Shown here: positions 1 to 64,000 of the stretch, piece after piece | Numbering within the stretch: the stretch's first letter is position 1 | Layout: each line of letters begins with the position of its first letter | Origin: a bacterium | GTDB taxonomy: Bacteria > Electryoneota > AABM5-125-24 > Hatepunaeales > Hatepunaeaceae | NCBI GenBank assembly: GCA_021734165.1 | Contig: JAIPJL010000005.1 | Span: 1 to 64,000 of the forward strand | Reading direction: 5' to 3' | Length of the DNA: 64,000 nt | Translations under genes and position numbers: made by a program | Notes under the pieces: generated by a model | What the model was told of the DNA's origin: nothing | The model's input: the letters and a program-made list of their open reading frames with translations, nothing else | Database searches by the model: none

Positions 1-2
1 CA

Positions 3-500
3 GGCTCATCATCGACGAGTAGCGGAAGCTTTCCCTGGTCAAAGTCGGGACTGCGTATAGGATACGTTCGTTCAGATGTGATCTCGCAACAATACCGCGA
101 TTATCAGGATGCAGATAACGCTCTTCAATCTGAAAACAGGAAATGGCTTAGAGAAGTGGAAGATATGGAGAAAGATATTGCTGAAAAAAGTAATGATCTT
201 GAAGAGCTTAGCCTAATTCTTAGTAGTGATCAGAAAAAACAATTAGAGAACGATCTAATTGAAGCACGTAAATCCTTGCAGCGTTTCAGACATGAAACAT
301 GGTACGATGAAAATAGTCAATATGTGAAGTATCGAAAAGAAATAATGGAACCAATTGATTCAAGAGTGAACGATGCTATCTGGAAAGTTGCTGAACGCGA
401 GGAATTAGATATGGTTTTTGATACTATATCAGGTAATATAGTTTATGTAAAACCGGAATTTGATATTACCGATAAAGTATTGGAAGAATTGCAGGAGTAA
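3..500 (+). CDS. OmpH/Skp-family periplasmic chaperone, 5' end outside window
   Basis: Frame stays open upstream of the called GTG to the window edge (…KSGLRIGYVRSDVISQQYRDYQDADNAL…); OmpH-like start of mature region, coiled-coil middle, directly upstream of lpxD. Confidence 0.8.
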   Translation, partial: GSSSTSSGSFPWSKSGLRIGYVRSDVISQQYRDYQDADNALQSENRKWLREVEDMEKDIAEKSNDLEELSLILSSDQKKQLENDLIEARKSLQRFRHETWYDENSQYVKYRKEIMEPIDSRVNDAIWKVAEREELDMVFDTISGNIVYVKPEFDITDKVLEELQE

Positions 501-544
501 ATTTTTTGTGGGAACTGAGAAATCAGTAAAAACGGAGATTTTTT

Positions 545-1594
545 GTGAACGCTGAATCAATTACTACCGGAGACTTGGCTGAACGATTATCTTGTGATAT
601 CGAGGGTGATCAATTTCTCATGCTTAAAGGCATTGCCACAATTGAAGAAGCCGAGCCTGATCAACTGACATTTCTTGCAAATCCCCGCTACAGGAAACAA
701 CTTACCTCATGCAGAGCAGGCGCTATTATTATCTCTTCCGATATGGAAGCATCTCCTGACATAGTTAAAATAATATCTAAAGAACCTTATAAAGATTTTC
801 GGCGTGCGCTGGAAATTTTTTATCCTGTTGTTGATGCGGATATTCCTGCTGGAATAAATCCTGGCACTCAAATTCATAAAACTGCCATAGTTGGTGGAAA
901 TGCAAGAATAGGCGCTTTTGTTGGAATTTCAGCCGGAGTTACCATCGGTGAAAATTGTACTATATACAACGGCGCTTATATAGGGCAAAATGTTGAAATA
1001 GGTTCCGGTTGTATTATTGGTTTTAATGCTGTTATTCGTAGTGATATTCAACTTGGCAATCGAGTCACAATTGGTGACGGTACAATAGTAGGTTTTGACG
1101 GATTTGGTTATACACCTGATCAGGGAGAATATTTTAAAATCCCTCAGGTTGGGACTGTTGTAATCGAAGATGATGTCGAAATTGGCGCTAATTGCTGTAT
1201 TGATAGAGCTTCAATAGGTGTAACGCGTATCGGACGAGGTAGCAAACTGGATAATCTTATTCAGGTAGCTCACGGTGTTAAAATCGGAACAAATACTGTC
1301 ATCGCCGCTCAAACCGGAATATCCGGCTCGACGACTATAGGATCGGGTGTAATTATGGGTGGACAGGTTGGAGTTGCCGGACATATAAAAGTCGGTGATG
1401 GAATGATAGTGGGCGCTCAGTCTGGCGTGACAAAATCAGTTGACATCAAAGGAGTTATATCCGGCTATCCGGCAAGACAGCATTCAGTATCACTTAGAAG
1501 AGATGCAAGTATCAGTCAGATTACGAAACTTATGAAAAGGATTAGTGAACTTGAAGCTAAAGTTGAAGGTTTATTAATGGAATTGGAGGAATAA
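545..1594 (+). CDS. lpxD: UDP-3-O-acylglucosamine N-acyltransferase LpxD
   Basis: Hexapeptide repeats (IGENCTIYNGAYIGQNVEIG), DGFGYTPDQGEYFKIPQVGTVVIEDDVEIGANCCIDRASIGVTRIGRGSKLDNLIQVAHGVKIG signature. Confidence 0.95.
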   Translation: MNAESITTGDLAERLSCDIEGDQFLMLKGIATIEEAEPDQLTFLANPRYRKQLTSCRAGAIIISSDMEASPDIVKIISKEPYKDFRRALEIFYPVVDADIPAGINPGTQIHKTAIVGGNARIGAFVGISAGVTIGENCTIYNGAYIGQNVEIGSGCIIGFNAVIRSDIQLGNRVTIGDGTIVGFDGFGYTPDQGEYFKIPQVGTVVIEDDVEIGANCCIDRASIGVTRIGRGSKLDNLIQVAHGVKIGTNTVIAAQTGISGSTTIGSGVIMGGQVGVAGHIKVGDGMIVGAQSGVTKSVDIKGVISGYPARQHSVSLRRDASISQITKLMKRISELEAKVEGLLMELEE

Positions 1595-1604
1595 TTTAAA
1601 ACTG

Positions 1605-2177
1605 ATGGAAAAACTTAAACAGCGAATAATTGATGAACAGGGTCTTGAGCGTACACTTGCCAGATTGGCACATGAAATCCTTGAAGCAAATCCTGGCACT
1701 GAGGGTTTGGCGCTAATTGGCATACGAACGCGTGGTGTTCCGCTTGCTGAACGCTTGGCGAAGCTCATTTCCACAATCGAGAACAGTGCAGATGTTCCGG
1801 TTGGCGTGCTTGATATTACGCTATATCGTGACGATTATTTAACTGCACGAAAGACTCCGCGTGTACAGGCGACAGAAATTCCGTTTGATATTTATAATCG
1901 AAACGTAGTGCTCATTGATGATGTGTTATTTACGGGACGTACAATCAGAGCTGCAATCGACGCAATCCTTGATTATGGACGACCAGCGCGTATTAAACTG
2001 GCGGTACTGATTGATCGTGGTCATCGCGAAATGCCTATCCAAGGTGATTTTATTGGGCGAAGACTTGTGACTTTGCCTGGTGAGGAGGTCAGAGTCAGAT
2101 TACGCGAAGTTGATGGCAAGGATGAAGTTGTACTCGTTGAAATGCAGGCTGAATCTTCATATGAGGAAGATAGATGA
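1605..2177 (+). CDS. pyrR: Bifunctional pyr operon regulator / uracil phosphoribosyltransferase PyrR
   Basis: PRPP loop VVLIDDVLFTGRTIRAAIDAI, GIRTRGVPLAERLA; upstream of pyrB. Confidence 0.95.
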   Translation: MEKLKQRIIDEQGLERTLARLAHEILEANPGTEGLALIGIRTRGVPLAERLAKLISTIENSADVPVGVLDITLYRDDYLTARKTPRVQATEIPFDIYNRNVVLIDDVLFTGRTIRAAIDAILDYGRPARIKLAVLIDRGHREMPIQGDFIGRRLVTLPGEEVRVRLREVDGKDEVVLVEMQAESSYEEDR

Positions 2178-3109
2178 ACAAAATTCGCTTTAATCATCTG
2201 CTTGGCTTAGAAGGACTGAGCAGCGAGGTTATTACGGAAATTCTTGATTCGGCTGAAGCATTTCTGAAAGTTCTGAGCAGACCTATTCCGAGAGTACCAT
2301 CATTAAGAGGTGTGACAGTAGCAAATCTGTTTTTCGAGTCTTCAACCAGGACGCGTATTTCATTTGAACTGGCAGAGAAAAGGCTTTCCGCTGATGTTGT
2401 CAACTTCACTGCAAGTTCATCAAGTATGAACAAAGGTGAGACAATACTTGACACAGCAAGAAATATTGAAGCAATGAAAGTCGATGTTGTTGTTATAAGA
2501 CACTTTGCTCAAGGATCACCACATTTTCTTGCTGACAGAGTGAATGCAGCAGTTATTAATGCCGGTGACGGTTCTCACGAACACCCGACTCAGGCATTAC
2601 TTGATATTATGACAATAAGACGCAAGACGGGAGATTTGAAAGGCTTAAAAGTACTCATTCTTGGAGATATAGCACACAGCAGAGTTGCTCGCTCAAATAT
2701 CTATGGTCTTCTTACGATGGGTGTGAATGTAAAAATATGCGGTCCATCAACATTAATACCTCGCGAGATTGAGAGTATGGGTATCGAGGTAACGCATGAT
2801 CTCGAAGAGGGACTTGACTGGTGTGATGTTGTCAATGTATTACGCATTCAGCTTGAACGACAGAATGAGGGTTTAATTCCGTCGCTTCGTGAGTATCAGC
2901 GCTCATTTGGATTAACCAGAAACCACCTTGAGCGAGTTGGCGGTGAGAAGATAATAATGCATCCGGGACCGATGAATAGAGGCGTCGAAATTGATTCCGA
3001 TGTCGCTGACGGACCAGGTTCGGTAATACTTAGTCAGGTTACTCATGGTGTGGCGGTCAGAATGGCGGTTTTATACTTAATTTCAGGTCGGGAGCAGTCA
3101 ATTGAATAA
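2174..3109 (+). CDS. pyrB: Aspartate carbamoyltransferase catalytic subunit
   Basis: FFESSTRTRISFELAEKRL, DGSHEHPTQALLDIMTIRR, HPGPMNRGVEID. Confidence 0.96.
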   Translation: MNKIRFNHLLGLEGLSSEVITEILDSAEAFLKVLSRPIPRVPSLRGVTVANLFFESSTRTRISFELAEKRLSADVVNFTASSSSMNKGETILDTARNIEAMKVDVVVIRHFAQGSPHFLADRVNAAVINAGDGSHEHPTQALLDIMTIRRKTGDLKGLKVLILGDIAHSRVARSNIYGLLTMGVNVKICGPSTLIPREIESMGIEVTHDLEEGLDWCDVVNVLRIQLERQNEGLIPSLREYQRSFGLTRNHLERVGGEKIIMHPGPMNRGVEIDSDVADGPGSVILSQVTHGVAVRMAVLYLISGREQSIE

Positions 3110-4442
3110 AATAAATACACAGACACAGCCACAGCCTCCAAAAGGCTGGCGTTCCTATTCCAGCGATAAGTTAGCGCTTCGTAATGTTTTGTTGATAGAT
3201 CCGGCTCAGAATCTTAAGAAACGAGCGGATTTGATTATCGAAAACGGAATCATTCAGCAGATTGGTGAGATTACGGATGGTTGGGATGGGGAAATAATTG
3301 ATGGAAGCAAACTGATTGCCTGTCCGGGTCTTTTCGATATGCACGTGCACCTGAGGGAACCTGGATATGAGCATAAAGAAACCATTTACAGTGGTTGTCA
3401 TGCTGCAGCATCAGGTGGTTTCACTGGCGTAGCGCCTATGCCAAATACTGATCCGGCAATAGACAACCCTGGACTCGTGAATATATTACGTGAGAAAGCT
3501 GTGGGATTTCCGGTAGAAGTTCATCCCATTGCAGCAATTACTCTCGGCAGAAAGGGTAAGAATCTATCTGAGATCGGTGAGTTAGTCGATACGGGGGTAA
3601 TGGTTTTCTCAGACGATGGTTCACCTATAGTGATTGCGGATCTTATGCGTCGGGCGCTTGAATATACTAATATGTTCGGAGCGACTATAAGTGAGCATAG
3701 CGAAGATGCTTCCTTAACCATGGGTGGAGTCATGCATGAAGGCGCAGTTTCAACAAGGTTAGGGCTGCCTGGCTGGCCTGGAATTGGTGAAGAGATTGCC
3801 ATTGACCGCAATGTTCGTCTTGCTGAATTTACTGGCGGAAAGCTCCACATTGCCCACATTTCAACCGCTGCGTCATTGGAAATAATCAGGCGCGCTAAAA
3901 AGAATGGAATCAATGTAACAGCAGAAGTGACGCCTCATCATTTAACTCTAGATTGTAGTCTGCTTGATGGTTTCGATAGTAATTACAAGGTTAATCCACC
4001 TCTTCGCACTAAAGAAGATGTTATTGCTCTTCAGGAAGGTTTGGCGGATGGTTCAATCGATGTTATTGCGACCGATCATGCTCCGCACGCGCCTGATGAG
4101 AAAGAAGTTGAATTTATCAAGGCTCCCTTTGGCATGATCGGACTTGAGACAGCTCTTGGAATTATTCACTCAAAACTTGTATTAACCGGAAAGCTCACCA
4201 TCGAAAGAATGATCGAAGCAATGACTTCCGCGCCAAGAAAAGTGATGGGATTAAGTGATGTGAGTATTAAAGCTGGCGAGACAGCTAATCTGACATTATT
4301 CAATCCTGATGAAAAATGGCGAGTGGATAGAGATTTGTTTAATTCCAAATCAAAAAATACTCCTTTCCATGGCATGGAATTAACCGGAAGAGCAGTCGGA
4401 GTGATCAATCGTGGATTGGTTTGGATTAAAGATGAGAAGTAA
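3102..4442 (+). CDS. pyrC: Dihydroorotase
   Basis: DMHVHLREPGYEHKETI, ATDHAPHAPDEK, overlaps pyrB end. Confidence 0.96.
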   Translation: MNKINTQTQPQPPKGWRSYSSDKLALRNVLLIDPAQNLKKRADLIIENGIIQQIGEITDGWDGEIIDGSKLIACPGLFDMHVHLREPGYEHKETIYSGCHAAASGGFTGVAPMPNTDPAIDNPGLVNILREKAVGFPVEVHPIAAITLGRKGKNLSEIGELVDTGVMVFSDDGSPIVIADLMRRALEYTNMFGATISEHSEDASLTMGGVMHEGAVSTRLGLPGWPGIGEEIAIDRNVRLAEFTGGKLHIAHISTAASLEIIRRAKKNGINVTAEVTPHHLTLDCSLLDGFDSNYKVNPPLRTKEDVIALQEGLADGSIDVIATDHAPHAPDEKEVEFIKAPFGMIGLETALGIIHSKLVLTGKLTIERMIEAMTSAPRKVMGLSDVSIKAGETANLTLFNPDEKWRVDRDLFNSKSKNTPFHGMELTGRAVGVINRGLVWIKDEK

Positions 4443-4532
4443 GTTATGAGTTACGAGTAGCGAGTTACGAGTGATGGGATTTGAGCACCGCAGAGGTGTG
4501 TTCTCACCCAGCGGAAGAAACTCTACTACAAT

Positions 4533-4552
4533 GCAGGATGAGGACATCCTGC
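4533..4552. repeat. Short perfect hairpin GCAGGATG-AGGA-CATCCTGC
   Basis: 8-bp perfect stem in the pyrC-lepA intergenic region. Confidence 0.75.
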
Positions 4553-4628
4553 ACCACTCTCAATGTCAACCAGATCTGTCCCTGCGTAGGCAGGGGAATG
4601 CTTGTCCTACTGTTAAATTAGATTTGGA

Positions 4629-6446
4629 ATGATTAAGAAGAACATACGAAACTTCTGTATAATTGCACATATAGATCATGGAAAATCAACACTTGCTGAC
4701 CGACTGCTTGAGGCTACTGGTCTAATTGCGTCTATAGGTGAAAGAACTCAGTTCCTTGATGATATGGATCTTGAGCGTGAGCGCGGGATTACGATTAAAG
4801 CGCATGCCATAACTATGAATCATAAAGCAGCGGATGGGATTGAGTATGTACTAAATCTTATTGATACTCCCGGACATGTTGATTTTAGCTATGAAGTATC
4901 TCGTTCACTTGCTGCATGTGAAGGGGCTATATTGCTTGTGGATGCTTCTCAGGGTGTTGAAGCGCAGACAATCGCTAACGTATATCTTGCTTTAGAGAAT
5001 GATCTGACAATTATTCCGGCAATCAACAAGATTGATCTTGTCTCTGCGCAGCCCGATTTAGTACAACAGCAAATTATGGATTTAATTGGCTGTGAAGCAG
5101 ATGAAGTCCTAAGAATCAGCGCCAGGCAGGGAATAGGGATCGATCAGGTTATAAATGCAGTAATAGATTTGATACCTCCACCAAAACCATATTCAGACAA
5201 ATTTTCAAGCATTGAAGATGAACCACTCCAGGCATTAATATTTGATTCAATTTTTGATAATTACCGCGGGGCTATTCCCTATATAAAAGTTGTTAGTGGT
5301 GTATTAAAACCCGATCAGATGATATTTTTTCATTCAACCCGAAAAAAATATCAGGTTGATGAAGTAGGATTGCTGAGGCTTAAAAGAGAACCTCAAAAAC
5401 AACTTGCAGCAGGTGAAGTTGGCTATATAATTCCGGGTTGTAAAGAGGTTGGAGAAACGCGCGTTGGCGATACAATCGGAGATGTTGAAAATCCATTACC
5501 CAAACCACTTTCTGGTTATCGTGAACCAAAACCGATGGTTTATGCAGGATTGTATCCAACTGACGCCGACGAATATGAAGATTTCCAGAATGCTCTCGCG
5601 AAGCTGAAGCTTAATGATGCATCGCTTCAGTATGAACCGGAAACTTCAGGCGCTTTGGGATTTGGATTCCGATGTGGTTTCCTCGGCTTGTTACATTTGG
5701 AGATCGTGCAGGAACGCCTTGAGCGAGAATACAATCTTGATCTGGTCTCAACCGTACCGAATGTTAAATATAGGATCGCATGCACTGATGACCAAATTCT
5801 GTATGTGGATAATCCTGTTCATTTACCATCACCAATGGCAATAAAAGAGGTTGAAGAACCAATTGTCAAGGCGCAGATTGTGACGCCGCCGGAATTTATC
5901 GGCGCCATAATGCAGCTTTCGATGGAGCGTCGTGGAATATACGAGAATACGGAATATCTAGACCCACAGCGCGCGGTACTCCATTTCAAGATGCCCTTAG
6001 CAGAAATTATTTATGATTTTTATGACAGATTAAAGTCCATGTCAAGGGGTTATGCATCGTTCGATTATGAACATACAGGCTGGGCTGTTACCAAAATGGT
6101 TCGTCTTGATATACTCTTAAATGGTGAGTTAATTGATGCGTTGTCGGTAATTGTACATGAGGATAAAGCCTATGCCTGGGGTCGTAGGGTTGTCGATAAG
6201 CTGGCTCAGATAATTCCCCGCCAGATGTTCGAGGTGGCAATTCAAGCGGCAATCAGTTCCCGGATTATTGCAAGAGCGACGGTCAGAGCACTCAGAAAGA
6301 ACGTTCTTGCAAAGTGTTATGGTGGTGATATTACCCGCAAGCGAAAACTGCTTGAGAAGCAGAAAGAGGGTAAGAAACGAATGAAGATGTTAGGACACGT
6401 GGAAGTGCCACAGGAAGCGTTTATGGCTATACTGAAGTCGGATTAA
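4629..6446 (+). CDS. lepA: Elongation factor 4 (LepA GTPase)
   Basis: [37 protein letters not shown], LepA C-terminal [17 protein letters not shown]. Confidence 0.97.
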
Positions 6447-6704
6447 TAAAGATATTAGGTGCAATAGGAGCGCTGTTTCGTCCACACGTGACAGGAAACG
6501 AAGCCTATTCCTCAATACTTGGGAACATTTCCTTATGATTGACACTTTAACTGATAACTTAACTTAAATTTCTCAAAGCAGGTAAAATCCAAATTTCACA
6601 AAATAGGATTTAAAACGGAATCTACAAATAATAACAATCAAAAACCAGCGCCCCGAACATCATTTTATACATGTCTGAAGACATATCGCAAACGGTTATG
6701 GCTG

Positions 6705-7511
6705 TTGAGAAATAAAAACGGTTCAGGGGCGAGTTTAGTGCTTGCAATCTGGCTTGGAATTCTGTTCATTCCTGAAATGCTTTTAAGAGTATTTTTTCAT
6801 CAGGAAGATAAACCGAAAAATGCTACTCGCGAATGGATAGAATTGATAGTCAGCATTGTTATTGTTGTGTTCTTTATTCGATTGACGGTTGTCGAAGCGT
6901 TCAGAATACCGACCGGCAGTATGGAAGACACCTTATTAGTCGGGGATTTTCTACTTGTAAACAAATTCGTTTATGGGGTGAGATCGCCGGACTGGGTAGG
7001 TATCCCCTTTACAAAAGCCGGATTTTTCATCCCTAATTTTCGTTTGCCAAGTATCAAGGAACCAAAGCAGAATGATGTTGTTGTATTCAGATATCCTCTT
7101 GATCCACACCTTTCATATATAAAAAGATGTGTTGCGACTGAAGGACAGACAGTTGAGATTCGAGATAAACAGGTTTTTGTTGATGGGATTCCTTTCGAGA
7201 ATCCTCCTCGATCTAAGTTCGTAAGCGAAATCACCTATCCTAAAACTTACGTTGAAAGAGCTATTGTGCCTCGAAATATTCAAATGCGTAATCGCGATAA
7301 TTTTGGCCCAATAACTGTTCCCAAAGGTCATTTATTCGTTATGGGTGATAATCGCGATAATTCTGCTGACAGCCGCTATTGGGGATTCCTGTCACGTGAT
7401 TTGATAATCGGTAAAGCGCTGATTATATATTTTTCATGGGATCATCTATCCGCTTGGTTTAAATTAAATGAAAAGATTCGCTGGGGAAGAATCGGAAACC
7501 TCATACGATAG
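6705..7511 (+). CDS. lepB: Signal peptidase I
   Basis: IPTGSMEDTLLVGDFLLVNKF, YIKRCVATEGQ, MGDNRDNSADSRYWGFL. Confidence 0.93.
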   Translation: MRNKNGSGASLVLAIWLGILFIPEMLLRVFFHQEDKPKNATREWIELIVSIVIVVFFIRLTVVEAFRIPTGSMEDTLLVGDFLLVNKFVYGVRSPDWVGIPFTKAGFFIPNFRLPSIKEPKQNDVVVFRYPLDPHLSYIKRCVATEGQTVEIRDKQVFVDGIPFENPPRSKFVSEITYPKTYVERAIVPRNIQMRNRDNFGPITVPKGHLFVMGDNRDNSADSRYWGFLSRDLIIGKALIIYFSWDHLSAWFKLNEKIRWGRIGNLIR

Positions 7512-7588
7512 CTTAGTGCAACCTTACTAAAAATGCCATCCGAGTTGCAATTTAAGATCACTTGCATTAAATTTACAATTTCCCGTAA

Positions 7589-9607
<2,019 letters not shown>

Positions 9608-9658
9608 ATCAAAGTTTACGATTTTTTAAATTTAGTAAAATTTTTCAGGACATTTTTA

Positions 9659-10222
9659 ATGGCAACAACGGCGGATATCAAAAACGGCTTAGTAATACAG
9701 CTTGACAATCAACTGGTTACTGTGGTAGAATTTCTTCATGTAAAACCCGGTAAGGGCGGAGCTTTTGTACGTACAAAACTGAAGAATGTCATAACTGGTC
9801 GCGTGATTGACAGGACGTTCAGATCCGGAGAGAAACTGGATATGGTCAGGCTTGAAGATAGAAATATGCAATTTCTCTATAAAGAGGGTGAGGAATATAT
9901 ATTTATGGATCAGGAAACCTTCGATCAGATACCTATTTCAGGTGATTTGGCTGAAGATGCTGCTCCATTTATGAAAGAGGGTGAAATTGTAAGAGTTTCT
10001 ATGCATGACGGTAAACCTATTATAATTGAACTGCCTAATTTCATTAATTTTGAAATTGTAGAATGTGAACCGGGTATGAAGGGTGATACCGTTTCTAATG
10101 TAACAAAACCTGCTACGCTTGAGACTGGAGCTATCGTTCAGGTGCCGTTATTTATCGAAGAAGGTGAGTTAATCCGGGTTGATACCAGAACCGGAACTTA
10201 TCTTGAAAGAGCCAAAGATTAA
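9659..10222 (+). CDS. efp: Elongation factor P
   Basis: EFLHVKPGKGGAFVRTKLKNVITGRVIDRTFRSGEK; C-terminal VDTRTGTYLERA. Confidence 0.97.
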   Translation: MATTADIKNGLVIQLDNQLVTVVEFLHVKPGKGGAFVRTKLKNVITGRVIDRTFRSGEKLDMVRLEDRNMQFLYKEGEEYIFMDQETFDQIPISGDLAEDAAPFMKEGEIVRVSMHDGKPIIIELPNFINFEIVECEPGMKGDTVSNVTKPATLETGAIVQVPLFIEEGELIRVDTRTGTYLERAKD

Positions 10223-10235
10223 GCTGGGGTGAAGG

Positions 10236-10721
10236 ATGAAAATAGCGGAAATTCGCCGACTGGTAAAGCTTGTTGAAACAAGCGAAATTACGGAGATCGA
10301 GATCGAGGAAGAGGGCTCTCGCATTAAGATTGTAAAACAGCAGGCAATGAGCTATCAACAGCCTGTACAGACTGTTTTCCCAGCAGGTTTTTCTGGACAG
10401 GCATCACCTGCTGTTAATATAGGAGATCAGAATACCGCATTGTTGAATGCTTGTAAAAGCGCAGAGATTGCTTCTGATAACCTTACTAAAGTAATCTCAC
10501 CAATGGTCGGCACTTTCTACCGCGCTCCATCACCTGAAGCCCCTTCTTATGTTAATATCGGAGATCATGTTAATATTGGGCAGGTATTATGTATCATAGA
10601 AGCCATGAAGTTAATGAACGAGATCGAAGCTGAAGTGTCCGGTAAGATAGTAAAAATTCCGGTTGAAAATGCTTCGCCGGTTGAATTTGGACAGACGATC
10701 TTTGAAATTGAACCTGATTAA
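10236..10721 (+). CDS. accB: Biotin carboxyl carrier protein of acetyl-CoA carboxylase
   Basis: Biotinylation motif IIEAMKLMNEIEAEVSG. Confidence 0.95.
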   Translation: MKIAEIRRLVKLVETSEITEIEIEEEGSRIKIVKQQAMSYQQPVQTVFPAGFSGQASPAVNIGDQNTALLNACKSAEIASDNLTKVISPMVGTFYRAPSPEAPSYVNIGDHVNIGQVLCIIEAMKLMNEIEAEVSGKIVKIPVENASPVEFGQTIFEIEPD

Positions 10722-12055
10722 TGTTTAAAAGGATTTTAATAGCAAATAGAGGCGAGATTGCACTACGCGTGATTCGAGCATGTCGTGAAATGGGCATAAA
10801 TAGTGTAGCAGTTTATAGTCAAGCTGATAAAGATGCACTTCATGTTAAATTTGCTGATGAAGCAGTATGTATCGGTCCACCAAGAAGTTCTGATAGTTAT
10901 CTTAATATTCCTCGCATCATAAGCGCAGCGGAGATTACCAGCGCGGACGCGATTCATCCTGGTTATGGATTCCTGGCAGAGAATGCGCAGTTTGCCGAGA
11001 TGTGCATTGATTCCGGAATTGCCTTTATAGGACCTGATCCGGATACTATCGTGCGGATGGGTGATAAAGCCCTTGCCAGGAAAACCGTTGCGGATGCCGG
11101 AGTATCAATATTACCCGGTAGCGCCGGTATTATTAAAGACGAGAATGAGGCAGTTGAACAAGCTGAGTTAGTTGGCTATCCGGTAATCTTGAAAGCCACA
11201 GCGGGAGGCGGCGGTAAAGGAATGAGGGTAGTTCATTCATCCACTGATTTATCCCGCAGCTTTACTATGGCAAGCGTAGAAGCTGAGATGGCGTTTGGAA
11301 ACGGTGGTATATATCTTGAACGCTACTTGGAACATCCACGTCATATTGAAATACAAGTAATGGGATATGAGGATGGTAGTATTATTAGCTACGGCGAACG
11401 TGACTGTTCTATTCAACGCAGACATCAGAAACTTCTCGAAGAGAGTCCGTCACCGGCAGTGACGCCAGAATTGAGAAAGACACTGCGTGAAGCTGCTACA
11501 AATGTCGCAAGAGCTGTTAAATATATTGGCGCCGGTACTATAGAATTTCTTGTCGAAGGTGGTGAATTCTTCTTTATGGAAATGAATACCCGCATACAGG
11601 TTGAACATCCGGTCAGTGAGATGGTTTCTCAAGTTGATCTCTTAAAAGAACAGATTCGGGCTTCTGCAGGTGAAAAACCAGGTAATTTAAATCCTCGTCT
11701 CGAGGGTCACGCAATAGAATGCAGGATTAACGCTGAGGATCCGGAAAGAGGCTTCATGCCTTCACCTGGTAAAATAACTGCTTTTCATGTACCGGGAGGG
11801 ATGGGTATTAGAGTTGATACTCATGCTTATGCAGGTTATATTATACCTCCATACTATGATTCTTTAATTGCTAAATTAATTGCCTTTGGCGCTGACAGAC
11901 AGGAAGCATTGATGAGGATGCGACGTGCCTTAGATGAATTTATTATTGAAGGAGTTTCAACGACAATTTCGCTTCAGGAAAAGATATTAAGGGATTCTCA
12001 ATTTGCAGATGGTAATTTTGACACAACCTTCATGGAGCATTTTTTAAATAAATAA
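10721..12055 (+). CDS. accC: Biotin carboxylase, acetyl-CoA carboxylase subunit
   Basis: MFKRILIANRGEIALRVIRACREMGI, KATAGGGGKGMRVV, EMNTRIQVEHPVSEMV. Confidence 0.96.
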   Translation: MFKRILIANRGEIALRVIRACREMGINSVAVYSQADKDALHVKFADEAVCIGPPRSSDSYLNIPRIISAAEITSADAIHPGYGFLAENAQFAEMCIDSGIAFIGPDPDTIVRMGDKALARKTVADAGVSILPGSAGIIKDENEAVEQAELVGYPVILKATAGGGGKGMRVVHSSTDLSRSFTMASVEAEMAFGNGGIYLERYLEHPRHIEIQVMGYEDGSIISYGERDCSIQRRHQKLLEESPSPAVTPELRKTLREAATNVARAVKYIGAGTIEFLVEGGEFFFMEMNTRIQVEHPVSEMVSQVDLLKEQIRASAGEKPGNLNPRLEGHAIECRINAEDPERGFMPSPGKITAFHVPGGMGIRVDTHAYAGYIIPPYYDSLIAKLIAFGADRQEALMRMRRALDEFIIEGVSTTISLQEKILRDSQFADGNFDTTFMEHFLNK

Positions 12056-12167
12056 AATTTAATTTTTGCAGGTTTGTTTCACACAAATTTGGTTTGCATA
12101 AACCAAAAAAGAAATTAAGTACTCACAATCGATTTTATGAGTACAAACAACATTTTGAGGAGGAGAA

Positions 12168-12560
12168 ATGAATACACCAAATGATTTGAAGTACACCAAA
12201 GATCATGAATGGGTTAAAATAGAGGGCGACGAAGCAATAATTGGTATTACTGACTATGCGCAAGGTGAATTAGGTGATATAGTCTTCATTGATCTGCCGG
12301 AAATTGGGATGCATCTTACGCAGTTCACGGCTTTTGGAGTCATTGAAGCTGTTAAAGCTGCTGCTGATATGTATGCTCCGATATCGGGTGAGATCTCATC
12401 TGTAAATGGACTGTTAGATGATTCACCTGAACTCATCAATAAAAGTCCTTATGAAGACGGATGGATTGTTAAAGTAAAAGCTTTCGATATCGAGGAAGTA
12501 GAAACGCTTATGAGTGCAGAAGAATATCGAAAACTGATTGAAGTGGAAAGCGGGGACTGA
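12168..12560 (+). CDS. gcvH: Glycine cleavage system H protein
   Basis: YTKDHEWVKIEGDEAIIGITDYAQGELGDIVFIDLPEIG, lipoyl-Lys region GVIEAVKAAADMYAPISGE. Confidence 0.96.
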   Translation: MNTPNDLKYTKDHEWVKIEGDEAIIGITDYAQGELGDIVFIDLPEIGMHLTQFTAFGVIEAVKAAADMYAPISGEISSVNGLLDDSPELINKSPYEDGWIVKVKAFDIEEVETLMSAEEYRKLIEVESGD

Positions 12561-12566
12561 AACAAC

Positions 12567-13910
12567 TTGGATTTTACTTCACAAAGCGTCAAAGATCAAG
12601 ATCGGATTCTTCAGGCTGTAGGCGAATCTTCTGTTGAAGCTTTAATTAATAGAGTACTTCCTGAACGGTTTCAGTTGAAGGAACCTCTCAATCTTCAACG
12701 AGGATTTTCGGAGTACAGACTTTTAAAAGAATTTAAGGAATTCGCTGCCGGTAATGAACCTTCCGGAGATGGGCTTTGTTTCCTCGGTGGTGGCGCTTAT
12801 GATCATTACATTCCTGCGGCAGTCGATCACATAATAAGCCGACCGGAATTTTATACTGCCTACACTCCATATCAAGCTGAAGTATCACAGGGTACTTTAC
12901 AGACGATCTATGAGTTCCAGACCATGATCTGCAGGCTTATGGGAATGGATGCTGCGAATGCTTCGCATTACGATGGCGCATCTGCCCTTGCTGAAGCAGT
13001 ACTGCTTGCGGTGCGGCAAAAGAAACACCGGAAGGTTGTAATCCCGCAAGGACTTAATCCGCTTTATCGAAGAGTCCTGAAGACCTATTGTGAACCAACG
13101 GGTATAGAGATTATCGATTTAAAGGCGGATGAAGGCAGGATTGATCTGAAATCGCTTTCCGAACAGATCGTTGATTCTGCTGCATTAGTCATTCAGCAGC
13201 CAAACTTCTACGGACTGCTCGAACCCGCGCGAATTGCTGCTGAGGTTGCTCACGAAGCGGGGGTGCTTGTGATCTCTTCAACATATCCTACAACACTGGC
13301 GTTGCTTGAACCGCCGGGAGAGTGGGGCGTTGACATTGCAACTGCAGAAGGTCAACCTCTGGGGATTCCTTTATCTCTTGGTGGCCCCTACGTGGGATTG
13401 TTTGCAGTTAAGAAAAAGCTTATCCGGCAGCTTCCGGGCAGGCTTGTAGCAAGAACAAAGGATCGCGACAGCAGCGATGGTTTTGTATTAACCCTTCAGA
13501 CCAGAGAACAGCACATCCGTCGCGAGAAAGCGACTTCTAATATTTGCACGAATCAGGCTCTCGTAGCGCTTTGTGCGCTGGTTTATCTTAGTTTGGTTGG
13601 CGCAAAAGGGCTTAAACGCTCTGCTGAAAATTCATACCGCTCCGCTCATTATCTCGCAGACAAACTCACCGAAATAAAAGGTGTACGCCTGCATTTCAAG
13701 GGTGAGTTTTTCAACGAATTCGTCATTGATCTTCCGATTGCCGTAGATAGAGTACAAACCGCTCTGGCAGATAGACATATCTTTGCCGGACCCGTACTGG
13801 GATGTTGGGATGAAAATATGAAGAACAGCATGTTGGTTGCGGTTACTGAGAAGCGAAGTAAAGAAGAACTTGATAGTTTTGTTGATTCGATAAAAGAGAT
13901 TTTAACGTGA
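12567..13910 (+). CDS. gcvPA: Glycine dehydrogenase (decarboxylating) subunit 1
   Basis: FLGGGAYDHYIPAAVDHIISRPEFYTAYTPYQAEVSQGTLQTIYEFQTMIC; TTG start. Confidence 0.94.
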   Translation: MDFTSQSVKDQDRILQAVGESSVEALINRVLPERFQLKEPLNLQRGFSEYRLLKEFKEFAAGNEPSGDGLCFLGGGAYDHYIPAAVDHIISRPEFYTAYTPYQAEVSQGTLQTIYEFQTMICRLMGMDAANASHYDGASALAEAVLLAVRQKKHRKVVIPQGLNPLYRRVLKTYCEPTGIEIIDLKADEGRIDLKSLSEQIVDSAALVIQQPNFYGLLEPARIAAEVAHEAGVLVISSTYPTTLALLEPPGEWGVDIATAEGQPLGIPLSLGGPYVGLFAVKKKLIRQLPGRLVARTKDRDSSDGFVLTLQTREQHIRREKATSNICTNQALVALCALVYLSLVGAKGLKRSAENSYRSAHYLADKLTEIKGVRLHFKGEFFNEFVIDLPIAVDRVQTALADRHIFAGPVLGCWDENMKNSMLVAVTEKRSKEELDSFVDSIKEILT

Positions 13911-13921
13911 AATAAATTAAT

Positions 13922-13946
13922 GGGCATTAAGTAAAATGCCCTTTTT
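13922..13946 (+). terminator. Rho-independent terminator after gcvPA
   Basis: GGGCATT-AAGTAA-AATGCCC followed by TTTTT. Confidence 0.8.
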
Positions 13947-13970
13947 CGGTCACAACTTAAGGAGACCGTT

Positions 13971-14780
13971 ATGCCGATGTATTTAATATTTGTGATTGTA
14001 GTTGTTGTTTTTATCCTTGGCAGCGCAGTTCGTATCTTGAATGAGTATGAGCGCGGTGTGATTTTCCGGCTTGGAAGAGTTATCGACACCAAAGGTCCAG
14101 GATTAATATTACTGATCCCCATCATCGATAAAATGGTGAAGGTCAGTCTTCGTCTTGAAACCAGGGATGTACCCCCACAGGATATAATCACCAAGGACAA
14201 TGTATCAGTAGAAGTAAACGCCGTAATCTATTACCGCGTTATGGATCCTCAAAAGGCTGTTATCGCCGTTGAGAATTACGTATTTGCTACACTTCAATTT
14301 GCCCAGACAACCTTAAGAAGTGTTCTGGGTCAGGTTGAACTTGACGACCTGCTCGCTTCTCGAGATAAGATCAATACCCAGTTGCAAGAAATCATTGATA
14401 GACACACAGATCCCTGGGGTATTAAGGTTGCCAGCGTGGAGATCAAACACGTCGATTTACCACAGGAGATGAGACGCGCCTGGGCGAAACAATCTGAAGC
14501 GGAACGTGAACGTCGCGCTAAGATCACACACGCTGAAGGTGAGTATCAGGCTTCTATTCAACTGGCACAAGCTGCGAGAGTTATTGCAGGAGATCCCATT
14601 GCCTTACAGCTTCGTTATCTCCAGACATTAAACGAGGTCGCCGCTGAGAACAACTCAACCCTGATCTTCCCAATACCGATTGATCTGTTTACTCCTTTTG
14701 TAAAGTTAGCTGAGAAGTTAACCGATAAGGACGGGAAGGAAACTTCTCTTAAGCTGCCTGAGAAACCGGATCAGGTTTGA
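13971..14780 (+). CDS. SPFH/band-7 slipin (stomatin-like) membrane protein
   Basis: N-terminal [72 protein letters not shown]. Confidence 0.92.
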
Positions 14781-14797
14781 CTGAGAATGAACAAAAT

Positions 14798-14823
14798 AGC
14801 CCGTTCGGATTACTGAACGGGCT
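14798..14823 (+). terminator. Hairpin downstream of slipin
   Basis: AGCCCGTTC-GGATTACT-GAACGGGCT 9-bp perfect stem; weak T-tract. Confidence 0.6.
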
Positions 14824-14844
14824 TACTCATTACAGTGTAATCTT

Positions 14845-15558
14845 ATGAGACTTGCTAAATATCTTGCATCTGCCGGGATTGCTTCTCGTCGTGCTGCTGA
14901 GAAGTTGATCTCTGCTAGGATGGTGAGAGTAAACAACAGAATTATAACCGATCCGGCTTTCGATGTTGACGATCATGATAAAGTCGAGTATAACGGTAGT
15001 ATTGTCAGGCTGATAAGCAATTCTGAAATGACATATCTGGCGTTGCACAAACCGGTAAATGTACTTTCAACCATGTCACCGGGTAAAGAGGATGGAGCTT
15101 GCCTTGCCGACCTGATTCCCGATATTGGCAGACTTTATCCTGTCGGCAGACTCGATTTCAACAGCAGTGGATTGATGCTTTTAACCAATGACGGAGATCT
15201 GACCCATCTTTTGACCCATCCCGGTCACCAAGTTGCTAAAGAATACATCATAAAGCTGAACCGCCCACTCACGGAGAAGGATTACAATAATCTTCAAAAA
15301 GGCGTAAATATTGAAGGCAGAAAGGTTGAAATAGATGCCTTAAAACCTCATTCCGGTGGGAAACTTTCAATAACGATTCATGAAGGTCGCAAGCGTATAA
15401 TCAGAGTACTTTTTAATAAGCTGAATTACAAAGTAATCGAGCTTAAGAGAGTCAGGATCGGATCGCTATCTATCGGTAAACTTGCTATCGGTAAATGGCG
15501 CAAGTTGTCTAAAGCCGAGGTTCAGTTACTGAAAGAATCTGTAAAAAAGGGCAGTTGA
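14845..15558 (+). CDS. RsuA/RluB-family pseudouridine synthase
   Basis: S4 domain MRLAKYLASAGIASRRAAEKLI; PVGRLDFNSSGLMLLTNDGDLTHLLTHP. Confidence 0.92.
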   Translation: MRLAKYLASAGIASRRAAEKLISARMVRVNNRIITDPAFDVDDHDKVEYNGSIVRLISNSEMTYLALHKPVNVLSTMSPGKEDGACLADLIPDIGRLYPVGRLDFNSSGLMLLTNDGDLTHLLTHPGHQVAKEYIIKLNRPLTEKDYNNLQKGVNIEGRKVEIDALKPHSGGKLSITIHEGRKRIIRVLFNKLNYKVIELKRVRIGSLSIGKLAIGKWRKLSKAEVQLLKESVKKGS

Positions 15559-15559
15559 T

Positions 15560-16159
15560 TTGGACGTCATGCTTAATTTCATCGTTGTTATTGACACACA
15601 TCTGATGTATTTCCTTAATGACACTATCAGGAATCCCGTTTTCAATTTGATCATGCCGATATTTGATTACGACGAAATATGGCGAATTCCATTGATCGCT
15701 GCCTGGCTCGGCGTGATGATCTTCGGCAAACGGCGGGTGCGGATTGTCGGACTTGGGGCTTTAGTATTAATAATAATGACAGATCCGATTTCAGCGGCAG
15801 TACTTAAACCCCTGTTTGAACGCATCAGACCCTGTAATGTGCTTCCCGGAATAAACATGTGGCATGAAGGCGCCTGGATAGTAATTCCTGATCCGATACT
15901 ACAGATTTACAAGAACTCACCGTCACTGCCTTCGTCACACGCAACCAACACCGCCGCCCAGGGACTCTGGTGGGGGTGGGCATATCCGAAAGCTAAGTGG
16001 TACTGCTATGGGACGGCTGTTGTTATCGGCTACTCAAGGTTATACGACGGTGTCCATTGGCCAGGCGATGTGCTGTTCGGCTGGATAATAGGGGGGATGT
16101 GCTTTCTGCTTGTCTGGTATATGAGCAAAAGGTTAATTCCGGAGATTAGACCGTCATAG
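15560..16159 (+). CDS. PAP2-family phosphatase
   Basis: KPLFERIRPC, SLPSSHATNTAAQ, SRLYDGVHWPGDVLFGW. Confidence 0.92.
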   Translation: MDVMLNFIVVIDTHLMYFLNDTIRNPVFNLIMPIFDYDEIWRIPLIAAWLGVMIFGKRRVRIVGLGALVLIIMTDPISAAVLKPLFERIRPCNVLPGINMWHEGAWIVIPDPILQIYKNSPSLPSSHATNTAAQGLWWGWAYPKAKWYCYGTAVVIGYSRLYDGVHWPGDVLFGWIIGGMCFLLVWYMSKRLIPEIRPS

Positions 16160-16160
16160 T

Positions 16161-16190
16161 GTCATTCCAGTGAAAGCCGGAATCCAGAAC
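16161..16190. repeat. REP-like palindromic repeat (GTCATTCC…GGAATCC)
   Basis: GTCATTCCAGTGAAAGCCGGAATCCAG; related to elements at ~30.24-30.33 and ~58.10-58.18 kb. Confidence 0.65.
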
Positions 16191-16411
16191 AAAAGTCATG
16201 ACTCGCGGCAGTTTTCGGGAAAGAATCCGGGCACTCAAAATTATCGTCACATCGTCACAGAATCGGCGGAAAGCCTTATCCAGTATGGGTTAGAGGGTGT
16301 GACGGAAATGTGACGGAAAGTGATCGAAGTGACTAACCACAGAGACACAGAAGCACAGAGATTCTTCAAGTATATTGGATTATAATTATAAGTTAGAAAG
16401 TATTATTCACA

Positions 16412-16492
16412 GCAGATGCAGCGGATTAAGCAGATAGAATCCAGAATCAAAAATCAGGAATCACCAATCACATTAATCTGCGCAATCTGCGG
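16412..16492. repeat. Inverted CAGATT-type dispersed repeat
   Basis: GCAGATGCAGCGGATTAAGCAGAT and, inverted, ATTAATCTGCGCAATCTGCGG. Confidence 0.5.
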
Positions 16493-16615
16493 AAAAAAAT
16501 CGTAATTCTCAAGTCGCAATTCGTATTTAGTTGTTGCATCAATCAAAACTGCTGTTTAGATTTGAAAGAGTATATTATCTATAATCCTATGCTTTATTAA
16601 AATCTGGAGGGGAAA

Positions 16616-16810
16616 ATGGCTCGCTGCACAAGAACAACCAATCTCGAAGTCCATCACAAAAACCGGGCGGGAGGAAACAGCCTCGGCAACGCTCAGGTAC
16701 TATGTCATAAATGTCATTCTATGACAAGCTCATTCGGCGCCACTGGCGCTTCACCACCCGATTTCTCAGAAACAACCAAATATCTAACGCTAAGTAATGC
16801 CGGAAATTGA
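16616..16810 (+). CDS. HNH-like mini-protein, possibly truncated
   Basis: Strong RBS (ggagggg); LEVHHKNRAGGNSLGNAQVLCHKCHS matches the HH…N…CxxCH pattern of HNH nucleases; only 64 aa. Confidence 0.55.
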   Translation: MARCTRTTNLEVHHKNRAGGNSLGNAQVLCHKCHSMTSSFGATGASPPDFSETTKYLTLSNAGN

Positions 16811-16981
16811 GGAGAATAAGCAAAAGCCAAGATCACTATAGTCTGGATTTAGCGTTTCATATATAGTGAGCTCTTTGAATTACACAAAAATAGTGTTATA
16901 ATATAACTTGCAAAGTTTATTGAACAAAGTTGTAATGTATTCAAAAACATCAACTTACACAGCAGTTTGGAGGTCGGTTTA

Positions 16982-19900
16982 ATGAAAGCAACCATTGATA
17001 CTGCTGACCTCCTGCTTCAGAGCGCCTATAAGGATTTGGGCTTTGAAGATGGAGTTCTTCTTGAAGCTACTGAAAAGCCCACGTCATCATCCGAATCAGC
17101 GTGGGTGGACAAAGGCGATTGGTTAACACTAGCCAAGACCATCGACGCGGAAAAGATATTCTTCGTAGAGAATAATCCGGTTATTATATTTGCAAAACGG
17201 GAAGAAACCGGATCCGCAGTTTGGCGAGAAGTCTTCAACCTTGCCTGGTGTATGGCACGCCCTCCGATTCTATTTCTTGCCCAACCCGGCTTACTCTCAG
17301 TTCTTGATCTCACTCACTCACCAGCGAGTCAACATGATGACACCACGACTCGTGAAAAACGCCTCCTTGCTTCAGTAACGCGAGCTACTGATGTGCAGAT
17401 CAGCCTGCAGAAGTACCATCGTTATCAAATTGAATCTGGAAAGATATTCGAGGATGAGAACCGATTCGCTTTTAATGATCGTGCTGATCGTGCCCTAATT
17501 CGTGATTTAAAACTGGTCAGAGAAGCGCTGGTTAAAAAAAACCTTCCGATTGAACATGTTCACTCGTTGATAGGTAGGTCGATCTTTATCAGGTATCTTG
17601 AAGATAGAGGTGTAATAACGAGTGATTATTATCAAAAGGTTGCTGATCAAAATAAATCATGGACTGGATTAGTTAACGAAGCAATAAAAAACGCAAATAA
17701 TACAGACAATAAAAAGTCAATTTATGTACATACTCTTTCAAATAAGGAATTTATATATACTCTATATAAACAGCTTCATATCGACTTTAATGGTGATATG
17801 TTTCCATTAGATACAAATGAGGAGAATAAAGTTACAGAAGATCATTTGAGATTATTGCAGAGTTTACTCGTAGGAAAAATTCCACAAGAAACATCAGGAC
17901 AATCACAACTGTTTTTCTTCGCATACGATTTTAAAATAATACCGATCGAACTTATTAGCAGTATCTATGAAGAATTCTATAGTCTTGAAAAAGGAAAATC
18001 TTCGAATCAAGGTAGCTTCTACACACCCGCAGCTCTTGTTGAATACGTAGTTTCGCAGACAATTACAGAAGAGATATTAGATAAAAAACCTCGTATATTA
18101 GATCCTGCATGTGGATCCGGTATTTTTCTGGTTGAGTCTTTCCGTCGAATAGTTCGGCATTTGGTTCGTAAAAACGAAGGTCAGAGATTATCAGCAGACC
18201 AGTTACGAAATATTCTAAAAGAACAAATCACTGGGATTGAGATCAATCCTGAAGCCGTTCGCGTTGCTGCTTTTAGTCTTTATCTTGCGTTATTGCATTA
18301 CCAGCGTCCATCAGATATTCTTAAAAGTCCAAAATTACCGAATCTAACCTATAAATCAGAAAATAAATTTGCCAGTTCAAATCACCATTTTGATATACTC
18401 CTACCATTTAATGCGTTTGAGCTTGAGAAAAATATTTCTAATCCAAATGTTATTAAACGATTTGCATCAGGTTCATTCGATATAATAGTCGGTAATCCAC
18501 CATGGGGTGGTTCTAGAGGTAAGGACACACAAACTGTTATTGAGATTAAAAAAGCGACGGAATGGTGTGAAAAAATCAATAGATCTGTTGGAAATTGTGA
18601 ATTGTCACAGGCATTTATCCACCTATCAAATGATTTCCTACGTGAAGGGGGTCGAATTGGATTACTTGTATCGACAGCAGTTTTCTTTAATCGTAATGAT
18701 AAAAGTCTTGAGTTCAGGCATCAGTGGTTAAAAGAAACGAGTTTATCGCAGGTAGTAAATTTTGCTGCCGTTAGAGATGTTTTTTTTAGTAAAGGCAGAG
18801 AAGCAAAAGCAATCGCACCGTTTGCCTCTGTCGTTTTTGATAAAATACCTCCTCAGAGAAACAAACGATTCCAGTATTGGTCTGCTAAGAAAACAGCTTT
18901 TATCGGTGGTACACAGTCCGTACTTCTTAGTCTGCCGGATCTAAAAACACTTCGACAGGAATCTGTACTGCATGATGATGAATTATGGAAAATATACTGG
19001 TGGGGTGGTCACCATGATGAAGCTCTAATACATGCGCTACGATTAGAAACTTCTCTACAGGGACAGTTGAATAATGGGAATAAATTAGATTCTGTCATTG
19101 GTCTGGGGTTCTCAGAAGCATCGAAGGATAAGCCAAGTGAATGGTTGTGTAATTATTCAGAACTGCCAAAATCAGCGTTTGAAAGATATGGTACACTCAA
19201 GAGGGATAAATTCATCGATCCACCTTCTGATGGTGTAGAGCGTGACAGAAATCCTGAACCTCCTAACAGAAATCCTAAACGATCTAAACTTCCTATTTTA
19301 TATGAAGGATTACGTCTGCTCATTAGACGTGGAATTCAGCAAAAAAATCGTGCTGATGGTAAATTGATAGCGCGATTGGAATCCGATTCTTTTTGTTTTA
19401 GGAATTTCATATATGGGGTTCCTATTAATGATGATATGCAATCAAATGCAAAAGTTCTCCTTGGTATTATATGGTCGTCATTGATTCGCTATTATCTATG
19501 GATGACATCTGGGTCCTGGGTAGGGTGGCATTATGAATTGCGAAAATCAGATATTCTAAATTTACCAATACGATTACCTGCTGACAGAAAGGTGAGACAA
19601 CGAATTGAAGAAATTGTGGACAAGTTGAGAAACCTGAATCAAAAGAATCTTCTTAATCAGAAAGATGTTATTCCTGAAAACAGTTTATATGTAAAGCAAC
19701 TTGAAACAAAATTGGATGAAACGATATTTGATTTATATGAGCTTACATTTGATGAACGTGATCTCGTAAATGATATGTGTTCTTTAGGTATTGATTTGTT
19801 TTATCATGGTAGAGAAAGCGATGCCGTAAAGCCTGTGATTATCGATTTAGATAACATCAATCTTGGTAGAATTAATGATCTTTCAATTGATAGGGAGCAA

Positions 19901-20308
19901 TCTGGAATATCTGGTTATCTAAGATCATTTCTTGATATCTGGAACCGCGAGCTTGAACCAAATGGAGAATTTCGCTGGAGAGTCCTTCTACCTTCAGAAA
20001 GGCAAACCTTATTGGCTATTATTTTTGAAACTGAAGATAGAAAAGATCCTTTACCTGATCCGATTGAAAGTAATGATGTTAAGTTAAATGAGATACTATC
20101 ACGATTGAATGATACTACAAGAGTCAAAATAAGTCGAAGAATTTATATTGATGGATTGGTAAGAACTGTATCCGAAAATGATATTATTATTATTAAAAGA
20201 AATGAACGCAGACTTTGGACAAGAACAGCAGCTCGTGAAGATGCTGAGGCAACACTCCTTCAAGCAATAAATAGACAGAATTTGGCGATTGCGAGGCAAA
20301 AGTCTTGA
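16982..20308 (+). CDS. Large N6-adenine DNA methyltransferase (Eco57I/type IIG/PglX-like)
   Basis: Motif I ILDPACGSGIFLVESFRR; motif IV FDIIVGNPPWGG; RBS GGAGG just upstream of ATG 16982 (ORF call at 16967 is probably too long). Confidence 0.88.
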   Translation: MKATIDTADLLLQSAYKDLGFEDGVLLEATEKPTSSSESAWVDKGDWLTLAKTIDAEKIFFVENNPVIIFAKREETGSAVWREVFNLAWCMARPPILFLAQPGLLSVLDLTHSPASQHDDTTTREKRLLASVTRATDVQISLQKYHRYQIESGKIFEDENRFAFNDRADRALIRDLKLVREALVKKNLPIEHVHSLIGRSIFIRYLEDRGVITSDYYQKVADQNKSWTGLVNEAIKNANNTDNKKSIYVHTLSNKEFIYTLYKQLHIDFNGDMFPLDTNEENKVTEDHLRLLQSLLVGKIPQETSGQSQLFFFAYDFKIIPIELISSIYEEFYSLEKGKSSNQGSFYTPAALVEYVVSQTITEEILDKKPRILDPACGSGIFLVESFRRIVRHLVRKNEGQRLSADQLRNILKEQITGIEINPEAVRVAAFSLYLALLHYQRPSDILKSPKLPNLTYKSENKFASSNHHFDILLPFNAFELEKNISNPNVIKRFASGSFDIIVGNPPWGGSRGKDTQTVIEIKKATEWCEKINRSVGNCELSQAFIHLSNDFLREGGRIGLLVSTAVFFNRNDKSLEFRHQWLKETSLSQVVNFAAVRDVFFSKGREAKAIAPFASVVFDKIPPQRNKRFQYWSAKKTAFIGGTQSVLLSLPDLKTLRQESVLHDDELWKIYWWGGHHDEALIHALRLETSLQGQLNNGNKLDSVIGLGFSEASKDKPSEWLCNYSELPKSAFERYGTLKRDKFIDPPSDGVERDRNPEPPNRNPKRSKLPILYEGLRLLIRRGIQQKNRADGKLIARLESDSFCFRNFIYGVPINDDMQSNAKVLLGIIWSSLIRYYLWMTSGSWVGWHYELRKSDILNLPIRLPADRKVRQRIEEIVDKLRNLNQKNLLNQKDVIPENSLYVKQLETKLDETIFDLYELTFDERDLVNDMCSLGIDLFYHGRESDAVKPVIIDLDNINLGRINDLSIDREQSGISGYLRSFLDIWNRELEPNGEFRWRVLLPSERQTLLAIIFETEDRKDPLPDPIESNDVKLNEILSRLNDTTRVKISRRIYIDGLVRTVSENDIIIIKRNERRLWTRTAAREDAEATLLQAINRQNLAIARQKS

Positions 20309-20985
20309 GCCGTCCAAACCTGTACTATCTCGCAACTTGGGAAAATCATGTTGAGAGAGTACTTGAAATATTTAACGTTGCCTTGGTTCAGCTTGCAAGT
20401 GAATCTACACTACCGTTACCTGAAGACAATATTAATCGAAAATTGCTTTTTTATGCAAGAAAAGCAAATTATCAGCTTATTCGCTTAGGTAGAGGGACTT
20501 CCTCGAATATTATGTATGAAGCAAGTAATCAACCTGCTGAAACAGATAAAGAGCGAGCAAAACGTGAATCAAAACGTCCCGATTTTCAATGTGGGTTTGT
20601 TGATCATCTGCAGGAAAAAGATTTATTTTTTTTGATTGAATGTAAACGTCTCGGAAATCCCCCGTCTCCAACTTGGATATTGAATAGCAATTACATAAAT
20701 AATGGTGTACAGCGATTTATTAATCCAGAATGGGGTTATGGTGCTGGAGTTTCAACAAGTGCCATGATTGGATATATACAATCCATGACTCACGATGAAA
20801 TTTTTACTGAAGTCAATGCTTACGGAGTTGAGTCAGGTTTTCCGGAAATAACATATAATGAAAATAATTGGCAAGAAAACGGTGTGAGTAAATTAGAACA
20901 AACACTTAATCGTCGCATTGAACCAAGTCCTTTTTTGCTTCATCATCTTTGGGTTGATCTACGCATTGCGTATTTGCAGAGGTAA
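20305..20985 (+). CDS. Uncharacterised protein with PD-(D/E)XK-like motif, coupled to the methylase
   Basis: RPDFQCGFVDHLQEKDLFFLIECKRLGN matches the PD…(D/E)XK spacing; TTG start overlaps methylase stop. Confidence 0.6.
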   Translation: MSRPNLYYLATWENHVERVLEIFNVALVQLASESTLPLPEDNINRKLLFYARKANYQLIRLGRGTSSNIMYEASNQPAETDKERAKRESKRPDFQCGFVDHLQEKDLFFLIECKRLGNPPSPTWILNSNYINNGVQRFINPEWGYGAGVSTSAMIGYIQSMTHDEIFTEVNAYGVESGFPEITYNENNWQENGVSKLEQTLNRRIEPSPFLLHHLWVDLRIAYLQR

Positions 20986-21216
20986 TGGATTATAATCCTG
21001 GCTGAGCTGACAGACTAACGCTTTGTTTAGCGCGCAGACTAACGCATCGCTTATTGGTGGGCACTCCCGGGCTGCAAAACTTTCAAGCAAACAGCCAGCG
21101 CTTCAATTGTGTGTGTTCAACCCTTTCAGGGTTGTCAGATAGACAGAATTTGAATCCGCTAGCTGACGCTGACGGCTATTTATAGCATTTCTTGAAAGTC
21201 TTGCATTATTTGAGTT

Positions 21217-21260
21217 CCTGGCAGATTTCAAGTGAAGCTTGCGAAACGTAATCTGCCAGG
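21217..21260. repeat. 11-bp inverted repeat CCTGGCAGATT…AATCTGCCAGG
   Basis: Perfect arms with 22-nt loop, downstream of the methylase module. Confidence 0.7.
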
Positions 21261-21419
21261 TTACGCTTCGCTTGAAACCTGGCAGTAACTCCCATGATTT
21301 TTACGCATTACTTTTGGGAAATGGTATATTAGCAGCTCAAGTATAAATTATATGAATAGTTTCAATTCTTAATATTCTTAATCGTCTGAAAATAAGGAAT
21401 TCGAATTCATAGTTCAATA

Positions 21420-23789
21420 TCAAAGTTGCACAGTATCGTTTTCGCGCAATAACAGATTTCTGAAAACTACGTCCCAACCTGTATGTAGAATAGCTCTCAG
21501 GCGAGATTCATTCCTCATGCTTTGATATTTCAATGGATCTTCATCTATCATCTTGCCAAAATCGAGTACTTTTTTTACCCAAACTCTAAGATTCAGCGCT
21601 GGAAGCACATAACCCGTAACATCATTCTCTATTATATCCTGCGGTCCACCTTGATCACTTACAATAGCAGGTAATTCACAACATTGAGCTTCAAGAACAA
21701 CCATACCGAATGTGTCGGTAACACTGGGGAAAATCAGTACGTCTCCCTGTGAATAAATCAGCGGTAATTTGTCATACGAAACCATACCCAGAAATTGCAC
21801 CCTTGGATACTTGGAATGCATGCTCTTCATCTCAGCAAGATATGGACCATCACCGGCAATAATAAGATTAATATCTTCTCGCTCTTTTAATAATTCGCAA
21901 TAAACCTCTGATAAGAATTCCAGATTTTTATCCTTTGATACCCTGCCTACATAGAGCAGGTTTAAACCATGTTCCAGATTAAGACGCATACCATTTAGTT
22001 GTTCAGGTGACTGATAGTGAAACAGATCAGAATCGATCTGTCTTGGCAGGTCTCTCATCTTTGATGGCTCCAGACCCCTCTCCGAAAGTATTTTCTTATA
22101 TGATCTGGTGGGAACTCTGATTAAGTCCATCTGTTTGTAAAACCAGTTGACAAATCCTTCAACAAAGTTTGATAGGCTTTCATTTCCATCTATTTCATTA
22201 ATTTCTTTTGTGAAATCGGTATGATATATGCCGGTTGTCGGTATGTTTAACATTTTCGCTGCCATTAGTCCGAACAATCCGACTGGGCCGGGAGTGGAAA
22301 TAAAAACTTCCTCCGGTTCAAAATGGTGTAAATCACGTAGTGATTTTAGAATAGAAGGAATTTTAACAGTATAATCACTGTAATATGGCAGTTTAAAGTC
22401 GTAAACTGTCGGAAGATTGATAATATTTGGTGGTAATTCATCACTGAATTCCTTATCCAAAAGTGACGTAACAAGTCTTATATCGACGTTATGCGCAAAG
22501 AACTGCCATCCCAATTGTTTTAAAGTCACAGATACACCGTTCATATCATTCAACGTGTCCGTAAACCAAAGAATCCGTTTTGGTTTTTTGATCGGAAGCT
22601 CCATTCTTATCTTTTCAATAAGCTCACGATTATTGTTCATGTGCATTAGACTCGAAAAAAATGGTACTATAATGAAGAATCCCGGTAAAGCAGCGGAAAT
22701 GCTTCTGATAGCATTGACTATATCACCTTTTGAAAGATTCCCTTCGATAGACGAGATAAGGTCATGAAAAATTTCATCAACTATCTCAGCAATTTTGTCA
22801 TATAAAAGGTCTAAGTTCCTGATGATCGAAAAATCTTCTCTGCGTCTTATTTGTTCTGTCAGTTCAGCTATTTTGCTTTTATATCCCTTGGATGTGTTGG
22901 TTTTTGAATATATTCTACTAAGACGATCTAAAAGTGATATATGGTATTCTCCAAAAACAAGTTCACTGACATCTGACATGGGAAATGATTTAAGGATAGA
23001 ATCACTCTGATTCTGAGAATAATCATATGCAATCTTATAAATTGCAAATACCAGCGATTGAAAATCATTATGCCGTCCTTTAGCATATCCTCTGCGATTC
23101 CTGATATGCATCAGGAAATCATCCGGATCGTTGGCTGAAGCTAACGTGTAAGTCTCACCAATGTATATGCCGGCATGATCGTCTGAACCACCAGTAAATC
23201 CCTTAACCCATGAATTTGCTCTTTGAGGTTGAATTAGGTACTTGTCTTTAAGATCGTTGAACTTTTCTGCAGTCATGTATTTCAGGTATTGATACCAGGT
23301 TAAATTACTTGTAATAGTACGTCCACCATTAATCGATTCAAAAACATCAAAAAGCAGAATCAGTTTATGTAAGTGCTCAATAGTAAGTTTTCCATTTATA
23401 ATATATGTAGCATGAGCTACAGAATGAGCAAGATTCTCTTGAACCAGATAATCACGAAGTTCGTAAATATCTTTTCTAATGATTTGTATATCATCAAACT
23501 GTGAAGGATTTAATCCATAAATTAAAATGTGTACTTTGCATCCGTCCTCCGGAAAATAAGAAGTTGATTCTACACCTGTGAATGCATCGGGATATTTCTG
23601 TGCAAGCAGTGCGGATCCTTCAATATTATTATGATCAGTTATTGTAACAAAAGACATACCACGTTTTTTGGCTGTATCATAAATATATTCAGGCTCTGAA
23701 TATGATTCAGCAGCACCCAACTTTTGAAGAAACCATTCGGATGGTCTTTCTGAATATTTAGAATGTAAATGAAGATCTACTTTTGCCAT
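21420..23789 (-). CDS. Fusion of N-terminal PHP-family phosphoesterase and C-terminal GT4 glycosyltransferase
   Basis: N-term KVDLHLHSKYSERPSE…FVTITDHNNIEG…GGSDDHAG; C-term LLYVGRVSKDKNLEFLSEVY…LIIAGDGPYLAEMK…LIFPSVTDTFGMVVLEAQCCELPAIVSDQGGPQDII. Confidence 0.88.
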   Translation of the reverse strand: MAKVDLHLHSKYSERPSEWFLQKLGAAESYSEPEYIYDTAKKRGMSFVTITDHNNIEGSALLAQKYPDAFTGVESTSYFPEDGCKVHILIYGLNPSQFDDIQIIRKDIYELRDYLVQENLAHSVAHATYIINGKLTIEHLHKLILLFDVFESINGGRTITSNLTWYQYLKYMTAEKFNDLKDKYLIQPQRANSWVKGFTGGSDDHAGIYIGETYTLASANDPDDFLMHIRNRRGYAKGRHNDFQSLVFAIYKIAYDYSQNQSDSILKSFPMSDVSELVFGEYHISLLDRLSRIYSKTNTSKGYKSKIAELTEQIRRREDFSIIRNLDLLYDKIAEIVDEIFHDLISSIEGNLSKGDIVNAIRSISAALPGFFIIVPFFSSLMHMNNNRELIEKIRMELPIKKPKRILWFTDTLNDMNGVSVTLKQLGWQFFAHNVDIRLVTSLLDKEFSDELPPNIINLPTVYDFKLPYYSDYTVKIPSILKSLRDLHHFEPEEVFISTPGPVGLFGLMAAKMLNIPTTGIYHTDFTKEINEIDGNESLSNFVEGFVNWFYKQMDLIRVPTRSYKKILSERGLEPSKMRDLPRQIDSDLFHYQSPEQLNGMRLNLEHGLNLLYVGRVSKDKNLEFLSEVYCELLKEREDINLIIAGDGPYLAEMKSMHSKYPRVQFLGMVSYDKLPLIYSQGDVLIFPSVTDTFGMVVLEAQCCELPAIVSDQGGPQDIIENDVTGYVLPALNLRVWVKKVLDFGKMIDEDPLKYQSMRNESRLRAILHTGWDVVFRNLLLRENDTVQL

Positions 23790-23826
23790 GTTTAAGACCG
23801 GTATAAAATTTCAAGATTAACTTTTA

Positions 23827-23860
23827 AAAAGAGACTGCACTGAAAAGTGCAGTCTCTTTT
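23827..23860 (-). terminator. Strong terminator hairpin
   Basis: AAAAGAGACTGCACT-GAAA-AGTGCAGTCTCTTTT, 15-bp perfect stem, T-rich on the minus strand, downstream of the 23884-26709 gene. Confidence 0.85.
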
Positions 23861-23883
23861 ATCTAAAACAGTAGTTAAAATAC

Positions 23884-26709
23884 CTACTTGATTAGCGCTG
23901 CCTTTGTAATCATCACAGTATTACCCGCTTTCAACTGGAACAGGTAAATACCGGCAGGCTGGTTTTGTGCATCCCAACTAATGTGATGCTGTCCTGCTTT
24001 GAAATCACCCTGGTTAAGCTGCTCAACCAAACGTCCGTTCATGTCAAACACATTCAAAACGATCTCTGACTGCTCAGGAATATCGAAAGCAATGCTGACC
24101 GTCGGATTGAAAGGATTTGGATAAACTGAGCTGATGCGGTATTCGTTTGGAACGGGTGCATCCAGCTCAGGAGCGCTCATCTCATGGGTTCCTGGTCTTG
24201 TCCAACCGATAAGCCAGTTGTAATCAGGTCCGACAGCTCCGACAAAGTTAACTGCGTCGAAGAATTCATTGTCTGGAACTTCAGCAAAGCCATAAAGAGC
24301 CGGTGAATTGCCTGCTGGGCTGAAATTAGGCATATCATGCCTGATAGGATCGAATAAACGCGGATCCACAAATCGATTGTGCTGGTTCAGTTCAGTTATG
24401 AATTCGGAAGTTGTGAAAACATAATTATTTTCATCGTCTTCATCTGTTTCGCCAGTTTGAGCTGTTTCAACGTTGTGGTAGAAAATACTATTGTCAACTA
24501 CCAGGTTACCGTTCAGATGTCCGCCTGTCCAGGCGTTGTTGAAGGTAGCTTCATGGTCGATGTCGATGCCGCAATCGCCAAAGTTCATAACGATGGCGTT
24601 CTTGATCTCAGCGCCAGTACCTTCACGAAGCAGCATGCCTATATCACTCTCAGCGCCATCTCTGTCACCAACTATAGTTACGTTATAAACCTTCGGATTG
24701 GAACGCGGTGTAGCGTCGTTTTCTTCACCGTTGTTATCGCATTCAAATCCCTGGTCAGCATCGTCACCATATTGCTGCGCTACCCAGAACTGTCCCATAC
24801 CGTGCCAGCCGTCAGTCCAGTCGAATGAATCATCAGCAGCGCCTGTGATGTATATATGCTTTGCATTAACAGTACCACCAAAGAACTCGATACCGTCATC
24901 CTTGTTCATGTGAACCTGGATGTAGTCAATAATTGTGGCGTCACCAACACCCTGCAGAGCCAGACCGTTCAGTTCGTTATCGGGTGAAATTTCCCTGCCT
25001 GCGAATTCGATACGGCAATAGCGCATACAACCGCTGTCATCGTGAGGATTATTACCGCCATAAGGACCGGTGTCACCTTCACCCTCAGCTTCTGCTCCTG
25101 TATTCAGAGGAGCGCCTCCGTTGATAATGACGCCGCCCCAGTCTGCACGATCCTGTTCACCATCGATCTGGTCGGATGTAAACACTATCGGGAAATAAGG
25201 TGAACCGTTAGCATTGATCTTGGAACCACGCGCTATAACCAGCATACCGTCGGTAGCCTGCTCACCGTAAATAGTTGTTCCCGGTTCAATTGTCAGCGTT
25301 ATATGATGATTTGCGTCGCCGACAAATACGCCACCGCGTAAAAGATATTCATTATCTGCTGTGAGTGTCATATCTTCCTGAATTACACCCTCAAGTACTG
25401 CAAATCCCGGTTCAGTATTTTCCGGTTCACAGCTACGTGTCCAACCTTCCAGCCAATTGTTATCGGGACCGACTCCACCGACGAAATTGACCTGCTCGAA
25501 GAAATCATTGTCCGGAGGTTGAGTGTAGCCTTTTAATGCAGGAGCGCCGCCACGGGGTGTGAAATCAGGCTCGACCTTGTTGTAAGGATCTCTCAATTGA
25601 GGATCAAAACAACGATTGTGCATGTTGTACATTGTAAGGAACTCACCTGTCGTGAATGCATAGTTAGCTTCATCATCTTCATCGGTTTCACCTGTCTGGA
25701 ATGGTTCCTTGTTATCGTACACAATGGCGTGATTAACAACAAGGTTGCCATTCAGGGAATTGTTTGTCCAGGCATTGTTGAAAGTTGCCTCATGATCAAG
25801 GTCGATACCACAGTCACCAAATCCCATTATGATAGCGTTTTGAATCGTTGCGCCAGTACCTTCACGCAGCAACATACCGATATCGCTCTCAGAACCAAAG
25901 CGATCACCTACTAACGTGACATTATATATCTGAGGATTTGAACGCGGAGTAGCATCGTTCTCTTCAGCGTTGTTGTCAGCTTCGATACCTTGATCAGCAT
26001 CGTCACCATATTGTTGCGCAACCCAGAACTGACCCATTCCTTGCCAGCCGTCCGTCCAGTCAAATGAATCATCCGCTGCTCCCGTAATGTAGATGTATTT
26101 TGCATTAACTGTACCTCCAAAGAACTCGATACCGTCATCTTTGTTCATGTGAACTTGTAAGTACTCTATGACGGTGCCGTCGCCAACACCCTGCAGAGCC
26201 AATCCGTTGAGTTCATTGTCGGGTGAGATTTCTCTGCCGGCAAATTCGATACGGCAATAACGCATAGTACCGCTGTTGTCGTGCGGATCGTCACCGCCGT
26301 AAGTTCCTGTGTCACCCTCACCTTCGGCTTGTCCATTACCTCCGATATTCAAAGGCGCGAGTCCATTGATAATGACTCCGCCCCAGTCAGCTCGATCCTG
26401 TTCGCCTTCCTCCTGGTCAGAAGTAAAAACGATGGGAGCGTCCGCTGTACCTTCAGCCATGATCCTGGAATATTGAGCGATGACCAACATACCGTCGGTA
26501 GCTTGTTCACCGTAAACATGTGTTCCGGGTTCAATCGTCAGAATTGTCTCATTTTCACCATTACCGATAAAGACACCGCCTCGCAGCAGGTATTCGTTAT
26601 CAGGAGTAAGAGTCATATCATCTGTTATTGTACCCTGAAGTGTAATAAGCTCACATAATCCGGCATTTACCGAAATCAGGAGCATTAAAATTACTAAAAA
26701 TTGTTTCAC
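23884..26709 (-). CDS. Secreted protein with two tandem ~400-aa repeats and a T9SS type A sorting domain
   Basis: Signal peptide; repeated blocks 'MTLT.DNEYLLRGGVF.G…TIEPGT..YGEQATDGMLVIA…'; C-term SSVYPNPFNPTVSIAFDIPEQ…GIYLFQLKAG. Confidence 0.88.
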   Translation of the reverse strand: MKQFLVILMLLISVNAGLCELITLQGTITDDMTLTPDNEYLLRGGVFIGNGENETILTIEPGTHVYGEQATDGMLVIAQYSRIMAEGTADAPIVFTSDQEEGEQDRADWGGVIINGLAPLNIGGNGQAEGEGDTGTYGGDDPHDNSGTMRYCRIEFAGREISPDNELNGLALQGVGDGTVIEYLQVHMNKDDGIEFFGGTVNAKYIYITGAADDSFDWTDGWQGMGQFWVAQQYGDDADQGIEADNNAEENDATPRSNPQIYNVTLVGDRFGSESDIGMLLREGTGATIQNAIIMGFGDCGIDLDHEATFNNAWTNNSLNGNLVVNHAIVYDNKEPFQTGETDEDDEANYAFTTGEFLTMYNMHNRCFDPQLRDPYNKVEPDFTPRGGAPALKGYTQPPDNDFFEQVNFVGGVGPDNNWLEGWTRSCEPENTEPGFAVLEGVIQEDMTLTADNEYLLRGGVFVGDANHHITLTIEPGTTIYGEQATDGMLVIARGSKINANGSPYFPIVFTSDQIDGEQDRADWGGVIINGGAPLNTGAEAEGEGDTGPYGGNNPHDDSGCMRYCRIEFAGREISPDNELNGLALQGVGDATIIDYIQVHMNKDDGIEFFGGTVNAKHIYITGAADDSFDWTDGWHGMGQFWVAQQYGDDADQGFECDNNGEENDATPRSNPKVYNVTIVGDRDGAESDIGMLLREGTGAEIKNAIVMNFGDCGIDIDHEATFNNAWTGGHLNGNLVVDNSIFYHNVETAQTGETDEDDENNYVFTTSEFITELNQHNRFVDPRLFDPIRHDMPNFSPAGNSPALYGFAEVPDNEFFDAVNFVGAVGPDYNWLIGWTRPGTHEMSAPELDAPVPNEYRISSVYPNPFNPTVSIAFDIPEQSEIVLNVFDMNGRLVEQLNQGDFKAGQHHISWDAQNQPAGIYLFQLKAGNTVMITKAALIK

Positions 26710-26742
26710 TGTATCCTCCTTAGTGGATAGTTTTTTTTTATG

Positions 26743-29517
26743 TTAATTAATGTAAGTTAAACCTATTGAAAATGTCGATCCCAAGCGGTATTTCTGTGTG
26801 TAATCATCACCTTGTTGAAATTTGACTTCAGGATCAAGAATATTTTTCCATGCAAACTTTGTTTTTAGTTTCTTACTGATTGGTTGTTGAATAACAAAAT
26901 CCAGATCCGGATGTGGCAGCTCGTAAACATCAGGCAGAGTATTTGCCCCAACCTCATCAATACGCTTGCCAAAGACATGGTATAAAATATCAGCTTGAGT
27001 CTTGGTGGTTGGATGCTGGAAATTTATTCCGAAATTAAACAGATAGGGAGACTGACCATGCAGGGGTCTCCTGTCTAATGTTTGAACCCCTTTTGTATCT
27101 GAAGTGTCGATGATGATATCCGATTGCAGAAGAGTCAGATTTGTGGATATTCCCCAATATGACAATCCTGGATGAATATCACCAAGTCTTTGCCTTAATT
27201 CCAGTTCAACACCATAATTTTCTGCGCCACTGGCATTCTGCCAGGTCTGCCGATTTTGAGCAGTTCCTTCTACAATGGTTTCAATCGGATTAATGAAGTT
27301 TTTGAAAAATACACTTACCGCAACTAAATTAACCTTTGAGTAACCATACTTCAATTCATATCTAAGGTCGAAGTTTTGAATTATAGCCCGTTTAAGATAG
27401 GGATTACCTTTTACCGAGTGACCACCGATAATGTCTGTGAACTCGAAAGGTGAAAGTTCTCTGTAATCAGGTCTTGATACTGTTTGACTTGCAGCAAACC
27501 TGAGATTCCGATTTTCATCAAATGAATAGATCAGGTTCATAGCCGGCATTAGATCTTCCGACTTGTATGAAGTTGTTGAATCAACATCAGGCTGGCTGAT
27601 ATGACCTGTTTTAAGAGTAACTTCTGATTTTTCAAGACGGACACCACCAATAAAACGCAACTTGGATGTGATTTGATAGTCTGTCATCAGGAAAGCGCCC
27701 CATAATGATTGATCAGCATTATACCAATCTGTCGGTCGGGTTGATTCCCATAAAAAGAAAGCGTCTTTATGGATATTATCAGGATTGAAAAGTTCTTCCG
27801 GCGTTTGGGTAAAATCGAAATTTGCCGCGGTCATATCGCGTGTGTCACGACCAAATTGAAATTTACGTGAATTGAATTCTCTATGTTTTTCAAGAACTAA
27901 AGCGCCTGATTTTAATTTTATTCTGTCAGTTAACGGGTAGGTAAAATCAATATCGTAATTCCATGAATCATCATTTAACTCGCTGAAGAAATGTGACCCA
28001 CTTTGATTTTCATCTGCAAATACATAAACAGAGTCATCTCTTGCTTTTTCGTACTGTACTTCGCGAGTGTCGGGTTCTTCTCTATAGCCATGAGAATAGG
28101 TTACACGCCACTGTGTAATCGTGTTTCCGAGATTATACAATAAATGCTGTCCTGATAATTGATAAGTTGATATAGTTTGTGCGACCATTCTCAGCCTGGT
28201 GTCAATAACATCTTTATCTCTGTCACGATTGGTACCTTCAAACCTGCGAAGTTCGTCTTGGAAGTCACGATTCAGCAGAATATTAAGGTTTAGTTTTGTA
28301 AAGGGGGATAGTTCCAGCTTGAAAGCTGATAAACCACCGAGTTCGATTGCCTGATCATATTTGTAGAATGTGTAATTGTGCATTAATCCCATTACACCTT
28401 CAGAAACACTTTTATAAATTCGTCGTTCGTTTTCTTCATAAGCGCTTGCATTTTTATAAAGCGCTGATAAAAGATATTCAAACTTCTTGCCAAACATCTG
28501 CGTGGAGTTGGCATAAGACATTGCGAGGTCACCTGTTGGAAGTGGATCTTTTCTTTCGCCGCTCCATATATTTGAAAACATCTCCGCATATCGTTCCATT
28601 TCTTCCGGTGAAAAACCGGTTGTATCAAATCGGCTGTCTTCATACAGTTTTTCTATTTGCCTGATCTCATCCGGCATTTGGCGTGTGCCATCATCAAATC
28701 CCAGAAAATCATATTTGCCACCTCTATAATCCATAAAGCTTTGTCTGCCGAGAAGTATGTTATATCCTAACGAGCCGGAGATTTTGAATTCTTTTTGTTT
28801 GAGGAATTCCCAGGTATTCATGTCAACCACTCCACCGCCAAATTCACCATTCTGATCCGGCAGGAATGATTTATTTACAGTGACTTTGCTCATCATTGAT
28901 GAAGGAAAAAGATCAAGAGAGACGCCGCTTTGGTTTGGTTTCGTTCCTGAAACCTGTGAATTGTTAAGTGTTACCTTTGAATATCGAAGACCCAGACCAC
29001 GAATAATAGGATCTCCGCCGACGGTTGAAACGCCGGTTGTTCTTCTCACCACAGCAGCGATGTCGGGATCCGGCAGTCTTTTCATCTGTTCACCAGAAAG
29101 AGCGTCCGTAATCGATGCTGATTGAAATCTGTCTGTAAGTTCACGCTCAATCGAACCTTTCTTTGCGATACCGACTACTTTCGCATCTTCAAGTAAAACT
29201 ACCGAGCCTGTCATCTCAATATTGAATTCAAGTTCATCATCAAGATTGACGATGATGTCATCGTAAACGAAATTCTTGTATCCTATACATGAAGAGCGAA
29301 GAGTATATACTCCAGGCTCTAAATTTGTAATTATATATTTGCCGTTAATATCGGTTGAAGCGCCAAGACTGGTTTCTTCAAGAACCACATTAACGCTTAC
29401 AAGCGGTTCATTAGTCTTTGCATCAGTCACAAAACCTGATATTACTGCTGTTTGTCCAATTCTGCAGAGAAAACCAACTGCAAGAAGAACACTCATATAT
29501 TTTATTTTTAATCCCAC
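26743..29517 (-). CDS. TonB-dependent outer-membrane receptor with carboxypeptidase-like regulatory domain
   Basis: N-term VISGFVTDAKTNEPLVSVNVVLEETSLGASTDINGKYIITNLEPGVYTL; plug region ITDALSGEQMKRLPDPDIAAVVRRTTGVSTVGGDPIIRGLG; β-barrel C-term. Confidence 0.92.
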   Translation of the reverse strand: MGLKIKYMSVLLAVGFLCRIGQTAVISGFVTDAKTNEPLVSVNVVLEETSLGASTDINGKYIITNLEPGVYTLRSSCIGYKNFVYDDIIVNLDDELEFNIEMTGSVVLLEDAKVVGIAKKGSIERELTDRFQSASITDALSGEQMKRLPDPDIAAVVRRTTGVSTVGGDPIIRGLGLRYSKVTLNNSQVSGTKPNQSGVSLDLFPSSMMSKVTVNKSFLPDQNGEFGGGVVDMNTWEFLKQKEFKISGSLGYNILLGRQSFMDYRGGKYDFLGFDDGTRQMPDEIRQIEKLYEDSRFDTTGFSPEEMERYAEMFSNIWSGERKDPLPTGDLAMSYANSTQMFGKKFEYLLSALYKNASAYEENERRIYKSVSEGVMGLMHNYTFYKYDQAIELGGLSAFKLELSPFTKLNLNILLNRDFQDELRRFEGTNRDRDKDVIDTRLRMVAQTISTYQLSGQHLLYNLGNTITQWRVTYSHGYREEPDTREVQYEKARDDSVYVFADENQSGSHFFSELNDDSWNYDIDFTYPLTDRIKLKSGALVLEKHREFNSRKFQFGRDTRDMTAANFDFTQTPEELFNPDNIHKDAFFLWESTRPTDWYNADQSLWGAFLMTDYQITSKLRFIGGVRLEKSEVTLKTGHISQPDVDSTTSYKSEDLMPAMNLIYSFDENRNLRFAASQTVSRPDYRELSPFEFTDIIGGHSVKGNPYLKRAIIQNFDLRYELKYGYSKVNLVAVSVFFKNFINPIETIVEGTAQNRQTWQNASGAENYGVELELRQRLGDIHPGLSYWGISTNLTLLQSDIIIDTSDTKGVQTLDRRPLHGQSPYLFNFGINFQHPTTKTQADILYHVFGKRIDEVGANTLPDVYELPHPDLDFVIQQPISKKLKTKFAWKNILDPEVKFQQGDDYTQKYRLGSTFSIGLTYIN

Positions 29518-29685
29518 TTTGTATCCTACTAAGTTATTAACCTGAAGTCTAAAATTCTGACTTTCTTTACTTTCAGGCGTAAACTTATACAGAGTATGTT
29601 AGGGAATTATTAAGAGAATGTTAGAAAAGTGTTAAAGGTGAAAAACTCTAAAAAAGAGGAGAAATAAAAGTGGGGTCTTTAACTT

Positions 29686-29709
29686 GTCGGGCTTGAGGAC
29701 AAGCCCGAC
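29686..29709. repeat. Short perfect hairpin GTCGGGCTT-GAGGAC-AAGCCCGAC
   Basis: 9-bp perfect stem next to the osmC 3' end. Confidence 0.75.
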
Positions 29710-29736
29710 TATGGTATTAGTAAAAGCTTCAATTAC

Positions 29737-30159
29737 TTATTCAATTACTTCACATTCCCAAGACAGTTTCACCGGATTTCTTAGCATTGCGGATATTGCG
29801 CAGTATTTATCCTGTGATAAAGTAATAGCTCTTTCTAATTCCTTTACGGTAATACCTTCTCCTTTGGCTCTGTATTTTAAGTTAATCTCTTCATAAATCT
29901 GCGGGTGTTCCTGTCTTTTGTAACCATCGACGACAACCTCGAATTTCTCCGGTTCCAGTTTGCGCTTGCGCAGGATAAACACCACGTCCATTCCAGTACA
30001 GCCTGCTAAGGTCTGAAGCAGCAATTCCATGGGTTTTGGTCCGGCAGCAGGTATATCGTCTCGGCGCGAATCTATTTCGGTTTTATATCCTTTATCGTTA
30101 GTACCTGTAAAGTGCATTCCTTTATTAAAGGTTACTTTCCCTCCAACATGAATCTTCAT
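29737..30159 (-). CDS. OsmC-family protein
   Basis: PMELLLQTLAGCTGMDVVFILRKRK and C-terminal KYCAISAML. Confidence 0.93.
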   Translation of the reverse strand: MKIHVGGKVTFNKGMHFTGTNDKGYKTEIDSRRDDIPAAGPKPMELLLQTLAGCTGMDVVFILRKRKLEPEKFEVVVDGYKRQEHPQIYEEINLKYRAKGEGITVKELERAITLSQDKYCAISAMLRNPVKLSWECEVIE

Positions 30160-30241
30160 AACTACTCCTATTTTGGATGTATTATTTCCTTTTTATCCAT
30201 CACGTATGGATGATATCTTTGAAATATTCGGTAAACAGACC

Positions 30242-30327
30242 TGTCATTCCTGCGCAGGCAGGAATCTTACAAACTTAGGTCTTTAATAAATAATCAATTA
30301 TAGATTCCGGCTTTCGCCGGAATGACA
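30242..30327. repeat. Paired REP/MITE-like element
   Basis: ATTCCTGC-GCAG-GCAGGAAT and ATTCCGGC-TTTC-GCCGGAAT hairpins in inverted arrangement with outer TGTCATTCC/GGAATGACA. Confidence 0.8.
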
Positions 30328-30491
30328 CTCTATCGAAAGCTTTCAAAGGTTTCGAGGACACGTGACAGCACTCTTAACGCTTGATTAGTGTATTATACGA
30401 ATATAAATTCAGAAAACAAGTAAAACTCTTGGACAAACTGACAATTTGCTTATCTTACTGTATTAGAGAAATTTGAGATAAGATTTTTGCA

Positions 30492-31628
30492 TTGAAAAAC
30501 ACCACATTTCAAATAACGGCAAGAGATAATAGCTGCGCAGCACGAACCGGATTGATCCAAACCTCTCATGGAAACATTGAGACTCCAGCGTTTATTCCGG
30601 TTGCCACGCTTGGTGATGTTAAAACGCTGACGCCGGATAATTTGCGCGACGCCGGTTCCCAAGTGGTTCTGGGCAATACTTATCATCTTATGCAGTTACC
30701 CGGTTTGGACGTGTTGGAAGCGTGTGGCGGACTCGCTCGATTCATGGCGTGGGATGCTCCAACTGTGACTGATTCAGGTGGTTTCCAGGTTTTCTCTCTG
30801 TCCAATACAAGAACTCTTAGCGAAGAAGGCGTCAGTTTCAGATCAATCTATGATGGAGCGCTGCTTAACTTAACTCCTGAATCGGCTTGTTTAATACAGC
30901 GAACCATAGGCGCTGATTTTATTTATGCGCTTGATGAGTGTCCTCCGTATCCATCTACACATGAAGATGCAGCTCGCGCAGTTGCTCTTACAAGTCGGTG
31001 GGCAAAGCGATTTCTGAAAACCTGGCAGGATTCGGAAAATCAGGATAATGCTTTTCAGGCGGCTGTTCTTATTGTGCAGGGCGGAATTTATGATGACCTC
31101 AGAAAGCAGTCTGTTGAAGAATTAGCGGAGCTTAATCCTCCGGCTTTCGCAATCGGTGGGCTTTCGGTTGGAGAACCTCAGGCTGAAATGGTTGAAATTA
31201 CTAAGAAATGCTGTGAATGGCTGCCGGATGAAAAATCGCGCCATTTGATGGGAGTTGGGACGCCAAGTGATCTCCTGATGTGTATCGAAGCTGGAGTTGA
31301 TCTTTTCGATTGTGTGATGCCGACCAGGAACGGGCGAAATGGGCAGGCTTTTACTTCGCATGGGATAGTCAATATTCGTAATGCAAAGCATAAAGCAGAT
31401 CAGACAGCGCTTGATTCTGAGTGTAACTGCGCGACATGCAGGAAATTTAGCCGCGCCTATTTGCATCATCTTTTTGCAACCGGTGAATTGCTTGGAATGC
31501 ACCTGTTAAGCCTGCATAATATTACTTACTATCATTATCTGATGCGATCAGCAAGAGAAGCTATTGGAAAATCAGATTTTATTCACTGGAAATCAAACAT
31601 CGAAACAACCTGGAGCGAGAGAGCTTGA
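30492..31628 (+). CDS. tgt: Queuine tRNA-ribosyltransferase
   Basis: ETPAFIPVATLGDVKTLTPDNL, VTDSGGFQVFSL, FDCVMPTRNGRNGQAF. Confidence 0.96.
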   Translation: MKNTTFQITARDNSCAARTGLIQTSHGNIETPAFIPVATLGDVKTLTPDNLRDAGSQVVLGNTYHLMQLPGLDVLEACGGLARFMAWDAPTVTDSGGFQVFSLSNTRTLSEEGVSFRSIYDGALLNLTPESACLIQRTIGADFIYALDECPPYPSTHEDAARAVALTSRWAKRFLKTWQDSENQDNAFQAAVLIVQGGIYDDLRKQSVEELAELNPPAFAIGGLSVGEPQAEMVEITKKCCEWLPDEKSRHLMGVGTPSDLLMCIEAGVDLFDCVMPTRNGRNGQAFTSHGIVNIRNAKHKADQTALDSECNCATCRKFSRAYLHHLFATGELLGMHLLSLHNITYYHYLMRSAREAIGKSDFIHWKSNIETTWSERA

Positions 31629-31696
31629 CAATTGTTATCATATAAGAGTATTTTAAAGTAACTGCGGGTAAAGAACTTGATTGATGTGGAGTTGAC

Positions 31697-33229
31697 ATGA
31701 CACAGAGGAATTTTTTATTTATTATCATACTAACGCTATCTGCGCTTCTGATGTTTTATGCTTGCGAATCACCAAGCGATGTAAGAGATAATATACCTAC
31801 TAATGTTATTTTAGCGATTGATGATGATTCTGCTGCAACAAGAGACACGGTATTACGCGTGGCTATTCATGCAGAAAATACTGATCGGATGCAGGTTGGT
31901 TTTGATTCAATGCTTGTTGCTGTTGAATGGGAAGATTTTGATACTATAAAGGTTCTTCACGCACCACACGAAGAAGGATTAATCTATGTTTTTGGCAGAT
32001 TTGCTACCGCCGGAGGAGGAACTTCCGGCGTCCTGAGAGATAGTATAGAATTGGATTTCACTTCTGAGATTATCGGTCTGAATATGGTTTCAGAAAGCGA
32101 TACCATATACGCCGGTGATTTTGCCAGATTTACTATGCAAACGGGTGAGAAGGGAACAGCGTACTTTTCAATAACATCTGTCGGATTGCATTTTGATTTT
32201 ATTCATCTTGGTGGAGGGATGTTCACCCGTTCAATAGAGATTCCTTCAGGTTTGAATTACGATAGTGTGCTCGTTACAGGTTATTTCACTGATGAAGTTG
32301 GGAATGTGGCAATTCCCAAAGAGATGGATAGACTTGTGACAATACGCGGTCCTAGACTCGATCTAACTGTTGTTTCCGAATATAATTTGAGTAATGTTAT
32401 CGGCAAAGATATCTGGTATAACGCCGGATATTGTTTTGTCTGTGATACACATTCTGTAGCTCTTGTGGATGTATCCGATCCGGTTCAACCTGATTATAAA
32501 CGCAGTATTCAGAGTGGTCAATGGAGTTCCGGATTCGATGGTAATGATAGATTGTTATTCATACCCTATCATTCAGGATTAGCAGTTATGGCAATAACTG
32601 AACCGGAACAAGCAGATATTATTAAAACAATACATGTTAATGACGCCGGTAGAGACGTTGTTATAAGCGAAAGTCATGCTTATATGGCATGCCTTCTACA
32701 GGGTTTAAAAATTTTCGAATTGCATGAAGATTATATTCCAAATTTAGTAGGCGAGCTTTGTATTGAAGGCTATGGTGAATTTATTGATCTTAATGAAGAA
32801 ATCGTATTTGTCGTTGGATGGACATGGGGATTTGCTATTGATGTGAGTAGTCCCAGTGAACCGAAGTTACTTTCGCGATTTGATCTTTATGGTGAACCCG
32901 AAGATATTATATACTATAATGATCATCTTTTTGTCGCAACGAGACATAACGGAATAATTGTGTTTGACGTTAGTGATCCGTGTAATCCAACACAGATATC
33001 TGAACATTCTGAACTTAATGAAGTTTGTTCATTTGCTCTGGCGCCACCTTTTCTCTATGTTGGAGGAAATGGAAACGTCAGGATTATGAACGTAACCGAT
33101 CCTGTCAATTTTAATGAGATAGCAAGAATTGATGGATTAGGAAAAGTACTTGGTCAATTCGTGTACGAGGATTATTTGTACATTTCGCAACCATCAAAAC
33201 TTGTAATAATAAAGCTGTTTTCACAGTAA
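31697..33229 (+). CDS. LVIVD-repeat β-propeller lipoprotein
   Basis: Signal with Cys (LLMFYACESPSD); repeats 'VALVDVSDPVQP', 'FAIDVSSPSEPKLL', 'IIVFDVSDPCNPTQI'. Confidence 0.82.
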   Translation: MTQRNFLFIIILTLSALLMFYACESPSDVRDNIPTNVILAIDDDSAATRDTVLRVAIHAENTDRMQVGFDSMLVAVEWEDFDTIKVLHAPHEEGLIYVFGRFATAGGGTSGVLRDSIELDFTSEIIGLNMVSESDTIYAGDFARFTMQTGEKGTAYFSITSVGLHFDFIHLGGGMFTRSIEIPSGLNYDSVLVTGYFTDEVGNVAIPKEMDRLVTIRGPRLDLTVVSEYNLSNVIGKDIWYNAGYCFVCDTHSVALVDVSDPVQPDYKRSIQSGQWSSGFDGNDRLLFIPYHSGLAVMAITEPEQADIIKTIHVNDAGRDVVISESHAYMACLLQGLKIFELHEDYIPNLVGELCIEGYGEFIDLNEEIVFVVGWTWGFAIDVSSPSEPKLLSRFDLYGEPEDIIYYNDHLFVATRHNGIIVFDVSDPCNPTQISEHSELNEVCSFALAPPFLYVGGNGNVRIMNVTDPVNFNEIARIDGLGKVLGQFVYEDYLYISQPSKLVIIKLFSQ

Positions 33230-33243
33230 ATTTTAGAGGTAAA

Positions 33244-33576
33244 ATGTTGTTTCATTTCTTAGCGATGGCGCCTGCCGGTGGTGGAGGCGGACAAGGTGGT
33301 GGGGGATTGACTGCCCTGTTACCGATGGTTTTAATATTTCTGGTTTTCTATTTTCTAATTCTAAGACCACAGTCTAAGAAACAGAAAGCTCATCAACAAA
33401 TGCTTAATGAGATGGTCAAAGGTGATAAAGTTGTCACTACCGGTGGTATCCACGGTACTATAATTAAAGTCAACGAGACTGATAAGACTTTACTCATTAA
33501 AGTTAATGATGATGTTAAACTGACTGTTGATATTGGTGCAATAGCAAGAAAAAATGTAGGCGCTGCAAAAACATAG
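33244..33576 (+). CDS. yajC: Preprotein translocase subunit YajC
   Basis: VFYFLILRPQSKKQKAHQQMLNEMVKGDKVVTTGGIHGTI. Confidence 0.94.
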   Translation: MLFHFLAMAPAGGGGGQGGGGLTALLPMVLIFLVFYFLILRPQSKKQKAHQQMLNEMVKGDKVVTTGGIHGTIIKVNETDKTLLIKVNDDVKLTVDIGAIARKNVGAAKT

Positions 33577-33584
33577 GTGATAAC

Positions 33585-34508
33585 TTGCGTGTCGTTTTTA
33601 TGGGGACTCCTGAATTTGCCGTTAATACACTTGAGGCGTTAATTAATAGCAGACATGAGGTTTTAGTTGTAGTAACAGGAGTTGATAAACCGGCTGGTCG
33701 CTCATTGAAAATCAAAGAGTCGGCCGTGAAGATTTGCGCAAAGAAGTATAATCTGTCAATATTACAGCCTCCTAATCTTAAGGCATTATCGTTTGAGCGT
33801 TCTCTTGCAAAATTCAAACCCGATATTGGCGTCGTAGTAGCTTTTCGCATTCTTCCGGAAAGCGTTATAAACATATCTCGTTTAGGCTGCGTAAATTTAC
33901 ATCCATCGCTTTTACCTGCTCTGCGCGGAGCAGCTCCGATAAATTGGGCGCTTATTAATGGTTTTACCGAAACCGGCGTTACTGTATTTCAGATTCGACG
34001 AGAGGTTGATTCGGGTGGAATTCTGTTGCAGGAAAAAACCGGAATCTCCGAGGATGATAATGCAGGAACTTTGTCTGATCTACTTTCAAAGAGAGGAGCG
34101 GATTTAATTGTTCAAGCGCTTGATGGGATTGAAGACGGATCAATTAAACCTTTTGCACAATCAGGAGAAGTTACAAAAGCGCCGCGTATCGATAACGAAC
34201 TCAGGAAAATTAACTGGCATTGGTCAGCAGTTCGTGTTCATAATCTTGTTCGTGGACTAACACCTTATCCAGGCGCTTTAACAATACTTAATAAAAAGAT
34301 AATTAAAGTATCTAAAACGAATCCGGCATTAGATATATGTTCAGGTAAACCTGGTGAAATCAGGATAACTAATAAAGGTGAGTTTTTCGTATCAACCTCT
34401 GAAGGTTGTCTAAGGATAATTGAACTTCAACTTGAAGGTAAGAAACGGATGTCTGCATCGGAGTTTTTAAGAGGACATCAGATACAATCAGGAACAATGT
34501 TAGGATGA
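33585..34508 (+). CDS. fmt: Methionyl-tRNA formyltransferase
   Basis: VVFMGTPEFAVNTLEALI, NLHPSLLPALRGAAPINWALINGFTETGVTVF. Confidence 0.96.
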   Translation: MRVVFMGTPEFAVNTLEALINSRHEVLVVVTGVDKPAGRSLKIKESAVKICAKKYNLSILQPPNLKALSFERSLAKFKPDIGVVVAFRILPESVINISRLGCVNLHPSLLPALRGAAPINWALINGFTETGVTVFQIRREVDSGGILLQEKTGISEDDNAGTLSDLLSKRGADLIVQALDGIEDGSIKPFAQSGEVTKAPRIDNELRKINWHWSAVRVHNLVRGLTPYPGALTILNKKIIKVSKTNPALDICSGKPGEIRITNKGEFFVSTSEGCLRIIELQLEGKKRMSASEFLRGHQIQSGTMLG

Positions 34509-34555
34509 GATCGTTTTTGATTAATACAAAGTAAAACAAACAATATGATAATACA

Positions 34556-35245
34556 ATGATTTATCCATTTTTTGATCCGACTTTTATACTGCTCATTCCT
34601 GCGATGATAATCGCATTTTGGGCACAAAATAAAGTAAAAAGTACTTATGCAAAGTACAGCCGGGTAAGATCTGCCAGTGGTATGACAGGCGCTGAAGTTG
34701 CTAAGCGTATCCTTTCGCTTCAGGGCATTAATGATATAGAAGTCGAACCAGTAAAGGGCGAGCTTACAGATCATTATGATCCGCGAACGCGCAAGGTTCG
34801 TCTTTCGGAAGGGATTTACAACAGCAGTTCGGTTGCAGCGTTAGGGATAGCTGCTCACGAAGTAGGACATGCTGCTCAGCATTCAGAAGGTTACACCGCA
34901 TTAAAATTACGTCACGCTTTGTTGAGGCCTGCCAATCTCGGTTCGACACTTGCGATGCCGATTTTCTTAATTGGGTTTATATTTTCCAGTTTCAAACCTC
35001 TGATGGATGTCGGTATAATCCTCTTTATGGCAGCGCTTGCATTTCAGTTAATTACACTTCCTGTTGAATTTAATGCTTCCAGCCGGGCGATGGCTAACTT
35101 GCGCAGTACGGGCATCCTTGTTGACAGCGAAGCTGATCAAGCGCAGAAAGTCCTGAATGCCGCTGCCTGGACTTATGTTGCCGCTGCTACGATGATGTTA
35201 TCTCATCTAATCAGACTGTTGATCCTGCGTGGTGCACGGGATTAA
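34556..35245 (+). CDS. YugP-like membrane zinc metallopeptidase
   Basis: HEVGHAAQHSEGY motif, multiple TMs, SRAMANLRSTGILVDSEADQAQKVLNAAAWTYVAAA. Confidence 0.92.
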   Translation: MIYPFFDPTFILLIPAMIIAFWAQNKVKSTYAKYSRVRSASGMTGAEVAKRILSLQGINDIEVEPVKGELTDHYDPRTRKVRLSEGIYNSSSVAALGIAAHEVGHAAQHSEGYTALKLRHALLRPANLGSTLAMPIFLIGFIFSSFKPLMDVGIILFMAALAFQLITLPVEFNASSRAMANLRSTGILVDSEADQAQKVLNAAAWTYVAAATMMLSHLIRLLILRGARD

Positions 35246-35249
35246 TCAC

Positions 35250-36572
35250 ATGGTTGAACCTCGTAGAGCAGCAGTTGAATTATATGAAAAATGGCTGAAT
35301 CATAAATTTAGAATAGACAAAGCTGTTAGAAGTGAACTGAACAGATACTGCTGGGATGAGCGGGACAAAGCTTTATATTATGAACTCATTTATGGCACGA
35401 TAAGGCACAAACTTTGGCTGGAATGGATATTTCGTTATCTAAGTTTCAGAGAATTTAAACCCAATAATCTTATTATTTCAGCAGTTACCATCTGTCTTTA
35501 TCAAATATTTTTTCTGGATCGTATCCCGGAATATGCTGCAGTTAATTCCGCAGTAAATATAGTCAGGAGACGTATTGGATTAAGTGAAAGTAGATGGATT
35601 AATGCCATTCTGAGAAGAGCATGTAGGGAACACCAAGAGTTACTTATCCTTGAACCGGATTTGGATGATGAGTACAAGCGAATTGCTCTGAAATATTCGT
35701 TTCCGGAATGGATGATCAAACGCTGGAAAAATCGATTCTCGTCTGATCAGTTAAGGAATTTCCTTAAGTGGAATAATCGGAGACCGGATACGTATCTTAG
35801 AATAAATCATTTTCGTACTAATCCTGAAGAAATTAGTGAAATATTTATTGCAACTGGAAGTGAGTTCGAAGCATCTCCTATTAATAATGATTTTATTATT
35901 CTCAAGAAAACTTCAAATCTCAACTTAATGAAAGTCATCGAGGATGGATTTATAAGTGTTCAGGATGTTTCTCAGGGTTTGGTAGCGCCTCTTGTAAATC
36001 CTCAACCGGGTGAGCTTATACTTGATCTTTGTGCAGCGCCAGGTGGGAAAACCGGACACATAGCTGAACTTTGCAATGAATGTAAAATCATTTCTACTGA
36101 CAAATCGGAAATGCGATTAAACCTTATTAACGAAAATGTCAACAGATGTGGATATACTAATGTTGAGGTTCTGTCTTATAATGATGTAATAAATGGAAAG
36201 AAGAAGTTTGACGCAGTCTTAGTAGATGCGCCTTGTACCGGTACTGGAGTGATGTCTCGAAGACCGGATATCAGGTGGCGGAAGAATGCTGATGATGCAG
36301 TTAAAATGGCAAAGGTTCAAATCGAACTTCTTAAACTTGCTGATAGTATGTTACAACCAAAAGGCAGGATCATATATAGCACCTGCTCAATTGAAAAAGA
36401 AGAGAACGAAGGTGTTGTAGAAAAATTTCTTGCTGATAAATCTAATTACGAACTAAATGATAGTTCAAGATTCATAGATAAAAAATTAGTCAACGAAAAA
36501 GGATATGTTAGTCTTCTCGGAATGGAAATTAACGGTGACGGTGTATTTGCAGCGAGGTTGGAGCGGAATTGA
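35250..36572 (+). CDS. rsmB: 16S rRNA (cytosine-C5) methyltransferase RsmB
   Basis: NusB-like N-term; LDLCAAPGGKTGHIAEL, VDAPCTGTGVMSRRPDIRW; the GTG at 35229 is an alternative start. Confidence 0.92.
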   Translation: MVEPRRAAVELYEKWLNHKFRIDKAVRSELNRYCWDERDKALYYELIYGTIRHKLWLEWIFRYLSFREFKPNNLIISAVTICLYQIFFLDRIPEYAAVNSAVNIVRRRIGLSESRWINAILRRACREHQELLILEPDLDDEYKRIALKYSFPEWMIKRWKNRFSSDQLRNFLKWNNRRPDTYLRINHFRTNPEEISEIFIATGSEFEASPINNDFIILKKTSNLNLMKVIEDGFISVQDVSQGLVAPLVNPQPGELILDLCAAPGGKTGHIAELCNECKIISTDKSEMRLNLINENVNRCGYTNVEVLSYNDVINGKKKFDAVLVDAPCTGTGVMSRRPDIRWRKNADDAVKMAKVQIELLKLADSMLQPKGRIIYSTCSIEKEENEGVVEKFLADKSNYELNDSSRFIDKKLVNEKGYVSLLGMEINGDGVFAARLERN

Positions 36573-37372
36573 CTGAGGCTGAACCTGAAAAGGCATTGAC
36601 CGACAACGGGAAAAACAAATCCTGGCAGAATCGTCTTGAGCTTATCAGCGGACTTCTTGTAGCAACAATTACTGTGATATGGCTGATGTTTTTTATTGAT
36701 CGGGCATTAATGCCGTTAATAGCGCTTGCAGGTGTTGAACGTACCGTACCAAATCTTCGCTATATGGATGTTAATGAAGCAGATAGTCTTTGCGAAGCGC
36801 TTGGTGTGGAGATAGTCCACAGCAGATATCGAGTAGATGATAAGCAACCATCCGGCACTATACTTGATCAATTTCCTGTAGCCGGAAGTATCGTTAAACC
36901 TGGTCGCAGAATTGAAGTAATAGTAAGCGAGCAGGATTTATCTGTTAACTGTCCGAATGTTGTGGGAATGTCTCCGCGAGAAGCATCTTTGAAAGCAGCT
37001 TCCTTTGGGCTGAAGGTCGATGAAGCAAATATTAGATATTGCCATTCATCAAACAGTCCGGAAGGTGTTGTTGTTGCGCAGAATCCTAAAGTGGATGAGG
37101 AATTAGTTAAAGGAACTGAACTGATTTTAACCGTCAGTCTTGGTAAAATACCAGATAGAATAATAGCCCCGGATCTTAAAGGGAGGAATATAAATGATAT
37201 TAGATTGGTATTAACTAAGTCAAGGTTGAGATTAGGTAAAGTTACCCATTTCCCGGATAGTTCTGTTCCACAGGGCACGATTCTTTCACAGGATCCACCA
37301 GCCGGGACTGCGATGGAAGCAGGCGATTTGATTTCGATTCGTTCTGCGGTGAAACCAAGATCGTCACCATGA
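36569..37372 (+). CDS. Membrane-anchored PASTA-domain protein
   Basis: N-terminal TM and three PASTA-like repeats (e.g. CPNVVGMSPREASLKAASFGLKV…PEGVVVAQNPKVDEELVKGTELILTVS). Confidence 0.88.
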   Translation: MTEAEPEKALTDNGKNKSWQNRLELISGLLVATITVIWLMFFIDRALMPLIALAGVERTVPNLRYMDVNEADSLCEALGVEIVHSRYRVDDKQPSGTILDQFPVAGSIVKPGRRIEVIVSEQDLSVNCPNVVGMSPREASLKAASFGLKVDEANIRYCHSSNSPEGVVVAQNPKVDEELVKGTELILTVSLGKIPDRIIAPDLKGRNINDIRLVLTKSRLRLGKVTHFPDSSVPQGTILSQDPPAGTAMEAGDLISIRSAVKPRSSP

Positions 37373-37410
37373 TTAAACTTCATTAATATTAGAAGCTCTC
37401 AGGATTTGTT

Positions 37411-38061
37411 TTGTTAAAGATTGCTCCAAGTCTTTTATCAGCAGATATGGCGCGCTTGGCTGAGGCTGTAGAATCTATCGCTTCATCTGCAGATTACGTC
37501 CATTGCGATGTTATGGATGGGCATTTTGTGCCAAATTTGACCTTCGGCGCTCCGGTAGTGGGTGCGGTAAAAAAGGTTTCATCGCTTCCGCTTGATGTAC
37601 ATTTGATGATTGAGCATCCGGGCAGATGGATTAAAGATTATTTAGATGCAGGTTTGGATAGTGAAGATTTTCTTACGTTTCATGTTGAGGCTGAATTTGA
37701 TCCTGAAGCTATAATCTCCCGGATCCGCCAAACGGGTGTTCGACCCGGTATAGCTATAAAACCTAATACTAGTTTCGAGCAGTTTGAGGGTTTGATTGAA
37801 TTGGTTGATCAAGTGTTGATAATGACCGTTGAACCCGGATTTGGGGGGCAGAAATTTATGCATGATATGCTTACTAAGGTTAAAATGACACGACAGATGT
37901 CGAAGTTAGTTGTGATAGGTATTGATGGTGGTATTGATAAAAACACAGCGCATCTTGCAGTAGAAGCAGGCGCTGATTTGCTGATAGCAGGGAGCGCTAT
38001 CTTTGGACACTCGGATCCGCAAAGTGCTATAGCTGAAATCAGACGATCCATAGGTGAATGA
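37411..38061 (+). CDS. rpe: Ribulose-phosphate 3-epimerase
   Basis: IAPSLLSADMARLAEAV, DVMDGHFVPNLTFG, MTVEPGFGGQKFM. Confidence 0.96.
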   Translation: MLKIAPSLLSADMARLAEAVESIASSADYVHCDVMDGHFVPNLTFGAPVVGAVKKVSSLPLDVHLMIEHPGRWIKDYLDAGLDSEDFLTFHVEAEFDPEAIISRIRQTGVRPGIAIKPNTSFEQFEGLIELVDQVLIMTVEPGFGGQKFMHDMLTKVKMTRQMSKLVVIGIDGGIDKNTAHLAVEAGADLLIAGSAIFGHSDPQSAIAEIRRSIGE

Positions 38062-38222
38062 TAGGAAATTTTTCGGATAGACTTTGAAGTAGTTTTCTTT
38101 CATTTAAGTGTAGATCAAAGAAATAAACAAGGAGTCCAACGATTTGACAAACAGTTATTGATTTAACAGGATCAATTTCTTAATATTATAGTTTACAAAA
38201 TTTTACTCCACGAGGCATCCAG

Positions 38223-40808
38223 TTGCTAAAATCCAGATGGATGTATATCCTCCCAATTCTGCTGTTTCCGTTAATGGTTGCTGCGGATATGGTTTCCCCG
38301 ACCGGTAAGAGTTTTCAATTACTGGACGGTCGAGAACCGGCAAAACCGATACAGGATCGGGGTAGTTGGTCTTGCGGGCATGAAGACCATCGAATCGACC
38401 TTGCATCAGGGTGGAATGCTGTAAGGGATGATGGAGTTGAGATCGGCGCCGTTAATATGCCGTTCTCGTGGGACGATTGGGACGGTGAATTAATTCTTTC
38501 CTCAAAATTCTACGTATCAGACACACTTAATAATCAGGTATTCAGGCTTGTAATTATGGGAGGATCCGGGAGCATTACTGCTATGCTAAACGGCGCTCAC
38601 CTTGATACACGTTTTGGTAACGAACTATCCTTTCAGTTAGAGATCAATCCAAGGTTACTCAGATTTGGAACCGAGAATGAATTACAGATAATACTGAACA
38701 ACAATTTCCCGAGGCGTGGGGGAATCCCTTTAGAAAGCGGCATCTATTCTAATCGGTATTATGGGGGTATCACACAGGATATTTATCTGAAGTATTCACC
38801 CATTACTAATATTGAAGATATTGTTGCTTTATGGGACGTCATTGACAATTATAAAAATGGTTTCCTTAAGGTAGATTTAACACTCCAACATGCAGGTTCT
38901 TCACCGGTACTACAAGCTAAAAATAATTTTGTAGTTGAGTATTTGCTTTTAGGTGGAGATGACAAAGTATTATTCAGGAGTTTGCGGGAGAATGTTAAAT
39001 TCCCACCTGGTAGAGTGTTGTCATTAACTGAAAAACTTGATATAAGCCCGGATATTAAATGGAATATTACAAATAAGAATAATCTCTATCGATTAAAGAC
39101 TCTACTTACAGGAGATAATCTTAGTTATAGCTCAACAGCTAAATTTGGCGTAAGAACCTGGGAAGTTAACGAAAAGGGATTTCAGCTTAATGGCGAGCAA
39201 ATTTGGCTTAGATGCGTTAACTATCCTTCTTTTCAGGCTGAAGATGGTGATTTACTTACTGATGAAAAGTTAGAAGCTGATGTTCTGATGTTGAAAGAGC
39301 TTGGCGCTCATGCAGTAAGAATAATGCAAGGCTCTGCACCCTTATATTTTCTCGATTTATGTGATAGATATGGTTTGTTAGTATTTGAAGAATTGCCTGT
39401 ATATCAGGTTCCTGATGGATTGTTATCTGAAGCTGACTTGATTAGATCTGCGACTGAACAGTTTAAAGCGATGATAATGCGGGATAGACGTTTTACTTGT
39501 ATTGCAGGCTGGGGAATAGGTTCACAAATAAATCCCAAGAACAAGGTAAACTCGCAATATTATCAGGAATTAATAAAAATAGCGCGCGAACTTGATGATC
39601 GACCTTTGTATGCTTCATTTCGTTTTATGAATGAGTTTAACGCCGAACCACTTGATTTTGTAATACTTGAGTTGACTCCGGGATCGAAACAGGATATGAA
39701 AGCTTCAAGTAAGGCTGTTAAATGTAACACACCATTTTTAATAGGCGGAATCAGACAACTCGTATTACCAGGTAATCTCAACGGCTATCTTGATAATGAA
39801 TCCGAAGCGGGTCAGGCAGATAATATTCTGAAGAAAATTCGCTGGGCAGAGAATCTTCAAAATTGCACCGGAGTTGTTGTAGGTGACTTTTTTAATTGGA
39901 AGGGAGCTTTACCAACAATCGCCGGACCTTTACACGGTAAGAGTCTGGTTTATACAAGTGGTATAACGAATATAAATCATAAGCCAAATCTTGCATGGCA
40001 TCATTTAAAAGAGTACTGGACATCAGGGAATATCCAACCTTTACCTCCCGGAGAAGCGATGGAGCAGGATGGAGTATTACTTATAATTGCCGGTATCGCA
40101 TTGATTTTAATATTATTTATTGCAGCGAGACAGAATAATATCTTCAGAATTAACCTTGTGCGTACTTTTACTTCTACGAGGGGCTTCTTTCAGGATATTA
40201 GTGACCGGCGGTATTTTCAGACCGGTCATACTTTTTTAATAGCTGTACTGATCTCCGGTTCATTAGCGTTAATTATGTCAGGATGGGTTTTTGCCAATCG
40301 AAGGTCTTATGCCTTGGATTGGTCGCTTTCGTATTTACTAAGTAATACTGAACTTCTTACTTGGGCTGGACTAATTGTATGGCATCCTTCACGCAGTATG
40401 TTTTTTTTCTGGGGCTTATTGTTTTTCATGCTTTGGATAGCGTCTATCAGACTCATGATATTATGTAGTATCCTCGGACGTTCATGTTCATTATCTCAGA
40501 GCTTTAGTTATATTAATTGGTCAATGGCTGGTTTTCTTATAACCATGCCTTTGGCAGTTATTGCCGGTCGTTTATTTACAATTTCGTTAGGATGGTTAAT
40601 TATAACGGTGATTCTCGTGATTTTACTATGGACACATTTAAGATTGATTTCAGTAATAGTTCAGCATACACGAAAAGGAATAGGTAAAGCAGTTGTATTA
40701 TGGTTTATCGGACCGGTAATTCTCACAATTGCTTTGGTTCTATTTCTTGAATATACAAGATACATTTCGGATTATTGGTACTTTTTCAGGGGGAACATAC
40801 TACCATGA
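38223..40808 (+). CDS. GH2-fold protein with C-terminal multi-TM region; probable pseudoenzyme
   Basis: GH2-like FQLNGEQIWLRCVNYPSF…LDLCDRYGLLVFEELPVY…RDRRFTCIAGWGIGSQ; C-terminal ~240 aa with several TM helices. Confidence 0.75.
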   Translation: MLKSRWMYILPILLFPLMVAADMVSPTGKSFQLLDGREPAKPIQDRGSWSCGHEDHRIDLASGWNAVRDDGVEIGAVNMPFSWDDWDGELILSSKFYVSDTLNNQVFRLVIMGGSGSITAMLNGAHLDTRFGNELSFQLEINPRLLRFGTENELQIILNNNFPRRGGIPLESGIYSNRYYGGITQDIYLKYSPITNIEDIVALWDVIDNYKNGFLKVDLTLQHAGSSPVLQAKNNFVVEYLLLGGDDKVLFRSLRENVKFPPGRVLSLTEKLDISPDIKWNITNKNNLYRLKTLLTGDNLSYSSTAKFGVRTWEVNEKGFQLNGEQIWLRCVNYPSFQAEDGDLLTDEKLEADVLMLKELGAHAVRIMQGSAPLYFLDLCDRYGLLVFEELPVYQVPDGLLSEADLIRSATEQFKAMIMRDRRFTCIAGWGIGSQINPKNKVNSQYYQELIKIARELDDRPLYASFRFMNEFNAEPLDFVILELTPGSKQDMKASSKAVKCNTPFLIGGIRQLVLPGNLNGYLDNESEAGQADNILKKIRWAENLQNCTGVVVGDFFNWKGALPTIAGPLHGKSLVYTSGITNINHKPNLAWHHLKEYWTSGNIQPLPPGEAMEQDGVLLIIAGIALILILFIAARQNNIFRINLVRTFTSTRGFFQDISDRRYFQTGHTFLIAVLISGSLALIMSGWVFANRRSYALDWSLSYLLSNTELLTWAGLIVWHPSRSMFFFWGLLFFMLWIASIRLMILCSILGRSCSLSQSFSYINWSMAGFLITMPLAVIAGRLFTISLGWLIITVILVILLWTHLRLISVIVQHTRKGIGKAVVLWFIGPVILTIALVLFLEYTRYISDYWYFFRGNILP

Positions 40809-42316
40809 AAGTAGAGCATAAAACAAAAGATAAAAATATGAACATTAAAAACGAATCAGGTAAGATATCTGGGTTTGGCTTAACATTTGATGATGTTCTG
40901 ATTGAACCTCGTAGATCATCAGTGTTACCACATCAGGTAAGTTTAAGAACTAAGGTCACTCGAAATATCAGCCTTAATATTCCTTTTCTGAGCGCTGCGA
41001 TGGATACTGTTACCGAGTCGGAACTGGCAATTGCTATTGCGCGTGAGGGTGGTATTGGAGTAATACACAAGAACCTCTCTATCGCTGAACAGGCTGCTCA
41101 GGTTAAGAAGGTAAAGAGATCCGAAAGTTTTATTATTGCTGAGCCGGTAACTTTACCTTATGATAGACCACTATCTCATGCGCTGGATGTAATGTCAAAG
41201 TATGGAATTTCTGGAATTCCAATTGTAGATGGCGATGTGCTTTGTGGTATCCTGACGCATCGTGATATACGCTTTGCAGATGATACAAGCCTGCCGATCT
41301 CTAAATACATGACAAAAATGCCGATTGTGACAACTCCGGTTGGGACCACAGTTGATGATGCTAAAGCAATTTTCATTAAACATCACATCGAAAAACTACC
41401 GGTAGTTGATGGAAGAGGGCATTTAGTTGGTTTGATTACAGCAAAGGATATTGAGAAAAAGCGTGACTTTCCCAATGCCTGTATGGATGATCATGGCAGA
41501 CTTCGAGCAGGCGCTGCTGTGGGAGTTGCTGCAAATACAATGGAACGAGTGTCAGGTTTGGTTGAGCAGGAAATTGACTTAATAACGGTTGATACGGCAC
41601 ATGGTCATTCTGAAGGTGTACTTAAAACTGTTGAAAGAATAAAGAGTGATTTTCCTGATGTTCAAATATTAGCAGGTAACATTGCCACTGCACAGGGAGC
41701 GCTTGATCTTGTTTCTGCCGGCGCTGATGGAGTAAAGGTTGGGATTGGAGCAGGGGCTATTTGTACAACCAGGGTTATTGCAGGAATTGGTGTACCTCAG
41801 ATCACGGCAGTTATGTCCGCTTATGAAGCGCTTAAAGAAAGTGGAGTACCGATAGTTGCAGACGGAGGCGTCAGGTATTCAGGTGATGCAGCAAAGGCGC
41901 TGGCTGCCGGAGCTGATGCGGTTATGCTTGGTAACCTGCTTGCCGGTGTTGATGAGTCACCAGGCGAGACGGTTCTATGGGAAGGGCGTTCCTATAAAGT
42001 ATATTACGGTATGGGTTCACTGGAAGCCATGAAAAAAGGATCGGCAGATCGCTATTTCCAGGAAGGCGCTGAACCAGGCAAACTGGTTCCGGAAGGAATT
42101 GAAGGTCGTGTTCCGTACAAAGGAAAGCTTACAGATACTGTTTTTCAATTATGCGGAGGAATTAGGGCAGCAATGGGTTATTGTGGTTGTCCTGATTTTG
42201 AGAGTTTCAAAAATGAAACGCGCTTCGTGAAGATTACAGTATCGGGCGTTAAAGAAAGTCATCCACATGATGTAGTAATCACACGCGAAGCGCCTAATTA
42301 TAATATATCGTTATGA
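40805..42316 (+). CDS. guaB: IMP dehydrogenase
   Basis: [17 protein letters not shown], tandem CBS domains, [22 protein letters not shown]. Confidence 0.96.
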
Positions 42317-42595
42317 AACTGATTCTGAAGATTCAGTTATTGCAAAACGATTTTCAACAGCTTTGTGAAGTCTGGATTTTCGACGTGCTGCAGTGTTGCG
42401 ATGAATAATGCCTTTAACAACTAACCTGTCAAACAAAGCGTTAGTCTTTTGAAGGTCGTTATGCGCTGTATCGACATCTGTAGCTTCACGTACTTTACGC
42501 ATTGCAGTGCGCATTTTCGAGCGATATTGTCGGTTTCGCAGGTTCGCCTTAAGATTTGTCTTAATGCGTTTCTTTGTTGATTTATGATGTGCCAT
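42311..42595 (-). CDS. rpsT: 30S ribosomal protein S20
   Basis: MAHHKSTKKRIKTNLKANLRNRQYRSKMRTAMRKV. Confidence 0.95.
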   Translation of the reverse strand: MAHHKSTKKRIKTNLKANLRNRQYRSKMRTAMRKVREATDVDTAHNDLQKTNALFDRLVVKGIIHRNTAARRKSRLHKAVENRFAITESSESVS

Positions 42596-42659
42596 GTCTT
42601 TTCCTAAAGATTACAATTTCACAAACACACAAGTTAACACAATTTATCATGCTAAGTCA

Positions 42660-45113
42660 ATGTTAAGTAAGAAACATATTATAAACAAGAGATATTATTT
42701 TGTAATATTTCTCTTGTTGATAACGCATCTCTTCAGCAGTTGTGCATATTATAATTATTTCTATAATGCCAAAAAATACTACAATGATGGTGAGAAACAG
42801 CGAAAAGAAACGACAGATGACTCAGATAGAAGAAGCACGCGAGGATCATCTAATTATGACAAATGCATTGAATCTGCCGGTAGGATGTTGGAATACTATC
42901 CTGACAACCGCTGGGAGGACGACGCCTTACTTCTGTTGGCAAAAGCATATTACAGAACTGAAAATTATCGTAAAGCAATAGGTAAGATTGATGAATTGAT
43001 AGCAAAATATCCAAAATCAGAGTTTATTCAGGAGGGAAAGCTATGGAAAGGCATTTCACTTCTAAAGGTTTCACAGCCGGATTCCGGAAGACTTATTTTA
43101 TCAGAATTATCTGGAGATGATGTACCTGTTGAGATTCGAGCCCAATCATATCTTGCTCTCGGTGAGTTCTACCATGAAGATGAACGTTGGGAGGAGGCAA
43201 GGATTGAATTCAGGAAAGTGCTTGATTCAGGCGTCAAAGATGAATATCTGAAAGGAATTGCCTGGGTGATGATTGGTGAATGTCTGACAAAACTTGATAA
43301 ACCTGAAGAAGCTGTCAAATTGTATGAAGAAATACTTTGTTCTAAACCGAATCGAAGACTTAAACTGGAGGCAACGACTAAAAGAGCATTAGTGCTAATG
43401 CGTTTGAACAGGACAGAAGTGGCATTGAAATCACTTGAAGAGTTGCTCCATGATGCTGCTTATGTGAATGATTTTCCACAGATCGAAATGATTGTCGCAA
43501 GATGTTTGATAGCGCTTCGAAAATATGAAGATGCTCAAAAAAAGCTTCAGAATCTTATTGATACGGAAAGACGCGGTGAACTTGCCGCTGAGGCAAATTA
43601 TGAAATGGGTTGGCTTTTATGGGAACAATGGCATGATTTTCCGAACGCATACAAATCTTTTGTTGAGGTGAAATCTGCCGATCGCACATCACCTTTCAGT
43701 ACAGTAGCAGATTCACTTAAAAATGAGATGGAGACACTTTACGGATCCTGGCAAAAGCTTATATTTCTTGAGAATCAAATTATTATTGCAGACAGTTCGA
43801 TAAGTGGTTTAAGGGTAATGGTTGAAGCGGACACCGTATTCACTGACTCACTAAAACTTGTTACTGAGGCTGATAAGAAAAAGTCAAATCGAAGCAGAGA
43901 TACAAAACGAAAACGGAAAGATAGAAGAAAAGAAGAAGAGTTGATAAGCGACAAAGAAGAGATCGCTGAAGGTGATTCCACCGTCGCAGAAGATGAAACA
44001 GTTGTCGCAGAATTTGATTCAACATTGCTTGTTTCTCTGATTTCACAAAGACGCACCGAGCAGATTATTGCTCGTATGGAATTGGCTGGATTTCATTTTT
44101 TTCAGAGGAATGATCCGGATAGCGCTGTTTATTACTATAATATGGTTGCTAATCTTGATACTGTGAATGAGATTTGGGGGAGAGCTGTTGCCGCTTTAGC
44201 ATTTATTGCCGGGAACAGGGATGATGGTTTTAAACGAGATTCACTTTATAAACTGTTATATGAGAAGATGCCGGAAACAGACTTCAGTCGTTATGCATCA
44301 AAAGCTCTGGGGATGCAGGTTGAAACTCAAGAGACTGACAGTTTGTATCAGAGATTTATAAAAACTGAGAATTTATGGTGGAAATCAGACAATCAGGTTG
44401 AAGCGAGAGATGAATATCTTAGAATTGCAGAGATTGCTGATTCCGCCAGCGACATCCGTGCTAAAGCGTTGCTTGCCGCTGCATATTTATCCCGCAAGGT
44501 TATTAAGGACGATTCGCTTGCGTTAGCGCTTTATACTACCATTGCTGAAGAATACAAAGACACTGAAGCCGGTAGATTGGCAGCACGCAGAATCGATAAG
44601 AATCGTATCAAGCAAAATCAGGACGAGGTAGTTAAAGGAAATGAGCAGATGGAAATTGATGGCACTGAATCCAATCTTACTGGTGTGGGCGATTTTAGAA
44701 GAGATTTTACAATGGATGATGGAATAGAAGATGACAGAATTTATGAGCCGGACGAGGTTGATGAACTACCAAGATTGCTAACCAATTCAAGAAAACTGCA
44801 AGGCTATATTTCACAGTACTATCCTGAGGAAATCAGTGGCGAGAATATCACGAGTAGGGTGGAGATTAATTTTATTGTACAGCCTTCTTCGGAAATAAGC
44901 GAGGTAGAAATTGCATTTATTGATAGACCGGGGCAGGGTTTTGAGGATGCTGCTTTAGAGGTTATGAAGCATCTGAAATACACTGCTGGGAAAAGAATGG
45001 GTAAGAAGGTTCGTATTCGCATGAAACAAGTGTTGATTTTTGAGGAGGAGGAAGAAGGAGCTGGCGAGATCGATAAGTTCGATAAACCGGAAATGTGGAA
45101 AAATGGTAAATAA
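42660..45113 (+). CDS. TPR-repeat lipoprotein with C-terminal TonB-like domain
   Basis: Lipobox-like LITHLFSSCAYYNYFYNAKKYY; multiple TPRs; C-term VEINFIVQPSSEISEVEIAFIDRPGQGFEDAALEVMKHLKYTAGKRMGKKVRIRMKQVLIF. Confidence 0.82.
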   Translation: MLSKKHIINKRYYFVIFLLLITHLFSSCAYYNYFYNAKKYYNDGEKQRKETTDDSDRRSTRGSSNYDKCIESAGRMLEYYPDNRWEDDALLLLAKAYYRTENYRKAIGKIDELIAKYPKSEFIQEGKLWKGISLLKVSQPDSGRLILSELSGDDVPVEIRAQSYLALGEFYHEDERWEEARIEFRKVLDSGVKDEYLKGIAWVMIGECLTKLDKPEEAVKLYEEILCSKPNRRLKLEATTKRALVLMRLNRTEVALKSLEELLHDAAYVNDFPQIEMIVARCLIALRKYEDAQKKLQNLIDTERRGELAAEANYEMGWLLWEQWHDFPNAYKSFVEVKSADRTSPFSTVADSLKNEMETLYGSWQKLIFLENQIIIADSSISGLRVMVEADTVFTDSLKLVTEADKKKSNRSRDTKRKRKDRRKEEELISDKEEIAEGDSTVAEDETVVAEFDSTLLVSLISQRRTEQIIARMELAGFHFFQRNDPDSAVYYYNMVANLDTVNEIWGRAVAALAFIAGNRDDGFKRDSLYKLLYEKMPETDFSRYASKALGMQVETQETDSLYQRFIKTENLWWKSDNQVEARDEYLRIAEIADSASDIRAKALLAAAYLSRKVIKDDSLALALYTTIAEEYKDTEAGRLAARRIDKNRIKQNQDEVVKGNEQMEIDGTESNLTGVGDFRRDFTMDDGIEDDRIYEPDEVDELPRLLTNSRKLQGYISQYYPEEISGENITSRVEINFIVQPSSEISEVEIAFIDRPGQGFEDAALEVMKHLKYTAGKRMGKKVRIRMKQVLIFEEEEEGAGEIDKFDKPEMWKNGK

Positions 45114-45912
45114 GATTAAAATGTCAATAATAGAAAAAGGAATAATAACCGACATTAAACAAATATCCGGAGATATATGGGATATGACGGTTGCAGCTTC
45201 ACAAATCGCTAGAAACTCAAAACCCGGTCAGTTTGTTCATGTAAAGGTTAACAATGGCTTCAAACCTTTCTTAAGAAGACCTTTAAGCATTGGTCCTGTC
45301 AACGGTGATACTCTTAGGCTGATCTTTCTGGTTAAAGGTGGAGGAACACAGATTCTGGCTAAGAAAAATGTTGGTGAAGAGATTGATATGATAGGACCAC
45401 TTGGCAGCGCTTTTAGAATGCCGAAAAAGGATGAATTCCCGATATTTATGGCTGGTGGAATTGGCATAGTTCCACTTCTTTTTCTTGATGATTGTTTGAC
45501 AAACGATATACAACGATTGTTTCTATTAGGGCTTCGATCCAGATCATTTTCTACTGTATCCGACGATGAGCTTAATAAACGCAGTATATATGTATCCAGT
45601 GATGATGGCAGCATTGGTTTTAAAGGAAACGTAATTGAGCTTCTTACCGAACAACTTGATAATAATAAACTCATTAACCCTATTATTTACAGTTGTGGTC
45701 CGGGAATTATGTTAGCCAAGTTAAAGGAGTTTTGCGAGATGCGTCAAATTCCTGCTTATGTGTCGCTTGAGGTTCCAATGGGGTGTGGTGTAGGCGCTTG
45801 CCAGAGCTGCGCTGTTCCGAAAGCTGATGGGGATGGTTATTACTTGGTTTGCCAGGATGGACCTGTTTTCGATGCTTCACTGGTTAATTTGAATCATGGG
45901 GAATTACCATGA
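45103..45912 (+). CDS. pyrK: Dihydroorotate dehydrogenase electron transfer subunit
   Basis: PGQFVHVKVNNGFKPFLRRPLSIG; PMGCGVGACQSCAVP iron-sulfur motif. Confidence 0.93.
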   Translation: MVNKIKMSIIEKGIITDIKQISGDIWDMTVAASQIARNSKPGQFVHVKVNNGFKPFLRRPLSIGPVNGDTLRLIFLVKGGGTQILAKKNVGEEIDMIGPLGSAFRMPKKDEFPIFMAGGIGIVPLLFLDDCLTNDIQRLFLLGLRSRSFSTVSDDELNKRSIYVSSDDGSIGFKGNVIELLTEQLDNNKLINPIIYSCGPGIMLAKLKEFCEMRQIPAYVSLEVPMGCGVGACQSCAVPKADGDGYYLVCQDGPVFDASLVNLNHGELP

Positions 45913-46826
45913 TAGTAAACGCAAACGTCAGGATGGGGGATATCGAGCTTAGAACACCACTTTTAACCGGATCCGGCACTTTTGGCTATGGCAGCGAATT
46001 TGAGGATTTGACGGATTATTCAGCGCTTGGTGGTATTGTCACCAAGTCTCTGTCTTTTGAGCCGAGAGCCGGGAATCCACCACCGCGAATATGTGAAACA
46101 TCTTCAGGTGGTATAATCAATTCAATTGGACTGGCGAATGTGGGCATTGAAGAGTTTTTAGGTAGTAAAGTCAATGAACTTCCACTTGATAAAACTGAGG
46201 TATTCCTAAGTGTTGTAGGTGATTCTGTTGAAGATTTTACGAAGGTTGTTGAGAGATTAGAAGACGTAGAAAGAATCGCTGGTTATGAACTGAATGTCTC
46301 ATGTCCAAATGTTAAACGAGGTGGTTTAAGCCTAGGAGGAGACAGGGAGGCAGTAACTGCAATTGTCAGAGAAGTAAGGGCTTTAACGAAGCGTTTTATA
46401 TCGGTTAAGTTGACTCCGCATTATACATTGATTGCTCCCGTTGCGCAGGCGGCAGTTGATGCCGGAGCTGATGCTTTGACGCTGATAAACACTTTGGTTG
46501 GTATGGAGATTAATGCTGAAACACGCAAACCGCTGTTGGGGAATATCACAGGTGGCTACAGCGGACCTCCGTTGAAACCTGTCGCCCTGGCAAAGGTCTG
46601 GCAGGCAGCTCAGGTGGTCGATGTGCCGATTTGGGCATCAGGCGGTATCGTAAACGGTATTGATGCAATTGAGTTTCTGCTTACGGGCGCTACTGCATTA
46701 CAGGTTGGTTCCGTTCTATTTGCTGATCCTAAGGCACCGACTCGCATATTAAATGAGATGATTCAGTATTGTGAACGGCATAACGTTGATAGTTTCACAG
46801 ACCTGATCGGAGGACTAAGAACTTGA
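45909..46826 (+). CDS. pyrD: Dihydroorotate dehydrogenase, catalytic subunit (class 1B)
   Basis: TPLLTGSGTFGYGSEF, ELNVSCPNVKRGG, IWASGGIVNGIDAIEFLLTGATALQVG. Confidence 0.95.
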   Translation: MIVNANVRMGDIELRTPLLTGSGTFGYGSEFEDLTDYSALGGIVTKSLSFEPRAGNPPPRICETSSGGIINSIGLANVGIEEFLGSKVNELPLDKTEVFLSVVGDSVEDFTKVVERLEDVERIAGYELNVSCPNVKRGGLSLGGDREAVTAIVREVRALTKRFISVKLTPHYTLIAPVAQAAVDAGADALTLINTLVGMEINAETRKPLLGNITGGYSGPPLKPVALAKVWQAAQVVDVPIWASGGIVNGIDAIEFLLTGATALQVGSVLFADPKAPTRILNEMIQYCERHNVDSFTDLIGGLRT

Positions 46827-47284
46827 ACTATTACATTAAGTATGTCGTGTATCTTATTATTACTGCATTAATAACATTTACATTTCAATCCTGTACTCCA
46901 GCTCCGCGCTTTCGAGATAAACCTGTAAAAAGAGGACATTATAAAAAGCCATCGAAATCTCCTAAGCAGTTCAAAGTTGGACAGATTCTAACCGGTGAAG
47001 CTTCTTGGTACGGACCAAAATTCAACGGTAGAAAAACTGCAAACGGCGAAGTATTTGATATGAATGGCAAGACTGCTGCACATAAAGAATTACCCTTCGA
47101 TACTTGGGTCGAAGTTACAAATCTCGCTAATGGCAAGAAAGTGAATGTACGAATCAATGACAGAGGTCCTTTTGTAAAGAAACGGATCCTCGATTTATCG
47201 AAGGGAGCAGCCGTGGAAATCGGTCTGGATAAAATGGGTGTGACCAAGGTTGAAATACGAATAATATCGCTGGGAGATAAATGA
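46823..47284 (+). CDS. rlpA: RlpA-like double-psi β-barrel lipoprotein
   Basis: GEASWYGPKFNGRKTANGEVFDMNGKTAAHKELPFDTWVEVTNLANGKKVNVRINDRGPF; Cys lipobox QSCTP. Confidence 0.93.
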   Translation: MNYYIKYVVYLIITALITFTFQSCTPAPRFRDKPVKRGHYKKPSKSPKQFKVGQILTGEASWYGPKFNGRKTANGEVFDMNGKTAAHKELPFDTWVEVTNLANGKKVNVRINDRGPFVKKRILDLSKGAAVEIGLDKMGVTKVEIRIISLGDK

Positions 47285-48117
47285 AAAAGGGTGGATTAGG
47301 TTCCAGATTGCTTGTTGCTGCATGGGGGATACCGCTGCTGCTGGGATTAACCTGGCTGGGAGGATGGTGGACTGCGCTGTTGATTGGCTGTATTTCAACA
47401 ATGGCTTTGATTGAGTATTATTCGATGCAGAAGGAGTTAGGCAGGGCACCAACAAAATGGATTGGGATAATTACAGGACTGGCAATAATTTTTGTCTGGA
47501 AAATCGATATTACGAAGTTTGATATTATATATTTCCATTGGGTATTGATAGTGGCTTGTCTGATCTTAATGGTTTTTATGATGATGCGTGGAAGAAGTCA
47601 TCTTGATTTCTCATCAACATTAAGCGGTTTGATTTATATCCCTTTACTGGCAGGCAGTTTCATCGCTGTCAGGGACTGGAATACAGGTTCAATTGAGAAC
47701 GAGGGCAGGTGGCTGGCGTATGGAATTTGGGGAGCGATTTGGATTTGTGATACCGCAGCTTATTTTGGTGGTAAAGCGCTGGGAAAGCATAAGCTAGCTC
47801 CTACCATCAGTCCCAATAAAACTGTCGAGGGTTTTCTTTTTGGATTTGCAGGATCCGTTATATTCAGCCTTGCCTGGTGGAAGGTAGGTTTGATAGAGTT
47901 GGATGTCAGCATAATACTGGCAATTGCTGCAGGATTGTTCGGACAGGTGGGAGATCTTGCCGAATCCGCGTTGAAGCGAGAAGCAAAGGTTAAAGATTCG
48001 AGCGCGCTGTTGCCCGGGCATGGCGGTATTCTTGATCGCTTTGACAGTCTGCTGTTTACAGCGCCGGTGGTGGCTATGTACCTGGTTGTAAGGCCTGAAG
48101 TTTTGTATTATTTGTAG
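47281..48117 (+). CDS. cdsA: Phosphatidate cytidylyltransferase
   Basis: CDTAAYFGGKALGKHKLAPTISPNKTVEG…KDSSALLPGHGGILDRFDSLLFTAP. Confidence 0.95.
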   Translation: MKKGGLGSRLLVAAWGIPLLLGLTWLGGWWTALLIGCISTMALIEYYSMQKELGRAPTKWIGIITGLAIIFVWKIDITKFDIIYFHWVLIVACLILMVFMMMRGRSHLDFSSTLSGLIYIPLLAGSFIAVRDWNTGSIENEGRWLAYGIWGAIWICDTAAYFGGKALGKHKLAPTISPNKTVEGFLFGFAGSVIFSLAWWKVGLIELDVSIILAIAAGLFGQVGDLAESALKREAKVKDSSALLPGHGGILDRFDSLLFTAPVVAMYLVVRPEVLYYL

Positions 48118-48122
48118 AGTGA

Positions 48123-48157
48123 AGCGTGTCTTACAGCCTGAAGGCTGAACTCTGAAC
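48123..48157. repeat. Dispersed repeat AGCGTG…ACAGCCTGAAGGCTG…ACTCTGAAC
   Basis: Recurs inverted at ~58026-58062. Confidence 0.65.
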
Positions 48158-48171
48158 TTTTGAGCTGGAGT

Positions 48172-48189
48172 AACGAAGCTTGCTTCGTT
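48172..48189. repeat. Hairpin AACGAAGC-TT-GCTTCGTT
   Basis: 8-bp perfect stem between cdsA and transketolase. Confidence 0.6.
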
Positions 48190-48233
48190 GATTTTCGATA
48201 AAACAACAATTCAAAATAAATAAAGCAAAAACA

Positions 48234-49055
48234 ATGTTTAAAATTCCAATCGAGGAACTTACAAAGAAAGCCTATAATATCCGTAAGAACCTGATCGAGC
48301 TGATGTATCGCTCAGGATCAGGGCATCTGGATACTTCGCTAAGTCTGGTGGAGATATGGATTTCTACTGTATATTCCGATTTTTTCAAGTTTGATCCAAA
48401 TAACGGAGCTTGGGAGGAAAGAGACCGTATTTTCCTCTCCGAAGGACATGCCTGCCCGCTTCAGTACTGCGTTAATGCAGAGCTTGGTTATTATCCGATT
48501 GATGACCTGTTTAACACGTTCAGACAACCGGAAAGCCCGTTCCAGGGTCACACCAAGCGCAGTTTGAAACATGGCTTCGAGAATTCCAACGGAAGTCTCA
48601 GCATCGGTTTATGGCATGCTTATGGTCATGCGCTGGCAACGGATCGCTATGTGTTCTGCGTTGCCGGTGATGGTGAATTCCAGGAGCCTTCCAGCCAGAG
48701 TCTGCTGTTTGCTCCGTTCAACATGAAACCGGCGCCTAATTTTACTCTGCTGTTGAACTACAACCGACTCGCCCAGGATAATATGGTCGATCTGGGTCCG
48801 ATTGCCGATGTGGCTGCGTTGTATAACTGGCAGGTGTTACAGGTTGACGGGCACAGTTTCCAGGCGCTCGGTGAGGCTTTCCAGCAGGCAATTAAAGACA
48901 CGGAACGTCCTTCCTTTATCGTTTGTAATACTACCAAAGGCAAGGGCGGGGCTATTGAATTTGCCGGGAAGCTCGGTCATCATGGTGTTCCTCCTAAGGG
49001 TGAAGAGGAATACAAAGCATATCTTGCGGGTCTTGAAGCAGGGAGGCAGAAATAA
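48234..49055 (+). CDS. Transketolase, N-terminal subunit
   Basis: GSGHLDTSLSLVEIWISTVY, GHALATDRYVFCVAGDGEFQEPSSQ (TPP-binding). Confidence 0.9.
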   Translation: MFKIPIEELTKKAYNIRKNLIELMYRSGSGHLDTSLSLVEIWISTVYSDFFKFDPNNGAWEERDRIFLSEGHACPLQYCVNAELGYYPIDDLFNTFRQPESPFQGHTKRSLKHGFENSNGSLSIGLWHAYGHALATDRYVFCVAGDGEFQEPSSQSLLFAPFNMKPAPNFTLLLNYNRLAQDNMVDLGPIADVAALYNWQVLQVDGHSFQALGEAFQQAIKDTERPSFIVCNTTKGKGGAIEFAGKLGHHGVPPKGEEEYKAYLAGLEAGRQK

Positions 49056-49057
49056 TT

Positions 49058-49990
49058 ATGGAAACTTACGGAAACGAATCACTGCGCGAGGCTTTTGGAA
49101 AAGCTTTAATTGATGCCGGTAAAATCTGGAATAACCTTGTTGTACTCGACGCCGGTACGAAGAATTCCACCTACAGTCAGAAATTTCAGGAAGTATTCCC
49201 TGACAGGTTTTACACGCCCGGTATTAACGAACCCGGAATGGTCGGAGCAGCAACCGGAATGGCTATGGCTGGCAAGCGGGTAGTTGCCTGTGATATGTCG
49301 GTATTTTTGCATCATGCCTACGCTCAGATAAGAGCTGCCGCGAGGCAGGGAAGTGACATGCACATGATTATAGCAGCCACTCATACAGGCGTAGCCGTTG
49401 GTCCTGATGGTGGATCTGCCCATGATCTGACAGATCTGGCGAGGATGAGATTAGTAGCTGGGTTTAATGTCATTACTCCGTGGGATGGTCGTCAGATAAG
49501 AAGCGTTCTTCAGGTAATACTTGAAGAGAAGGGACTGTACTATGTCAGGCTCAACCGCCCTAAAGTACCCCTGTTTTTACCCGAACCGGCTCCCTTTGAA
49601 CTCGGAAAAGCATACAAACTTTCTGAGGGCGAACGGGTCACTATTATCGCCGTCGGTGACAAGGTCTATAACGCACTTATCGCGTCGGAGGAATTGGGTA
49701 AAGGTTTCGCTGATGTGATTGGAGTATCCACTCTTGAGCCGTTAGATTCAGACACTATTATTGCTTCAGCGAAAAAGACCGGTAAAGTAATAACTGTAGA
49801 AGATCACTTATACATTGGTGGTTTATTTGAAGCAGTGGCTGGAGTGTTAGTGCAGCATCATCCAACACCGATGCGTCGCATTGCCCTTGACAGGATTTTC
49901 ACCACATCCGGTGATCCTGATGAACTGGCTGAGATTTACGGTGTGAACACAGCAGCGATTGTCAGGATGTGTAAGGAGTTTGTGGGATAG
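49058..49990 (+). CDS. Transketolase, C-terminal subunit
   Basis: GNESLREAFGKALIDAGK…GINEPGMVGAATGMAMAGKRVVACDMSVF. Confidence 0.9.
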   Translation: METYGNESLREAFGKALIDAGKIWNNLVVLDAGTKNSTYSQKFQEVFPDRFYTPGINEPGMVGAATGMAMAGKRVVACDMSVFLHHAYAQIRAAARQGSDMHMIIAATHTGVAVGPDGGSAHDLTDLARMRLVAGFNVITPWDGRQIRSVLQVILEEKGLYYVRLNRPKVPLFLPEPAPFELGKAYKLSEGERVTIIAVGDKVYNALIASEELGKGFADVIGVSTLEPLDSDTIIASAKKTGKVITVEDHLYIGGLFEAVAGVLVQHHPTPMRRIALDRIFTTSGDPDELAEIYGVNTAAIVRMCKEFVG

Positions 49991-50012
49991 GATATAAAGA
50001 ATGTGATAGTCA

Positions 50013-50071
50013 CGTAGGGGCCGATTTATCGAGCCCATTGGAAGATGGGGCTCAGCAAGCTGGCCCCTACG
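50013..50071. repeat. 59-bp palindromic element with perfect 10-bp ends
   Basis: CGTAGGGGCC…GGCCCCTACG with internal GAGCCCAT/ATGGGGCTC. Confidence 0.75.
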
Positions 50072-50091
50072 CGTAAGGTTATTTAGAGTGC

Positions 50092-50113
50092 TGTCAGGCA
50101 TCCTCGCCTGACA
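50092..50113. repeat. Short perfect hairpin TGTCAGGC-ATCCTC-GCCTGACA
   Basis: 8-bp perfect stem. Confidence 0.7.
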
Positions 50114-50147
50114 CGTTAGTCCTTTAAAATATCGTGAAAAGGCGACC

Positions 50148-51125
50148 ATGCCCAACCTACTTGAAGTAAGAGACCTGTGTACGTATTTTCACTCCGACGA
50201 CGGCGTTGCCAAAGCCGTTGACGGGGTGTCGTTCAACGTTGAAGCCGGAAAGACGCTCGGAATTGTCGGTGAGTCCGGCTGCGGGAAGACCGTGAGCTGC
50301 CTCAGCGTTTTGCGGTTGATACAGATTCCACCGGGTGAGATCGCAAGCGGTGAAGTCATTTTCAACGGCGTCGATCTGCTGAAGCTGCCAGAAAGCGAAA
50401 TGCGTCACATCCGCGGTAACGATATAGCCATGATCTTCCAGGAACCGATGACGTCGCTCAATCCGGTGTTTACCTGCGGAGATCAGGTGGTCGAAGCCGT
50501 CATGCTTCACCAGGATGCATCCTCAGATGACGCCCGTGAAAAGGCGCTTGAGATGTTCAAACTGGTTGGCATTCCCGATCCTGAGCGGCGGCTTGACGAG
50601 TACCCGCATCAGCTCTCTGGAGGACTCCGGCAGCGGGTGATGATTGCAATGGCTTTGTCATGTCATCCCAAGCTGCTGATCTGCGACGAACCGACGACCG
50701 CGCTGGACGTCACCATACAGGCGCAGATACTGGAGTTGCTGAAAGACCTACAGAAGCGACTTGGCATGGCGATTATCATGATCACGCATGACCTGGGTGT
50801 GGTGGCTGAAACCTGCGACAGGGTGGTGGTTATGTACGCCGGCAAGGTCGCTGAAACGGGTGACGCAAGCTCGATCTTCCACCGACCGCAGCATCCGTAT
50901 TCGATTGGACTGCAGCACGCCATTCCCAAGATGGGCGTCCGCAAAGAGAAACTGCATCAGATCGAAGGCGTCGTTCCCAATCCGCTTGACTTTCCACCCG
51001 GCTGCAAGTTCCATCCCCGCTGCCCGATTGCGGACGACAGATGCAAGACTGAAGAACCTGTCCTTAAAGGACACAGCGGAGGGAATCAGGTTGCCTGCTG
51101 GAAGGCGGGAGAGTTTAAGCTTTAG
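50148..51125 (+). CDS. Oligopeptide/dipeptide-type ABC transporter ATP-binding protein (OppD/DppD-like)
   Basis: [50 protein letters not shown]-terminal oligo-HPY Cys motif [17 protein letters not shown]. Confidence 0.94.
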
Positions 51126-51178
51126 GGAATTTTGAATTTTGGATTTTGGATGATGAGCAGTACTAACAGTAGGGGTGG

Positions 51179-51198
51179 GGCAGACATTCTTGTCTGCC
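51179..51198. repeat. Short perfect hairpin GGCAGACA-TTCT-TGTCTGCC
   Basis: 8-bp perfect stem. Confidence 0.7.
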
Positions 51199-51223
51199 GA
51201 ATATCAATGCCCGCGTAGTCAAT

Positions 51224-51295
51224 GTAGCCCGGATTTCCCAAATCCGGGGATCCAGATTTCTTTAATAATCCCGGCTTGCCTTCAAGCCGGGCTAC
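51224..51295 (-). repeat. MITE-like repeat, copy 1
   Basis: GTAGCCCGG…CCGGGCTAC ends with two internal hairpins. Confidence 0.8.
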
Positions 51296-51313
51296 GAAAC
51301 TAAGGAGGACGAA

Positions 51314-52534
51314 ATGACGGAAGAACTAAAAAATCCTATCACTATCGTTGCAAATAGGGAAATTGCGGAAAATAGCGATGTTCTAGGTCTACTATCGTTA
51401 ATCCGACCAGAATGGCAAGCGAAGAATCTCATCCAGCGAGTAATCAACCTACTTCCGGTTGATCCTAGTAGTGCGTGTCAACGCTTATTTAATGCAGCGA
51501 TTCACGATCTGAAGAAGAAGATACTCGTTGCAGGAATTGACATTGCTAAGGAAGCGGCGGAAGCAAACAGACTACCACAAGTCAACAGAGCAGAAGATAT
51601 CGATGATTATAACGTATCTAAAACAATCGATTTGGCCTACTATATGGGACTCTTGACAAGGCCTGAATGGCGTAGAATCACTAGAGTATATGACATCAGA
51701 CGTGACCTTGAACACGAAGACGATGAGTATGAGGCAACTATCGAAGACTGTTTCTATATCTTTAAGACATCTATAGAATCTGTGTTGGCTAAAGACCCGG
51801 TTGAAGTATTGAGGCTTCTTGACATAAAGGAAATAGTTGAACAGTCGACTGCAATAACTCTTGATCAAACCCTTAGAGACGAGTACGCTGTCGCTCGAAC
51901 TGTACGGCAAGTTGAAATTTACAAGTTTCTTATTTCAACAGCAATTGACAGCAAGCAGCCAGATATTGTACGACAGAACTGTTATATAGCGTTGGGCATC
52001 CTGAGTCCCCTGACTAAAGACAACGTGAAGATCGAGGTTTCTCAAGTATACTCAGACAAAGTCAAAAGAAAGGGTTTAGACACCTTTACAGCGCGTGTTG
52101 CGAATACGGCTGGCATTCTTCCTTACTTTAAAAAGAGCGTTCTCAAGACATACTATTCCAACTTTCTTGCTTATATGAAGAAAGTAGGCTATGATTTCCG
52201 CTCCCATGCTAAACATGGGGAATTGTTACGAGATTTTAAAGAGTTTGGGGGACTGGATCATTGTCCAAACGATATCATCCCTGACATCGTCGAGTGGCTT
52301 GCATTATGCTACATCGGTGAAAAGAGCTTTGGGCAGTACTCATCGATCCGAAAAGTGTTTTGCTCCAACACAGGAGCACCCCTTGCTAAGGAAATACTTA
52401 TGGAGTCGAAGTCCCGTATTGGTCCTGTCTTGCAGCATGTAATTAATTCCAGCAAGATCATTAAAGCTGAATGTAAGTGGCAATATTGTGCCAGACGAGC
52501 ACAGGATTTACTTGACAATTGCACCGCGGCTTGA
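51314..52534 (+). CDS. Uncharacterised 406-aa protein with HEPN-like RX4H motif
   Basis: RBS aaggagg; helical composition; RITRVYDIRRDLEHEDDEYEATIEDCFYIFKTSIESVL. Confidence 0.6.
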   Translation: MTEELKNPITIVANREIAENSDVLGLLSLIRPEWQAKNLIQRVINLLPVDPSSACQRLFNAAIHDLKKKILVAGIDIAKEAAEANRLPQVNRAEDIDDYNVSKTIDLAYYMGLLTRPEWRRITRVYDIRRDLEHEDDEYEATIEDCFYIFKTSIESVLAKDPVEVLRLLDIKEIVEQSTAITLDQTLRDEYAVARTVRQVEIYKFLISTAIDSKQPDIVRQNCYIALGILSPLTKDNVKIEVSQVYSDKVKRKGLDTFTARVANTAGILPYFKKSVLKTYYSNFLAYMKKVGYDFRSHAKHGELLRDFKEFGGLDHCPNDIIPDIVEWLALCYIGEKSFGQYSSIRKVFCSNTGAPLAKEILMESKSRIGPVLQHVINSSKIIKAECKWQYCARRAQDLLDNCTAA

Positions 52535-52565
52535 GCCACAATCCAATAATATAGTGTTTAGTATC

Positions 52566-52639
52566 GTAGCCCGGCTTGCCCTCAAGCCGGGATTAAAATA
52601 TTGTAATCTGGATTCCAAGATTTGGGAAATCCTGGCTAC
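52566..52639 (+). repeat. MITE-like repeat, copy 2 (inverted relative to copy 1)
   Basis: GTAGCCCGGCTTGCCCTCAAGCCGGGATT…AATCTGGATTCCAAGATTTGGGAAATCCTGGCTAC matches the reverse complement of copy 1. Confidence 0.8.
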
Positions 52640-52755
52640 TTAACTTATGGTCTCTGAGATGGTTTGTAAAGGAGGGAGAGGCGCCCCGGAGGTTTCAGAG
52701 ACCAGTAAACAATTTATATAAGTTAAACACAAAAGTCAATAAGGGAACTAACAGC

Positions 52756-53256
52756 ATGAAACAATCAATAATCGTAGTACTATTGTTATTAACAGCCATG
52801 ATTGAAGTAGCAGACGCACAATGGCTTTACCAGACAGGCACTGATCCTTTTGACGATTCTGTTACGCACGTTATTTATACAGTGACATTCGATGAAGTTC
52901 CCGGGTCGCTGTATGTAAGACGAAAAGGCTCCATGTTAGAGATATTCATTCTCACGTTATCTACTTATATTGGAACCAACAATTGTGACCTGGTACCTGC
53001 AGAGTGGAGGTTCGACAAGAGGGAAAGCAAATCCCTTTGGTGGTTCCCCTCTACCTGCAAGAAAGGTGCCTTTCTGTATAACGAAGACTACAAGCTCATC
53101 TTCTTACAGAACATGAAGGAGTGTAACACGCTCATCATAAGATTTACTAAACATGATGGTGGCACGGTAACAATGCGCTTTTCCCTGGCAGGTTTCACAG
53201 CAATGTACAATAAGTACATTGGGGAATCTGTAAAAACCAGCCCTCCATCAGAATGA
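52756..53256 (+). CDS. Small secreted protein of unknown function
   Basis: Signal peptide MKQSIIVVLLLLTAMIEVADAQW; 166 aa; no recognised family. Confidence 0.6.
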   Translation: MKQSIIVVLLLLTAMIEVADAQWLYQTGTDPFDDSVTHVIYTVTFDEVPGSLYVRRKGSMLEIFILTLSTYIGTNNCDLVPAEWRFDKRESKSLWWFPSTCKKGAFLYNEDYKLIFLQNMKECNTLIIRFTKHDGGTVTMRFSLAGFTAMYNKYIGESVKTSPPSE

Positions 53257-53311
53257 TAATTTTGCTGTTTTAACAAGAAGTAAATTTGGGTATAGCAGCT
53301 ATTTTAGTTTC

Positions 53312-53382
53312 GTAGCCCGGTATGCCCTCATGCCGGGATTATGATAGAAATCTGGATACCCGGATTTGGGAAATCCAGACCA
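53312..53382 (+). repeat. MITE-like repeat, copy 3 (same orientation as copy 2)
   Basis: GTAGCCCGGTATGCCCTCATGCCGGGATTATGATAGAAATCTGGATACCCGGATTTGGGAAATCC. Confidence 0.78.
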
Positions 53383-53605
53383 CATTCTCACCACCGGCTT
53401 TCGCTGGTGGCTATTGCACAACGTTCCCGAGTATAAAAATCTAACTGAACTTGAAAATTACTTGAGATTAGATTCAAGGCAATTTTGGGTAGATCACCAT
53501 CGAAATGATACAATACATAAGGAGAAATCATTGGTTGTTTATTATATTGTGTTAGGTCTTGGGCTTTAGGACGCACTGACAGATAACAATAAAAGAAGAA
53601 ACCAA

Positions 53606-54517
53606 ATGAAAATACAAACATTTTTCGCATCTCTGAGAGCGCCGTTTTTCACTGCGGTGATAATCCCTGTCATACTCGGCAGCGTGCTCGCCTGGCATCA
53701 TGGTTCGACATTCCACTGGGGGCTCTTTTTTATCACGCTCTTCGGTGCGATTGCGCTTCATGCGGGAGCTAATACCATCAACGACTACTTTGACCACCTC
53801 AGCAATAACGACGCTGTCAACGATGAGTTCATCCGACCGTTCACGGGTGGCAGCAGGCTGATTCAGAATGGGGATCTGACGCCGAGAGGCATGCTGACGA
53901 TTTCGATTTCTACCTATATGATCGGCGTCATTATCGGGCTGTACCTGACTTATTTAAGAGGCATGACGATATTCTGGATCGGGCTGATCGGAGTGGCTTG
54001 CGGGGTGCTGTATGTTGCGCCCGGTATCAACCTCGCAAAGCGTGGTTTCGGTGAGTTTGCAATTGCGCTGGCGTTCGGGTTGTGCTGTGTGAGTGGAGCG
54101 TATTACGTGCAGGCTCAGACCTTGAGCTTCGAGGTGATCTTTGCATCGCTGCCGGTAGCTATGCTGATCTTGCTGGTGCTGTTTATAAACCAATTCCCTG
54201 ATTATAACGCGGACAAGGCGGTGGGAAAAACGCACTGGGTGGTCAGGATGGGCAGGAAGAAGGCGTCGGTCAGCTATGCGACGATGATGATTATAACTTA
54301 TGCTTTGATCATTGCGCTGGCTCTTATTTACGGTAAATTCTGGCTGCTGGTCGGGCTGGCAACCGCTCCGATAGCGATCAAAGCGGTGCGGAATGCGCTG
54401 GTGAACTACGACGATGTGAAGGAGCTTTTCCCGTCATGCGCAGGTACGATCATGACTCACATGTTCACGGGGCTGCTGCTGACGTCAGGGTATGTTTTGC
54501 AGACGCTGTTAAGCTAA
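53606..54517 (+). CDS. UbiA-family prenyltransferase (MenA-like)
   Basis: GANTINDYFDHLSNNDAVNDEFIRPFTGGSRLIQNGDL; INQFPDYNADKAVGKTHWVVRMG; multi-TM. Confidence 0.9.
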   Translation: MKIQTFFASLRAPFFTAVIIPVILGSVLAWHHGSTFHWGLFFITLFGAIALHAGANTINDYFDHLSNNDAVNDEFIRPFTGGSRLIQNGDLTPRGMLTISISTYMIGVIIGLYLTYLRGMTIFWIGLIGVACGVLYVAPGINLAKRGFGEFAIALAFGLCCVSGAYYVQAQTLSFEVIFASLPVAMLILLVLFINQFPDYNADKAVGKTHWVVRMGRKKASVSYATMMIITYALIIALALIYGKFWLLVGLATAPIAIKAVRNALVNYDDVKELFPSCAGTIMTHMFTGLLLTSGYVLQTLLS

Positions 54518-54540
54518 TTTCCCAAATCAAGTTGAAGCTA

Positions 54541-54597
54541 ACCACAGAGGCACAAAGACACAAAGAAAAATTCTCTGTGCCTCTGTGTCTCTGTGGT
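54541..54597 (+). terminator. Large ACCACAGAG-type hairpin followed by T-rich tract; possible bidirectional terminator
   Basis: ACCACAGAGGCACAAAGACACAAAGA…TCTCTGTGCCTCTGTGTCTCTGTGGT then TTTTTGTTTTT. Confidence 0.7.
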
Positions 54598-54610
54598 TTT
54601 TGTTTTTAAG

Positions 54611-57055
54611 ATGCCCAATCCCCCTGAAATAACACTTGCTGAAGTGCAGTTCGGTGACACTCCGGCGGGAGGTTATACTTACCGTATTCCGGATGAATTG
54701 AACATCACATGCGCCGGAATCCGTGTCAGAGCTCCTTTTGGTATGCAGCGGCGGGTGGGCATACTGACCAGCATCTACAAAGGGCAGGATCGAGCTCACT
54801 ACCGCAACATTGCCGAACCTATAGACATCACACCCCTGATCTCACCTGAGATACTCGAACTTACCAAGTGGATTGCTGAATACTATCTCTGTGAATGGGG
54901 GGAGGCATTATCATCAGCCATACCACGCGGTCTAAAACCGACAGGCAAACGCAAATATATCCTGACCGAGCTTGGATTATCTGAACCCTTCCTATCCGAA
55001 GAGACCGGACCAGCAGGACAGCTTTGGCGTGACCTCCGAAAATCACCGTTGACCTTCGCTCAAATTAACAGACGCTTTCCACGAGGAACCCTTTTAATTG
55101 AGAAATTCAAACAGCATGGATGGATTGAGCAGATAGAAATTGAGGTGCGTCGCTCGGTTCAAAACATGATCACAGAATGGCGCTGGAATGATGAACAGGA
55201 TTATGCTGATGTATTAGAGAAAATGCCACAGCGATCAAAGAAATTAAGGCGCGGTGTCGAGATTCTTAGGGATAATACCGGCAGGATTACCGCCAAAGAA
55301 CTTAGCGCTATTGAGCCGGGTATGAGCCAGATCATGACAAATTTGGTGAAGAAAGGCTGGATTTTATCATCTCAGGTTCCCGCGCACATGCTTAGCAGTC
55401 TGCAAACCGGAATGGAAGAGACAGCGGTAAACTCAATTGTTCTTTCAACCGCACAGAAGACTATTGTTGAAAAAATCGAGAAGTCGCTGCAGTCTGGTAA
55501 ATATCAGTCATTTTTACTACATGGAGTCACAGGTTCCGGCAAAACTATCGTATATCTTGAAGCGGTTGCGAAAGCATTGGAACTTGGAGGATCTGCGATA
55601 GTGATGGTGCCGGAGATTTCGCTGACGCCACAGTTAACCGGACGTTTCAGACGAAAATTCGGATCGGATGTGGTGGTAACGCACAGCGGTCTCTCTGAGG
55701 CTGAGAGACGTGAAGCATGGAACCTGGCAAGAACCGGCAAAGCAAAGGTGATGGTGGGACCTCGTTCGGTGGTGTTTACTCCGCTCGATAATATTAAACT
55801 GATCATTGTCGATGAGGAGCACGACGACAGCTATAAACAGGCGGATCCGGCGCCGAGGTACAACGGCAGGGATGTAGCTCTTTATAGGGGATTCAAATCA
55901 GGCGCGACAGTAATTCTCGGATCGGCGACGCCTGATATTATAAGTTACAGCAATGCGAGAAGAGATAGATACGAACTGCTCGAATTAAAAGAGCGTCATG
56001 GTGAAGGAAACCTGCCGGATGTCTGGGTTGTCAAATGGAGTCCGAGCGAAAGAGCAGGATGCTTCAGCCCGAAGCTAAAGAAAAGATTAGAGGAAGTCGT
56101 TGAGCGCGGTGAGCAGGCTATTCTACTGATCAACCGCCGCGGTTTTTCGACGATTATTCGCTGTCCTGAATGCGGAAGTGTTGCCAAATGCCCGAACTGT
56201 GACATTACTTTACGCTATCACCGCGACAGGCAGTTAATAGAATGCCATTATTGCGGGCATAACCAAAAACCGCTTGACACATGTCCAAGTTGTCGAAGCC
56301 AGAGACTGATTTACGGAGGTATTGGAACACAACGCGTCCAACGGGAGTTAGAATTATATCTGCCGAAGGCGCGTGTGATACGGATGGATCAGGATACTAC
56401 GCACGGCAAAGGCGCTCATCAGAATATATTGGCAGATTTTGCAGTGCATAAGTACGATATACTCCTTGGAACGCAGATGGTTGCCAAGGGGCATGATTTT
56501 CCCAACGTAACACTGGTTGGGATACTGCTCGCTGACATGGAATGGTGGAGATCGGATTTCAGGGCTAATGAACGTGCGTACAGGCTCCTGTCTCAGGCGG
56601 CAGGCAGGACGGGACGCGCGGGTGGGGGAGAGGTTGTTATTCAGGCACTTGAAGCTGAAAATCCTTTGCTGCGCTGGGTTCAGAAGCATGATTATAATGA
56701 GTTGTTCAATTCCGAGGTTGATGATCGAAAAGGTCTGGATTATCCACCTTATAGTAAATTGGTTGCGATATTGCTAAAATCCGAAGATGCTGTTATGGTT
56801 GATAAAGCTGCCAATGAGCTTAAAGAAACACTTGATTACAGTCTTGCAGGTTGCAAAATATTAGGACCGGCGCCACCTCAGATTGAACGGCTTGAGAAAT
56901 TCTATCGACGCAGGTTATTGATTAAAATTCCCTTGGCAAGTAAAAACTCGGTCAGAACTAAAAACTCTATCAAAGAGATGGTTCAGGAGCTTGAAAAGCA
57001 ATATCAGAATCGAAAGTTAAGGTTTATAGTTGACGTTGATCCGGTTGATGTGTAA
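54611..57055 (+). CDS. priA: Primosomal protein N' (replication restart helicase PriA)
   Basis: LLHGVTGSGKTIVYLEAV, IIVDEEHDDSYKQ, Cys-rich zinc motifs CPECGSVAKCPNCDITLRYH…CHYCGHNQKPLDTCPSC; start moved from GTG 54593, which lies in the hairpin. Confidence 0.95.
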   Translation: MPNPPEITLAEVQFGDTPAGGYTYRIPDELNITCAGIRVRAPFGMQRRVGILTSIYKGQDRAHYRNIAEPIDITPLISPEILELTKWIAEYYLCEWGEALSSAIPRGLKPTGKRKYILTELGLSEPFLSEETGPAGQLWRDLRKSPLTFAQINRRFPRGTLLIEKFKQHGWIEQIEIEVRRSVQNMITEWRWNDEQDYADVLEKMPQRSKKLRRGVEILRDNTGRITAKELSAIEPGMSQIMTNLVKKGWILSSQVPAHMLSSLQTGMEETAVNSIVLSTAQKTIVEKIEKSLQSGKYQSFLLHGVTGSGKTIVYLEAVAKALELGGSAIVMVPEISLTPQLTGRFRRKFGSDVVVTHSGLSEAERREAWNLARTGKAKVMVGPRSVVFTPLDNIKLIIVDEEHDDSYKQADPAPRYNGRDVALYRGFKSGATVILGSATPDIISYSNARRDRYELLELKERHGEGNLPDVWVVKWSPSERAGCFSPKLKKRLEEVVERGEQAILLINRRGFSTIIRCPECGSVAKCPNCDITLRYHRDRQLIECHYCGHNQKPLDTCPSCRSQRLIYGGIGTQRVQRELELYLPKARVIRMDQDTTHGKGAHQNILADFAVHKYDILLGTQMVAKGHDFPNVTLVGILLADMEWWRSDFRANERAYRLLSQAAGRTGRAGGGEVVIQALEAENPLLRWVQKHDYNELFNSEVDDRKGLDYPPYSKLVAILLKSEDAVMVDKAANELKETLDYSLAGCKILGPAPPQIERLEKFYRRRLLIKIPLASKNSVRTKNSIKEMVQELEKQYQNRKLRFIVDVDPVDV

Positions 57056-58016
57056 ATTAATTAATAAGGATGATTATTTTAGTAAATGCGAAAAAAGACA
57101 ATTGCGTCTGATTCTTCAAACATTCTTAGTTTTTCTGCTCTTTATTAGTTCAATAGCAGGCGCTGTTCGTATTAAACCTCAATTCCAATACGATTATATC
57201 GGCGCTGATCAGGAGTACATTGACAAGCTTGATATTGAGTTAAAGCAAAAGCTTAAGTATATTGAAAGCAACCTTGAAACGGAACTTAAAGGATCCGTAA
57301 AAGTAATCCTCACGCTTTCTGAGGATGATTTTGCAAGGAAGACAAGAGGTGGAGTACCGGGCTGGGCTGGGGGGATTGCTTATCCGCAGCAACAAACCGT
57401 AGTACTGAAAACACCTCTTTTCTTCGGGCAGGGTGTTCCGGTTGAAGTACTCGCTGCGCATGAAGTAACACATGTTCTTATTCATCAGATTATCGGCGAT
57501 AACTACCTGCCTCGCTGGTTGGAAGAGGGTTTATGCCAGGTTCTTGCCGGAGAATCAAGAACAGGATCGTTCGGTGCAATGGGACGCGCCGCTGCCGCCA
57601 ACAGATTAATGGGTCTCCCGCGAGTGGATCATGTGCTTGGTTTCTCACGACCTGATGCAAACTTAGCCTATACGGAATCACGCTATGCAACTGCTGCCTT
57701 GGTTGACAGATTTGGTTGGCGAGCAATAAATGATTTGTTGAGCAGAATTGGTGATGGCACAGAGTTCGAGGAAGCTTTTTTTCTGGCAATCGGTGTTGAT
57801 TATGAGTTTTGGCAGGTGGAATGGTTAGAAGACGCTCGCACAAAATACAGTGTCATGGCATTGCTGGAGATGCAGAATTTGATTTGGATTATTATTTTAC
57901 TCCTGGCAATTCTTGCTATGATTGTTACCTTTGTTAGACGCAAATTGCAGTTGAGACGATGGACGGAGGAAGAAGAAGATGAGGATGATTACAATGAACC
58001 GATTTTTCCGGAATAG
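57030..58016 (+). CDS. Membrane-anchored MA-type (gluzincin-like) metallopeptidase
   Basis: AHEVTHVLIHQIIGDNYLPRWLEEGLCQVLAG (HExxH + downstream E), C-terminal TM; true start uncertain. Confidence 0.82.
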   Translation: MTLIRLMCKLINKDDYFSKCEKRQLRLILQTFLVFLLFISSIAGAVRIKPQFQYDYIGADQEYIDKLDIELKQKLKYIESNLETELKGSVKVILTLSEDDFARKTRGGVPGWAGGIAYPQQQTVVLKTPLFFGQGVPVEVLAAHEVTHVLIHQIIGDNYLPRWLEEGLCQVLAGESRTGSFGAMGRAAAANRLMGLPRVDHVLGFSRPDANLAYTESRYATAALVDRFGWRAINDLLSRIGDGTEFEEAFFLAIGVDYEFWQVEWLEDARTKYSVMALLEMQNLIWIIILLLAILAMIVTFVRRKLQLRRWTEEEEDEDDYNEPIFPE

Positions 58017-58062
58017 GTTAGATCGTTCAGAGTACAGCCTTCAGGCTGTTGGAACACGCTAA

Positions 58063-58216
58063 AGAGTCTGTCCGGTAATGCTAAAAGCGCTTGGGGAAGC
58101 ATCATCCCAGCGAAAGCTGGGATCCAGTAAACTCTTAATAAATAAATCATTATCTGGATTCCAACTTCCGTTGGAATGATGCGTTGCGAGATTTACGCTA
58201 TTATTGGACAGACTCT
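58063..58216. repeat. Nested palindromic MITE-like element
   Basis: AGAGTCTGTCC…GGACAGACTCT terminal inverted repeats enclosing a paired REP (CATCCCAGCGAAAGCTGGGATCCAG…CTGGATTCCAACTTCCGTTGGAATGATG). Confidence 0.8.
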
Positions 58217-58257
58217 AAAGCGTGAACTCTGAACCGGTATTAAGTGAGAAAAAGCAA

Positions 58258-59226
58258 ATGCGATTATTAACAGTACTAACTCTTGTCATTTTTATTTCCG
58301 CAGCCGGATTCTGCGCAGGAATTACAAGCTTTCCTATAACGGTTTCGCTCAACGAAACACGCGCACTTGCCCTCGGAGGAGCTGTGATTACTGAAACAGG
58401 TTGGTCACAAGGAGCAATGTTTAATCCAGCGACTGCTGCTGATGGTGGTCGAAGCTTTAGCGCTTGTTATGCCAACCACCTCGTTGATCAATGGAATGGT
58501 GGATTTAATGTATCTTATCCATTATTTGAAAAATATACCGTTGGCGGGTATCTGACAACTTTCGACCACGGTGAGTTTGACAGAACTAATCTAGATGAGA
58601 TTCCAACAGAAGAGACATTTGGAGCATCTGAAAATCTTGCTGCCGTATTTTTTGCTGGTAAGTATAAAGAAAATCTGTCCTATGGTGGTGCATTAAAATT
58701 TATATGGGGGGAGATTGATACTGATAAATCATCCGGATATGCGGTTGATCTCGGGATTACTTATGATCCCAATTGGGAAAGAGTGAAGTTAGGATTGGCT
58801 GTGCGTAATCTTGGAAAACAGATCAGCGCTTACGGATCGGACACCTATCCTCTTCCAACAGAGACATTAATTGGTTTATCACAAAAACTGAAGTATTTAC
58901 CATTAACTATAAGTACGGTAATGATACTGTCACGTGAGGATGAAGGAGACTATAACGGAGATTTTCTACCGGGTTCACCGGGCCTGTCTTTTGGGTTTGG
59001 TGGTGAATTTGCTGTTCAGATTAATGTTATAAAAGATCCGCTTCAATTAAGATTTGGATATAGAAGCCGAGCTGAAGGCTTACGCGTCGGTTATCATAAT
59101 GATATGCTTGCAGGCACGAGCTATGGTATAGGCATACCTTTGCAAAATTTTAACTTTGATTACACGTTCGTCTTTATGGGGGCTCTCGGCAGCATACATC
59201 GTTTTGGTTTGACCGGTAAGTTATAA
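58258..59226 (+). CDS. PorV/PorQ-like outer-membrane β-barrel protein
   Basis: Signal peptide; ALALGGAVITETGWSQGAMFNPATAA; LGLAVRNLGKQI; C-terminal barrel strands. Confidence 0.75.
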   Translation: MRLLTVLTLVIFISAAGFCAGITSFPITVSLNETRALALGGAVITETGWSQGAMFNPATAADGGRSFSACYANHLVDQWNGGFNVSYPLFEKYTVGGYLTTFDHGEFDRTNLDEIPTEETFGASENLAAVFFAGKYKENLSYGGALKFIWGEIDTDKSSGYAVDLGITYDPNWERVKLGLAVRNLGKQISAYGSDTYPLPTETLIGLSQKLKYLPLTISTVMILSREDEGDYNGDFLPGSPGLSFGFGGEFAVQINVIKDPLQLRFGYRSRAEGLRVGYHNDMLAGTSYGIGIPLQNFNFDYTFVFMGALGSIHRFGLTGKL

Positions 59227-59322
59227 AGTTGAGTGATCACCTCTGAACGACTTGCATTTTAGAGGTTTACAATATACATTAATCCAACATACCGTATTTC
59301 GGTCATAAACTTGGACTTATAA

Positions 59323-60081
59323 ATGAGATGCCAACATTGTAGAACTAACGTTACGAAAATACCTATTAACTGGAAATGTCCCAGTTGCGGTGAACAGCTG
59401 CCCGAACCAGGCAAGTGGTTTTATTTTAGTGAGCATCTTATTGAGTATCTCCCTGAAAAAGGTGTGATATTCTGGACTGTCTGGTTTGCTATTATAATGA
59501 TTCTAACGGGCGTGGCAGAGCTTGTACTCGGTAGAGGCTATTTGCTTAGTTACTTGGGTGGCAGTTTGTTAATGTCTCTTGTTTTTTTGTTTTTTGGTGG
59601 TATGTTGATAGATATGGTAATGAAAATAAATCTGCCGATACGCATGCCTTACGGTACTGACTACATTCTTAAAGAACGAGCTGTAATTCGCAATTTCAGG
59701 AAAGCAACCAATCTGGCGCTGATAATTGGCATCATTTATTCTCTTTACTGGTTGAAACCTCGTATATTTTTTCTTTATTTTCCTGCCTATCTCGTTACCA
59801 TAAGCTGGTTTCTTGTACTTGCTTGGTCGATTCTTGGTCTATTCCTTGATCCTCGCATGACTGAAGATGTCCGCTTCCGCTTTTATATGGACAGGCTTGG
59901 CATCACAAGCCTTAAACAATACCGAAAACTGGGGACGGCGTTTATTGCTGTTCTTGTTCTCATTGCCATTGGTTACCACATACTGATTTCCGTTCCAGGT
60001 TTATGGAAAGAGATTAGTAATACAACTTCTTTTGGCACATTTATAAGATTTATGAAAGAGTACTTTGCTTGGTTGTTTTAG
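59323..60081 (+). CDS. Zinc-ribbon multi-TM membrane protein
   Basis: MRCQHCRTNVTKIPINWKCPSCGEQL then several TM segments. Confidence 0.7.
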   Translation: MRCQHCRTNVTKIPINWKCPSCGEQLPEPGKWFYFSEHLIEYLPEKGVIFWTVWFAIIMILTGVAELVLGRGYLLSYLGGSLLMSLVFLFFGGMLIDMVMKINLPIRMPYGTDYILKERAVIRNFRKATNLALIIGIIYSLYWLKPRIFFLYFPAYLVTISWFLVLAWSILGLFLDPRMTEDVRFRFYMDRLGITSLKQYRKLGTAFIAVLVLIAIGYHILISVPGLWKEISNTTSFGTFIRFMKEYFAWLF

Positions 60082-60116
60082 TAAGTGTGAAAGTGTGAAA
60101 GTATGAAAGTTAAAAG

Positions 60117-62906
60117 ATGAAATCAAATTTAAAAAAGAGATGTATTTGTTTTTTTTTAATTCTTGTATCAATATTTCCCTCGTTTTCTGCCCTCGCGCGA
60201 CCTCTTACTGAACAGGACATTCCTGTCACCCGCAACCTTCTTGGCACACCACTTCCAACCAGATCACAATATCTCGCTGAACACCCATTACGTGATTTAA
60301 CTGTTCATGGAATCCATAGCATTAATAATCGTCGTGATGAAGACGGTACGGTTATCATTGCGGTCAATCACAGATTGTTAAATGAGCATGAAGCGTTATT
60401 TGATCAGTTCTCAAATGATATTGCAAACCAAGGATATGATGTTATTCAACTTGATGTTGAAGGTGGAACGGCAGAGGAATTCAAGGAACTTTTAATCGAT
60501 GAAGGTGGTGATGATCTTGTTGGCGCCATTCTGGCGGGAGAATTGCCACTTGCCTGGTTCGAGCAGTATGAGTATTTCAATGATGAGCAAGAACCCGATT
60601 ACGATTTCCTAATTGAATATCCGATTGATCTATTCTTTATGGATATTGACGGAACATGGCAGGATACGTCACATAATGGAATTTATGACATCCATGAGAA
60701 TGACAACTGGGAGCCAGATATTTGGCTTGGCAGGCTGCCTGCCTGGAATCTGAGTCGTATTGATGAAGATGCACTTATCGCTGCATATCTTGAGCGAGTA
60801 CATGATTATCGAATCGGCAGACTTACACTACCACATCGGGGATTAAACTTCATTGATGATGACTGGATGTATTATGCAAATGAATGGGAGAATGATTTAC
60901 GATACAGCTTTAGAGGAACATTAACAGTTGCACATGCTGAATCAACAAACGCTGACAATTATACACGAGAGCTTGAAAGCGAAGGTTATGAAATTGTACA
61001 GGTTGCCGTTCATTCCACGCCTGATACTCATATATTTAAGATTAATAATCATAGCGCTAATGATTATTTCCGCTTTTCCCGCCTACGTGATAATGTGACG
61101 CCTAATATCATGTTTTACAACCTTTTTGCCTGCTCAAATATGAACCTTGGAAGCAACCTTTGCATGGGCGCTCTTTATGCTTTGCGTGGACCCTATGGTC
61201 TGGGAGCAGTAGGCTCAGCCAAAACAGGTTCGATGTTATACTTTGATGATTATTACCAACCACTTGCGGATGGTCTGTGTTTTGGTGACGCTTTTAAACA
61301 TTGGTTTACAGAGCACGGTCATCAGCCGGAACGTGAGAATTGGGCGCGTTCCTGGTTTTATGGCATGACATACTTCGGTGATCCTACACTCAAGGTCAAA
61401 CTTGGCTTGCGCCTGGAAGAGTGCATTATACTTGATGATGAAAATGGCGACAGTGATAATATTGCAGATACAGGCGAGACGGTTGAGTTATGGCTGACTG
61501 TTTCAAACAGGAATATCGAATCAATTGAAAATATACAGATTACCCTAACCAGCGAAGATCCAAATATTGAGATACAGGAAGGTGAAGGGTACATCAACTC
61601 GATAAATGGAGGCGGTTCAGAGAATGCGCAAGATTTTTTCGTTAGTATAAATGATGATTGTCCCGATGGGCATAATGCTGTAATAAATCTGATGATGACG
61701 CCCGAAAATGACACGCCTTGGCACGACAGGATTATCCTTGAAATCAGAAGCCCCGTAATTGAAATAACCAGATTCGATAATGTTGGCGCACACGGTATCT
61801 GGACTGGTCCAGGGGAAGAAGGTCAATTAATACTTGCCCTGAAAAACATTGGAGGTGATGATTTACAGGAAGGCGGTAATATCGAATTTATTTCAACGAA
61901 TGCAACTTTTGCTTTTCCAGATGGCGAGCCTGCGGCACCAGTAATTATAGCAGATAGCAGTGTATGGTATGGCGCTGATGAATATATTCTTTATCGAATT
62001 GATGATGATCTCGAACAGGGGGAAGGTGTTCTGGTCAGGATGAACATCTTCAAAGATGAAGCTCTACTTGGTGAAGGTTTATTATTACTTCCTACATCCA
62101 GTGAGTTTAATTTTCAAGATGATTTGAATCAGGAACCTGATTGGTTGAGGAGTTATGCTGTAACAAATGGCTACAGCAATGCCTGGCAATGGAAGGATGA
62201 CGGAGGTGATGGATCAGGCGGACTATGTTTTACCGGTGAGGACAGTCTTGGTTACCCGGCTCGATCTGATGGCGTATTTGAACTGCCTTTGATGATGTTA
62301 AACGATGGAGCGAGGTTGAATATTCATCACAGAATGTATGCAGAGCAGGATTTCGATGGTGCTAGAGTAGAGTTAAATACAGGCAACGGTTGGCGTCTGA
62401 TTGAACCTGATGACGGATATAATGGTATTGCCGTTGCTAATGGTTCTTTTGAAGGTGGAAGATGCTGGAACGGAACTTTTAACTGGCGTGATGACATTTT
62501 TGTAATTAGTGAAAGAAGCGGGAGTATTCGCTTGCGTTTCAGGTTCGTATCGGATAACGGTATTGAAGATCAGGGCTGGTTTATTAATGCGTTAAACATT
62601 ACCGGTTCTCCATTTATAGTTAGTGAAACAGAAAAACTTCCGGAAATAACGCAATTAATATCGCTTTATCCTAATCCTTTCAATAGTTTTTTACATTTGA
62701 AATACAGCCTTGCGGATCCGTCGGAGGTAACAATTACTCTATTTGATTTGACAGGTAGAAAAGTTGCTGAAGTGTTTGAAAATAAGTTAGATGCAGGAAT
62801 CCACGAAGTAGTTTTTCAGGCAATTAATTTACCTGCCGGAATCTATTTACTGAATTTTAAAACTAAAGAAGGGATTATACAGAAAAAGATTTCACTAATA
62901 AAATGA
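60117..62906 (+). CDS. C25 (gingipain-like) family cysteine peptidase with T9SS sorting domain
   Basis: AILAGELPLAWFE, VQVAVHSTPDTHIF…NIMFYNLFACSNMNLGSNLC (His/Cys), GAVGSAKTG; C-term ISLYPNPFNSFLHLKYSLADPSEVTITLFDLTGRKV…GIYLLNFKT. Confidence 0.82.
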   Translation: MKSNLKKRCICFFLILVSIFPSFSALARPLTEQDIPVTRNLLGTPLPTRSQYLAEHPLRDLTVHGIHSINNRRDEDGTVIIAVNHRLLNEHEALFDQFSNDIANQGYDVIQLDVEGGTAEEFKELLIDEGGDDLVGAILAGELPLAWFEQYEYFNDEQEPDYDFLIEYPIDLFFMDIDGTWQDTSHNGIYDIHENDNWEPDIWLGRLPAWNLSRIDEDALIAAYLERVHDYRIGRLTLPHRGLNFIDDDWMYYANEWENDLRYSFRGTLTVAHAESTNADNYTRELESEGYEIVQVAVHSTPDTHIFKINNHSANDYFRFSRLRDNVTPNIMFYNLFACSNMNLGSNLCMGALYALRGPYGLGAVGSAKTGSMLYFDDYYQPLADGLCFGDAFKHWFTEHGHQPERENWARSWFYGMTYFGDPTLKVKLGLRLEECIILDDENGDSDNIADTGETVELWLTVSNRNIESIENIQITLTSEDPNIEIQEGEGYINSINGGGSENAQDFFVSINDDCPDGHNAVINLMMTPENDTPWHDRIILEIRSPVIEITRFDNVGAHGIWTGPGEEGQLILALKNIGGDDLQEGGNIEFISTNATFAFPDGEPAAPVIIADSSVWYGADEYILYRIDDDLEQGEGVLVRMNIFKDEALLGEGLLLLPTSSEFNFQDDLNQEPDWLRSYAVTNGYSNAWQWKDDGGDGSGGLCFTGEDSLGYPARSDGVFELPLMMLNDGARLNIHHRMYAEQDFDGARVELNTGNGWRLIEPDDGYNGIAVANGSFEGGRCWNGTFNWRDDIFVISERSGSIRLRFRFVSDNGIEDQGWFINALNITGSPFIVSETEKLPEITQLISLYPNPFNSFLHLKYSLADPSEVTITLFDLTGRKVAEVFENKLDAGIHEVVFQAINLPAGIYLLNFKTKEGIIQKKISLIK

Positions 62907-63078
62907 TCAAAATTAACAAAGCCAAATACACACAGATAAAGGCTTTCAAGGATGTTTCTGTTTCATTTTACTTGTAAATTTGTTATATTACAACTTAGTT
63001 GCAAAATTTGCGACAATTAACAGTTTTTTGTGTTTTAGAAGTACAAATCGGTTAATGTAAACCACTACAGGGATAAAC

Positions 63079-64000
63079 ATGTCAAGAGCCCTGCCGTTAA
63101 TTTTCAGCCTGCTTATACTACTTATTAACATAGCTCCCGCTGAAGCCCAGAGTTTTGATGATTATGGACTTTACGAAGTTGATTTCAACTGGATTGAGAT
63201 CGAAGATATTGGGATTCCACTTGAGGATATTGGAGATAACGATTTTCAGGGACCGTTCCCAATCGGATTTCCTTTTCAATATTTTGGACGTACGTATGAG
63301 CAATTCTGGATAAGCGCAAACGGCTTCATCGGATTTGGACCTACAACTTACTACCGGAGTACTGATAATCATGTACTTCCGCATGAACGAACCCCAAACA
63401 ATATAATTGCATTATACTGGAAAGACCTTGATCCTGCCGCGTTCTGGGCTGATGGGGTGATCTATTGGGGAATGCGTGGCGGTAGATTAGTTGTTCAGTT
63501 TGAGATGGTCGGGGAACGTAATTTTGAAGGTACAACACCTGAGAATACAGTTACCATGCAGGTTGTGCTTGAACCTGACGGAGATATAATTTTTCAATAT
63601 GAGAGATTTGGCGAGGAATTTAACCTTGAAAGAGGAACTATTGGTGTCGAGAAATATGATGGCAGCGCTGGACTGACCGTTTGGCATAATGGCGAAGGTG
63701 ATGGCATCGATGAATTAACCAATGAAACTGCATTTATGATCAGCAGAAGCGGTCCGGGAACGTTTCTTATCTGGGACGCTGGCACAATCACAACTTCAGG
63801 CGCCGCTCAGGCTAGAGCCTTGCGTTGGCTTGGAAATACGGTTGTACAACTAAATTCAGAGCAGAATTTACCTGATGATCTTGAAGGATACAACGGAGTA
63901 TTCGTAAACCTCGGCAACCATGGCAATCACGGTGATAATTATCACCAATTAAGTGCCGGTGAGGGTGAGATACTTGCTGCTTATTTAGAACAAGGCGGTG
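63079..64000 (+). CDS. Secreted protein, 3' truncated by window end
   Basis: Open frame from ATG 63079 (MSRALPLIFSLLILLINIAPAEAQSFDDYGLYEVDFNWIEIEDIG…FPIGFPFQYFGRTYEQFWISANGFIGFG…) to the last base; not in the supplied ORF track. Confidence 0.8.
   Translation, partial: MSRALPLIFSLLILLINIAPAEAQSFDDYGLYEVDFNWIEIEDIGIPLEDIGDNDFQGPFPIGFPFQYFGRTYEQFWISANGFIGFGPTTYYRSTDNHVLPHERTPNNIIALYWKDLDPAAFWADGVIYWGMRGGRLVVQFEMVGERNFEGTTPENTVTMQVVLEPDGDIIFQYERFGEEFNLERGTIGVEKYDGSAGLTVWHNGEGDGIDELTNETAFMISRSGPGTFLIWDAGTITTSGAAQARALRWLGNTVVQLNSEQNLPDDLEGYNGVFVNLGNHGNHGDNYHQLSAGEGEILAAYLEQGG

What the first reader, a model, noticed from the sequence alone, without database searches (positions are those of the whole stretch)
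16982..20985. Large N6-adenine methylase translationally coupled to a PD-(D/E)XK-like partner
Seen: a ~1108-aa protein with motif I (DPACGSGIFL) and motif IV (NPPWGG), whose stop overlaps the TTG start of a 226-aa protein containing RPDFQCGF…FFLIECKR, the spacing of a PD-(D/E)XK nuclease core. Known: Eco57I/type IIG enzymes usually carry the nuclease in the same chain, and PglX (BREX) and DrmMI (DISARM) need large partner sets that are absent here. Inference: a compact two-gene restriction-modification or methylation-dependent defence module whose small partner may be the effector or a specificity factor.
Basis: partly seen in the sequence, partly recalled or inferred. Interest (0 to 1): 0.72.

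Follow-up and report, generated by a model that had tools for sequence, protein, structure and literature searches.

The report
Two-gene restriction system with outsourced nuclease
Two overlapping genes appear to form a widespread, previously unnamed bacterial and archaeal DNA-defence unit, in which a large DNA-methylating protein whose own DNA-cutting domain is worn out is always paired with a small separate protein that carries an intact cutting site.

Summary
A methylase of 1108 aa (ATG 16982 to 20308) overlaps by 4 bp a protein of 226 aa (TTG 20305 to 20985). The small protein has no hit in Pfam, NCBIfam or PADLOC. [quoted passage not shown] The pairing is obligate wherever testable: 78 of 78 related methylases in bacteria and archaea carry the small gene directly downstream, and 32 of 32 independently found small genes carry the methylase upstream. 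New point: the methylase has an N-terminal PD-(D/E)XK fold, placed as in type IIG enzymes, that has lost its E-x-K residues (3 of 60 keep any such motif). Single-chain relatives without the small gene keep it (14 of 14), and a tree separates the two kinds perfectly. Specificity domains have been swapped while nuclease and methylase core stayed. The two genes also move alone between genera. Best reading: an ATP-independent restriction-modification system derived from type IIG, in which a dedicated trans nuclease replaces the dead cis one and the methylase chain supplies specificity. No activity has been shown. It is a new variant of a known kind.

The parts
16982..20308 (+). Large subunit, 1108 aa: degenerate N-terminal PD-(D/E)XK domain, helical linker, N6-adenine methylase, specificity (TRD) region, C-terminal motif
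   Evidence: ORF; Pfam Eco57I/N6_Mtase; PADLOC type IIG profile PDLC03603 over nearly the whole length, E 2e-61
16982..17461 (+). N-terminal domain (residues 1-160 from ATG): PD-(D/E)XK fold without the catalytic E-x-K; core strands near 17147-17197
   Evidence: AF2 pLDDT 94; Foldseek hits to type IIG DrdV and BpuSI, RecU, Hjc, HsdR, DUF820; 3/60 homologues keep any [EDQ]xK; hhalign to the active IIG nuclease domain prob 92, E 7e-7
18101..18121 (+). Methylase motif I, DPACGSG
   Evidence: near-invariant in 71 homologues
18494..18505 (+). Methylase motif IV, NPPW (N6-adenine type)
   Evidence: NPP near-invariant in 71 homologues
19007..19966 (+). Variable target-recognition region (about residues 681-1000 of the TTG numbering); TaqI_C-like trace at residues 778-868
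   Evidence: falls to 20-40% identity in pairs otherwise 80-96% identical; replaced at DNA level in L079/L093 and L122/L123; weak TaqI_C hit
20117..20266 (+). C-terminal motif (consensus IYIIKPNekRFWTrS.Al.DAD; W1084 and D1092 invariant); candidate docking site for the nuclease (inferred)
   Evidence: conservation; kept at 93-96% identity across a TRD swap
20305..20985 (+). Small subunit, 226 aa: PD-(D/E)XK nuclease; TTG start overlaps the methylase stop by 4 bp; GAGG at 20293-20296
   Evidence: ORF; sequence; AF2 pLDDT 91.6 with canonical topology; no named family
20422..20646 (+). Catalytic set of the small subunit: E40 (20422-20424), D93 (20581-20583), E112 (20638-20640), K114 (20644-20646)
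   Evidence: 97-100% conserved in 74 homologues
20944..20946 (+). H214 of the small subunit, invariant C-terminal histidine of unknown role
   Evidence: 73 of 74 homologues, the other a gap

Best explanation
It is a two-subunit, ATP-independent restriction-modification system derived from a type IIG enzyme. The large chain recognises a DNA site through its TRD and methylates an adenine there. Its ancestral N-terminal nuclease domain keeps the fold but has lost catalysis. The co-translated 226-aa subunit is the active PD-(D/E)XK nuclease. It most likely docks on the large chain (via the dead N-domain and/or the C-terminal motif, which is inferred) and cuts DNA whose site is unmethylated. Shown by computation: the fold, conserved catalytic residues in the small subunit, loss of E-x-K in the large one, obligate pairing, TRD exchange with retention of the nuclease, and transfer of the two genes as a unit. 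Inferred: complex formation, dependence of cleavage on the methylase, and a role in phage defence.
For: Small-subunit fold and invariant E/D/E-x-K (weak structural matches to McrC, HamA and MspJI). Obligate pairing in both directions: methylase to nuclease 78/78 plus 11/11 in Chitinophagales and Rhizobiales, one of them decaying; nuclease to methylase 28/28 and 4/4. Dead N-domain of PD-(D/E)XK fold against an intact motif in 14/14 single-chain relatives without the small gene. Tree of linker plus methylase: 75 paired against 31 single-chain split perfectly, support 0.99. TRD swaps with the nuclease retained: L079/L093 have methylase 89-92%, TRD 32-35%, nuclease 74%; other pairs include L093/L096, L093/L097, L122/L123, L059/L128. 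Homology limited to the two genes between genera: L047/L058, and L094 against L085/L086.
Against: No biochemistry, methylome or plating data exist. After control for methylase and N-domain divergence, nuclease identity still correlates with TRD identity (partial r 0.56 over 183 non-independent pairs), and L059/L060 has a more divergent nuclease than expected (46 against 66%); so a contribution of the nuclease to recognition is not excluded. Foldseek gives no match below E 0.001 for either domain. The single-chain comparison set comes only from viral contigs.
Confidence: 0.68

Rival explanations
1. Orthodox two-enzyme type II system: the small protein is a free-standing restriction enzyme that recognises the same site as the methylase by itself, without a complex.
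For: Its size (226 aa) fits orthodox PD-(D/E)XK enzymes; its divergence partly tracks the TRD.
Against: TRD replaced while the nuclease stays at 58-78% identity, which would uncouple protection and cutting; the family stays alignable across bacteria and archaea with changed TRDs; coupled stop/start and obligate adjacency.
Confidence: 0.16
2. Not classical restriction: a BREX- or methylation-associated defence in which the large chain marks self and the small nuclease degrades invading or damaged DNA non-specifically, held in check by the methylase (HamAB-like logic).
For: Distant similarity of the small model to McrC and HamA; an always co-encoded partner.
Against: No helicase or ATPase partner; the unit moves as two genes only; it sits beside the type IIG lineage, whose members are restriction enzymes.
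Confidence: 0.09
3. The small protein is a repair or regulatory nuclease (Vsr-like nickase) or an accessory subunit, and the large chain is an orphan methylase.
For: N-domain dead, so the large chain by itself may only methylate.
Against: Strictly obligate pairing and invariant catalytic residues; a Vsr-type helper would be expected to be dispensable.
Confidence: 0.07

Closest known systems
Type IIG / Eco57I-like single-chain enzymes (BpuSI, DrdV, Eco57I)
   Same: Order of domains (N-terminal PD-(D/E)XK fold, helical linker, gamma-class N6-adenine methylase, TRD); full-length PADLOC type IIG profile match; N-domain fold hits to DrdV and BpuSI
   Different: The nuclease domain has lost E-x-K; nuclease supplied by a separate, obligate gene that no library names
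Type III (Mod/Res)
   Same: One chain for methylation and recognition, another chain for cutting
   Different: The small subunit has no helicase or ATPase, only a 226-aa nuclease
Type IIB (BcgI, BsaXI)
   Same: Two-gene, ATP-independent, multi-subunit restriction-modification (BsaXI: PMC11997821)
   Different: There the nuclease is fused to the methylase and the second gene is the specificity subunit; here specificity is fused to the methylase and the second gene is the nuclease
Haloferax HVO_A0006 with HVO_A0237 (PMC4389544)
   Same: A proposed split type IIG enzyme with the nuclease in trans
   Different: HVO_A0006 is a detached fragment of the ordinary IIG nuclease domain (PD-X14-EAK) at a remote locus; here the nuclease is a distinct family, adjacent and obligate, and the dead N-domain is retained
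PglX (BREX) and DrmMI (DISARM)
   Same: Large gamma-class N6-adenine methylases; partial profile matches over the methylase domain
   Different: PglX scores are far below the NCBIfam cut-offs; no PglZ, BrxC, DrmA or DrmB partners nearby
HamA (Hachiman), McrC, MspJI nucleases
   Same: Weak structural similarity of the small subunit
   Different: No sequence similarity found; different partners

Membership tests
[quoted passage not shown]
   H40-60, E69-71, E94-100, E105-116, H126-138, E151-158; pLDDT 91.6
PD-(D/E)XK nuclease superfamily (small subunit) | Conserved D and (D/E)-x-K on adjacent strands | tested here: met
   D93 100%, E112 97%, K114 100% of 74
PD-(D/E)XK nuclease superfamily (small subunit) | Significant structural match to a solved member | tested here: inconclusive
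   McrC is the top hit, prob 0.66, but no hit below E 0.001
PD-(D/E)XK nuclease superfamily (small subunit) | Metal-dependent DNA cleavage | not testable with these tools
   needs a biochemical assay
Type IIG restriction enzyme (large subunit) | gamma-class adenine methylase with TRD in one chain | tested here: met
Type IIG restriction enzyme (large subunit) | Active PD-(D/E)XK domain in the same chain | tested here: not met
   fold kept but [EDQ]xK in only 3/60, against 14/14 in single-chain relatives
Type III restriction-modification | Res subunit with superfamily 2 helicase | tested here: not met
   small subunit 226 aa, nuclease core only; no helicase domain
Type IIB (BcgI-like) | Nuclease fused to the methylase, separate specificity subunit | tested here: not met
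Orthodox type II | Nuclease recognises its site independently of the methylase | tested here: inconclusive
   TRD swaps argue against; partial correlation 0.56
BREX | PglX with PglZ, BrxC and others in one cluster | tested here: not met
   neighbours are housekeeping genes; the only PglZ match is on contig C110; PglX models far below cut-off
DISARM | DrmMI with DrmA, DrmB, DrmC | tested here: not met
   no such neighbours among the ORFs around the pair; DrmMI profile partial only; judged from ORF content, without a dedicated DrmA/B/C profile search

The most novel reading that the evidence does not exclude
The clade is a distinct, unnamed class of restriction-modification system. A single event uncoupled the type IIG nuclease: the cis nuclease domain died and became a docking and dimerisation platform, and an unrelated PD-(D/E)XK subunit took over cutting. 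The result is a minimal methylase-plus-nuclease pair whose specificity is changed by TRD cassette exchange without touching the nuclease.
Probability: 0.45. Interest if true: 0.72.

Novelty: new variant of a known kind. Interest (0 to 1): 0.64.

Why it matters
A profile search found the nuclease in 36 of 393 sampled Bacteroidales genomes. The pair also occurs in archaea, cyanobacteria, planctomycetes, proteobacterial plasmids and viral contigs. Present libraries score the large chain as single-chain type IIG and leave the nuclease unnamed, so restriction systems may be miscounted and misread in many genomes. If the nuclease is directed by an exchangeable TRD in another chain, the pair offers a compact way to study how a nuclease is licensed by a methylase without ATP, and a source of modular restriction enzymes.

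Tried and rejected
Single-sequence searches for the small gene in viral contigs, phages and E. coli found nothing. The second weak hit in the window's own genome (L003) is an unrelated ORF. A loose regular expression for D...ExK was useless because shuffled sequences match it often; it was replaced by aligned-column counts. HNH involvement rejected: the mini-ORF upstream of the pair is not found near any other fetched locus. BREX membership rejected; the one PglZ match (521-aa ORF on another contig) may be a PorX-type regulator (recalled, not tested). hhalign did not link the small subunit to the IIG nuclease domain or to the dead N-domain beyond the motif itself, and it did not link the dead N-domain to the second group of single-chain nucleases, A6, so descent of the small subunit from either is not claimed. 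Insertion of the pair between conserved neighbours was looked at in relatives but not resolved.

Full report
OBSERVATION. The large one starts at ATG 16982 behind GGAGG, 1108 aa; its TGA overlaps the TTG start of a 226-aa ORF, an arrangement typical of translational coupling. The large chain has Eco57I and N6-methylase domains, and its best PADLOC match is a type IIG enzyme profile over almost the whole chain (E 2e-61). The small chain, and 58 homologues scanned individually, have no credible Pfam, NCBIfam or PADLOC match.

THE SMALL SUBUNIT IS A NUCLEASE BY FOLD AND ACTIVE SITE. In 74 homologues, often only about 20% identical, E40, D93, E112, K114, Y130 and H214 are 97-100% conserved. An AlphaFold2 model from 59 sequences (pLDDT 91.6) has helix 40-60, strands 69-71, 94-100 and 105-116, helix 126-138 and strand 151-158, i.e. 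[quoted passage not shown] Foldseek against the PDB ranks McrC first, with HamA and MspJI further down the list, all weakly.

OBLIGATE PAIRING. A scan of genome contigs with a profile of the methylases kept 80 loci from bacteria and archaea. In 78 a small-family gene lies directly downstream, mostly overlapping or within a few bases; in the other two the contig ends inside the methylase. In the other direction, a profile of the small subunit alone found it in 36 of 393 Bacteroidales genomes. Of 30 loci read, 28 have the methylase directly upstream and two are cut by the contig edge. Four of four in a broad genome sample agree, as do 11 of 11 in Chitinophagales and Rhizobiales, one of which is decaying. 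The pair is also on alphaproteobacterial plasmids and in a few viral contigs.

THE LARGE SUBUNIT CARRIES A DEAD NUCLEASE DOMAIN. Its first 160 residues model at pLDDT 94. The Foldseek list mixes unrelated folds with many PD-(D/E)XK proteins: DUF820, Hjc, RecU, HsdR and the type IIG enzymes DrdV and BpuSI, none below E 0.001. Profile comparison with the nuclease domain of one group of single-chain relatives gives probability 92, E 7e-7; a second group was not linked. At the E-x-K site no column is both acidic and conserved; only 3 of 60 have any [EDQ]xK in the region, whereas 14 of 14 single-chain relatives and 59 of 59 small subunits do. The single-chain relatives have no small gene. A tree of the linker and methylase domain splits 75 paired from 31 single-chain proteins without exception, support 0.99. 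The simplest history is one origin: the cis nuclease was lost where the trans nuclease was gained.

WHERE SPECIFICITY SITS. Residues about 681-1000 of the large chain are exchangeable. L079 and L093 are mostly 80-96% identical before this stretch, 20-40% within most of it, and 93-96% at the C-terminus; at DNA level two blocks at 83% flank an unalignable gap. Their nucleases remain 74% identical, as expected from the divergence of the methylase core. Further pairs show the same. This is hard to reconcile with a nuclease that reads the site alone, and fits one steered by the methylase chain. It is not clean: over 183 non-independent pairs nuclease identity retains a partial correlation of 0.56 with TRD identity, and L059/L060 deviates.

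A SELF-CONTAINED MOBILE UNIT. Between L047 and L058 (Flavihumibacter and Ferruginibacter) 87% DNA identity spans only the two genes plus about 110 and 25 bp, although more than 6 kb of flank on each side was compared. L094 shares 95-96% with L085 and L086 over the two genes plus 77 and 102 bp, although only 178 bp of further downstream sequence is available on L094; L085 and L086 themselves share a longer block. No third gene is shared in these cases. Some rhizobial and roseobacter copies share in addition a 158-aa upstream ORF that looks helix-turn-helix-like (judged by eye).

MECHANISM. Best supported (0.68): an ATP-independent restriction-modification complex, with methylation and recognition in the large chain and cutting in the small one. 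Complex formation and the docking sites (dead N-domain, and C-terminal motif with invariant W1084 and D1092) are inferred. Main rival: an orthodox free-standing type II nuclease (0.16).

KNOWN OR NEW. Searches of the held literature did not find this pair; the library is open-access only, so absence is weak evidence. The nearest idea is the proposed split type IIG enzyme of Haloferax, HVO_A0006 with HVO_A0237 (PMC4389544), which differs in that its nuclease is a detached ordinary IIG domain. An archaeal survey lists HG13 as weakly resembling Eco57I-like type IIG systems in Methanosarcina (PMC10609329), possibly this clade (not tested). I file it as a new variant: it fails the defining single-chain-nuclease feature of type IIG, and differs from types III and IIB in how the functions are divided.

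Noticed in passing
window 16616-16810 (+): A 64-aa mini-ORF with an HNH-like motif (VHHKNRAGGNSLGNAQVLCHKCH) lies about 170 bp upstream of the methylase; it is not found at any other fetched locus of the pair.
   Followed up: partly
window 23884-26709 (-): A 941-aa protein made of two similar halves (ITLQGTITDDMTLTPDNEYLLRGGVF... repeated) with a C-terminal secretion-type sorting domain, next to a TonB-type receptor (26743-29517).
   Followed up: no
G000 contig C110:7060-7629 (L225): A PglZ-domain ORF of 521 aa elsewhere in the genome; its length recalls PorX of type IX secretion rather than BREX.
   Followed up: no
L094, L085, L086: The pair is about 95.7% identical at DNA level in Hoylesella, Xylanibacter and Bacteroides, indicating recent transfer.
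   Followed up: yes
L129: A decaying copy: a stop inside the methylase and only a fragment of the nuclease left, so both genes appear to be lost together.
   Followed up: partly
L006 4366-4842, L007 4372-4848: A 158-aa ORF that looks helix-turn-helix-like (by eye) overlaps the start of the methylase gene in some roseobacter and rhizobial plasmid copies, perhaps a controller gene.
   Followed up: partly
L007 8928-11713: A second Eco57I-type methylase gene lies directly beside the pair on Bradyrhizobium plasmid pBel61.
   Followed up: no
L008, L010: Plasmid copies of the pair sit close to antibiotic-resistance genes (a class 1 integron on pRSB223, sul2 in Paracoccus).
   Followed up: no
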